Assembly (NCBI GenBank): GCA_021324235.1
Contig: JAJPJM010000178.1
Coordinates: 1 to 40,754, forward strand
Direction of reading: 5' to 3'
Length of the DNA stretch: 40,754 bases
From: Verrucomicrobiota bacterium
Lineage (GTDB): Bacteria > Verrucomicrobiota > Verrucomicrobiia > Limisphaerales > UBA11358
Shown here: positions 1 through 40,754 of the stretch, one piece after another
Layout: each line of letters starts with the position of its first letter
How positions within the stretch are numbered: the first letter of the stretch is position 1
Position numbers and translations under genes: made by a program
The notes under the pieces: generated by a model
The model's input: only the letters and a program-made list of their open reading frames with translations
Databases searched by the model: none
Told to the model about the DNA's origin: nothing

Positions 1-403
1 AGAGCGAACCCCAGCCCAACAACGGGTTCTGACCGCCGGTGAGCAGCAGCAGCACGCCCAGGGCCGGGGCCACGGCGCTGGCCACGGCGCCCAGGACAAA
101 TTGCGCGAACGGCAGCTCGCGCAAAATCAGTTCCCGCTGCAGGTAGATCACAAACCCGATGGCAAACAACGGCAGGATGCTGAGGCCAAAGGGGTTCTTC
201 GAAAGTGCGTCAAACCAGAGTCCGCCGAGTACGGCCAGCGACGAGACGGTCACGATATCCGTGTTCAAGGCGGCATACACCATGAGCACCGGCAGCAAGT
301 CCACCTGCGCCCCAAGCCAATGATGCAGCAAGGGGAATGCCGCTTCGCCAAACACCGCCAGAAACGCGGCCGCCAGGATCAGGAAGGTTTGCAGGAGATT
401 CAT
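1..403 (-). CDS. mreD: Rod shape-determining protein MreD (C-terminus cut by window edge)
   Basis: The reading frame starts at the ATG at 403-401 and stays open to the window edge, so about 134 residues are visible. The start overlaps the mreC stop as ATGA, the usual translational coupling in this operon. The protein is very hydrophobic: it begins MNLLQTFLILAAAFLAVFGE and has several membrane segments with short polar turns such as DALSKNPFG and QRELILREL. MreD is the integral inner-membrane partner of MreC in the elongasome, which directs lateral wall synthesis. The assignment rests on gene order mreB-mreC-mreD, size and hydropathy, since MreD is poorly conserved in sequence. The missing 3' end lies outside the window. 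Confidence 0.82.
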   Translation of the reverse strand, partial: MNLLQTFLILAAAFLAVFGEAAFPLLHHWLGAQVDLLPVLMVYAALNTDIVTVSSLAVLGGLWFDALSKNPFGLSILPLFAIGFVIYLQRELILRELPFAQFVLGAVASAVAPALGVLLLLTGGQNPLLGWGSL

Positions 404-1218
404 GGATTGAGTTGCGGATTGACCATCACCCAGACCTGTTCCAGCCCGCCCAGGTCCACCGCCAGTTTCACCCGCGCCTCGGTGTAAAGGCCGAATTCGA
501 CCGTCCGCGAATCCACGATCTGGCCGATGGGAATGCCCCGGGGAAAGATTCCACCCTGACCACTGGTGAGGACGTTTTCACCGGGTTTTACGTCGGCGTT
601 ACCGGAAAGATAGGTCAGGTCGAGCAGCGAATAGTCCAGCGGCCCGCCGGCGCTGATGACGCCGACGTCATGGGCCGGGTCGGCTACCAGTCCCGAAACG
701 CGACAGTTGGGGTCACCCAGCAGAACCACCTGGGAACGGGTGAGTCCGACGGCGGAAATGCGCCCCACCAGGCCGTCGGGGGTAAGCACGGGCAGGTTTT
801 CACGGATCCCGTCGCGGCTGCCGAGATCAATTTGCAGGGTCCGCCACCAATTGGCCGGATCGCGCATGACCACATTGCCGAGTTTGAGTTGCCAGGGGAC
901 CTGCCGTTGCCAGCCGAGCAATGTCCGCAGTTGGTCGTTTTCGCGCGCGGCGGCGGCGGCTTGCATCGTTTGAAAGCGCAGCTGCTGGTTTTCATTCCGG
1001 AGATCGCCGACTTCCTTGAGCAGCGCGCGGCGGGGCATAACCACGTCGGCGGCGTTGCCGGGCAGTTGTTGGGCGGTGTTCAACAAGCCGAACAGCGGCA
1101 GAAAGAGGCTGCCGACGGCGAGTTTAAGGCGGCTGGTCGCGCGCTGGGGCAGGCTGAAAATCAGCAAGACCACCAGCGCCACGGTGCCCAGTGCCAGATA
1201 ATGTTTTTTCTTGAGCAT
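400..1218 (-). CDS. mreC: Rod shape-determining protein MreC
   Basis: This 272-aa protein has the MreC layout. It has one N-terminal transmembrane helix (about residues 7-25, LALGTVALVVLLIFSLP), a coiled-coil stretch (about 65-95, rich in L, E, Q and R), and a periplasmic beta domain containing GLVGRISAVGLTRSQVVLL and NVLTSGQGGIFPRGIPIGQI, both typical of the family. MreC is a bitopic inner-membrane protein that dimerises in the periplasm and links MreB to the wall synthases PBP2/RodA. It lies 60 nt downstream of mreB and overlaps mreD by 4 nt, so the three are almost certainly co-transcribed. The ATG at 1218 follows directly from the family N-terminus, a few basic residues and then the TM helix. 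Confidence 0.95.
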   Translation of the reverse strand: MLKKKHYLALGTVALVVLLIFSLPQRATSRLKLAVGSLFLPLFGLLNTAQQLPGNAADVVMPRRALLKEVGDLRNENQQLRFQTMQAAAAARENDQLRTLLGWQRQVPWQLKLGNVVMRDPANWWRTLQIDLGSRDGIRENLPVLTPDGLVGRISAVGLTRSQVVLLGDPNCRVSGLVADPAHDVGVISAGGPLDYSLLDLTYLSGNADVKPGENVLTSGQGGIFPRGIPIGQIVDSRTVEFGLYTEARVKLAVDLGGLEQVWVMVNPQLNP

Positions 1219-1278
1219 CCTGCGCTCGCGACTGGATTCAACTCAGTCGCATGCAGGCGAACGTGGGCGGGAAATCAA

Positions 1279-2307
1279 TCAATACTTGGCGTTGGTCGCG
1301 ACGCGCTTGAGGAATTCGATTTCCTGCAAGACGCGACCCGTGCCTTCGGCGACGGCGCTCATGGGATCGTCCGCGAGGTGCACCGGCAAACCGGTTTCCT
1401 CGGCCACGAGACGGTCTATGCCGCGCAACAGCGAACCGCCGCCCGCCATGACCAGGCCCCGATCCACAAGGTCGGCGGCGAGTTCGGGCGGACAACGTTC
1501 CAATGTGAGGCGGATGGACTCCAAAATGCTCGAAAGCGGTTCCTGCAACGCTTCGCGAATTTCCTCGGAACGGATGGTCAGGGTCTTGGGCAGGCCTGAA
1601 CTCAGGTCGCGGCCTTTGACATCCATGGTCAATTCCTGTTCCAGGGGAAAGGCGGAGCCGATGCGGATCTTGATTTCTTCCGCAGTGCGTTCACCTATCA
1701 TCATGTTGTAGGCACGTTTCATGTGGGCAGTGATCGTTTCGTCAAATTCGTCCCCGCCCACCCTCAGGCTGCGGCTGAAGACGATGCCGGCGAGGGAGAT
1801 GATTGCGATTTCGCAAGTCCCGCCGCCGATATCCACGATCATGTTGCCCGCCGGTTCGTGCACCGGCAAACCGACCCCGATGGCCGACGCCATCGGTTGT
1901 TCGATTAAATACACTTCACGCGCTCCGGCGTGAGTGGCGGAATCCTTGACCGCCCGTTTTTCCACCTCGGTGATGCCCGACGGCACCGCCACCACGACGC
2001 GTGGCGCAATTAATTTGCGATGGTGAACCTTCTGGATGAAATGGCGGAGCATGGCCTCGGTGATTTCGAAGTCGGCGATCACGCCGTCTTTCATCGGGCG
2101 GATGGCCACGATGTTGCCGGGCGTGCGGCCCAGCATTCGTTTGGCTTCTTCACCGACGGCCAGGACATTGGTTGTACCCGCCTGGATGGCCACCACAGAA
2201 GGCTCGCGCAGGACAATTCCGCGATCCCGTACATAGACAAGGGAATTTGCTGTGCCCAAGTCGATTCCAATATCATTGGAAAACAGACTTTTAAGTTGCG
2301 CAAACAT
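1279..2307 (-). CDS. mreB: Actin-like rod shape protein MreB
   Basis: MreB is the bacterial actin homologue that polymerises on the inner face of the membrane and positions the elongasome. The N-terminus [23 protein letters not shown] carries the membrane-binding region followed by the phosphate-1 loop [11 protein letters not shown]. The second phosphate loop ([16 protein letters not shown]) and the adenosine motif ([16 protein letters not shown]) are also present. I chose the ATG at 2307, giving 342 aa, instead of the upstream in-frame GTG at 2322. It matches the usual MreB N-terminus and has an AGG about 9 nt upstream. The gene is first in the mreBCD operon, with a possible promoter just upstream. 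Confidence 0.97.
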
Positions 2308-2326
2308 GAATGTGCCTAACACGCCC

Positions 2327-2355
2327 AGTTAATCGGCTGGCCTGTCAAACGTCAA
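2327..2355 (-). promoter_or_regulatory. Possible sigma-70-type promoter of mreBCD
   Basis: On the minus strand TTGACG (2355-2350) is followed after 17 nt by TTAACT (2332-2327). The -35 match is good (5/6) and the -10 match is weak (3/6). It lies directly upstream of mreB and would give a very short leader of about 13 nt. That would fit the choice of the ATG at 2307 over the upstream GTG. This is a pattern match only. Confidence 0.3.
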
Positions 2356-2456
2356 GCGGATTACTGACATCGTTAAAACCGCAATTCCGGGCTAACTTTT
2401 AGCAACCCGCCGCATGTCCGCCCTTCCCCGGTCTGTTAAGTTTTCCAAATTGTAAA

Positions 2457-3509
2457 ATGAAGCCGGTTTTGCCATCCGCCAACGCGACTTCTTCCTTCGC
2501 CATGAATGAGGAAGGCATTCCGTCTCGCGCCGGGGCACCGTTCGCTGACGGGCCGGCGCGCCGGGGATTCCGGTCGGCTCTGTTCGTCGCGGCGGCCCTG
2601 GTGATCGGCCTGCTGGTCTGGCAGGGGCTGACGGCGGCGGGCGCGCCCGATCCCACCGCCCCGCGCACCAGCTCGACCGTGGCGGTCCTGGACATAGCCG
2701 TCCTCGTTTTTCGTGAAGGTTTGGAGTGTGTTTTGGTGCTTTCGGCCATCACCGCCAGCATGGTGGGCCGGAATGAATCCCACCGTCGGCCAGTGGCGAC
2801 GGGTGCGGCCGTCGCCTTTGTCGCCACTTTGATCACCTGGTTCATCGCGGTGAGCATCGTCGGCAAACTCGCCACCAGCGTTTCGGCCCTCGATCTCCAG
2901 GCCGCCACCGGCCTGCTGGCCGTGGTGGTTTTGCTCGTCGTGATGAACTGGTTTTTCCACAAGATTTACTGGGGCGGCTGGATAGCCATGCATCATCGGA
3001 GAAAAAAATCGCTCACCGACAGCGCCAAAGACGCGGAAATATCCCAACGCCGGCTCGTTTGGGGACTGGGCCTGCTGGGCTTTGCCTCGCTGTATCGCGA
3101 AGGTTTTGAGGTCGTGCTTTTCCTGCAAACCTATTATTTGCAAATGGGCGGGAAAATCGTCCTGGCCGGCGCGTTGATCGGCTTGTTGTGCTCCGGCATC
3201 GTGGCGGTGCTGGCCTTTGTGGCCCATCGCCGGCTGCCCTATCGAAAAATGCTGGTGCTGACCGGCGTTCTGCTCGGTTTTGTGCTGCTGGTGATGGTGG
3301 GCGAACAGGCCCAGGAAATGCAACTGGCCCATTGGATTCCGACGACGCCCATCGCCTGGCTCAAAATCCCCGACTGGGCCGGCCTGTGGTTCTCGATTTT
3401 CCCGACGCTGGAAACCCTGGCGGCCCAGGCCCTCGCCGCCGTCCTGGTCGTCGGCTCTTATTTTCTGGCGCGGCGCCGGACGGCTTCAATGTTGCCGGAG
3501 CCGGTATGA
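2457..3509 (+). CDS. FTR1-family iron permease
   Basis: This 350-aa polytopic membrane protein carries the two REXXE iron-coordination motifs that define FTR1/EfeU-type permeases: REGLE at residues 86-90 and REGFE at 214-218, each at the start of a membrane helix. The layout is about seven helices with a cytoplasmic loop rich in K/R around 180-200. Such permeases pass Fe(III) or Fe(II)/Pb(II) across the inner membrane, usually with an oxidase or a periplasmic partner; neither is next to it here. The N-terminal 40 residues are polar and unlike a signal peptide, so the true start may be later. The ATG near 2502 is an alternative; neither ATG has a clear ribosome binding site. The gene is divergent from mreB. 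Confidence 0.85.
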   Translation: MKPVLPSANATSSFAMNEEGIPSRAGAPFADGPARRGFRSALFVAAALVIGLLVWQGLTAAGAPDPTAPRTSSTVAVLDIAVLVFREGLECVLVLSAITASMVGRNESHRRPVATGAAVAFVATLITWFIAVSIVGKLATSVSALDLQAATGLLAVVVLLVVMNWFFHKIYWGGWIAMHHRRKKSLTDSAKDAEISQRRLVWGLGLLGFASLYREGFEVVLFLQTYYLQMGGKIVLAGALIGLLCSGIVAVLAFVAHRRLPYRKMLVLTGVLLGFVLLVMVGEQAQEMQLAHWIPTTPIAWLKIPDWAGLWFSIFPTLETLAAQALAAVLVVGSYFLARRRTASMLPEPV

Positions 3510-3599
3510 GTTTGGGCCGGAAAACCGGACCGGCATCATGGGAAAACCAACGTTGTGTCCAACGGGCAGACCCGACGGAATTCAGGATTTGCATGCACG

Positions 3600-3950
3600 T
3601 CATCGTGTAAACCGGCTCGCATAAAGCAGTCCGATGATGATCAGTGCAATTGTCCCCATTATTGTTCCGCCTGAAAATACCAATCCCAGTATTCCGAATA
3701 AACGCTTCTTCCCGGTCTGGCATACTGCGGCGATGCCCAGTCCAACGGCTAAAACATCCGCCGCCATGAGGAAAATGGCTGTCAATCCCACAACCGTTTG
3801 CCCGGGATAAGTTGGACTTCCTTGAACCCGGTGCGCGCTGAGGATCGCCGCAGTGAAAAGGACCACTACCATGAGGAAACCCACGGCAATGGAAATACCG
3901 AAAGAGGCAATGCCGATGCCGGAGTGTTTCGCTTCCACCGTGTCATTCAT
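3600..3950 (-). CDS. Small three-helix membrane protein of unknown function
   Basis: I place the start at the ATG at 3950 (116 aa), which has AAAGAG just upstream, not at the frame's earlier start near 4007. The protein begins MNDTVEAKHSGIGIASFGIS and has three clear hydrophobic segments (about residues 12-36, 50-75 and 85-110) separated by short polar turns, one with the basic stretch QTGKKRLFG. The pattern resembles the DUF4190-like small membrane proteins common in PVC bacteria, but I cannot name a function. It converges on the FTR1 gene and lies just outside the left boundary of the tRNA-Met island. Confidence 0.7.
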   Translation of the reverse strand: MNDTVEAKHSGIGIASFGISIAVGFLMVVVLFTAAILSAHRVQGSPTYPGQTVVGLTAIFLMAADVLAVGLGIAAVCQTGKKRLFGILGLVFSGGTIMGTIALIIIGLLYASRFTR

Positions 3951-4037
3951 ACTCGACTCTTTTGCCTGACGACCAGGAACTGAGCCATGCCGGAACGGCG
4001 ATGTCAATCAAACTCACGTACGGCGCTACCACGCGGC

Positions 4038-4071
4038 AGCCTTCATCCTCGCCACGCTGCGGGCGAAGGCT
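4038..4071. repeat. Inverted repeat at the left island boundary
   Basis: The 7-nt arms AGCCTTC (4038-4044) and GAAGGCT (4065-4071) are complementary, with a second inner CGCC/GGCG pairing. On the minus strand this hairpin starts immediately after the displaced tRNA-Met 3' end at 4071-4091, so it may be the ancestral transcription end of the tRNA gene or a REP-like element. There is no T-run. Confidence 0.45.
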
Positions 4072-4091
4072 GGTGCCAGAGGAGGGAATTG
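4071..4091 (-). repeat. Displaced tRNA-Met 3' end: left attachment site of the island
   Basis: On the plus strand GCCAGAGGAGGGAATTG (4075-4091) matches 7091-7107 exactly, in the same orientation. The copy at 7091-7107 is the 3' end of the tRNA-Met gene (part of the T-loop, T-stem and acceptor strand), the classic target of tyrosine recombinases. Read on the minus strand, the copy here continues CTCTGGC-ACCA. It thus keeps the discriminator A and encoded CCA that the intact gene at 7090 lacks. This fits the original chromosomal 3' end having been pushed away when an element integrated. Confidence 0.8.
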
Positions 4092-4138
4092 TTTCTCAAA
4101 TGCCAATTCTAAGACAGAATAGTAAACGATTTTCCCAG

Positions 4139-4429
4139 CTAATCAAGCGTAAACTCCACTACTCGATTACTCCAAAAACGTACAATTGCTGACAGTTTTG
4201 CTGACAGTGGAATTATGACAAAGGCAGTCCAACCTAAAACGGGCTTGATATGTGGCCGGAACATATTTTTCACCCCCCTCCGCTGCATATAATGCCCTCC
4301 AGTTGACATATCCGCAAATGGAAAGGCATTATCAACGCCTCCAATCAGGACGTTTGGGACAATGAGGTCAACAGCATTTGCCGAGAAAACCACTGCGAGG
4401 GAATTTAGAATTATCAGTACAAGTTTCAT
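4139..4429 (-). CDS. Hypothetical small membrane protein in the tRNA-Met island
   Basis: I take the ATG at 4429 as start (96 aa) because MKLVLIILNSLAVVFSANAV then forms a signal-peptide-like or membrane segment. The longer frame from 4504 adds 25 very basic residues. A second hydrophobic stretch lies near residues 63-90 (GWTAFVIIPLSAKLSAIV). Base composition is AT-rich like its island neighbours. I recognise no family. It could be a secreted or membrane peptide of a mobile element, or a non-coding frame. Confidence 0.4.
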   Translation of the reverse strand: MKLVLIILNSLAVVFSANAVDLIVPNVLIGGVDNAFPFADMSTGGHYMQRRGVKNMFRPHIKPVLGWTAFVIIPLSAKLSAIVRFWSNRVVEFTLD

Positions 4430-4693
4430 CTTCCGCTTCTTTCTTTGTCTTTCTTGCTTATTTTGTTGTTTGTAAACCCTACACAGCAATTTCGATTCAA
4501 TCACCGGTTCAGAATCCGGTCAATCCACTTATATTGCATTTGAGTCGGCAAATTGCAAGCAGGGCACACAGAAGGCGCACGAATCATTGCGGAAGTGAGA
4601 CACGGCAGGTAAATCTCACCCCGGAATGGTGAAGGAGCCGGAAATGGAAGTGCAATTAGGTAAGCGAGATACCGCCGATTGCCGCTTATTCTT

Positions 4694-5035
4694 TTACAAT
4701 GACTTCTTGCCCGCCGCTTTTACCTTTTTCCATCTCGACTTTGCTGCCGCAGAAATCTTGGCCTTTGCCGCTGCGCTCATTTTCCGTCTGGCCTTCTTAA
4801 CCGGTTTTGCGGCCAACTTCCGCCCTTTAGTTTTGGCCCAGCGAGCCTTCTGAGCCGCCGCAATCCTTGCCCTCCCAGCGGCACTCATTTTCCTTCGTTT
4901 CTTGGGCGCATGTTTTGGGGTGCTCCCATTGGAACCCAAGAGCTTCAATAATTCCTTTTCAAGGGATTGGATTTTTCCTTTGATTGATGCTGCGCGCAGT
5001 AACTGTTTAATTGACAGATTTGTAATCGAATTCAT
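4694..5035 (-). CDS. Lysine/alanine-rich basic protein with a duplicated KMSAA motif
   Basis: This 113-aa protein has two parts. The N-terminus (about 1-35) is a leucine-rich, possibly helical segment (SIKQLLRAASIKGKIQSLEK). The rest is extremely basic and contains two copies of a ~25-residue unit: RRKMSAAGRARIAAAQKARW near residues 47-66 and RRKMSAAAKAKISAAAKSRW near 83-102. The unit resembles the DNA-contacting NUMOD3/histone-H1-like motifs seen in many PVC and Acidobacteria proteins, so nucleic-acid binding is likely, but the role is unknown. The ATG at 5035 is used; no strong ribosome binding site is visible. It is read leftwards inside the island, divergent from the lipoprotein genes. 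Confidence 0.7.
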   Translation of the reverse strand: MNSITNLSIKQLLRAASIKGKIQSLEKELLKLLGSNGSTPKHAPKKRRKMSAAGRARIAAAQKARWAKTKGRKLAAKPVKKARRKMSAAAKAKISAAAKSRWKKVKAAGKKSL

Positions 5036-5237
5036 TGGGTTAAATAAAATATTTTCAGGGCAAAAGTCAAGCTATATGAGTCAATAATGTGCTCTGCTCA
5101 AGGCTCATATATAAAACATGTCTTCAGGAGTTGTTGCTCGCACCTGTCAGACTATTTCCTTGATAGACTTTTATGAATTTGCTTTCATCAAGACAGATGT
5201 TAAGACCACGGACAGGAAAGTCCGCAGTCATATCTCT

Positions 5238-5972
5238 ATGAAGACAACTCTTTATCTCTTTGGCCTCTTTGCGGTAATAGTCAGCTTGACCGGGTGCAAA
5301 CCCAGACAAACCTCAATGACCGGACAAGTATTTATTGTGACCGCAGGTGGGGAAAACGTAAAACTCGGTGGAATCCGGGTGCTTTTAATTGAAAAGCAGA
5401 AGGCTACTAATGCCTTACAACTCAGTTTTGAAACAGCAATAAAATTGGTGAGAACAGCTTCGCAATCCGAAATAAGTAAATACAACGAAAGTCTTAACGA
5501 TATTCAGCTTTCCATAAATACTCTTATGGGCACACTGACCGAAGAGCAGACAAATGTTTACGCCGCGCAGGTAAAGTTTAATGAAGCTGAACAAAAGTAC
5601 GAACAGTATTTGGCCACTCAGCCACTACGCACTAATGCCGCCTATATAAGAATATATAGAGATTTGATTTCGCTGTTGGATTCGGTGGCAAATCAACAAA
5701 CAGCCTTACACGGGTTAGCGCAAGCTGCCGATAAGACTTCAACCCCCGGCACACCAATTTATGTTCCACCTCATTACGGGCGAGGGGATGTCGGATACTG
5801 GATAAACAAAAACAATCAGGACACAAGCTCGACACAACCACAAAAAGATGCCAGCGGGCAATCAACGGGCGACGGAAATGGCGTCCATACTTGGCGTCGT
5901 GGAGGCAGCCCACCACCACCCACTAAAATTGAATGGTTGTGTTCTGATTTCGGGGGCGTTCCTCCAGACTAA
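5238..5972 (+). CDS. Hypothetical lipoprotein with coiled-coil region
   Basis: I start at the ATG at 5238 (244 aa). From there the protein opens with a lipoprotein signal, MKTTLYLFGLFAVIVSLTGC, with lipobox LTGC and the modified cysteine at residue 20. Upstream frame extensions are not signal-like. A short beta-type segment follows (MTGQVFIVTAGGENVKLGGI), resembling carboxypeptidase-regulatory-like folds, then a long polar helical region (about 50-150) suited to a coiled coil. The tail is low in complexity, rich in N, Q, S and T, with PPPPTKIEW. I know no function. It sits 6 nt before the next lipoprotein gene, so the two are probably one operon. Composition is AT-rich compared with the chromosome. 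Confidence 0.65.
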   Translation: MKTTLYLFGLFAVIVSLTGCKPRQTSMTGQVFIVTAGGENVKLGGIRVLLIEKQKATNALQLSFETAIKLVRTASQSEISKYNESLNDIQLSINTLMGTLTEEQTNVYAAQVKFNEAEQKYEQYLATQPLRTNAAYIRIYRDLISLLDSVANQQTALHGLAQAADKTSTPGTPIYVPPHYGRGDVGYWINKNNQDTSSTQPQKDASGQSTGDGNGVHTWRRGGSPPPPTKIEWLCSDFGGVPPD

Positions 5973-5978
5973 TGACTT

Positions 5979-6674
5979 ATGCATAAACTCGCATTTAACA
6001 ATCGAACCCGTTTCACCATTACGAAAACTATACTGCCGTTAATAGTCGCCGCGCTCCTTGTTGGATGTGAAAAGGTGCCTGACCAATCATCAACTGAGCT
6101 TGAGAATCGCGTTGCCACAATTGAAACGGAAATAAATGCAATGCAAACAGCTAAATCAAACAGTGCGGCTGCGATTAACTATCTAAATACGAACGCATAT
6201 CAGAATTATGAGGATATCACCAATCTTTATGCACGCGTTCAATCCATTGAATTTCAAAATCTCTTTAACAATCGGCATTGGATTAAACTCGACCCCACAT
6301 CTAAAAGCTATCAGCCGATTGACACCTCATTGATGCCGTTACTTGTATCAGTAGAAGACCTCACACCTTACCTAGATGGATATAAAGTTAAGATTCAAAT
6401 TGGCAATCCATATAGTATGGAATTCAACGGGCTTCATATTTCATGTAAATGGGGAATCCCACTGAAATATAATTCAAACACTGTGACTACCAATTATACA
6501 GAATATGTGAGTAGTCAGAAAACGAAGGAATACGACCAACCGGAAGCTCTTTATTCAGGCCAATGGAACACGGTTGAATTAACCATAATTCCTGCTACGG
6601 CTGAAGAAATTCAAAATGTAACAATTTCAATTGCTCCCAATCAGATTATACTGAGACAACCAGTAACAGAGTAA
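5979..6674 (+). CDS. Hypothetical lipoprotein, DUF3251-like
   Basis: This 231-aa protein has a long n-region (MHKLAFNNRTRFTITKTILP), a hydrophobic core and lipobox LVGC (cysteine at about residue 30), so it is probably lipid-anchored. A short coiled coil follows (ELENRVATIETEINAMQTAK). The C-terminal half contains GYKVKIQIGNPYSMEFNGL and ISCKWG, which recall the YajI/DUF3251 lipoprotein family. That link is from memory and is only a weak indication. It is the second gene of the island's plus-strand operon, following the first lipoprotein after 6 nt. Confidence 0.65.
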   Translation: MHKLAFNNRTRFTITKTILPLIVAALLVGCEKVPDQSSTELENRVATIETEINAMQTAKSNSAAAINYLNTNAYQNYEDITNLYARVQSIEFQNLFNNRHWIKLDPTSKSYQPIDTSLMPLLVSVEDLTPYLDGYKVKIQIGNPYSMEFNGLHISCKWGIPLKYNSNTVTTNYTEYVSSQKTKEYDQPEALYSGQWNTVELTIIPATAEEIQNVTISIAPNQIILRQPVTE

Positions 6675-6699
6675 CTACATCTCAAATAAATATGCGGCA

Positions 6700-7083
6700 A
6701 TGACAACCGACAATCGGCATATAGACCCCGTGACATCAGCCCTAGAACAGGCAGCCGCTCCTGTTTCCGCAACAGACCAAGGACAATTTATAATCGCATT
6801 TTATAAAATCGTCGGAGAGGCTTCTAAATATACAGTGTTCGCAATTTTCGTCCTATATTGCATTGGATTCATCATCTGGCACTCGTATCTAGGGAGTTAT
6901 GGTGTAAGCATACGAGATTTTCTTGAATCACCGTTAGCGAGCAGTGGGCGGGTTCTGTGCCGGTATGCACGAATTCTAACGCTCACGCGGACAAAACCAA
7001 TTTTTACTGGCAAATCCGCTGACACTGGCTTGCTGACAGCCCCTCCTTCTGCTGAAAAACCGCTGTTTTCTTGCGGTTTTTAA
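6700..7083 (+). pseudogene. Membrane protein, apparently truncated at the island edge
   Basis: The ATG at 6700 opens a polar N-terminus and then one good transmembrane helix (KYTVFAIFVLYCIGFIIWHSYL, residues 46-67) followed by GSYGVSIRDFLES. After about residue 78 the composition changes to low-complexity R, T, S and P, with no further membrane segment. The last codons read straight through the hairpin at 7055-7081, which looks like the tRNA terminator. I infer that a longer multi-helix protein lost its 3' part by a deletion at the right end of the island. It follows the second lipoprotein after 25 nt and may belong to the same operon. Confidence 0.5.
7055..7081 (-). terminator. Rho-independent terminator of the tRNA-Met gene
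   Basis: The arms AAAAACCGC (7055-7063) and GCGGTTTTT (7073-7081) are perfectly complementary around a 9-nt loop. On the minus strand the structure ends in a T-run and begins 8 nt after the tRNA 3' end at 7090. It is symmetrical and could also work for plus-strand transcripts. Confidence 0.7.
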
Positions 7084-7089
7084 AGTCGG

Positions 7090-7161
<72 letters not shown>

Positions 7162-7210
7162 ATCCAAAACCGTAAATTGTCCCCATTTTTGCCGTCGCCT
7201 CCCCGGCCAA

Positions 7211-7228
7211 CCCCGAAAGCTTTCGGGG
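7211..7228. repeat. Perfect 18-bp palindrome
   Basis: CCCCGAAAGCTTTCGGGG is its own reverse complement with no spacer. It sits directly next to the tRNA 5'-half remnant at 7233-7260, where the anticodon arm would be expected. It may be a REP-like unit or the scar of a rearrangement. Confidence 0.6.
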
Positions 7229-7232
7229 CTGC

Positions 7233-7260
7233 TCCACCCCTGAGCTACTCTGGCAACCGA
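7233..7260 (-). repeat. tRNA-Met 5'-half remnant, copy 1
   Basis: On the minus strand this contains GCCAGAGTAGCTCAGGGGTG, that is, the acceptor 5' strand and D-arm of the tRNA at 7090-7161 with one change. The anticodon, T-arm and 3' acceptor are missing. It shares 26 of 28 positions with 9916-9943, including three bases outside the tRNA, so these two copies are closer to each other than to the intact gene. Confidence 0.7.
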
Positions 7261-7513
7261 TTGTTTAGAAGCATTTACAGAGCAAATGCACGAACAGTTC
7301 GGACGTTGTGCCGGCAGTTGTGGTGTGAAAGCGGGTGTAACCGCAAACACTGCTCAAACTGTTCAGCCGCGTCAACATGGTCTGCCAACCTACTCCAGGG
7401 TGTTTGACCAGCGCAAGCGCAGAGTGGTTCCGGGGTGTTCATCATGGTTGAAGGGATGGAATCACCTTGCCTGAGCGGTTCGGCCTGCTTCATTATTCAC
7501 CCCGGGTGCGGAT

Positions 7514-9898
7514 ATGCGTCCAACGAACGGAAAAAAATTCTTGCCGGAAGAGCCGACGCCCCCAATTCCCAGACGCCGCCTGTGGCTGTTTCGATTTTGC
7601 ACGGCAATTATAATTCCTTTGGTGATCCTTGGCGGACTGGAACTTGGTTTGCGTTGGTTCGGTTATGGTTATCCGGCGAGTTTCTTCCTTCGATATAACA
7701 TCAATGGACAGGGTTATTATGTCCCCAATGATGAATTCGGTTGCCGATTTTTCCCGCCGGCCATAGCCCGTGAGCCAACACCACAGCGCATGGCGGTAAA
7801 AAAATCTCCGGATACGTATCGTATTTTTGTGTTTGGCGAATCGGCGGCGATGGGGGACCCGGATCCCAGTTATGGGATGGGCCGATATCTGCAAGTCTTG
7901 CTGCAAGAACGTTATCCCGAAATTCACTTTGAAGTGATTTGCGTGGCGATGACGGCCATTGATTCGGACGTGGTTTTGCCCATCGCGCGCGAATGTGCCC
8001 GGCATGACGGCGATTTATGGATTGTTTACATGGGCAACAATGAAATGGTGGGCCCCTTCGGCGCAGAAACGGCTTATGGACTACGGGCGCCGCCTCTGGA
8101 AGTTATCCGCGCTTTCATCGCGATTAAGGCCACCCGGCTCGGACAATTGCTGGCCAACGTCATCGGGCGGGTGAGGGGAAATTCATCCACCCCGAAGGAG
8201 TGGGGTGGCATGCAAATGTTCACGAATAGCCGCATTGGATATGATGATCCGGCCCGGTTGCGGGCTTACGCAAATTTCAAAGAAAACCTGGAAGACATTT
8301 TAAGAATGGCGCACCGGGCGGGTGCACCGGTTGTTCTAAGTACCGTGGCGGTCAATTTGAAAGATTGCGCGCCATTTGCTTCAATCCACAAACCCGGATT
8401 AAGCACGAACCAATTATCGGCCTGGAACAAACTTTTTGAAGAAGGCGTTACCAATGAAACCGCCGGTGCTTATGGGGATGCCTTGGCTTTGTATCGCCAG
8501 GCTGCCGGGATTGACCCGCAGTTTGCTGAATTACAGTTTCGGATGGGCGATTGCGATTTGGCGCTGACAAATTCCGTTCAAGCCTTGCAGGATTTTGGAC
8601 TGGCGCGGGATTATGATGCGCTGGATTTTCGGGCAGACAGCCGAATCAATTCTGCCATCCGTGACGCGGCGGCGCGGCATGGCAACGCCGGCGTCCATCT
8701 GGCGGAAGCCGACAAAATCCTGGCGCAAAACTCGCCGGACGGAATTCCGGGATTGAACTTTTTTTACGAGCATGTGCATTTAAATTTCGCCGGTAATTAT
8801 CTGCTGGCGCTTGACTTCGCCGAACAAATCAAGGGATTCCTTCCCAACTCCCCCGGCGTTCGCGACCAGGGAAGCTGGGCGTCGGAGGCGCTTTGTGAGC
8901 GCCGCCTGGCAGTAACTATTTGGGATCGCCAGCGGGTTTGGCAGTCCATTCTGAGCCGCATGGCTTCGCCGCCGTTCACCGGACAATATAACCACGCCGC
9001 CAATCTCAAAAATTGCGAGGCGAAAGTGGATGAAGTGAAGTCCATGATGAATACCCAAACGGACGAGCAGGCCCGGCAGATGTATGAACAGGCGCTGGCA
9101 TGGGCTCCTGCGGATGGCTCATTGCATCTTAATTTTGCCCAATATTTGGGGGCGAAGGGGGCTGTGGCCCGGGCCACGGAAGAAGCCAAACACGTTTGTG
9201 GATTACTGCCACAGGCGCCCGGCGAGTTTTCCGATGTCGGTGATTTGTTGATTCTTCAGGCGAAAATTGACGAAGCCGCGGAATATTATGCCCGCGCGCT
9301 GGCCCTCCGGAACAATTTTGCGCCGGCGCTGAACGGACTCGGGCAGATCCTGGAAAACCAGCAGAAAGCAAGCGAAGCACTTGCCTGTTACCGGCGGGCG
9401 CTCCGGGCGAATCCGGAAGACGTGGCAACGCACATCAACATCGGATTTCTCGAGCAGAACCGGGGAAATTTGAAGGAAGGCGCGGTTTATTATCAGCGGG
9501 CTGCCGGGCTTCAGCCGCAAGGTCCAGCGGATTATTTCAACCAGGCGGTTGCGGCGGCCGCCCTGGGACAGTTCGCCCGGGCAATTGAATCTTTTGGCAG
9601 GGCCGTTGAACTTAAACCGGATTTTTGGCAGGCCCATTATCTGCTGGGGATTGAACTGGCGGGCGAGGGGAAAATTGGCGATGCCGAGAAGGAATTCTGG
9701 GATGCGATTATTTATCGCCCGGATTTTGCCAGGTCACATTTGAATCTGGGAATCATGCTGATGAAGCAGCAACGGCTGGACCCGGCGCTCACCCAGTTTC
9801 AAATAACCTTGCAGCTGGATCCGGCAAACCAACTGGCCGGGCAACTCCTGGGAGAAATCCAGGCATCAAAAAATCACGCTCTGCCCGTTGCCCCATAG
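7514..9898 (+). CDS. SGNH/GDSL-hydrolase-like protein with C-terminal TPR repeats
   Basis: This 794-aa protein has an N-terminal membrane anchor (about 22-48). An SGNH-type domain follows: block I as FVFGES with the candidate nucleophile Ser110, block III as YMGNNEMVG (Asn175/176), and the last block as EHVHLNFAGN with Glu419 and His422, where the usual pair is Asp and His. An insert with one TPR-like helix pair lies near 300-350. From about 510 to 790 there are repeated TPR units (AEYYARALALRNNFAPALNG, ALACYRRALRANPEDVATHI, and more). Relatives in PVC bacteria are envelope proteins thought to act on acylated polysaccharide or to scaffold; the substrate is unknown. Direct tRNA-derived repeats flank the gene. 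Confidence 0.85.
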   Translation: MRPTNGKKFLPEEPTPPIPRRRLWLFRFCTAIIIPLVILGGLELGLRWFGYGYPASFFLRYNINGQGYYVPNDEFGCRFFPPAIAREPTPQRMAVKKSPDTYRIFVFGESAAMGDPDPSYGMGRYLQVLLQERYPEIHFEVICVAMTAIDSDVVLPIARECARHDGDLWIVYMGNNEMVGPFGAETAYGLRAPPLEVIRAFIAIKATRLGQLLANVIGRVRGNSSTPKEWGGMQMFTNSRIGYDDPARLRAYANFKENLEDILRMAHRAGAPVVLSTVAVNLKDCAPFASIHKPGLSTNQLSAWNKLFEEGVTNETAGAYGDALALYRQAAGIDPQFAELQFRMGDCDLALTNSVQALQDFGLARDYDALDFRADSRINSAIRDAAARHGNAGVHLAEADKILAQNSPDGIPGLNFFYEHVHLNFAGNYLLALDFAEQIKGFLPNSPGVRDQGSWASEALCERRLAVTIWDRQRVWQSILSRMASPPFTGQYNHAANLKNCEAKVDEVKSMMNTQTDEQARQMYEQALAWAPADGSLHLNFAQYLGAKGAVARATEEAKHVCGLLPQAPGEFSDVGDLLILQAKIDEAAEYYARALALRNNFAPALNGLGQILENQQKASEALACYRRALRANPEDVATHINIGFLEQNRGNLKEGAVYYQRAAGLQPQGPADYFNQAVAAAALGQFARAIESFGRAVELKPDFWQAHYLLGIELAGEGKIGDAEKEFWDAIIYRPDFARSHLNLGIMLMKQQRLDPALTQFQITLQLDPANQLAGQLLGEIQASKNHALPVAP

Positions 9899-9915
9899 CG
9901 TCACGAGTCCCCGGT

Positions 9916-9943
9916 TCCACCCCTGAGCGACTCTGGCAATCGA
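9916..9943 (-). repeat. tRNA-Met 5'-half remnant, copy 2
   Basis: This direct repeat of 7233-7260 (26 of 28 identical, same orientation) lies 17 nt after the SGNH/TPR stop codon. On the minus strand it corresponds to the tRNA acceptor 5' strand and D-arm. Confidence 0.65.
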
Positions 9944-10046
9944 CGGCGGGGTTCCGTTTTGCGGACAATTCCCGCACTGTCGAACGAAGAATCAAATTCC
10001 CGCGCGGTGATTACCTAACTCTCAAAGTGGCACGGAGATAGCTGTC

Positions 10047-11399
10047 TTGGCGCGCATGTCCTACAGGAGACAGGCAAACCGCATTTTGACGTGGATGGTG
10101 GCAACATCCTTATTGTTGTCTGCCGGCTCAAGGTTGCTGGCCAATGGCATTTACGGCAACGGGACCGGCGCCCGCTCCATGTCCATGGGCGGCACGGACG
10201 TGGCCTGGGCGGAAAGTCCGTTGGAGGCCATGGGCGATAATCCCGCCGGCCTGGGGTTTTTAACGACCCGCGAATTTGACCTTGGCGGGGTCGTGGTTGT
10301 TCCCGAAGGTCATTTCAGCAAGCCCTCGAGTTCTTCCAGCAGCGACCTGAATGATTCACCCGAAGGCCTTCCGGAGGCCGCGCTGGGCGTGCCGCTGGAG
10401 CAAAGCCCGATAACGTTCGGCCTTTCATTCATCCCCGATTCGATGCTGCTGGCGGATTGGAATTACCTTGATCCGCCGGGTGGCTTGAGTGGCACCACTT
10501 CTTACGGCCAACAAACCGACAAATCGGAAATCATCGCCCTGCGCACCGCCCTCGGCATGGGAGTCAGGGTGACCGACAAACTTTCGCTCGGTCTCAACCT
10601 CGGGTTGATTTACAACCAGAACGAACTGGTGACGCCCTATGTTTTTCAAAATCTCCAGCCGCCGGCCGACGCACCTTTTAATGGCGCAAAGACCTTGCTG
10701 AATTTGGACACGTCGGGTTTTGGCTGGAATGCCCAGATCGGCCTGCTCTATCGCCCTCTGACCAATTTGCAATTCGGCATCTCCTATAAGAGCCAGTACA
10801 CCGTGCACTCGACCGGTGACGCTACCGGTAATCCTTCCGCGGAACTTGGCCTTTCGTTGCCTTTTCACTACGACGCCGAAGTGGACAACACCTTCCCCCA
10901 GGAAGTTAGCGTGGGCGCGTCCTGGAAATTTCATCCGCAGTGGCGCCTGGCGGCGCAAGTGGACTGGATCGATTGGGCGGACGCGTTCGATACCCTGCCC
11001 GTGATTTTAAAAAACGGCAGCAATCCCACGTTGAACAGCGCGCTGGGTTCGAATTTTCAGGACAGCATTCCACTGAATTGGAAAAGCGAATTTGTTTATC
11101 GCGTGGGACTGGAATACGCCATGACCCAAAACCTCTATTTGCGCGCGGGTTATTCCTACGGCCACAGTCCGGTGCCGGATTCCACCCTGACGCCCATGAC
11201 GGCGGCCATCATGGAACATACCGTGACGGCGGGCATGGGTTACCATTGGCGGAACTGGCAATTTGACCTGGCCTATCAATACGACCTGCCGGCCACACAA
11301 AACGTGGGCACCAGCGGTCTGCGCTCGGGCGAATATTCGAACAGTTCCACCGAGGTCAGCCTCCACTGGATCGCGCTGACCACCAGCTTCCGCTTCTGA
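10047..11399 (+). CDS. FadL/OmpP1/TodX-family outer-membrane transport protein
   Basis: This 450-aa outer-membrane beta-barrel follows the FadL pattern. A signal peptide ends near LLA, then comes the hatch region NGIYGNGTGARSMSMGGTDV and the signature DNPAGLGFL. Many amphipathic strands follow, and the C-terminus TTSFRF ends in phenylalanine as a barrel-assembly signal. FadL-type proteins let fatty acids or other hydrophobic compounds cross the outer membrane by lateral diffusion. I use the TTG at 10047 because GGAGA lies 9 nt before it; the ATG at 10056 would be 18 nt from that site but is possible. The histidine kinase gene follows after 47 nt, probably in the same operon. Confidence 0.9.
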   Translation: MARMSYRRQANRILTWMVATSLLLSAGSRLLANGIYGNGTGARSMSMGGTDVAWAESPLEAMGDNPAGLGFLTTREFDLGGVVVVPEGHFSKPSSSSSSDLNDSPEGLPEAALGVPLEQSPITFGLSFIPDSMLLADWNYLDPPGGLSGTTSYGQQTDKSEIIALRTALGMGVRVTDKLSLGLNLGLIYNQNELVTPYVFQNLQPPADAPFNGAKTLLNLDTSGFGWNAQIGLLYRPLTNLQFGISYKSQYTVHSTGDATGNPSAELGLSLPFHYDAEVDNTFPQEVSVGASWKFHPQWRLAAQVDWIDWADAFDTLPVILKNGSNPTLNSALGSNFQDSIPLNWKSEFVYRVGLEYAMTQNLYLRAGYSYGHSPVPDSTLTPMTAAIMEHTVTAGMGYHWRNWQFDLAYQYDLPATQNVGTSGLRSGEYSNSSTEVSLHWIALTTSFRF

Positions 11400-11446
11400 G
11401 CGGCAGGAGGCCGCGGTCTGGCCCACATCGAACTTCTTTTTCAAAC

Positions 11447-12955
11447 ATGAGTGGTAGTTCAACGACCAGCGGCCAACGACCACCAGCGGTCAGGGTATCC
11501 TCGGATGAGCATCCCCCGGCGGCCGGATCTTTGGTGGACCGTTGCAACCAAAAGTTTGGGGCCTTTTTGGACCGCCAGATTCCGGCGGAGTTTTTGGCCG
11601 ACCCCGAATACACCCGTCGCGCCCGGCTCATCATGGGCTTTGGGGTGTTGGGTTCCATCTTTGGTCTGGTTTACGCCCTGTTTTACATTCTCATCGGCCA
11701 CAAATGGGGCGCCTTGATCATCATTTTTTGCAGCACGGGCGTGGCCCTGTCCCCGTTGCTGATGCGCTGGAAGAAGTCGGTGGAGGTGGCTGGCAATTTT
11801 TTCATGCTCATCCTGACCCTGGGCTTCATCGGCTTGTGTTTTGTCGAGGGCGGCCTGCACGGACACGCCATCGCCTGGCTGGTCTGCGTGCCGCTCTGCG
11901 CCTTGTTGTTGGTCGGCCGAAAATCCGCCGGACGCTGGGCGGTCATCGATTTTTTCGCCGCCAGCGTGGTCGCCGGCCTGGCCCTGGGCGGGGTCAAATT
12001 GACGCCCACCTATGACCCGAAATGGAGTGCGGTGATTTCCACGGCGGGTTATTTGGGGCTGATCATGTTCATGTTCATTCTCGGGTTGATTTTTGAAGGC
12101 GGCCGCGCCCGGGCATTTTCCAAAATGCAGGCCGCCCTGGGTGAACTCGCGGCCTCCAATGAACGGCTTTTGAATTTGAACAACGAAAAGAACGAGTTCA
12201 TGGGCATTGCCGCGCACGACTTGAAAAATCCGCTGACGGTCATCGTGGGCAATGCGGAATTGACCGCCATGGTCAAGGACCCGCAACAAATCCAAAAATT
12301 GTCGAACAACATCGTTTCGGCGGCGACGCGGATGCGCGATTTGATTGCCAACCTGCTGGATGTCAACGCCATTGAACAGGGCAAATACACCTCGGCGGTG
12401 GAACGGTGTGATGTCCGCATGCTCATCGAACAATGCGTGGAAAACAATCAACCCGTTGCCGCCAAAAAACAAATTGCCTTCCGGGTGGGGATTTCCGACG
12501 GGTTGTGGGCGCAGGCCGACCGCGCGGCCACCCTGCAGATTCTGGACAACCTCGTCTCCAATGCCATTAAATATTCCCCGCCCAACACAACGGTTCACGT
12601 CCACGCGCTGCCGGAAACGGGTTTCATTCTCGTGAACGTTCGCGACGAAGGCCCCGGCATCAGCGAGGCCGATCAGAAGAAAATGTTCCAGAAATTTACC
12701 CGGCTGAGCGCCCGTCCGACGGGCGGCGAATCTTCAACCGGCCTGGGCCTGGCCATCGTCAAAAAACTCGCCGAGGCCATGTCGGGTTCCATTCAATGCC
12801 ACAGCGCACTTGGATCCGGCTCGACCTTTGCCCTGCGATTGCCGGTCTGGCCGGAGGCCGGCCCGGGACCGGAAACGGCCGCCGCCGAATCCCGGCCCGC
12901 CAACAACATCGTGGAATTACGGGATTCCCTGCCCCGTTACAAATCGCAGAATTGA
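11447..12955 (+). CDS. Membrane-bound sensor histidine kinase
   Basis: This 502-aa kinase has a soluble N-terminus (1-60) and six hydrophobic segments between about 60 and 215. A signalling helix leads to the HisKA domain with the H-box AAHDLKNPL (phospho-acceptor His257). The HATPase domain has N-box LVSNAIKYSPP, G1 DEGPGIS, F-box MFQKFTRL and G2 TGLGLAI. It would autophosphorylate in response to a signal sensed in or at the membrane. No response regulator is adjacent, so it is an orphan kinase. The FadL-type porin upstream may be in the same transcript, which hints at sensing of a hydrophobic compound, but this is speculative. No clear Shine-Dalgarno sequence precedes the ATG. Confidence 0.93.
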   Translation: MSGSSTTSGQRPPAVRVSSDEHPPAAGSLVDRCNQKFGAFLDRQIPAEFLADPEYTRRARLIMGFGVLGSIFGLVYALFYILIGHKWGALIIIFCSTGVALSPLLMRWKKSVEVAGNFFMLILTLGFIGLCFVEGGLHGHAIAWLVCVPLCALLLVGRKSAGRWAVIDFFAASVVAGLALGGVKLTPTYDPKWSAVISTAGYLGLIMFMFILGLIFEGGRARAFSKMQAALGELAASNERLLNLNNEKNEFMGIAAHDLKNPLTVIVGNAELTAMVKDPQQIQKLSNNIVSAATRMRDLIANLLDVNAIEQGKYTSAVERCDVRMLIEQCVENNQPVAAKKQIAFRVGISDGLWAQADRAATLQILDNLVSNAIKYSPPNTTVHVHALPETGFILVNVRDEGPGISEADQKKMFQKFTRLSARPTGGESSTGLGLAIVKKLAEAMSGSIQCHSALGSGSTFALRLPVWPEAGPGPETAAAESRPANNIVELRDSLPRYKSQN

Positions 12956-13276
12956 ACGGTCACCGGCCTGCTGTTGCCAGCGCGTTCCTTCACATCCAGT
13001 CTTCCATTGGATGACCAGCTGTTGGCGGCCGGAAATTTTAAAGACCGGTGTGAACGAATTATCCGCTTGTTCTATTTTCATTTCAGCCCATCCTGCGTTT
13101 AACGTTGCCCACGAGTCGGAGAGCGGGTAGAGCAAAAAATGTTTCACCAATACCAAAAAACGGAAAGCCATTGTCTGGTCTCCAGAATAAAAATGCATGC
13201 ACTAGATAAGATTGAGATGCGTTACCCCGTAAAACGAATTGAAATGGCACATGGCCAACCTTAACCCGGGAGCAAT
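12956..13276. other. Gene-free intergenic stretch
   Basis: I see no supported gene in these 321 nt. A minus-strand frame (12917-13198) overlaps the kinase 3' end and has no ribosome binding site or known motif. The right half becomes AT-rich and probably contains the promoter of the cytochrome-porin cluster. GGGAG at 13267-13271 is the ribosome binding site of the gene at 13277. Confidence 0.5.
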
Positions 13277-13669
13277 ATGAGCAAATTAAAACCATTGAAA
13301 GCGCTGGCGCAAATAATTTTCGTCGCCGTTGCTGCCGCCGTGATGATCGGCGCACTGGCGTCAACCCTTTGTTCCGCCGCACCAACCTCCGGTGCGCCGC
13401 CATCGAAAACGGATTCGACGGTGTCCACCAATTCCGTGGCCGTGAAGGCCCAGGCGTCGGAGGCCGCGCCGCCCGTGCTTAAACCGCAACTCACCGGGGC
13501 GGAGTTGTACTCGATGCATTGCAACCGGTGCCACCCTGAGCGTTACCCCACCGAGCGGACGGCGGCACAATGGAAAACCATCATGCTTCACATGCAGGTG
13601 CGCGCCAATATCCCCGGGAACCAGGCCAGGCTGATCCTGCAATATCTCCAGGATAACAGCGGTCGTTGA
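13277..13669 (+). CDS. Small exported monoheme cytochrome c-like protein
   Basis: This 130-aa protein has a signal peptide or anchor (residues 8-34, ending CSAAP) and a low-complexity S/T/A/P linker. A compact domain follows with one heme c motif, CNRCH (82-86). It contains the context HPERYPTERTAAQWKTIMLH and HMQ, where a methionine or histidine could be the distal ligand. It would sit in the periplasm or be tethered to the membrane and pass single electrons. GGGAG precedes the ATG at good spacing. It is followed after 26 nt by the porin and then by the diheme cytochrome, all on the same strand. Confidence 0.8.
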   Translation: MSKLKPLKALAQIIFVAVAAAVMIGALASTLCSAAPTSGAPPSKTDSTVSTNSVAVKAQASEAAPPVLKPQLTGAELYSMHCNRCHPERYPTERTAAQWKTIMLHMQVRANIPGNQARLILQYLQDNSGR

Positions 13670-13695
13670 GCAGCCCGCGAACCCTTAAATAACGA

Positions 13696-15081
13696 ATGAA
13701 AACGACAATGAGAACAGGCCGCTGGATGTTTGGGTTGATAATGGCAGGCTGCGTCATCGGACTGGCGCTGCCACTCCGGGTGGCCGCCGAAGTGAGCGAG
13801 GCCGACTTCAATGCCTTGAAGGACACGGTGCAAAAACTGGGCGAGCAGGTTCAAGCGTTGCAGCAGTCGAACGTCGTTCAGCAACAAACCCACGAGCAGG
13901 ACACGCAACAGATACAGCAGCTCCAGCAAAAGCTGGCTGAGACCCAACAAATTGCCACCAACGCGGAACAGAAAAGCATTGAGGCGTCAATGACGCAACC
14001 AATGCCGAGGCAGCCCATTGACGAGGCCACCGTCAATCACAACTTCATGATGCTGGGCGATGCCGAATTTCAATACGCCAAGCTCGCCGGACAGCACGGG
14101 GCCTTTTTGCAGGCTGATTTTGCGCCGATTTTTCTGTATCGCGGCGGGGACAACATCCTGTTTGAGGCCGGCTTCGACACCACGCTCGCAAACAACGCGC
14201 CCGGCAACAGCGGTTACACCACCACCTTCAATTTAAGCTTCGCGCAGTTGGATTATGTGATGAACGATTACATGACCTTTGCGGGTGGTGAACTGATCCT
14301 GCCGCTGGGAACCTATACCGAGCGGGGCGCGGGATGGTTGAACAAGATTCCGGATAATCCGCTGGCGGTGGACGCGCTGCTGCCGGGCAGTGGTTTGGGA
14401 GCGGAATTGCGGGGAGGGGTTCCCGTGGGAGCGGCCGGCAAGTCGCTCAATTACGAAGTTTATGTCGTGAATGGGCCCGGGTCATCGGATACAACCGGAA
14501 CTTCCGGGTCTGCCGGCAATCTTGATCTCGGCGGAAACGTGGGGGTCCGGTCCGACGGGGTGACGGCAAATCTGCACGGTCACCCGTCCGGAGGCGCGCG
14601 TCTCGGTTTCTTCATGCCCTTTAAACCCCATTACGATCTGGAACTGGGCATCTCCGGCCAGTCCGGAGAATGGGATGACGCAGGAGATCATCTCTGGTCG
14701 GCGGGGGTGTTCGATGCGGCCCTGCACCTGGGACCTTCCTTTGAGGCGAAGGGAGAATATATCCTGACCCGCTACGGCAGCGACGACCTGGGGACGCATA
14801 GTCAGCAAGGCTGGTGGGTGCAGGCCGGCTACAAGCTGGCCGGATTGGATTTGGAACTGCCGATCATCAACAACCTGGAGATCATGGGCCGCTACGACTC
14901 GTTGCATGACGTCTACGACCCGAACAACAACGCCTTTGACTTCAAAACCCAGCGATACACGGTGGGCTATGTCTATTATTTCACGAACACATTGTTGTTT
15001 GAAGGCGATTACGAGTTTGTGAACAGCAACGACCCTTCCCAGGCCGACCAGCTCATTTTCCAGCTTTCCCTGGGGTTTTAG
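13696..15081 (+). CDS. Outer-membrane porin with N-terminal coiled coil
   Basis: This 461-aa protein has a signal peptide (to about residue 31, LRVAA/EVSE). A periplasmic coiled coil rich in Q, L and E (about 36-95) follows, and then a barrel domain of repeated amphipathic strands ending IFQLSLGF with terminal phenylalanine. The design matches trimeric phosphate-selective-type porins (OprO/OprP superfamily) in which the coiled coil reaches toward the peptidoglycan. The substrate is unknown. It lies between two cytochrome c genes with short gaps of 26 and 46 nt, so the three probably work together. The M at residue 5 is an alternative start. Confidence 0.82.
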   Translation: MKTTMRTGRWMFGLIMAGCVIGLALPLRVAAEVSEADFNALKDTVQKLGEQVQALQQSNVVQQQTHEQDTQQIQQLQQKLAETQQIATNAEQKSIEASMTQPMPRQPIDEATVNHNFMMLGDAEFQYAKLAGQHGAFLQADFAPIFLYRGGDNILFEAGFDTTLANNAPGNSGYTTTFNLSFAQLDYVMNDYMTFAGGELILPLGTYTERGAGWLNKIPDNPLAVDALLPGSGLGAELRGGVPVGAAGKSLNYEVYVVNGPGSSDTTGTSGSAGNLDLGGNVGVRSDGVTANLHGHPSGGARLGFFMPFKPHYDLELGISGQSGEWDDAGDHLWSAGVFDAALHLGPSFEAKGEYILTRYGSDDLGTHSQQGWWVQAGYKLAGLDLELPIINNLEIMGRYDSLHDVYDPNNNAFDFKTQRYTVGYVYYFTNTLLFEGDYEFVNSNDPSQADQLIFQLSLGF

Positions 15082-15127
15082 GACCGGCGATGAACATTGC
15101 GATTAAGCATACCAACCAACAGCAGCC

Positions 15128-15979
15128 ATGCATATATTCCAATTCCTGAACCAGCGACGGGTGCGAGTGAACTGGCCGTGGGTAGCGGTAATGACCGGAT
15201 GTCTGGTCTGCGCCAAAGTTCCGGCGCAGAACGTATCGACCGCGACCACCGATGGCACAGCCACGACCGCGGCATCGACCAACCCGGCCCCGACCTATCT
15301 CCGCGATGTGCAACCGATTTTCATGGGCAGTTGTTCCCGATGCCATAACCAGCAGTCCCGGTTCATCTACGATTGGCTGGACTATCGAACCGCCTACGCC
15401 GACCGTTGGGAGATCCGGAGGCGAATCTGGGACAGTTGGAAAGGCAGTTATTACAAGGAGGCCATGCCGGTGGCCAACAGCCCGGAATCCCTGGCGCTTA
15501 CCGAGGACGAACGAATGACCATCCTGAAGTGGGTGGACAACGGAGGCCTGCGGGGTGTGCCACCGCCGCCCGGTGTTGCCCGGTCAAAGACTGAGCGGAT
15601 TGCACAGGGCCGGCGGTTGTTCACTTCCATTTGCGCGGCCTGTCATCAGCCGACTGGCCGGGGGCTTCCCAATGTGTTTCCGCCCCTGGCGGGATCCGAT
15701 TTTTTAAATGCCGACAAGAATCGGGCCATCCAAACGGTGATCTTTGGCCGGCAGGGAGAAGTGGTGGTGAACGGGTTGAAATTCAACAACAGCATGCCTT
15801 CGTTCCCCCTCAACGACCAGGACATCGCGAATGTGCTGACGTTCGTTTACAATTCATTCGGCAATTCCGGACTGGAAGTCACTCCGGACGAAGTAAAGGG
15901 TCTCCGCTCACAACGGCCAGTCCCGTCGGGCGCACCTGCCTCATCCGGACCGCCGGCGGCTAAAAGCGACTTTGAGTAA
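15128..15979 (+). CDS. Diheme cytochrome c
   Basis: This 283-aa exported protein has a membrane or signal segment (about 14-33). It carries two heme c sites, CSRCH (69-73) in a first domain beginning YLRDVQPIFMGS, and CAACH (169-173) in a second domain with context GRGLPNVFPPLAGSDFL. The second domain closely resembles the cytochrome domain fused to some copper nitrite reductases and other periplasmic donors. The distal ligand candidate is the Met in NNSMPSF. No reductase or oxidase gene is adjacent, so the partner is unknown. It is the last gene of the cytochrome-porin-cytochrome cluster. Two palindromes follow at 15985-16016. Confidence 0.85.
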   Translation: MHIFQFLNQRRVRVNWPWVAVMTGCLVCAKVPAQNVSTATTDGTATTAASTNPAPTYLRDVQPIFMGSCSRCHNQQSRFIYDWLDYRTAYADRWEIRRRIWDSWKGSYYKEAMPVANSPESLALTEDERMTILKWVDNGGLRGVPPPPGVARSKTERIAQGRRLFTSICAACHQPTGRGLPNVFPPLAGSDFLNADKNRAIQTVIFGRQGEVVVNGLKFNNSMPSFPLNDQDIANVLTFVYNSFGNSGLEVTPDEVKGLRSQRPVPSGAPASSGPPAAKSDFE

Positions 15980-15984
15980 GACAG

Positions 15985-16016
15985 GCCGAATCGGCTGAAA
16001 GAAATCAGCGCTGATT
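15985..16016. terminator. Tandem palindromes between convergent genes
   Basis: GCCGAATCGGC (15985-15995) and AATCAGCGCTGATT (16003-16016) lie between the diheme cytochrome (plus) and the aldo-keto reductase (minus). They may end transcription from either side. Neither has a T-run next to it, so this is a weak call. Confidence 0.3.
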
Positions 16017-16072
16017 GTAATCGCCCGCTCCATTGGGTTATTACCGCCTCTTTTCAAACTCACCGGCAGCTT

Positions 16073-17017
16073 TTATTTGCCTTCCAGTTCCGAAATTTCC
16101 GGCGGTGTCAGCTGGAAATCCATGGCGCCAATGATGCCATCCACCTGCTTTGCGTGGCGCGCACCGACAATGGCGCCGGTCACTGCCGGATGATGCAGGG
16201 TCCACGCAATGGCCGTTTCGCCCGGTGAACGACCGTGTCGCGCACCCACCGCCTGCAGCCGCTCCACGGCTTTAAGATTCTCCGACAATTTCGGTTCCTT
16301 GAATTGGTCGTTCCGGTTGCGCCAATCGTTTTTCGGCAATGACGCGATGCGTTCGCGCGTCATCGCTCCGGTGAGCAGGCCGGACGCCATCGGCGAATAA
16401 ACAATCACGCCTACGTTCTCGCGCTGGCACCACGGCAATTGTGCCGATTCCACGTCGCGGCGGATGAGCGAATACGGCGGTTGCAATGACGTGATGCGCG
16501 CGAGGGGTTGCAGTTTTTGCATCTCCTCGACGCTGGCGTTCGACAGGCCAATCCAACGGACCTTCCCCTCCTTTTGCAGGGCGGCGAGCGTCTGCCAGCC
16601 TTCCATCGTTTCGTCTAAATCATCCGCCGTCCAATGAATTTGATAGAGATCAATCACGTCCGTCTTGAGCCGGCGCAGGCTGGCTTCGCATTCGCGGCGT
16701 AGGGAACTGGCATGCAATGAATAACTGATTTCGCCTTTGTCGTCCCACAACATGCCGCATTTGGTGAAGACATAAGGTCGCAGCCCTTTCCATTCACGCA
16801 ACGCGCGGGCGACGACTTCCTCCGAATGGCCCAGGCCATAGACCGGCGCGGTATCAATCCAGTTCACACCAAGTTCGAGCGCGCGATGAATCGCAGCGAC
16901 CGACTGTGCGTCATCCTGTGCGCCCCAGCCGAATTGCCAGTCGCCGCCAATGGCCCAGGCGCCGAAACCGATCGGCGTGATGGCAAGGTCCGAATTTCCC
17001 AGAATTTTCGTTTTCAT
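16073..17017 (-). CDS. Aldo-keto reductase
   Basis: This 314-aa protein has the full aldo-keto reductase (TIM-barrel, NADPH-dependent) tetrad: Asp55 and Tyr60 in VNWIDTAPVYGLGHSEE, Lys86 in FTKCG, and His128 in LYQIHWT. The C-terminal cofactor region appears as AIVGARHAKQVD. It would reduce an aldehyde or ketone, or oxidise a sugar alcohol; the sequence type is close to the YghZ/Tas-like group. The ATG at 17017 gives the family start MKTKILGNSDLAITPIGFG. It stands alone, convergent with the cytochrome gene. Confidence 0.93.
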   Translation of the reverse strand: MKTKILGNSDLAITPIGFGAWAIGGDWQFGWGAQDDAQSVAAIHRALELGVNWIDTAPVYGLGHSEEVVARALREWKGLRPYVFTKCGMLWDDKGEISYSLHASSLRRECEASLRRLKTDVIDLYQIHWTADDLDETMEGWQTLAALQKEGKVRWIGLSNASVEEMQKLQPLARITSLQPPYSLIRRDVESAQLPWCQRENVGVIVYSPMASGLLTGAMTRERIASLPKNDWRNRNDQFKEPKLSENLKAVERLQAVGARHGRSPGETAIAWTLHHPAVTGAIVGARHAKQVDGIIGAMDFQLTPPEISELEGK

Positions 17018-17095
17018 TCGGGGCTGATTTTAGCATAGGCAACCGCGCAATTCCAATTCGCTACCGTTGTCAGGTAAGGTTGCCTGCGGGTGGGA

Positions 17096-17590
17096 TCAAT
17101 CCTGGCTTTTCAACAGGCCGTCCAAATCCAGCGGATGGGTGAACATGGCCACGCCGCCATCGGCTGAGCGCGGCCACTGTTCCGGCGGGCGGTCCCAATA
17201 AAGTTCCACGCCGTTGCCATCCGGGTCACGCAAATAAATCGCCTCGCTCACGCCGTGGTCGGAGGCGCCTTCCAGTTCGATGCCCGCCGCGAGCACGCGC
17301 CGCAACGCATCCGCCAGCAAGGCGCGCGTCGGATAAAGAATGGCCAGATGATACAGTCCCGTCGTGCCCGGTGGCGGCGGCGAACCGCCCGCACTCTCCC
17401 ACGTGTTCAGGCCGATGTGATGATGATAACCGCCTGCCGAAATGAACGCCGCCTGCGTGCCGAAGCGCTGCATCAGTTCAAAGCCCAGCACGTCGCGGTA
17501 AAATTTCAACGCGCGGTCGAGATCGGCCACTTTCAAATGGACGTGCCCGATTCGGACCCGTGGATCCACCGGTGAGGTTTTCCGAATCAT
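17096..17590 (-). CDS. VOC-superfamily (glyoxalase/extradiol dioxygenase-like) protein
   Basis: This 164-aa protein covers one pair of beta-alpha-beta-beta-beta modules. Candidate metal ligands are His18 (GHVHLKVADLDRALKFY), His81 (GLYHLAIL) and Glu129 (DPDGNGVELYWD). This arrangement resembles the catalytic half of CatE-type catechol 2,3-dioxygenases, though such enzymes are usually about twice as long. A ring-cleaving or glyoxalase-type reaction is possible but not shown. It is divergent from the alkyltransferase gene with 116 nt between the starts. Confidence 0.82.
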   Translation of the reverse strand: MIRKTSPVDPRVRIGHVHLKVADLDRALKFYRDVLGFELMQRFGTQAAFISAGGYHHHIGLNTWESAGGSPPPPGTTGLYHLAILYPTRALLADALRRVLAAGIELEGASDHGVSEAIYLRDPDGNGVELYWDRPPEQWPRSADGGVAMFTHPLDLDGLLKSQD

Positions 17591-17706
17591 GACCTTCTGT
17601 AAGCCGGAATCCGTCGTTGCACAAGCGGCTTTTCGATCCGGCCGTTGGCGGTAAAAAGCCGCAAGAATCGGGTGGAACGTTGTTTCAGAAGTGGCAAAGT
17701 GCTGGC

Positions 17707-18567
17707 ATGAACGATTATGAACGCATTGCCGGTGTGATCCGGTATTTGGACGAACATCACACCGATCAACCGGAATTGACCGTGCTGGCGCGGCAGGCGG
17801 GACTGAGCCCCTTTCATTTTCACCGCCTGTTCTCCCGCTGGGCCGGGGTGACGCCCAAGGATTTTCTCCAGTGCCTCACGCTCGCACAGGTGAAGGAGTC
17901 GTTGCGGAACGGCGCCAGTATTCTGGACTCCGCCCTGGACGCGGGGTTGTCCGGGCCGGGACGTTTGCACGACTTATGCGTCAACCTCGACGCTGCGTCG
18001 CCCGGCGAAATGAAAGCGGGCGGCACGGCCTGGACGCTGGTCGCCGGCTTCGCGGTGAGTCCGTTTGGGACCTGCCTGGTCGCGGAAAGCCCCCGCGGGA
18101 TTTGTCATTTGTCGTTTGTCGAAGCCGGGGGCGGCGACGCGGCCTGGGCCAGACTGGAGGCGGCCTGGCCGAATTCACGATTGCGACGCAACGACTCCAC
18201 CGCCGCACGAATTATTGGTAAAATCTTCACGCCCCCGGCCAACCGGGATCCGCGCGCCGGGTTGCGTGCCTTTGTCAAGGGCACGGCGTTTCAAGTGCGG
18301 GTCTGGCGCGCACTGCTGGAAGTTCCTCCCGGCCAACTCACCACGTATGGGCGCCTGGCGGCGGCCATCGGCCATCCCGCAGCCGCCCGCGCCGTTGGGA
18401 CCGCGGTAGGACAAAACCCGCTTGCCTACCTCATCCCCTGCCATCGTGTGATTCGCGAGACTGGTGTGATTGGTCACTACCGGTGGGGCCGGCTTCGCAA
18501 GCGCACCATGGTGGCCTGGGAAAGCGCGCCGCGTGTGTCGCAACCGGCGCTGATCGCAGCGGTGTGA
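17707..18567 (+). CDS. AraC-type regulator fused to O6-alkylguanine-DNA methyltransferase
   Basis: I start at the ATG at 17707 (286 aa). The family begins MNDYERIA, and the upstream frame extension is not conserved in type. Residues 5-105 form an AraC-type double helix-turn-helix (HFHRLFSRWAGVTPKDFLQC). Residues 190-275 are the methyltransferase with active-site PCHRV (Cys245), the arginine finger in YGRLAAAIG, and AVGTAVGQNP. The protein repairs O6-alkylguanine by suicidal transfer to Cys245 and may activate its own promoter, as in Ada. The N-terminal zinc/phosphotriester domain of Ada is absent, so alkylation sensing must use the methyltransferase domain. Confidence 0.93.
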   Translation: MNDYERIAGVIRYLDEHHTDQPELTVLARQAGLSPFHFHRLFSRWAGVTPKDFLQCLTLAQVKESLRNGASILDSALDAGLSGPGRLHDLCVNLDAASPGEMKAGGTAWTLVAGFAVSPFGTCLVAESPRGICHLSFVEAGGGDAAWARLEAAWPNSRLRRNDSTAARIIGKIFTPPANRDPRAGLRAFVKGTAFQVRVWRALLEVPPGQLTTYGRLAAAIGHPAAARAVGTAVGQNPLAYLIPCHRVIRETGVIGHYRWGRLRKRTMVAWESAPRVSQPALIAAV

Positions 18568-18595
18568 ACCGGCGTTAAGGCACTGGAATCCGGCA

Positions 18596-19645
18596 TCAGT
18601 TCGACTTCAGAGCTGATTCTTCCGGCACCACTTCCAGTTGCAGCTTGTCCGTACCCCGTAGCGCCTCGATGGGCGAGCGCACGCCCACCTGTTCGCCCGT
18701 CAGCAATTTATGCAGGTCGTCAACCCCGGCCACCGGCTGTCCGTTGTAGGCGACAATCAGGTCGCCCTCACGCAAATCGGCCCGGCTGGCCGGGCTGCCC
18801 GGTTCAACGTGGATCACCAGCAGGCCGGTTTCCACCGGCAAATTGTGATACCGCACGAGCCGGCGATGGATTTTCGTGGTCTGGCCGCCCAGACCCAGGT
18901 AACTGCGCCGGATGATGCCGTCCTTGATGAGCCAGCCGGCGATGTATTTGGCCGTGTTGATGGCGATGGCAAAGCACAATCCCTGCGCCGGCAGAATCAC
19001 TGCCGTGTTCACCCCGATGACTTCGCCGCGGGAATTGACCAGCGGCCCGCCGGAATTGCCCGGGTTCAACGCCGCGTCGGTCTGGACGATGTTGTCCATG
19101 AGCCGGCCCGAACTGGACCGGAACGACCGCCCCAGCGCGCTGACCACGCCCGCCGTCACCGTATATTGGAATCCATACGGATTGCCAATGGCGATCGCCA
19201 ACTGGCCCACGCGTAACTGGTTTGAATCGCCCAGCCGCACCGGCTTGAGGTTCGGCGCATAAATGCGGATGACCGCCAGGTCCGTGTCCGGGTCCGACCC
19301 GATGACCTGCGCATCCGGCCGCCGGCCATCGGCCAGTGTTACTTCAATCCGGTCCGCGCCATGGACGACGTGGCTGTTGGTCAGGGCAAACCCATCCGGC
19401 GTGATGATGAATCCCGATCCGCTGCCGGCGGATTCCCGGCCATTCCGGCGCCCGCCGGTTTTGTACACGTCGATCTTCACGACCGACGGACTGACCGCAT
19501 CCGCGGCATTGACCACGGCGTCCGAATACGCGTCCAGCAACGGTCCATCCGACACCGGCGCCGGAGGCGCGACGGGCTGGCCGTTCAACACTCCAGGTTC
19601 ATCCGTCACCGGCCGCACTCCAAAATTTTTATCTGCGATTCTCAT
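18596..19645 (-). CDS. HtrA-like S1C serine protease with one PDZ domain, no signal peptide
   Basis: I use the ATG at 19645 (349 aa), which has GGGA 7 nt upstream; a GTG at 19651 is also in frame. The catalytic triad is visible: His92 (ALTNSHVV), Asp122 (DPDTDLAVI) and Ser198 (NPGNSGGP). One PDZ domain follows at about 250-345 (GSPASRADLREGDLIVAYNG). DegP-type proteases are normally exported to the periplasm, but the N-terminus MRIADKNFGVRPVTDEPG is polar, with no hydrophobic core. It is either cytoplasmic or the true start lies elsewhere; no upstream signal-like sequence is apparent. It converges on the alkyltransferase gene with a 28-nt gap. Confidence 0.92.
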   Translation of the reverse strand: MRIADKNFGVRPVTDEPGVLNGQPVAPPAPVSDGPLLDAYSDAVVNAADAVSPSVVKIDVYKTGGRRNGRESAGSGSGFIITPDGFALTNSHVVHGADRIEVTLADGRRPDAQVIGSDPDTDLAVIRIYAPNLKPVRLGDSNQLRVGQLAIAIGNPYGFQYTVTAGVVSALGRSFRSSSGRLMDNIVQTDAALNPGNSGGPLVNSRGEVIGVNTAVILPAQGLCFAIAINTAKYIAGWLIKDGIIRRSYLGLGGQTTKIHRRLVRYHNLPVETGLLVIHVEPGSPASRADLREGDLIVAYNGQPVAGVDDLHKLLTGEQVGVRSPIEALRGTDKLQLEVVPEESALKSN

Positions 19646-19745
19646 AATCACGTCCCGCTTTTGCGGAGTGCAGATACCATTAACCAGAAATTGAATCTGT
19701 CAAATGAAGTGGCGAGGATGGTGTTTTTTCAAAGGCGAGATCAGT

Positions 19746-20669
19746 TTATGGTTCGGGCGGTAATTGGCCGGTCTTGTAGAAATTCCTGACTTTTCCATTC
19801 AGGGCGGCTTTGATGAGTTGGACATGCCGGTACCATTCCGGTTCGAGGGCGTCCACGGGACCGATGGTCTGTTCAAATGCATCGAGTCCTCCGCCCCGCT
19901 GCATCAAAACCATGGCCGATTCGCGGTATTTCGGGTTTTCGAAAATGAAGTGCGTCAGTGTCCACCAGTGGAGATGGTAAAGATTGAATTCCTTGTTCAT
20001 GCCCGGTCCGCCATGGCCGGTGACGATGTTGCGTAGTGGAATGACGCTGCCGTTGGCGAGGCTGGCTTGCAAGTTGGTTCCCGTTGCGATTTCATCCATC
20101 CACCAGACCGGATAGGTATTCCGGTCGATCCGCCCGGGTATTAATTGGCCGTTCTGGATGCGGCTGGTGGAAAAATATTCGGCGAGCCCTTCCTCCAGCC
20201 ATTGGGCGAGGTGCAATTGGGCCACTTCGTGGTTCAATTGATGCGTCGCTTCGTGGAGCATCCAATGATACGGATTCACCTCATTGCTCGAATAATAGGC
20301 ACGGCAATATGGTTCCCGGTAAAACGCTTCCGCCCAGCCCAGACCGGGATTCACCCAGCGCATCTCGCGGCGATCTTTGTACAACAGCAGCTTTAATTTG
20401 GGATGCTCATGGCGAAACGTCGGCAACGTACCAAAACGATTGGAGTAGGCGTTGTAAAGCAGTTCCACGACGCGACCAACCTGCTCGGTCTGGGCCGGTG
20501 ACGCGGTCGAGGCGATGAGGTAATGCGGGGTCTCGATGGTCAACGTCGGTTTCCATGGACGCGGAGCGAACCTCCAGACCACCACGCCCAAAAGAATAGC
20601 AAGATAGATCAGCCAGCGCACCCGGCGCCAGTTGAATGGCCGGGCAGAACGCGCAGGTTCGGTGATCAT
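19746..20669 (-). CDS. Membrane-anchored HExxH metallopeptidase-like protein (DUF1570-like)
   Basis: I start at the ATG at 20669 (307 aa) because AGGAAG lies 8 nt upstream; the frame extends 12 codons further. A single transmembrane helix spans about residues 16-34. The zinc motif HEATH (His139, Glu140, His143) is followed by LHLAQWLEEGLAEYFST, where a glutamate about 16-21 residues on would be the third ligand of a gluzincin. The arrangement matches DUF1570-type peptidases common in PVC genomes. The domain probably faces the periplasm; the substrate is unknown. The gene lies upstream of htrA on the same strand with a 100-nt gap. Confidence 0.8.
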   Translation of the reverse strand: MITEPARSARPFNWRRVRWLIYLAILLGVVVWRFAPRPWKPTLTIETPHYLIASTASPAQTEQVGRVVELLYNAYSNRFGTLPTFRHEHPKLKLLLYKDRREMRWVNPGLGWAEAFYREPYCRAYYSSNEVNPYHWMLHEATHQLNHEVAQLHLAQWLEEGLAEYFSTSRIQNGQLIPGRIDRNTYPVWWMDEIATGTNLQASLANGSVIPLRNIVTGHGGPGMNKEFNLYHLHWWTLTHFIFENPKYRESAMVLMQRGGGLDAFEQTIGPVDALEPEWYRHVQLIKAALNGKVRNFYKTGQLPPEP

Positions 20670-20854
20670 TTTTTGAAGCTTCCTGCCGAGTGGCACGCGT
20701 GACAAGCCTGATTAACGATGATGCTGTCCACCCCTTCAAATTTTACGTGCCGGCAATGGTTTCCGACCCGACAGACTCCTTGTCGCCGGTGGCGTGAAGC
20801 GGATTGTCAGCCGGCCGGTTTGGCGGTAAATTCAGCGCATTACAGCGCGCGTTT

Positions 20855-21586
20855 ATGCCATTCCGATTACTTGACCTTGATGGGGTCGCCAATTATTTGC
20901 ACCTCACGCCCGCGGACATTGAGCAACGGGTGAAGAACCGTGAAATTCCCTTTGAAAAGCGCGGCGACCGGATCGTCTTTCACAAGCGCGATATTGATGC
21001 CTGGGCCTCGCAACGCATCCTCGGTCTGCCCGGCCAGCGGCTGGCCGATTACCACCAGAAATCCACGCGTCACGCGCAAAAAATGCTGACGCCGGAAATT
21101 ATCCTGCCGGAAATGCTCCGGTCGGGGGCCGTCGCTTCGGCCATGACGTCCAAGACCCGGGCGTCCGTTTTGCGCGACCTGGTGGCGCTCGCGGAAAAGA
21201 CCGGGAACCTTGCTGATTCCAAAGCCCTGTTGGCCAGCCTGGAGGCGCGCGAAGAATTGTGTTCCACGGCGGTGCCGGGCGGATTTGCGCTGCCGCATCC
21301 GCGGTCCCATGAACCTTATCTTTTTGAGACGTCGTTCATCGTCGTGGGGCGGCCGGTCCAGGAAATCCATTTCGGCGCGCCCGATGGCCAGCCGACCCAT
21401 TTGTTTTTCCTGCTCTGCTGCCAGGACGACCGGCTGCATCTGCACACGCTGGCCCGCCTGTGCCTCCTCGCGCTGAAAACCAAAGTGCTGGATCAACTCC
21501 GTGATGCGCCCGACGCCGGGACCATGCGCCATGCCATCATTGCGGCCGAGCAGGAAATCCTGGCCGACCGGAAAACGGTCTCATAG
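20855..21586 (+). CDS. Helix-turn-helix domain fused to a PTS EIIA (PtsN-like) domain
   Basis: I start at the ATG at 20855 (243 aa), giving MPFRLLDLDGVANYLHLT, an excisionase/MerR-like winged helix over residues 1-55 (EIPFEKRGDRIVFHKRDIDAW). Residues 95-240 are a mannitol/fructose-type EIIA domain with the phosphorylation site GGFALPHPRSHEP (His148). Such EIIA-Ntr-like domains receive phosphate from a PTS chain and regulate rather than transport. Coupling to a DNA- or protein-binding head suggests a phospho-controlled regulator. No PTS EI/HPr gene is in the window, and the targets are unknown. Confidence 0.87.
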   Translation: MPFRLLDLDGVANYLHLTPADIEQRVKNREIPFEKRGDRIVFHKRDIDAWASQRILGLPGQRLADYHQKSTRHAQKMLTPEIILPEMLRSGAVASAMTSKTRASVLRDLVALAEKTGNLADSKALLASLEAREELCSTAVPGGFALPHPRSHEPYLFETSFIVVGRPVQEIHFGAPDGQPTHLFFLLCCQDDRLHLHTLARLCLLALKTKVLDQLRDAPDAGTMRHAIIAAEQEILADRKTVS

Positions 21587-21683
21587 AACCGCCCGCGGTC
21601 GCGGCGCGCCCACGTCCCGCCGGCATCCAAATCTTAAAAATTAATTTCTTAAAACAGTGCTTCCTATCCACCGGCGACCGGTC

Positions 21684-21689
21684 TAGAAT
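21684..21689 (+). promoter_or_regulatory. Possible -10 box upstream of nitronate monooxygenase
   Basis: TAGAAT (21684-21689) is preceded by AT-rich sequence (21630-21655), but the hexamer 17 nt upstream (TTCCTA) is a poor -35. It lies about 130 nt before the start at 21820. Confidence 0.2.
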
Positions 21690-21819
21690 TGGCCCGCGTC
21701 GGTTTCCGACGGATTCCCGCCGGGTGCTGCAAGGAGCACCTATTCGTGATTCCTGATTTTCTGTCGTGAGTTTCGGCCGTTTGTGGAGCGGAACTTGCTT
21801 GAGGTGTGGTGCAACAATT

Positions 21820-23295
21820 ATGTCGCAACCAAAAATTATTCAGGGCGGAATGGGCGTGGCCGTTTCCGGCTGGAAACTGGCCCGCACTGTTTCGCGGTTG
21901 GGCCAGCTTGGCGTTGTCTCCGGAACGGGACTCGCCATCATTCTGGCCCGCAACCTTCAACTGGGTGATTTGGACGGCCGCCTGCGCCATGCGCTGAACC
22001 ATTTTCCTGTCCCGGCCGTCGCCGCGCGCGTGCTGGCACAATATTTCATTCCCGGCGGAAAATCGCCGACCGCACCGTTCAAAGCCGCCCCCATGCCGAC
22101 GCTCCGTCCCGGTCCGCCCCTGGTGGAACTGACCGTGGCCGCCAACTTTGTGGAAGTGTTCCTGGCCAAGGAAGGCCATGACGGACTGGTCGGCATCAAT
22201 TTTCTCGAAAAAATTCAACTGCCCACCTTGCCGTCGCTTTACGGCGCAATGCTGGCCAGCGTGGATTACGTGCTCATGGGCGCGGGCATACCGCGCGCCA
22301 TTCCCGGCGCGCTGGACCGGCTGGCGGAAGGCGAACCGGCCCAACTGAAGATTGATGTCATCGGCGCCCTGCCCGGCGAAGAATTCCTTTCCACATTCGA
22401 TCCCCGCGCTTTCTGCGCCGGCCAACTGCCGGTGGCCAAACGTCCGCAGTTCCTGGGAATTGTGGCCTCGGCCACCCTTGCCATGACCCTGGCCAAAAAG
22501 GCCAATGGACGCGTGGATGGCTTCGTGGTCGAGGGCGACACCGCCGGCGGCCACAACGCCCCGCCGCGGGGCCCGCTGCAGCTCAGCGCCAGCGGCGAAC
22601 CGATTTACGGTGAGCGCGATGTGGTTGACCTGGAAAAAATCCGCGCGCTTGGTCTGCCGTTCTGGCTGGCCGGTTCGTATGGCCGGCCGGGCCGGTTGGC
22701 CGATGCCCTGCGCCTGGGCGCCGCCGGTGTCCAGGTGGGAACGGCGTTCGCGTTTTGCAACGAATCCGGTCTGCGCCCCGAGCTCAAACTGCAGGCCCTG
22801 CAAATGAGCCGTGCCGGCAGCGCGCGTGTGTTTACCGACCCGATTGCCTCGCCCACCGGCTTTCCGTTCAAGGTGGTCCAGATGGAAGGGACGCTTTCCC
22901 ATGCCGACCAATATGCGGCCCGCACGCGCATCTGCGATCTGGGTTATCTCCGGCACCTCTATCGCAAACCGGACGGCACGCCGGGTTACCGCTGCCCGGC
23001 CGAACCGGTGGATGATTTTATCAAGAAGGGTGGAACGGTCGCCGACGCCCAAGGCCGTAAATGTCTGTGCAATGGACTGGTCGCCAACGTGGGCCTCAGC
23101 CAGATGCGTTCGGAAGAGGAACAGGAACTGGCCTTGATGACCGCCGGCGACGACGTCGCCAATGTCGCGCAGTTTCTCAAACCGGGTTGCGATTCCTACA
23201 CGGCGGCGGACGTCATGGAACGTTTGCTGGCCCCCGCGATTCCCGTCAATGGAGCCAAGGTCTTGGCAGCGGAGCCCAGCCCGGTGGCCGTGTGA
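21820..23295 (+). CDS. Nitronate monooxygenase-like FMN enzyme (NPD family)
   Basis: I start at the ATG at 21820 (491 aa), which gives the family start MSQPKIIQGGMGVAVSGWKLA. The protein is a TIM-barrel FMN oxidoreductase of the 2-nitropropane dioxygenase family. It shows the FMN/phosphate-binding segments VVEGDTAGGHN, WLAGSYGRPGRLADAL and GAAGVQVGTAFAF. At about 490 residues it is longer than typical class I enzymes (about 350). It carries extra C-terminal sequence with cysteines (YRCPAEP, RKCLCNGL) that may bind a metal or cofactor. Members oxidise alkyl nitronates, and some relatives have other roles, so the substrate is open. It is convergent with hxlR. Confidence 0.87.
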   Translation: MSQPKIIQGGMGVAVSGWKLARTVSRLGQLGVVSGTGLAIILARNLQLGDLDGRLRHALNHFPVPAVAARVLAQYFIPGGKSPTAPFKAAPMPTLRPGPPLVELTVAANFVEVFLAKEGHDGLVGINFLEKIQLPTLPSLYGAMLASVDYVLMGAGIPRAIPGALDRLAEGEPAQLKIDVIGALPGEEFLSTFDPRAFCAGQLPVAKRPQFLGIVASATLAMTLAKKANGRVDGFVVEGDTAGGHNAPPRGPLQLSASGEPIYGERDVVDLEKIRALGLPFWLAGSYGRPGRLADALRLGAAGVQVGTAFAFCNESGLRPELKLQALQMSRAGSARVFTDPIASPTGFPFKVVQMEGTLSHADQYAARTRICDLGYLRHLYRKPDGTPGYRCPAEPVDDFIKKGGTVADAQGRKCLCNGLVANVGLSQMRSEEEQELALMTAGDDVANVAQFLKPGCDSYTAADVMERLLAPAIPVNGAKVLAAEPSPVAV

Positions 23296-23366
23296 ACCCC
23301 GTCCGATCGTTGTTAAAACCGGCCTGAAAATCCGTTCTTTGATTCGCTGGCACCGCAATTTAAAAC

Positions 23367-23726
23367 TCATTCGCCGGTCCGCGCAAACCGTCCTGCCGGT
23401 GGACGCCGCTTTAACACTTCGCAGTTTTGCCGGGCCAGATCGTGCATTTGCCGGATCAATCCGCGCAGCCGTTCGCCGAAGGGGGTCAGCGAATATTCGA
23501 CATGCGGGCGTTGTGCGGCCAGGACTTTGCGTTGAACCGCACCGTCCAGTTCCAGTTCCCGGAGCTGGGCGGTCAGCACCTTTTGGCTGATGCCGGGGAG
23601 CGCCCGGCACAGTTGGGCGTGACGGCGCGCGCCATCAAACAATTCCCTTAAAATCAACACCTTCCATTTGCCGCCAATCACGGCCAGCAGGCGTTCGACT
23701 TCACATTCCACGGTTTTGACATTCAT
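23367..23726 (-). CDS. HxlR-family transcriptional regulator
   Basis: This 119-aa winged-helix protein matches the HxlR/YodB type: a conserved Cys8 just before VERLLAVIGGKWKVLILREL, recognition helix ISQKVLTAQLRELELDGAV, and wing VEYSLTPFGERL. In several family members the N-terminal cysteine senses quinones, aldehydes or disulfide stress; whether that holds here is inference. The gene is divergent from the pirin gene with 63 nt between the starts, a typical place for a shared operator, and convergent with the nitronate monooxygenase gene. Confidence 0.92.
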   Translation of the reverse strand: MNVKTVECEVERLLAVIGGKWKVLILRELFDGARRHAQLCRALPGISQKVLTAQLRELELDGAVQRKVLAAQRPHVEYSLTPFGERLRGLIRQMHDLARQNCEVLKRRPPAGRFARTGE

Positions 23727-23789
23727 GCGTCATGGGCACCCAAAGGTGCCTGATTGCAGAGCTTACAAACACGGGCATCTTGGGGCAAT

Positions 23790-24485
23790 ATGATGATGAT
23801 TAGAAAAGCCAACGAACGGGGCCACGCCGACCACGGCTGGCTGAACAGTTACCACACATTTTCATTCGCCGATTACCATGATCCCCAGTGGATGGGGTTC
23901 CGGGATCTGCGGGTGATCAACGATGACACCGTTGCCGCCGGCATGGGCTTCGGCCAGCATCCGCATCGCGACATGGAGATCATCAGCTACGTTCTCGATG
24001 GCGAACTGGAGCACCGCGACTCGATGGGCAACGGGCGCATCATCAAGCCGGGCGAATTCCAATACCTGGCGGCGGGCTCCGGGGTGGTACACAGCGAATA
24101 CAATCCGTCGAAGCGGAATCCGGTGCATTTCCTGCAAATCTGGATCCAGCCGGACAAGCGCGGGGCCAAACCGGCCTACGGTGAGAAGGCGTACCTGGAC
24201 ACGACGCCGGGGCGGCTGAACCTGGTTGCCAGCAAATCCGGACGTGAGGGCAGCCTCCGCATCAACCAGGATGCCGATCTATGGCTCGCGAGGTTCCGCA
24301 ACGGCGAGACCGTGACGCATGAACTCAAGCCGAAGCGCCATGCCTGGGTCCATGTGGCCGAAGGCGGGGTGACCTTGAACGGCCAGCCGCTCAACGGCGG
24401 CGATGCCGCCGCCGTGAGCGATGAATCGAAACTGGAACTGGCCGGCCAAGGCAAGGCCCAGGTTCTGGTGTTCGATTTGAATTAA
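23790..24485 (+). CDS. Pirin-family protein (YhhW-like quercetin dioxygenase)
   Basis: I use the ATG at 23790 (231 aa). With this start the four metal ligands fall at His57, His59, His101 and Glu103, the positions known for E. coli YhhW. Sequence around them is GFGQHPHRDMEIISYVLDGE and AGSGVVHSEYNP. It is a bicupin: the second half (about 130-231) lacks metal ligands, as usual. YhhW-type pirins cleave quercetin in vitro; the natural substrate is uncertain. The adjacent divergent HxlR regulator probably controls it. A strong hairpin follows at 24494-24525. Confidence 0.94.
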   Translation: MMMIRKANERGHADHGWLNSYHTFSFADYHDPQWMGFRDLRVINDDTVAAGMGFGQHPHRDMEIISYVLDGELEHRDSMGNGRIIKPGEFQYLAAGSGVVHSEYNPSKRNPVHFLQIWIQPDKRGAKPAYGEKAYLDTTPGRLNLVASKSGREGSLRINQDADLWLARFRNGETVTHELKPKRHAWVHVAEGGVTLNGQPLNGGDAAAVSDESKLELAGQGKAQVLVFDLN

Positions 24486-24493
24486 GCCGCCGT

Positions 24494-24525
24494 GCCGCCG
24501 GGAGGGCGACCGCCTTCCCGGCGGC
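24494..24525 (+). terminator. Strong GC hairpin after the pirin gene
   Basis: GCCGCCGGGA (24494-24503) pairs with TCCCGGCGGC (24516-24525), giving ten base pairs, with partial pairing further in. It lies 9 nt after the pirin stop. There is no T-run, so termination is likely but may not be factor-independent. Confidence 0.5.
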
Positions 24526-24596
24526 AATTGAAAGCCTCAGCTGAAAAGCCGTCCGAAGTCATTGCGCCTTCGTCGGCTCTCCCGCTAAATTGCCGC

Positions 24597-25190
24597 ATGG
24601 AAAAGAACCGGCTGGAAGCCTTCAGCGACGGCGTGCTGGCCATCATCATTACCATCATGGTGCTGGGATTGCAGGTGCCGATTGGTTCGGACATCAGCGT
24701 GTTAAAGCCGCTGCTGCCGGTATTCCTGACCTATGCGTTGAGTTTCATCTACCTCGGCATCTACTGGAACAACCATCATCACCTGATCAAGGCGGCGCAC
24801 AAGGTGAACGCCGCGATGATGTGGGCGAACCTGCACCTGCTGTTCTGGCTGTCGCTCTTTCCGTTCGTCACCGGTTGGATGGGCGAAAACCATTTTACGA
24901 CGGCGCCGACCGCGCTCTATGGTGCGGTATTGCTCCTGGCGGCCGTTGCCTATTTCATCCTGCAAAATATCATCGTCGCCCAACAAGGTCGTGAATCCAA
25001 ACTGGCGAAGTCCATCGGCCGGGATTTCAAGGGCAAACTGTCTCCGGTCTTTTACGCCGCCGGCATAGCGGTTTCGTTCTTCGAGCCATGGATTTCCTGC
25101 TGTCTCTATGTGCTCGTCGCACTGATGTGGCTCATTCCGGACCGGCGCATTGAACGGGTGGTGGCGGAATCCGGATCGGACGCGCATTGA
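24597..25190 (+). CDS. TMEM175-family (DUF1211) potassium channel-like protein
   Basis: I start at the ATG at 24597 (197 aa), the family start MEKNRLEAFSDGVLAIIITI. The FSDG motif (residues 9-12) in the first helix is the hallmark of TMEM175 proteins. Their hydrophobic residues form the ion gate and the motif holds the helix bundle. Six membrane helices are visible, and the NNHHHLIKAAHK loop between helices 2 and 3 is also typical. Prokaryotic members are tetrameric K+ leak channels. The longer frame from 24492 would read through the terminator hairpin and is rejected. Confidence 0.93.
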   Translation: MEKNRLEAFSDGVLAIIITIMVLGLQVPIGSDISVLKPLLPVFLTYALSFIYLGIYWNNHHHLIKAAHKVNAAMMWANLHLLFWLSLFPFVTGWMGENHFTTAPTALYGAVLLLAAVAYFILQNIIVAQQGRESKLAKSIGRDFKGKLSPVFYAAGIAVSFFEPWISCCLYVLVALMWLIPDRRIERVVAESGSDAH

Positions 25191-25239
25191 CCCCCTGCGA
25201 AATTTTTTTGGAAGCGGATACCGGTTTGAAGCCGGCGTT

Positions 25240-25455
25240 TTACCGTAGCCGCCAGGTGATGCGCGCCTTGTTCAAATCGTAGGGTGACATCTCCATCTTC
25301 ACGCGGTCGCCGACGGTCAGGCGTACCCAGCGTTTGCGCATCTTGCCGCAGATCGTCGCCAGCACCAGGTGCTTGTTGTCGAGTTCCACCCGGAACATGG
25401 TGCCGGGCAGCACGAGGGTGACGCGGCCTTCCACTTCAATGTGTTCTTCTTTCAT
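25240..25455 (-). CDS. infA: Translation initiation factor IF-1
   Basis: From the ATG at 25455 the product is 71 aa, the normal IF-1 length. It shows the S1/OB-fold sequence: [40 protein letters not shown] and [22 protein letters not shown]-1 binds the ribosomal A site during initiation. A TTG five codons upstream is in frame but unneeded. The gene lies downstream of an RRM gene on the same strand but is separated from it by the terminator at 25529-25562, so it probably has its own promoter within the roughly 70-nt gap. Confidence 0.96.
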
Positions 25456-25528
25456 GGGCTGATTAACCAAAGCCGGTCTGTCCTCGGGTACGACATCCTG
25501 CCGGTCGGCAAACCGGATGTCGTCAAAC

Positions 25529-25562
25529 GAAAAGGCGGAGTCCGGTTCACCCGAACCCCGCC
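25529..25562 (-). terminator. Rho-independent terminator of the first RRM gene
   Basis: On the minus strand GGCGGGGTTCGG pairs with CCGGACTCCGCC (12 pairs, two of them G-U) around a GTGAA loop, followed by TTTTCGTTTG. Its sequence resembles the terminator of the second RRM gene at 39148-39187, as expected from duplication of the whole unit. Confidence 0.75.
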
Positions 25563-25584
25563 CTGAAATCCTGCGGTTGCTGGA

Positions 25585-25911
25585 TTAGTAGCGATTGCGA
25601 CTGCCACCGCCGCTGCCGCTCACGCGGAACTCCCGGCGCCCGCCGCCACCGCCGGCGCGTTCTTCACGCGGCTTGGCGACATTGACGGTGAGGGCGCGGC
25701 CGCCCAGTTGCGCGCCGTTCAGCGCGGCAATGGCCTTCTGCGCCTCTTCGGGCGTGCTCATGGTGATGAAACCAAAACCCCGCGGACGGCCGCTCACGCG
25801 ATCCATCATCAGGTTGGTTTCCGTGACCGTGCCGTGCGCCGCAAAGGCGTCGTTCAGGTCGTTTTCCGTGGTGTCGAAGGATAAATTCCCGACAAACAAT
25901 TTATTGCTCAT
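25585..25911 (-). CDS. Glycine-rich RRM RNA-binding protein, copy 1
   Basis: This 108-aa protein has a single RNA recognition motif at residues 3-80, with RNP2 LFVGNLSF and RNP1 RGFGFITM, both intact. A short tail rich in G, R and S follows. The layout matches cold-inducible Rbp proteins of cyanobacteria and other bacteria, which bind single-stranded RNA. It is about 80% identical over the RRM to the copy at 39205-39549. Both copies share leader, promoter and terminator sequence. AGGA lies about 14 nt before the ATG inside the conserved leader. Confidence 0.95.
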
Positions 25912-26041
25912 GTGATGTTTTACTGTCCTAGACTGAACTTTGCTGACCAGACTGTTCCCGTTTATCGGATTTCAAATCATCACTGAACCAGGTTCACCTG
26001 AGGATTTACCATGCCGTGGAAGCTCTGTGCTATCTAACAGA
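25912..26041 (-). promoter_or_regulatory. Conserved ~130-nt leader of RRM copy 1
   Basis: This non-coding stretch between the RRM start codon and the inferred transcription start aligns almost base for base with 39550-39682. Identical blocks include ATCGGATTTCAAATCATCAC, CTGAACCAGGTTCAC and ATCTAACAGAC (plus-strand reading). It contains the hairpin TGAAC-CTG-GTTCA. Its 5' end CTGTTAG can pair with CTAGGACAG, which holds the AGGA ribosome binding site. Such conservation outside the coding region points to RNA-level control such as cold response or autoregulation. Confidence 0.75.
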
Positions 26042-26048
26042 CCAGCCC

Positions 26049-26076
26049 AATATCGCTGGTTCCAGCACGATAGCAA
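26049..26076 (-). promoter_or_regulatory. Promoter of RRM copy 1
   Basis: On the minus strand TTGCTA (26076-26071) and GATATT (26054-26049) are 16 nt apart. The equivalent positions upstream of RRM copy 2 read TTGCCA and CATACT with the same spacing. The conserved leader begins about 7 nt downstream. Confidence 0.5.
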
Positions 26077-26125
26077 TAAGAATCGGCAACTATCTTTCCA
26101 ACCGGGAACAATGCCGGCCGATTCT

Positions 26126-27178
26126 TTATTGCGGCGCCTGGGGCGGGGAACCCCATTTTGCCGCCAGCTCGCTGACCTGCTTTTCCAGGTCGCGCAGACG
26201 ATGAATCATCTCCGGCAACTGCTGTACCGCAATCATTTGCCGCTTCGCCTGTTTGTCCGGCATCGCCGGGATGCCCAGAACTCTCCCGCCGTCCGGAATA
26301 TCGCGCATGACCCCTGATTTCGCGCCGATGATGGCCTGCTGGCCGAGTTTCAGGTGCCCGGCAATGCCGGATTGCGACGCGATGATGACGTAATCCCCCA
26401 GCTGCGTGCTGCCGGCGAACCCGACCTGGCCCATGACCAGGCAATGGCGGCCCATGACCACGTTGTGCGCCACGTGCACGAGATTGTCGATCTTCGTTCC
26501 CGCGCCGATCACCGTGGCGCCCAGGGCACCGCGGTCGATGGCCGCGTTCGCGCCGATTTCGACGTCGTCGTGGATGATGACGTGGCCGACCTGCAGCACC
26601 TTGCGATGCCGGCCTTCGTCGAAAACATAACCATAACCGTCGGAGCCGATCACCGTTCCGGCATGGATCACCACGCGATGACCGATGATCGTCCTGTGGT
26701 AGAGAACCACGTTGGGGAACAAACAGACGTCCTCGCCCAGGCGGGAATCGCGCCCGATATGGTTCCCGCCCAGTAACACAGATCGCGGGCCAATCTGCAC
26801 GCGGGCGCCAATCATGCAGTTGGGCCCGATATGCGCCGTCGCGTCCACCTGGGCCGACGGGTCAATGTTCGCACTGGGATGAATGCCTTGCGGGAACTGA
26901 TCTGGTGGGAAGAAGCTGGGCAGTAGTCTGGCCATCGCGACCCGCGCGTTGGGCACCCGGATCAGGACCTTCCTGGTGGAACTGAACCCGCTCGGAACCA
27001 GGATTGCCGCCGCAGCGCTTTGTTCCGCCGCGGCGAAATGTTCCTGAGTGTCGGCAAAGGTGAGGTCACCGGCCTGGGCGCTGTCCGCCGCAGCAAATCC
27101 GGTCAGACGCGTGGATCCATCGCCAAGAACTTCACCTCGGACGCGTTCGGCGATTTGGGCAGCTGTGAGCGGTGTCAT
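26126..27178 (-). CDS. lpxD: UDP-3-O-acylglucosamine N-acyltransferase
   Basis: I start at the ATG at 27178 (350 aa, [20 protein letters not shown]), the normal LpxD start. The frame continues upstream into tag and is not needed. The N-terminal uridine-binding domain (1-100) precedes a left-handed beta-helix of hexapeptide repeats (about 105-300), which includes the catalytic histidine region [15 protein letters not shown]. The C-terminal helix (about 315-345, [17 protein letters not shown]) is also typical. LpxD adds the N-linked acyl chain of lipid A, so the cell makes LPS. It lies 19 nt after tag on the same strand. Confidence 0.96.
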
Positions 27179-27197
27179 AATGGTATTGGTCCGGTCC

Positions 27198-27818
27198 TCA
27201 TAGGTGTTCCCGGTTCGCAAAGTTTTGACGCACCGCCGGCTTTTGTCGATGACAAGTTGCAATTTCGTCATGACGGAAACAGGCGACGATGTGGTCGTTC
27301 ACCATGCCAACCGCCTGCATGAAGGCATAGCAGATGGTCGGGCCGACGAAGCGGAACCCACGGCGCTTCAAATCGCGGCTCATGACATCAGCTTCGCGTG
27401 TTCTGGCAGGCACGTTGCGCATCGCCCGGCGCCGGTTCTGAATCGGAGCCCCGTCGACGAACTGCCAGAGGTACCGGTCGAAACTGCCGAACTCGTCGCG
27501 CACTTTCAGAAAGGCTTTGGCGTTGTCGATGGTGGCGCGGATTTTCAGGCGGTTGCGCACAATGCCGGCATCGGCCATGAGTCGCGTAAAATCCTTTTCA
27601 CCGAACCGTGCGATTTTGGGCGCGTCCCAATGGGCGAACGCGCGCCGGTAATTTTCGCGCTTGCGCAAAATCGTGATCCAGCTTAACCCGGCCTGCGCGC
27701 CTTCAAGGTTCAACATTTCAAACAGGCGCCGGTCATCGTGCGATGGCACGCCCCACTCGTCGTCGTGATAAGCAATGCAGAGCGGATCGTCACCGGCCCA
27801 CGGGCAGCGTTGTTTCAT
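27198..27818 (-). CDS. tag: DNA-3-methyladenine glycosylase I
   Basis: This 206-aa protein matches Tag throughout. Zinc ligands are Cys5, His18, His176 and Cys180 ([27 protein letters not shown]). The substrate-pocket residues Glu39 and Trp47 lie in [16 protein letters not shown]. Tag removes 3-methyladenine from alkylated DNA. A second alkylation-repair gene, the AraC-MGMT fusion at 17707, lies elsewhere in the window. The gene precedes lpxD and they may share a transcript. The extra ~15 C-terminal residues after HDE are unremarkable. Confidence 0.96.
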
Positions 27819-27947
27819 GCGGCCATACCATTTCTGAGAACGAAAAACTCTTCAAGGTGTGTTTTTGACCGGAACCGCACCCGGGAATCACCCCTGTATT
27901 GGTTGCACCAGTCCGCCTAAAAAAGTTTAAAATAATAGTTGACTAGT

Positions 27948-27957
27948 TAGTTTACTA
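27948..27957. promoter_or_regulatory. Second, weaker TetR operator candidate
   Basis: TAGTTTACTA (27948-27957) is identical to the core of the perfect operator at 28644-28661 but has only 4-bp arms. It lies about 60 nt before tetR, within an AT-rich region that has possible promoter hexamers (TTGCAC 27903-27908, TAAAAT 27928-27933). The position suits autorepression. Confidence 0.55.
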
Positions 27958-28016
27958 TGTTACTCTGGCAATGTGGCCCGGCGAATGCGGGTCGGAAGTT
28001 TAGGAAAGACAATTTT

Positions 28017-28631
28017 ATGGGTCGTGTGAGTGATGCCAAGAAAAGATTGATGGATGCCGTATTGGAGCTGTTTTGGAGTGGCTCCTACGGCAGCACGACG
28101 ATCGACCATATCTGTGAAAAGGCGGGGGTCAAGAAGGGTAGTTTTTACTACTTTTTTCAGTCCAAATCCGAATTGGCGGCCGAAGCCCTTGATGCCAGTT
28201 GGCAGGACAAGCAAGCGGAGTTGGACAAGATTTTTTCGCCCATGGTTCCGCCCCTGGATCGAATCCGCAAATATTGCGAATTCAGCTATAAAATCCAGCG
28301 TGAAATCAAGGAAAAATATGGGCGGGTGCTGGGTTGCCCACAATTTGCCCTGGGGGCTGAAATCTGCACGCAGGAAGACCGGTTGCAGAAAAAAATTCAG
28401 GAAATTCTGGATTACAAACGGAAGTATCTCGAATCGGCCATCCGCGATGCCCATGCGGCGGGATTCATCAAGGCGCCCGATCCGGCGGCCAAGGCCAGAA
28501 TGATTCTGGCCTATTATGAGGGCCTGCTGACCCAGGCACGCATTCAAAATGACGTGGATGTCTTGCGTGAGACAGTGGGTGGAATTTTCGCGATGTTGGG
28601 TGTGAAAGAGACCGAAACGGCGACTGTTTGA
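28017..28631 (+). CDS. TetR/AcrR-family repressor of the efflux operon
   Basis: I start at the ATG at 28017 (204 aa), which has AGGAAAG 8 nt upstream. The frame's earlier start at 27957 falls in the operator. The N-terminal helix-turn-helix is clear (residues 8-55, TIDHICEKAGVKKGSFYYFF). The C-terminal ligand domain contains CPQFALGAEI and ends with a helix near 175-200. TetR-type regulators release DNA on binding a toxic ligand. The gene is followed by a perfect operator palindrome and the RND efflux genes, so it most probably represses them and itself. Confidence 0.95.
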   Translation: MGRVSDAKKRLMDAVLELFWSGSYGSTTIDHICEKAGVKKGSFYYFFQSKSELAAEALDASWQDKQAELDKIFSPMVPPLDRIRKYCEFSYKIQREIKEKYGRVLGCPQFALGAEICTQEDRLQKKIQEILDYKRKYLESAIRDAHAAGFIKAPDPAAKARMILAYYEGLLTQARIQNDVDVLRETVGGIFAMLGVKETETATV

Positions 28632-28643
28632 TATTTTTTTGAG

Positions 28644-28661
28644 TATTTAGTTTACTAAATA
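28644..28661. promoter_or_regulatory. TetR operator: perfect inverted repeat
   Basis: TATTTAGTTTACTAAATA has 8-bp arms around a TT centre with no mismatch. It sits between the tetR stop and the ribosome binding site (GGAGAG) of the next gene. Its core TAGTTTACTA recurs upstream of tetR at 27948-27957. Confidence 0.8.
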
Positions 28662-28684
28662 GACAACTACAAAAGGAGAGAAAA

Positions 28685-29002
28685 ATGAATACAAATCAAG
28701 GAGCAAAAGACAATGCCGTCAGGACAGCAGCGAATGCTTGCATCGCTTCGTGTCAAAAATTGGCGGCACAAATCGAACGGACGAAGGAAAATCTTCTGGC
28801 CGAACTGCAGGAAACTTTGGATGTGCCGGAAAGGTTGTTTCGCCTGGCCCTGGACGAGGCTGAGGCCTTGGCGTGGCAAACCGGCTTTCCGAATTTGCTC
28901 TTCCCGGCACTCGCCCTGGAAAAGGTCCAGGCGGTCGCGGGATGGAATGCGCGCCAACAAGTCATACGGCACGGAAAATTTGTCCGCGCGTTGTCCCATT
29001 AA
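28685..29002 (+). CDS. Conserved-looking protein of unknown function in the efflux operon
   Basis: This 105-aa soluble protein has a near-ideal ribosome binding site (AAAAGGAGAGAAAA before the ATG). It has no signal peptide or membrane segment and is mostly helical: an amphipathic helix over 12-45 (ASCQKLAAQIERTKENLLAE) and a second helical part with ERLFRLALDEAEALAWQTGF. I do not recognise a named family. Its place, directly after the TetR operator and 36 nt before the membrane-fusion protein, suggests it is induced with the pump. It may be an accessory or ligand-handling protein. Confidence 0.8.
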   Translation: MNTNQGAKDNAVRTAANACIASCQKLAAQIERTKENLLAELQETLDVPERLFRLALDEAEALAWQTGFPNLLFPALALEKVQAVAGWNARQQVIRHGKFVRALSH

Positions 29003-29038
29003 GCCGCGTCCATTCGTCGTTAATTCAAGGAGTGATTT

Positions 29039-30178
29039 ATGAACATCAAATTGATGCGGTTTACATTGTTTGGATTGGTGCTGGCCGGTAGCGCCGGCCT
29101 GATGACCGGTTGCCAGCGGGGCGCGGCGCAGTCATCGCCGCCGCCGCCGGGCGTGACGGTCGCGCCGGTGGAACAAAAGGAAATCGTCGAGTGGAGCGAA
29201 TTTACCGGGCGGGTGGAACCCGTGGAATCGGTGGACGTGCGCCCGCGGGTGTCGGGTTACATCCAGGAGGTGCGTTTCCAGTCGGGCCAGTTGGTGAAAA
29301 AAGGCGACGTGTTATTCGTCATCGACCCGCGCTGGAACCAGGCGGTCTTCGATCAGCGCCAGGCGGAATATGAACAGGCCCGGCGCGAAGAGGAACGGAC
29401 CGCGCAACTGCTGGCGAACCAGGCCATCTCGACCGAGGAGGCGGATGCGCGCAAGGCCCGCTACGAGGAGGCCCGGGCGGCGCTGGATTCGGCCCGGCTC
29501 GACCTCGAATACACCCAGGTGCGTGCGCCCATTGACGGCCGGGTCAGCCGCGCGCTCCTGACCACGGGCAATTACGTCAGCGGCTTGGCCGGCTCGGCCT
29601 CCATCCTGACCACGATCGTTTCGGTGAACCCGGTTTACGTCAACGCCGACATCGACGAGGAGGCGTATCTCAAGTTCAGCGCGCTGGTCCGCGCCAAAAA
29701 ACTGGGCGATGACGATGGTGGCAAAATTCCGGTGGAAATGGAACTGGCCGATGAACAGGGCTTTCCCCACCTGGGCCATATCGAGTCATTCGACAATCAG
29801 TTGAATCCCGGCACCGGCAGCATCCTCTTGCGCGCCGTCTTTCAAAATAACGACGGCCGGGTTGTGCCGGGTTTGTTTGCGCGGATTCGCATTCCCTTGA
29901 GTGACCGGCATGCGGCGCTGCTGGTGGACGACCGCGCCATCGGCACCGACCAGTCGCAAAAATTCGTGCTCACCCTGACCCCGACGAACACGGTCGCCTA
30001 CCAACCGGTGGAATTGGGACCGCTGGTTGACGGCCGGCGCGTCATCCGGTCCGGCTTGCAGGCCGGTGATGAAATTGTGGTCAACGGCCTGGAACGGGTT
30101 CGCCCGGGGATGCCGGTGACGGCGGAGAAGGAGACCTTGAACGCTTCGTCGGCCGGACCGCAAACCGCCAGCCGTTAA
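29039..30178 (+). CDS. RND efflux membrane-fusion (periplasmic adaptor) lipoprotein
   Basis: This 379-aa AcrA/MexA-type adaptor has a lipoprotein signal ending LMTGC (Cys25). A biotinyl-lipoyl half domain follows (RVSGYIQEVRFQSGQLVKKG), then a helical hairpin (about 105-160, QAEYEQARREEERTAQLLAN) and the second lipoyl half VRAPIDGRVSRALLTTGNYV. A beta-barrel and membrane-proximal domain complete it. It would bridge the RND permease and the outer-membrane channel, here the same polypeptide encoded next. AAGGAG lies 8 nt before the ATG. The permease-channel gene begins 31 nt downstream. Confidence 0.96.
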   Translation: MNIKLMRFTLFGLVLAGSAGLMTGCQRGAAQSSPPPPGVTVAPVEQKEIVEWSEFTGRVEPVESVDVRPRVSGYIQEVRFQSGQLVKKGDVLFVIDPRWNQAVFDQRQAEYEQARREEERTAQLLANQAISTEEADARKARYEEARAALDSARLDLEYTQVRAPIDGRVSRALLTTGNYVSGLAGSASILTTIVSVNPVYVNADIDEEAYLKFSALVRAKKLGDDDGGKIPVEMELADEQGFPHLGHIESFDNQLNPGTGSILLRAVFQNNDGRVVPGLFARIRIPLSDRHAALLVDDRAIGTDQSQKFVLTLTPTNTVAYQPVELGPLVDGRRVIRSGLQAGDEIVVNGLERVRPGMPVTAEKETLNASSAGPQTASR

Positions 30179-30209
30179 TCCAGCTGCTGATTACAACTTT
30201 TCAACAGAT

Positions 30210-33200
30210 ATGAACTTTGCCCATTTCTTCATCCGCCGCCCGATTTTCGCCGGCGTGCTGTCCATCGCCATTTTCATCATGGGGTTGCTGGCCATGTTCC
30301 GGCTCCCCATCGCCGAGTATCCGGAGGTGGTGCCGCCCACGGTGGTCGTGCGCGCGACCTTCCCGGGCGCCACTCCCAAAACCATTGCCGAAACCGTCGC
30401 CTCGCCGCTGGAACAGGCCATCAACGGCGTGGAAGGGTCGCTTTACATGTTTTCACAAGCGACCGCCGACGGCGTGATGACGCTGACCGTGACCTTCAAG
30501 CTGGGCACGGATCCGGACCAGGCCCAGGTGCAGGTGCAGAACCGGGTTCAGCAGGCGTTGCCCAAGCTGCCCGAGGAAGTGCGTGACCTGGGCGTCACCA
30601 CGACCAAGCAATCGCCCGATCTTACGATGGTCGTCCATCTGTTTTCGCCCAACAACCGGTACGACGAGGTTTATGTCCGCAACTATGCGACCTTGCAGGT
30701 GAAGGACGCCCTGGCGCGCATCCCCGGTGCCGGCGACGTGGAAGTGTTCGGTTCGGGCGATTACGCCATGCGCATCTGGCTCAACCCGGACAAACTCGCG
30801 GCCCGCAACCTGACCGCCAGCGACGTCGTGGCCGCCATCCGGGAACAGAATGTCCAGGTGGCCGGCGGCATCATCGGCCAGCCGCCTGTCCGCGATCCGG
30901 TGAATTTTGAATTGCTGGTCAACGTCAAGGGCCGGCTGACCACGGAGGAGGAATTCGGCAACATCATCGTGAAGACCGGGCCCAACGGCGAAAAAACCCT
31001 GTTGAAGGACGTGGCCCGCATCGAATTGGGCGCCGGCGATTACTCGCTCCGGTCATTACTGAACAATAAGACGGCGGTGGCGTTGCCCATCTTCCAAACG
31101 CCCGGCGCCAATGCGTTGCAGCTTTCCACCGACGTCCGCCGCACGATGGAGGAACTGAAGAAGAATTTCCCCGAGGGCATTGACTACTCGGTGGTCTATG
31201 ACCCGACGGTCTTCGTCCGGCATTCGATTACCGCGGTGGTGCATACGCTGTTCGAGGCACTGCTGCTGGTGGTGCTGGTGGTCATCATTTTCCTGCAAAC
31301 CTGGCGCGCGGCCATCATCCCGCTGGCCGCCGTGCCGGTGTCGCTGGTGGGCACGTTTACGATGATGCTCCTCTTCGGCTTCAGCATCAATGCGCTGTCG
31401 CTCTTTGGACTGGTGCTGGCCATCGGCATCGTCGTGGATGACGCCATCGTCGTGGTGGAAAACGTCGAGCGGAACATCGCGCGCGGTTTGTCGTCATTGG
31501 AAGCCGCCCGGGTGGCCATGAATGAAGTGACCGGACCGATTGTGGCCACGGCGCTCGTGTTGTGCGCGGTGTTCATCCCCACCGCCTTCATCAGCGGTCT
31601 CACCGGGCAGTTCTACAAGCAATTTGCCATCACCATTGCCATCTCCACGGTCATCTCCGCGTTCAATTCCCTGACGCTGTCACCGGCGCTCTGTGCGGTG
31701 TTGCTCAAGGACCATCACGCGCCCAAGGACTGGCTCTGGCGCGGCATGGACGGGTTGTTCGGATGGTTGTTTCGTCCCTTCAACCGGGCCTTCGCCTGGT
31801 CGGGTGAGAAATACGGTGCCGGTGTCAAGGCCGTGCTCCGCAAAAGCGCCATCGCGCTGGTGGTTTATGGCGGTCTGGTCCTGCTGACCGGCTGGAGCTT
31901 CGAGAACATCCCCACTGGCTTTGTGCCGACCCAGGACAAACAATATCTCATCGCCTTCGCGCAACTGCCCGAGGCGGCGTCGCTCAACCGCACCGAAACC
32001 GTCATCCGTCGGATGTCCGACATCGGACTCAAACAACCCGGCGTGGATTCGGCGGTGGCGTTTCCCGGATTAAGCATCAACGGTTTCAGCGTCGCGGCGA
32101 ATTCCGGCATCGTCTTTTTCACCTTGAAGCCGTTCGAGGAGCGCCGCACCCCAGACCTGAGCGGACCGGCGATTGCGGCCGCGCTGAACCAAAAACTTTC
32201 GAGCATCCAGGATGCCTTTGTTCTCACCGTTCCGCCGCCGGCGGTGATGGGACTGGGTACGTTCGGCGGGTTCAAGTTGTATGTCGAGGACCGCGCCGGT
32301 CTGGGTTATGACGCCCTTTATCAAAATCTGGAGTCGTTGATGGGCAAGGGCAATCAGACGCCCGCCCTGGCCGGCTTGTTCTCCACCTTCACCGTCAATG
32401 TTCCGCAACTGGACGCGGACGTGGACCGCGAGAAGGCCAAAACGGAAGGCGTACCGCTGGGGAACCTCTTCGACACCCTGCAGATTTATCTGGGTTCGCT
32501 GTACGTGAACGACTTCAACCGGTTCGGCCGCACCTACGAAGTCATCGCCCAGGCGGACTCGCAGTTCCGCGAACATCCCGAGGACATCACCCGGCTCAAG
32601 ACCCGGAACGATCAGGGTGAGATGGTGCCGCTCGGCGCCCTGGTCAAGGTGACGGAAGCCCACGGACCGGACCGGGTGATGCGGTACAACGGTTATCCTG
32701 CGGCCGAGGTCAACGGCGGTCCGGCTCCCGGTTACAGTTCGGGCCAGGCGGAAGCGGCCATGGCCAAAATCGCGGATCAAAATCTGCCGCGCGGCATGAC
32801 CTACGAATGGACCGATCTGACCTACCAGCGCATTCTGGCCGGCAATACCGCCGTCTTTGTCGGGCCGCTCTGCATCCTGCTGGTGTTCCTGGTACTGGCC
32901 GCGTTGTATGAAAGTTTCCGCCTGCCGCTGGCCATCATTCTCATCGTGCCAATGTGCCTGTTATTTGCCATCACCGGCGTGTGGCTCAAGGGCAGCGACA
33001 ACAACATTTTCACGCAAATCGGATTCATCGTGCTCGTTGGCCTGGCGTGCAAAAACGCCATCCTGATCGTCGAATTTGCCAAGCGCAAACAGGACGAGGG
33101 CCTGTCGCCGTTCGATGCGGCCATCGAGGCCTGCCGCCTGCGGTTGCGGCCGATCCTGATGACCTCCATCGCCTTCATCGCGGGCGTTTTTCCGCTGGTG

Positions 33201-34850
33201 GTTTCGCATGGTGCCGGCGCCGAGATGCGCCAGGCCATGGGCATTGCCGTGTTTTCCGGCATGATCGGCGTGACCCTCTTTGGACTGTTCCTGACACCCG
33301 TGTTTTACGTCACGTTGATGAAGCTCGGGTTGAAGAAAAAACCGGCGCCGGAAACAAAAGGCCTCGGCCTCGGTTCCGCGGGCGCCACCGCTGGAATCGT
33401 GACCTTGTTGCTGCTGTTCGCCTTTATGCCTGCACGCGCCGGCTGGCTGACAATCGGCCCGGACTACCAGTCGCCGACAAATTCCGTTCCGGCGGCTTAC
33501 AAAGCGGCCGACCTGGGTTCCTGGAAGGAGGGCCGGCCGCTGGACACGGTGCCGAAGGGAAACTGGTGGGCGATTTACAACGATACCAACCTGAATGCGT
33601 TGGAGGCCCGGGCGTTGTCAGCCAATCAGGAACTCCAGGCCGCCATCGCGCGCGTGGACCAGTCGCGGGCCACGGCGCGGGTGGCCCGCAGCGCCTTGCT
33701 GCCCGGGCTTGATCTGGCCCCCAGTTTTGACCGGCAACGCTATTCGCCGAATGCCGAGCCCAGCTTCGGCAGCTTGACGGCCAGCACCTTCAGCACCCCG
33801 CTGGACCTGAGCTACGAAGTGGATTTATGGGGCCGCGTGCGGCGCGGTTTTGAAAGTGCCCGGGCGGATGCCCAGGCCTCCCTTGCGGATTTTTACAATG
33901 TACTGCTGACGCTCCAATCCGACGTGGCGCAGAATTATTTTGCATTGCGATCGCTCGACGCGGAAATCGCCACGGTGACCGGCACGGTGGAACTGCGCCG
34001 GGAACAGGTCAAGCTGGTGCGCAGCCGCTACGACGGAGGCATCGGCAGCCAATTGGAAGTGGCCCAGGCCGAAACCGAACTGGCCACCACCGAGGCCGAG
34101 GCGGCGTCGCTGGCCCAACGGCGCGACGAGCTGGAAAATGCCATCGCCATTCTGGTGGGCTCCAACCCGTCCGATTTTCACCTGCCAGCCCTCAACCCCG
34201 GCAGTTGGGCGCCGCCGCCACCGATGATTCCCGCGGGTCTGCCGGCCGACCTGCTCGAACGGCGGCCGGATGTGGCTGCAGCGGAACGGAAACTGGCATC
34301 GGCCAATGCCCAAATCGGTGTCGCCAAAGCCGCGTTTTTTCCCGTGCTCACCCTGACCGGCTCGGGCGGTTATGTCAGCGGTGACCTCGACACCCTGTTC
34401 AACTGGGACAGTCGCACCTGGTCCTTTGGACCAAGTGTTTCACTGCCGATTTTTGCCGGCGGCCGCAACCGGGCAAATTACAAACGGTCGCAGGCGGCCT
34501 ATACGGAGGCGGTCGCGTTGTATCGTCAGCAGGTGCTTGTGGCCTTCGGGGACGTCGAGGACAGCCTTTCCGACATCCGCCATCTGGCCGATCAGGCCGA
34601 GGCGCAGGAACGGGCCGTGGCTAACGCGCGCCGCGCCGCCGGCCTGGCCGACGACCGCTACCGTTCCGGCATTGTCAGTTATATCGAGGTGGTGGATGCC
34701 GACCGCGACGCGTTGACCGCCGAGCGGGCCAACGCCGAACTGGCCGGCCAGCGGCTGATCGCTTCGGTCCAACTCATCAAAGCCCTTGGCGGCGGATGGG
34801 AAACCACGGCCTTGCAACCGTCGCTGGCCCAAATGGAGGCCCGCAAATAA
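30210..34850 (+). CDS. Natural fusion of RND permease (AcrB-type) and outer-membrane factor (OprM/NodT-type)
   Basis: The single 1546-aa frame holds two full proteins. Residues 1-1050 are an HAE1 RND permease: first helix FIRRPIFAGVLSIAIFIMG, the TM4 proton-relay pair Asp410-Asp411 (GIVVDDAIVVVENVERN), and TM10 Lys948 (GLACKNAILIVEFAK). Residues 1078-1546 are a TolC-like channel opening TIGPDYQSP, the OprM/NodT hallmark, with DLSYEVDLWGRVRRGFESAR and ADDRYRSGIVSYIEVVDADR. The joint (about 1050-1078) is KKKPAPETKG, then a hydrophobic run ending FAFMPARAG. This looks like a former signal peptide with a possible signal-peptidase site after Ala1077; the usual lipid-modified Cys is missing. The permease's partner is the adaptor upstream. 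Confidence 0.95.
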   Translation: MNFAHFFIRRPIFAGVLSIAIFIMGLLAMFRLPIAEYPEVVPPTVVVRATFPGATPKTIAETVASPLEQAINGVEGSLYMFSQATADGVMTLTVTFKLGTDPDQAQVQVQNRVQQALPKLPEEVRDLGVTTTKQSPDLTMVVHLFSPNNRYDEVYVRNYATLQVKDALARIPGAGDVEVFGSGDYAMRIWLNPDKLAARNLTASDVVAAIREQNVQVAGGIIGQPPVRDPVNFELLVNVKGRLTTEEEFGNIIVKTGPNGEKTLLKDVARIELGAGDYSLRSLLNNKTAVALPIFQTPGANALQLSTDVRRTMEELKKNFPEGIDYSVVYDPTVFVRHSITAVVHTLFEALLLVVLVVIIFLQTWRAAIIPLAAVPVSLVGTFTMMLLFGFSINALSLFGLVLAIGIVVDDAIVVVENVERNIARGLSSLEAARVAMNEVTGPIVATALVLCAVFIPTAFISGLTGQFYKQFAITIAISTVISAFNSLTLSPALCAVLLKDHHAPKDWLWRGMDGLFGWLFRPFNRAFAWSGEKYGAGVKAVLRKSAIALVVYGGLVLLTGWSFENIPTGFVPTQDKQYLIAFAQLPEAASLNRTETVIRRMSDIGLKQPGVDSAVAFPGLSINGFSVAANSGIVFFTLKPFEERRTPDLSGPAIAAALNQKLSSIQDAFVLTVPPPAVMGLGTFGGFKLYVEDRAGLGYDALYQNLESLMGKGNQTPALAGLFSTFTVNVPQLDADVDREKAKTEGVPLGNLFDTLQIYLGSLYVNDFNRFGRTYEVIAQADSQFREHPEDITRLKTRNDQGEMVPLGALVKVTEAHGPDRVMRYNGYPAAEVNGGPAPGYSSGQAEAAMAKIADQNLPRGMTYEWTDLTYQRILAGNTAVFVGPLCILLVFLVLAALYESFRLPLAIILIVPMCLLFAITGVWLKGSDNNIFTQIGFIVLVGLACKNAILIVEFAKRKQDEGLSPFDAAIEACRLRLRPILMTSIAFIAGVFPLVVSHGAGAEMRQAMGIAVFSGMIGVTLFGLFLTPVFYVTLMKLGLKKKPAPETKGLGLGSAGATAGIVTLLLLFAFMPARAGWLTIGPDYQSPTNSVPAAYKAADLGSWKEGRPLDTVPKGNWWAIYNDTNLNALEARALSANQELQAAIARVDQSRATARVARSALLPGLDLAPSFDRQRYSPNAEPSFGSLTASTFSTPLDLSYEVDLWGRVRRGFESARADAQASLADFYNVLLTLQSDVAQNYFALRSLDAEIATVTGTVELRREQVKLVRSRYDGGIGSQLEVAQAETELATTEAEAASLAQRRDELENAIAILVGSNPSDFHLPALNPGSWAPPPPMIPAGLPADLLERRPDVAAAERKLASANAQIGVAKAAFFPVLTLTGSGGYVSGDLDTLFNWDSRTWSFGPSVSLPIFAGGRNRANYKRSQAAYTEAVALYRQQVLVAFGDVEDSLSDIRHLADQAEAQERAVANARRAAGLADDRYRSGIVSYIEVVDADRDALTAERANAELAGQRLIASVQLIKALGGGWETTALQPSLAQMEARK

Positions 34851-34961
34851 ATTCACCGGGAGGATTACCCGTTACCTTGAACACAACGAACCAGCACATT
34901 ATGAAAATCACCGAATTGACCGGTAGCAACACTTTTGCCCCCGACCGGAAGGAGGCAGGTT

Positions 34962-35042
34962 ATGTTGACGTTTAACGCATTCTTTCTCTTCTTCATCGCG
35001 GTCATGTTTTTCGGCTGGCTCTGGCACGACGAATCGTCCTGA
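34962..35042 (+). CDS. 26-residue membrane microprotein downstream of the efflux pump
   Basis: A perfect Shine-Dalgarno AGGAGG (34950-34955) lies 6 nt before the ATG. The product starts MLTFNAFFLFFIAVMFFGWL and ends with a polar WHDESS, so it is a single membrane helix with a short acidic tail. It is on the same strand, 111 nt after the permease-channel gene. Single-helix microproteins such as AcrZ, KdpF and CydX bind larger membrane complexes; a similar role with this pump is inference. An overlapping 24-codon frame begins at 34901 and ends inside this gene, which could couple translation. Confidence 0.6.
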   Translation: MLTFNAFFLFFIAVMFFGWLWHDESS

Positions 35043-35074
35043 CCTTCTGCAAACCGATCCATCCAAACTTCAAA

Positions 35075-36994
35075 CTATTTCTCCGCGACGGCCTTGATGG
35101 CCTCCAACTCCTCCCAGCGGGCGTAAAGCCGGGTGAGGTTCTCCTTCGCAGCCGCAAGGTCGGCGCTGAGTTGATTGGTTTGCGTTGCGTGCGTCCGGTG
35201 AAAATCCGGCGAGGCAAACAGGCCTTCGATGCGGGCGATTTCCGCGTCCACGGCATGAATTTGCGCCTCCATGCCTTCCAGTTCGCGCGTTTCCTTGAAC
35301 GAAAGTTTGCGCGGCTTGGACGGTTGCCCTGTCTTCGTCGCCTTCGTAGCTGCATCTCGTGAGAGTGCGGAAGACTTGTTGGTCGAGAGAATGGCGGCGC
35401 TCTGCCGGGTCGCCGCTACGGCCTGCCGCTGCTTTTTCTCCAGGTAATAATCATAGTCGCCCACGCTGTGATGGATTTTGCCATCACCTTCGAACGCCAG
35501 CACGTCGGTGCAGACACGGTTCAGGAAATAGCGGTCGTGGCTCACCACCAGCACGGTCCCGGGGAACGCAATCAACGCCTCCTCCAGCACGCGCAACGTC
35601 GGCAAATCCAGATCGTTCGTCGGTTCGTCAAGGATGAGGAAGTTGCCGCCGTTTTTCAGGATGCGCGCCAGCAACAGCCGGCTGCGCTCGCCGCCGCTCA
35701 GATGTTTCACCTGGGTCGTGATGCGATCGTCGGCAAACAGAAAACGTTTGAGATAGGCCCGCAACGACAATTTACCGTCGCCGAAGATGACGAATTCCGT
35801 GCCGTCGCCGACCTCCTCCAGCGCCGTGCGTTCCTCGCGCAATTGAATCCGGCCTTGGTCCACGTAGTTGAACTTCGTGAGTTGGCCGGTTTTTACTGTG
35901 CCCTCCGTGGGCGCCATTTGGCCGATGATGATCTTGAGCAATGTGGTTTTGCCGAGGCCGTTTCGCCCGGCCACGCCGATGCGCTGGCCGTTCTCGAACG
36001 TAAAATTGAACCCGCGAAACAGTGTGCGCCCGCCCAGGTCCATGCCGAGGTTGCTCAACTCGACGACCCGATTGCCGAGTTGCGGCGGCGGCGGGATGCA
36101 CAGCTCCACGTCTTCCTCGATCATCGGCCCGTCCTGCGCAGCGGTGTCGTAGTAACGCTCGAACCGGTTCTTCTGCTTGCTGCGCTGCGCCCGCGGGCCT
36201 TGTCGTACCCAGGCCAGTTCCTTTTTCAGAAACATCTGGCGTTTGTGCTCGATGGTGGCGTCGGCGGCCTGGCGCTCGGCCTTGTCCAGCAGGTAATCGG
36301 TATAATTGCCGGCGTGCGAGAAGAACCGGCCATCGGACAGTTCGACCATGCGCTTCGCCATGCGGTCGAGGAAATAGCGGTCGTGCGTGACGACCAGGAA
36401 CGAACCATGGAATTCGTCGAGAAATTCCGCGACCCACTCGATGGATTCCGGGTCCAGATGGTTCGTCGGTTCGTCAAGAATCAGCAGATCGGGGTCCGAG
36501 ACCAATGCGCGGCACATGGCCACGCGCCGCTTCTCGCCGCCGGAAAGCGTTTCGATGCGCCGGTCGGCGGCAGGACAGTTCAGGTGCGACATCGCGGTCT
36601 CGATGCGCCGGTCCAGCGTCCAGCCTTCCAATGCGGCGATGCGATGTTCCAGTTCCTCGTGGCGTTTGGAGTCGTGCGGCAGCGACTCAAATTCCGCAAT
36701 CAAATCGAGCACTGGCTTGGCGCCGTCGCGGATGTTTTCCAGGACGTTCTTTGCCGGATCAAGCATGAAATCCTGCGGCAGGTAACTGACGACGAGTTCA
36801 CGCCGCCAGGTGACGTCGCCGCTGTCGGGTGATTGCAGCCCGGCGAGGATGCGGAGGAACGTCGTCTTGCCGCAGCCATTGCGTCCGACCAGCCCGATGC
36901 GGTCGCCCTCGTCAATGGCCAGCGTCGCATGGTCGAGCACCGTGCGGTCGCCGTAGCGCACGGTCAGTTCAGTGGCAGTGAGGATGGTGGACAT
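35075..36994 (-). CDS. ABC-F family ATPase, Uup-type
   Basis: This 639-aa soluble protein has two ABC ATPase domains: Walker A GRNGCGKT at 37-44 and GRNGLGKT near 345, signatures LSGGEKRR and LSGGERSR, and Walker B LLILDEPTNHLD and FLILDEPTNDLD. They are joined by a linker with LAWVRQGPRAQRSKQKNRF. A C-terminal coiled-coil domain (about 560-639) points to the Uup branch. ABC-F proteins act on ribosomes or on DNA branch structures and have no membrane part. GAGGGA lies 8 nt before the ATG, and the start is 4 nt after the prfC stop, so prfC and this gene form an operon of translation-related functions. Confidence 0.95.
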   Translation of the reverse strand: MSTILTATELTVRYGDRTVLDHATLAIDEGDRIGLVGRNGCGKTTFLRILAGLQSPDSGDVTWRRELVVSYLPQDFMLDPAKNVLENIRDGAKPVLDLIAEFESLPHDSKRHEELEHRIAALEGWTLDRRIETAMSHLNCPAADRRIETLSGGEKRRVAMCRALVSDPDLLILDEPTNHLDPESIEWVAEFLDEFHGSFLVVTHDRYFLDRMAKRMVELSDGRFFSHAGNYTDYLLDKAERQAADATIEHKRQMFLKKELAWVRQGPRAQRSKQKNRFERYYDTAAQDGPMIEEDVELCIPPPPQLGNRVVELSNLGMDLGGRTLFRGFNFTFENGQRIGVAGRNGLGKTTLLKIIIGQMAPTEGTVKTGQLTKFNYVDQGRIQLREERTALEEVGDGTEFVIFGDGKLSLRAYLKRFLFADDRITTQVKHLSGGERSRLLLARILKNGGNFLILDEPTNDLDLPTLRVLEEALIAFPGTVLVVSHDRYFLNRVCTDVLAFEGDGKIHHSVGDYDYYLEKKQRQAVAATRQSAAILSTNKSSALSRDAATKATKTGQPSKPRKLSFKETRELEGMEAQIHAVDAEIARIEGLFASPDFHRTHATQTNQLSADLAAAKENLTRLYARWEELEAIKAVAEK

Positions 36995-36998
36995 TCAT

Positions 36999-38606
36999 TT
37001 ATTCCCTCACCGTCTGCACAGGCAGCGCAGACAGCGGCACGCGCTCGTTGGTTTTGGTGAAATATTCGGCCGACCATTCGTTTTGGAAAAGCACCACGGG
37101 ATTTTTACCCACGTCATACGCAACCCGGGAGCCGGTGGGCAGCGACAAGGCGTCAAGGTCGTCTTCCTTTATATCCACCGGCAACCACCGGACAACCGTC
37201 CAGGGCGCGGCTTCGAGCCGCGACACCGCGCCGTATTCGCTTTCGAGCCGGAATTGCACCACCTCGAACTGCAGCGGGCCAACCGCCGCGAGCAACGGCG
37301 TTTTCACCGACGAATTGCGCAGGTACAACGCCTGGATGACGCCTTCCTGCATCAGCTGATCCAGTCCCTGGCGGAATTGTTTGAACTTGGCCGTGTTCGG
37401 ATTGTGCAGATAACTGAAGGCTTCGGGCGTGAACCGCGGGATTTCCCTGTAAACGATCCTGGGATCGGCGGTCAGCGTGTCGCCAATGCCAAAGCTGTTG
37501 TGGCCGACCAGGCCGATGACGTCGCCGGGATACGCCTCGTCCACGGTTTCGCGTTCATTACCGAACAGCTTGTGCGAGCTGGACAGGCGCACCTTCTTTT
37601 CCGACCGCGAATGATGCACCGTCATGTCGCGCACGAATTTGCCGGAACAAACCCGGACGAAGGCGATGCGGTCGCGATGTTTTGGGTCCATGTTCGCCTG
37701 GATTTTAAAAATGAACCCGGAGAATGCGGGATGTTCCGGCGCGATAAAGTCCGGAGTTTCGCCGTTGTTGCGTCCTTTTGGGCCAGGTGCGTGCTTGAGA
37801 AAGCCGTCGAGCAGCAGTTGCACGCCGAAGTTGTTGCTGGCGCTGCCGAAAAATACCGGCGTGGTCTGGTCCCCCAGCACGGCGGCGTCATCCCAGTCGT
37901 GCCCGGCATGTTCGAGCATTTCGAGTTCCTCGACCGTTTTGTGAAACGTCGCGTCCTCCAGCCGGCTGCGGACCGCGGGATCGTCGAGGCCGCCGATCTG
38001 CACCGGGGCGCGATATTGGCCGCCCACGGTGCGCTCGAACAGGTGCATCAGTTTCGTCTGCCGGTCATAGACGCCCTGAAATTCAAAACCGTTGCCGATG
38101 GGCCAGTTCACCGGGAACGCGCCGATGCCGAGCACGTGCTCCAGTTCATCGAGCAGGGCGAGCGGATCTTTCGTGGGCCGGTCACACTTGTTCATGAACG
38201 TGAAGATGGGCACGCCCCGCTGGCGGCAGACCTCGAACAGCTTGCGGGTCTGGGGTTCGATGCCCTTGGCCGAATCAATCACCATCACCACCGAATCCAC
38301 GGCGGTGAGCACGCGGTAGGTGTCCTCGGAAAAATCCTTGTGCCCCGGCGTGTCGAGCAGATTGAGGCGGTAACCGTTGTAATCGAACTGGAGCACAGTG
38401 GAGCTGATGGAAATGCCGCGCTTCTTTTCCAGTTCCATCCAGTCGGACGTGGTGGCGCGCTGGTTTTTGCGGGCGGTGACCGAGCCGGCCAGCTGCACCG
38501 CGCCACCGTACAGCAGCAGCTTCTCCGTCAGCGTGGTCTTGCCCGCGTCCGGATGCGAGATGATGGCGAACGTGCGCCGCTTCTGGATTTCTTCCGCGAT
38601 GTTCAC
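36999..38606 (-). CDS. prfC: Peptide chain release factor 3
   Basis: This 535-aa GTPase recycles RF1/RF2 from the ribosome after termination. G1 is SHPDAGKTT (17-25), G2 lies in KKRGISIS, G3 is DTPGHKDFSEDT, and G4 is NKCD. RF3-specific sequence follows, with GNGFEFQGVYD and a C-terminal domain ending in the ETVDEAYPGDVIGL and GPLQFEVVQFRL blocks. I use the GTG at 38606 since it gives MNIAEEIQKRRTFAIISHPD, which lines up with the family start; no ribosome binding site is obvious. It is the first gene of an operon with the ABC-F ATPase. Confidence 0.96.
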   Translation of the reverse strand: MNIAEEIQKRRTFAIISHPDAGKTTLTEKLLLYGGAVQLAGSVTARKNQRATTSDWMELEKKRGISISSTVLQFDYNGYRLNLLDTPGHKDFSEDTYRVLTAVDSVVMVIDSAKGIEPQTRKLFEVCRQRGVPIFTFMNKCDRPTKDPLALLDELEHVLGIGAFPVNWPIGNGFEFQGVYDRQTKLMHLFERTVGGQYRAPVQIGGLDDPAVRSRLEDATFHKTVEELEMLEHAGHDWDDAAVLGDQTTPVFFGSASNNFGVQLLLDGFLKHAPGPKGRNNGETPDFIAPEHPAFSGFIFKIQANMDPKHRDRIAFVRVCSGKFVRDMTVHHSRSEKKVRLSSSHKLFGNERETVDEAYPGDVIGLVGHNSFGIGDTLTADPRIVYREIPRFTPEAFSYLHNPNTAKFKQFRQGLDQLMQEGVIQALYLRNSSVKTPLLAAVGPLQFEVVQFRLESEYGAVSRLEAAPWTVVRWLPVDIKEDDLDALSLPTGSRVAYDVGKNPVVLFQNEWSAEYFTKTNERVPLSALPVQTVRE

Positions 38607-38782
38607 AAAGGTCGTGAATCATAACCGGAAACCGGGCCGGAACAAGTTTTGGATTTTGTCCGGCGTACCCTCCGCCGCAGTCGAGTCGGGCATTTACAAT
38701 CGCCGCCCTGGCGCGCATGATGCCCCTGCCTTCGGAGAAACTGACATGCCGCGGGCAAGTCAACCCGTCGGATGACAAAATT

Positions 38783-38851
38783 ATGGCTAAAAAATCCAAG
38801 GTCAAAAGCGCCGCCAAAAAGAGGCCGGCCGCCAAAAAGAAAAAGAAGTAA
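38783..38851 (+). CDS. Tiny lysine/alanine-rich basic peptide (22 aa)
   Basis: From the ATG at 38783 the peptide begins MAKKSKVKSAAKKRPAAK and ends in a lysine run, with a net charge of about +13. A GGATGA lies about 8 nt upstream as a weak ribosome binding site. The hairpin at 38862-38893 follows 10 nt after the stop. Such peptides could bind nucleic acid, like the larger K/A-rich protein at 4694-5035. It is short enough to be accidental. Confidence 0.35.
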   Translation: MAKKSKVKSAAKKRPAAKKKKK

Positions 38852-38861
38852 CCCGTACCCG

Positions 38862-38893
38862 CTGTCTCTCCTGACCAACGTCAGGAGGGACAG
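38862..38893. terminator. Long 14-bp hairpin
   Basis: The arms CTGTCTCTCCTGAC and GTCAGGAGGGACAG pair fully (one G-U) around the loop CAAC. It stands between the 22-aa basic ORF and the 69-aa ORF. There is no T-run, so it may be a factor-dependent terminator, an RNA-stability element or an attenuator for the gene at 38917. Confidence 0.5.
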
Positions 38894-38916
38894 ATCACTT
38901 TCCCCCATAACACGTC

Positions 38917-39126
38917 GTGAAACTTTGCCAGGGTCAGGTCTGGAAAAAGGACGGACACTACGTCCGCATCGTGCGGCTGGAACGGCTGGAGGTGGAATAC
39001 AAATCGTCGGATAGTCTGGCCGGCAAGGCCGGCATAAAAACCCTGACCAGCAAGAAAGACTTCTGCCGCCTGCTCAAGGGCGCGCATTTATTGTCCGCCC
39101 GCAAAAAATCTCCGCCGGTGGAATAA
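38917..39126 (+). CDS. Small conserved-looking protein of unknown function
   Basis: From the GTG at 38917 the product has 69 residues, is basic and is probably beta-rich: MKLCQGQVWKKDGHYVRIVR, then RLEVEYKS, then KKDFCRLLKGAHLLSA. The sequence has the look of a compact SH3-like or OB-like domain. Similar short proteins occur in PVC genomes as far as I recall, but I cannot assign a function. It has no signal or membrane segment. No good ribosome binding site is seen. It converges on the second RRM gene. Confidence 0.6.
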   Translation: MKLCQGQVWKKDGHYVRIVRLERLEVEYKSSDSLAGKAGIKTLTSKKDFCRLLKGAHLLSARKKSPPVE

Positions 39127-39147
39127 TCCCCTGCGTTCGAACAGGCC

Positions 39148-39187
39148 AAAAATAAAAAGCGGGGCCCGGTTTTCACCGGACCCCGCT
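39148..39187 (-). terminator. Rho-independent terminator of the second RRM gene
   Basis: On the minus strand AGCGGGG, a mismatch and CCGGT pair with ACCGG and CCCCGCT around a 4-nt loop (39158-39187), followed by the T-run TTTTTATTTTT. It resembles the terminator of RRM copy 1. Confidence 0.85.
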
Positions 39188-39204
39188 CTGAAATACAAAA
39201 AAGA

Positions 39205-39549
39205 TCAGTAGCGTTCGCGACGTCCACCGCCACCACCGCCACCGCCGTATCCACCACCACCACCACGGCGTCCACCGCCACCGCCGCCGGGGGCGCGTTC
39301 TTCACGCGGCCGGGCCACGTTGACTGTGAGGGCGCGACCGTCCATTTCCTTGCCGTTCAGGGCCTCAATGGCCTTCTGCGCTTCCTCGGGTGAGCTCATG
39401 GTCACAAAACCAAAACCGCGGGGGCGGCCGGTTTCGCGATCCATCATGAGGTTGGTTTCCACGACCGTGCCGTGCGCGGCGAACGCGTCGTTCAGGTCGT
39501 TTTCGGTGGTATTGAAGGAAAGATTTCCTACAAACAATTTGCTGCTCAT
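39205..39549 (-). CDS. Glycine-rich RRM RNA-binding protein, copy 2
   Basis: This 114-aa protein has one RNA recognition motif (residues 3-80) with RNP2 LFVGNLSF and RNP1 RGFGFVTM. Its tail is almost pure glycine with R and Y ([10 protein letters not shown]), longer than in copy 1. Eukaryotic-like glycine-rich RNA-binding proteins and cyanobacterial Rbp proteins share this layout and often respond to cold. The RRM is nearly the same as copy 1 at 25585-25911. Leader, promoter and terminator are also shared, so the whole transcription unit was duplicated. AGGA lies in the leader upstream of the ATG. Confidence 0.95.
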
Positions 39550-39682
39550 ATGATGTTTTTACTGTCCTAGACTAAACTTTGCTTTTACCAGACTGTTTCC
39601 GTTGATCGGATTTCAAATCATCACTGAACCAGGTTCACTTGAAGATTTACCATGCCTTTAAAGAGACAAGCCATCTAACAGA
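39550..39682 (-). promoter_or_regulatory. Conserved ~130-nt leader of RRM copy 2
   Basis: This is the homologue of the leader at 25912-26041, with long identical blocks and only a few substitutions and small indels. Both ends keep the CTGTTAG and CTAGGACAG segments that could pair and hide the ribosome binding site. The start-codon-proximal part TACTGTCCTAGACT is also identical. Confidence 0.75.
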
Positions 39683-39689
39683 CGCGTGA

Positions 39690-39717
39690 AGTATGGCAGA
39701 TTCCAATGAAATGGCAA
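39690..39717 (-). promoter_or_regulatory. Promoter of RRM copy 2
   Basis: On the minus strand TTGCCA (39717-39712) and CATACT (39695-39690) are 16 nt apart, matching the layout of copy 1. The shared bases between them (TGGAA, CTGC/CAGC) suggest common descent. Confidence 0.5.
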
Positions 39718-39749
39718 GAACCATCGACAACTTTTTTTAATCCGATGGG

Positions 39750-40754
39750 CTATTCCCTGATAAAACGCGCCGGAAGGCCGAATTCGGGCCTGCCCGAGCC
39801 CGGCCCCGAAAGGGTCAGCTCGCCGGGAACCTCGCTGATGGCCTTTAATTTCGGGTGGATCACCCGGCGCCACCAGGGTGGCAGCAGGACCATGGCGATG
39901 GACCAAAAATATCCCGCCGGCAGTTTGGGCGCCTGCGGCTCGGGGGCCAGCAGATAATAAGGTTTCACCGCCAGATGATGATAGGAGTGGTGCCCGACCC
40001 GGAAGGTCGCATAGCTGGAAAAGAAGTGGTAGGTGTCCCAGGAATGTTCCGCGCCGGTCTTTTCATACTCCCCCTCATTCTGTTGGCGGAGCAAACCATA
40101 GTGCTGAATGTAATTGACGGATTCCAGCACGACGTGCGCACCGGCGATGTGGGCCAGGTAAAACAACCATCCCCACGGACCCGCCAGCAGATACAGGGCC
40201 AGCAGGAGCACCAGCTGGCCCACGGCATAGGTGGTCATTTTGTTCCGAAAAATACCCGCCCCGGCGGATGGCTCCCCGGCCACAAAGCGTTTGGCCTCCA
40301 GGTGCCAGGACCGGATCATGCTCCCGGGAATCGTGCGGTAAATGTAGGCGTAAATGCTTTCGTTCAACCAGGCGGTGTTCTCATCCTCGGCGGTCCCGGC
40401 ATGGACGTGGTGGCTGCGGATATGGATGACCTTGTAGTGCGGGTAAAACAAAAACGTGGTGGTGATGCGCTGCAGGATCTGGTCGAGTTTTTCCTTGGCA
40501 TGCAACAACTCGTGGGCGGCGGCAAACCCAATCCCTCCCAACAGACTCGACGTCGCCAGAATCAGGCCGACCTCGATGGCGTTAAAGCGATGGATGGACA
40601 TCGCAAAATAGACCACTGTTCCCATGTAAAACAGGGCGTAGAGCCGGGTGTTCCAATGCAGCAGGGAGATTTCGAAGGGGGAAAAGTCATTTTTATCAAA
40701 ATGACCGTTGTCCTGCCAGCCGGTGAGCAGATCCAGCAACGGCACCACGACGAG
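39750..40754 (-). CDS. AlkB-like membrane di-iron hydroxylase/desaturase (N-terminus cut by window edge)
   Basis: The frame is open to the window end, so the start is missing; 334 codons are visible. The histidine motifs of the AlkB/fatty-acid desaturase superfamily are all present: HELLHAKE, HIRSHHVHAG, NYIQHYGLLR and GHHSYHH. At least four membrane helices lie between them. NYxxHYGL is specific to the alkane 1-monooxygenase branch, so terminal hydroxylation of alkanes or fatty acyl chains with O2 and rubredoxin-delivered electrons is likely. No rubredoxin gene is in view. It lies upstream of the second RRM gene's promoter region on the same strand. Confidence 0.88.
   Translation of the reverse strand, partial: LVVVPLLDLLTGWQDNGHFDKNDFSPFEISLLHWNTRLYALFYMGTVVYFAMSIHRFNAIEVGLILATSSLLGGIGFAAAHELLHAKEKLDQILQRITTTFLFYPHYKVIHIRSHHVHAGTAEDENTAWLNESIYAYIYRTIPGSMIRSWHLEAKRFVAGEPSAGAGIFRNKMTTYAVGQLVLLLALYLLAGPWGWLFYLAHIAGAHVVLESVNYIQHYGLLRQQNEGEYEKTGAEHSWDTYHFFSSYATFRVGHHSYHHLAVKPYYLLAPEPQAPKLPAGYFWSIAMVLLPPWWRRVIHPKLKAISEVPGELTLSGPGSGRPEFGLPARFIRE

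Follow-up and report, generated by a model that had tools for sequence, protein, structure and literature searches.

A new family of structured leader RNAs before RRM genes of Verrucomicrobia: a likely translational switch with a probable role in cold adaptation

Results

Two RRM genes of the window share a conserved leader

The window, that is, the whole 40,754-nucleotide stretch of DNA analyzed here, carries two RRM genes on its reverse strand, each preceded by a copy of the same leader element. The features are collected in Table 1. The covariance-model match of leader copy 2 begins close to the putative transcript start and ends at codon 4 of the RRM gene. For infA, the start was set at the ATG of MKEEH. 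Directly upstream of copy 2 there is a gene for a fatty-acid desaturase. The consensus scan that gave the sigma-70-like site upstream of copy 2 found no such site upstream of leader copy 1. Between RRM copy 1 and infA, a terminator-like hairpin with 14 pairs and a T-poor tail is present at 25532-25564(-); the terminator scan found this 1 hairpin there versus 1.4 in shuffles. Because the hairpin lies between the two genes, their co-transcription is uncertain. Elsewhere in the window, a single reading frame at 30210-34850(+) fuses AcrB-type efflux pump and outer-membrane efflux protein domains.

Table 1. Features of the window, and loci of class II leaders in other genomes. R1 and R2 are the covariance models described in the text.
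Feature	Position or loci	Strand	Basis
Leader element copy 1	25900..26044	-	R1 148.4 bits, R2 131.9 bits
P1 closing stem copy 1 (5′ strand 26010-26016, 3′ strand 25949-25954)	25949..26016	-	Covariation
P2 hairpin copy 1	25974..26007	-	Consensus fold and covariation
P3 hairpin copy 1, UCCG-AUAAA-CGGG	25957..25969	-	Consensus fold and model-fitted alignment
Proposed switch strand (P2 3′ strand) copy 1	25973..25983	-	Complementary to start-codon region
Start-codon region copy 1, AAACAUCAC-AUG, can pair with switch strand	25909..25920	-	Complementarity
RRM gene copy 1	25585..25911	-	PF00076 1e-21
infA (IF-1), the gene that follows RRM copy 1	25240..25455	-	PF01176 2.8e-22; recurrent neighbour
Leader element copy 2	39538..39685	-	Covariance-model match, R1 159.1 bits, R2 138.6 bits
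P1 closing stem copy 2 (5′ strand 39651-39657, 3′ strand 39590-39595)	39590..39657	-	Covariation
P2 hairpin copy 2, AAAUCUUCA..UGAACCUGGUUCA..GUGAUGAUUU	39615..39648	-	Consensus fold and covariation
P3 hairpin copy 2, UCCG-AUCAA-CGGA	39598..39610	-	Consensus fold and model-fitted alignment
Proposed switch strand (P2 3′ strand) copy 2	39614..39624	-	Complementary to start-codon region
Start-codon region copy 2, AAACAUCAU-AUG, can pair with switch strand	39547..39558	-	Complementarity
RRM gene copy 2, glycine-rich tail	39205..39549	-	PF00076 3.9e-24
Promoter-like site TTGCCA-16-CATACT (sigma-70-like), upstream of copy 2	39690..39717	-	Consensus scan only
Class II leaders	L197-L202, L206, L207, L209, L210, L212, L216-L218, L221, L222, L225, L226		
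Class II leaders, weaker	L196, L204, L227		

The leaders at 25912-26041(-) and 39550-39682(-) can be aligned over their full length, as an earlier sequence-only reading of this DNA had claimed: 113 of the 130 positions are identical (87%), with 3 gap positions. That reading also described identical blocks of up to 20 nt. The blocks are present, but the longest is 34 nt (GTGAACCTGGTTCAGTGATGATTTGAAATCCGAT). The weaker similarity that it followed on through the promoters was likewise seen upstream of both leaders, in a promoter-like stretch. Its argument for function, namely that the leader is conserved beyond expectation, holds as well, with 87% identity in the leaders versus 65% (22 of 34) at the four-fold sites of the two RRM genes. 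When the third genomic copy was used for comparison, the values for leader and four-fold sites were 90% versus 67% and 96% versus 75%. Furthermore, 1416 random pairs of copies were compared (filters had removed 84 of the 1500 drawn): a 36-nt core was 82% identical versus 46% for synonymous sites, and the core was higher in 1410 of the 1416 pairs.

A whole-genome search gave 4 strong leader copies in the own genome, every one before an RRM gene, and 3 RRM domain matches; the fourth leader copy is at a contig end, where the RRM start is still visible. Thus, the window pair is part of a set of four: the two RRM genes do share a leader, but the genome total is four copies and not two. A fifth, weak match (L008) lies inside a gene and is probably a chance match. 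Several paralogous copies in one genome might also be produced by a recent duplication or gene conversion of promoter and gene, with a leader RNA devoid of function. We regard the chance of this as close to negligible: it is contradicted by the higher conservation of the leader than of synonymous sites, which extends to distant copies, and by the compensatory changes described in the next section.

The leader folds as a three-way junction

RNAalifold was applied to 33 copies of the leader and gave three helices. The leader folds as a three-way junction with a closing stem (P1), a long hairpin (P2) and a short hairpin (P3), and this structure is well supported. In alignment A2 of 62 copies, which was fitted to the covariance model and for that reason favours the structure, the share of paired cells is 96.8%, and both sides change in 12 of the 22 pairs; 0 of 500 shuffles reached this result. 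When 39 diverse copies were aligned plainly with MAFFT, the share of paired cells was 91.5% versus 84.7% in shuffled alignments, and there were 59 double-change cells versus 22, with 0 of 500 shuffles reaching the observed value in each case. The number of doubly changed pairs in this alignment was 10 versus 7.6, which 25 of 500 shuffles reached. Each of the three outer P1 pairs is lost in 10-13 of the 39 copies, and P3 hardly varies among them. When the partner strands were slid, pairing fell to about 28-53% in both covariation tests. In one copy (L062), the entire tip of P2 is deleted and the base pairs are kept. The sequence GAAA, which joins P2 and P3, is highly conserved. Folding of single leader sequences was no better than that of shuffles (z -0.11); it is uninformative and was dropped as evidence for structure.

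An upstream reading frame of 10 codons is present in the two window copies (AUGGUAAAUCYUCARGUGAACCUGGUUCAGUGA) and also in the third genomic copy, and a short coding region of this kind might act on the RRM gene by translational coupling. However, indels break the frame in the close relatives L025, L027 and L032, and in other families its AUG is replaced by CUG, UUG and ACG, among others. The frame was therefore rejected as a conserved feature. What is conserved is the pairing and not the reading frame, and translational coupling is very improbable.

The element is widespread in the class and precedes RRM genes

A DNA search with the leader gave matches in 53 of 59 genomes (the own genome and 58 relatives), and the copies read from this search and from the own genome all run into an RRM start (33 of 33). 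From 33 copies we built covariance model R1, and from 62 copies model R2; the element model has 145 positions. R1 matched in 34 of 387 genomes of the phylum, and an RRM reading frame was directly downstream at all 29 of the new loci fetched. One R1 match (G346, E 9.4e-4) is outside the class; its locus was left out of the gene-context counts. R2 found 125 copies in 55 of the 59 genomes, with up to 6 copies per genome, and 192 of 384 genomes of the class carry the element.

Three sets, which overlap in part, were used for the association with genes. In the 59 genomes, 114 of the 125 R2 copies are directly before an RRM domain among the at least 150 PF00076 matches listed. The remaining 11 comprise 5 copies cut by contig ends, 4 before something other than RRM, 1 followed by an assembly gap and then RRM, and 1 before a degraded RRM frame. 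In the class-wide searches, where the R2 loci are the best matches listed, 109 of 115 loci were assigned to RRM by script and 4 more by reading (L234, L242, L252 and L257, where the element is near a contig end; these were set to RRM from the sequence). An exact pattern scan of named genomes gave at least 119 matches in at least 118 stretches. RRM genes follow 111 of the 119, with the RRM domain at a fixed position, 52-77 nt from the pattern start; the other 8 are 3 cut-off matches, 1 degraded RRM frame, 1 infC and 3 chance matches without P2. Thus, the covariance-model search that the sequence-only reading had suggested was run, with matches mainly before RRM genes and stems that covary. The leader is better conserved than synonymous sites and many genomes carry it before RRM genes, which is the opposite of the two outcomes that the same reading had named as speaking against its proposal, and a cis-acting RNA element is strongly supported.

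The titles of 80 of the 118 pattern stretches mostly name Verrucomicrobia or a subgroup, and 6 say only 'bacterium'; Chlorobi is absent from these 80 titles listed of at least 118 stretches. Verrucomicrobium sp. BvORR034 (locus L074) is among the named carriers. On three contigs labelled Acidobacteria or Proteobacteria (L085, L130 and L132), which are perhaps mislabelled bins, the element is accompanied by an RRM gene. The exact pattern was absent from viral contigs, and a phage origin of the element was rejected on this ground.

All 20 tested genomes without an R1 or R2 match still have RRM genes. When 12 of the 34 RRM genes of element-negative genomes were searched with R2 (the start was not found for 2 of the 12), 4 loci gave weak scores directly before the gene (L377, L378, L380 and L381; 13.6-15.8 bits, E 0.15-0.54) and a P3-like hairpin was recognisable. 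These leaders may be diverged relatives of the element.

Comparison with known RNA families

No known Rfam family overlaps the leader, and membership in one was rejected accordingly. The Chlorobi-RRM motif (RF01697) lies before RRM genes and is, like the leader described here, a candidate cis-regulatory RNA tied to this gene family. Its model has 73 positions as against 145 here, and the two are set apart by covariance-model searches rather than by a direct comparison of structures. RF01697 gave no leader match at 24 distinct loci, 21 of this element and 3 of class II (E<=5 for 7 loci, E<=3 for 20 loci). In 40 genomes nothing exceeded its cut-off, the best score being 19.3 bits versus 45. Table 1 of Weinberg et al. 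(2010, PMC2864571) marks the Chlorobi-RRM motif with 'y' for RNA and 'y' for cis-regulatory and places it in Chlorobi. Among the open-licence PubMed Central matches listed, no published description of the present element was found.

Genes under the element

Seven copies precede something other than an RRM gene, and 4 of the 7 genes were identified by Pfam: IF-1 (L187), IF-3 (L073), a DEAD-box helicase (L280) and a fatty-acid desaturase (L231). The other three downstream frames (L189/L230, L232 and L290) gave no Pfam match; the L189 frame follows a possible remnant of an RRM start. The helicase gene of L280 is directly under the leader, and approximately its first 26 codons look like the beginning of an RRM protein. 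This is an apparent leader capture, of the kind that would result if a deletion had joined a downstream helicase gene to the leader. The IF-1 and helicase cases may both be leader captures after loss of the RRM gene. At least 1200 nt of sequence follow 162 of the copies; in 64 of these, infA is found downstream of the RRM gene on the same strand, as at window copy 1, and in 3 a DEAD-box helicase recognised from sequence follows the RRM gene. infA is 339-659 nt from the RRM start codon (66 distances; the distance of 59 nt for L029 does not fit its sequence and was set aside).

Helicase and desaturase genes are cold genes. E. coli IF1 and IF3 are stated to rise in the cold (PMC6511846), and a cyanobacterial RRM protein, Rbp1, is described as required for cold adaptation (PMC9333190); Rbp1 has a glycine-rich tail, like the RRM proteins here. 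The sequence-only reading had compared the leader with those of cold-shock genes. This comparison is strengthened by the non-RRM genes that were identified under the element, which encode IF-1, IF-3, a DEAD-box helicase and a fatty-acid desaturase. The same genes bear on another explanation, a metabolite- or ion-binding riboswitch with the strand-exchange output proposed below. A compact three-way junction and the conserved GAAA would suit a riboswitch, and the start-codon region might serve as its expression platform. However, the identified genes share a theme of translation and membrane in the cold, with no metabolite or transporter among them, and most copies precede one gene family. We consider a riboswitch unlikely.

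A second leader on a sister RRM group

Among the 150 RRM genes listed, 36 are without an R2 match, and 21 of these 36 carry a different leader (class II). Upstream stretches were taken for 34 of the 36. The 21 leaders consist of the 18 matches from which model R3 was built and 3 more (Table 1). A class II leader appears to possess a long closing stem and three inner hairpins, as drawn by hand from single folds. It is located before the genes of a sister RRM group within the same order and occurs in 23 of the 59 genomes; it was not found in the own genome. R3 gave 0 matches in 374 phylum genomes, where strict filters were used, so the empty result shows little. One class II match (G003:C100; L372, approximately 1500-1622) is before an anonymous frame and then a thioredoxin-like frame instead of RRM, and the match G054:C679 was left out of the locus reading.

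These distributions bear on autoregulation, in which the RRM protein would bind its own mRNA, either at the three-way junction or at the freed start region, and would thereby repress or activate translation. Autoregulatory ribosomal-protein-type leaders are structured and occur mainly on genes of one RNA-binding protein family, and the element resembles them in this respect; unlike them, it has non-RRM targets, and protein binding here is putative. Most copies precede RRM genes, with up to 6 copies in one genome, which speaks for autoregulation. In addition, the Bacteroides rbpB mRNA carries an RbpB binding site, which its authors regard as possible autoregulation (PMC11697453), and CspA is described as interacting with and stimulating its own structured mRNA (PMC9947658). 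On the other hand, non-RRM targets would need regulation in trans, and 21 of the 36 listed RRM genes that lack an R2 match have the quite different class II leader. Since the element also precedes genes other than RRM, autoregulation alone does not account for all of its copies; the genes infA, infC, helicase and desaturase could be further members of a protein-controlled set, and a temperature effect could act jointly. We regard autoregulation as possible, and as the second candidate after the switch on translation initiation.

A proposed strand exchange at the start codon

The 3′ strand of P2 is GUGAUGAUUU, and the bases before the start codon are AAUCAUCAC or similar. In 159 copies, pairing of the P2 3′ strand with its own start region had a mean energy of -9.15 kcal/mol, versus -4.40 with shuffled start regions and -8.27 kcal/mol (sd 0.11) when start regions were exchanged between copies. 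In 193 copies the mean was -8.93 kcal/mol versus -4.95 at 499 other gene starts from the same loci, and a duplex of -7 kcal/mol was reached by 78% versus 19%. For the 70 copies (30 types) with a changed switch strand, own pairing was -7.22 versus -6.18 (sd 0.40) with re-dealt start regions. This is approximately 2.6 sd, and we take it as moderate evidence of switch covariation because at least one of 300 permutations went below the observed value. This permutation control was used in place of a double-mutant-cycle score, which is biased by an energy floor. The telling cases are L346, L063, L067, L103, L061 and L047; there is almost no switch pairing in the lineages L335, L336, L021, L015 and L132. 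At non-RRM genes, complementarity was -8.3 for infA and -8.5 kcal/mol for the helicase, and weak for the desaturase (-5.0), infC (-3.7, start codon uncertain) and one unknown frame (-0.6).

These energies suggest that the start region tends to imitate the P2 5′ strand and can compete with it for the P2 3′ strand, and they moderately support a strand-exchange switch on translation initiation. In the OFF state, GUGAUGAUUU would pair with the AAUCAUCAC-AUG region and hide the start codon. In the ON state, it would pair with the P2 5′ strand and leave the start codon free.

In nearest-neighbour folding of 60 of the 159 leaders, the switch strand splits between its two partners. When the two states were enforced in 70 copies (the three own-genome copies were put first and are possibly counted twice), the mean difference was 0.0 at 37 °C and 1.0 kcal/mol toward P2 at 5 °C. 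The spread was wide (ddG sd 4-6 kcal/mol), and P2 gained on cooling in 46 of the 70. By folding energies, window copy 1 favours OFF and copy 2 favours ON at every temperature tested. Thus, temperature folding gives a weak trend only, with small predicted shifts; the energies fit a balanced switch and do not demonstrate a thermosensor.

Discussion

We propose that the leader is a cis-regulatory RNA that would control translation initiation of cold-growth genes by strand exchange, and we give this proposal a probability of roughly 0.55. It is the best explanation for the structure, covariation, gene association and conserved complementarity found computationally. From these we infer that the two states interconvert and that cooling, perhaps aided by the RRM protein, would shift the RNA to the ON state. 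The target set consists mainly of small RRM proteins, often with infA downstream, and sometimes of IF-1, IF-3, a DEAD-box helicase or a fatty-acid desaturase. Cold as the trigger is suggested by this gene association, and the cold-adaptation reading derives from the identity of the associated genes alone.

The E. coli cspA mRNA is described as a thermosensor whose ribosome-binding site is more accessible in one of two alternative folds than in the other (PMC9947658). As proposed here, alternative leader folds act on the gene for a small RNA-binding protein, cold-induced in that case. The present leader belongs to another gene family and has no Rfam match. Moreover, the proposed switch is one short strand shared by a junction helix and the start codon, and the temperature response is putative.

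On a larger scale, Verrucomicrobia might possess a cold-response system made of the class I junction leaders, which occur in half of the sampled genomes of the class and can recruit IF-1, IF-3, DEAD-box helicase and desaturase, together with the unrelated class II leader on the sister RRM group in one order. We put this forward tentatively, at odds slightly below even.

In conclusion, the leader represents a new RNA family, which is spread through a class of largely uncultured bacteria, likely acts as a translational switch and probably has a role in cold adaptation. If the proposal is true, the leader would join the small number of leader RNAs that are linked to RRM proteins of bacteria. Its target list, with RRM, IF-1, IF-3, helicase and desaturase, gives the testable idea that translation is retuned in the cold, and the leader would illustrate how, in nature, a single strand of ten bases may pair either within an RNA junction or with the start codon.
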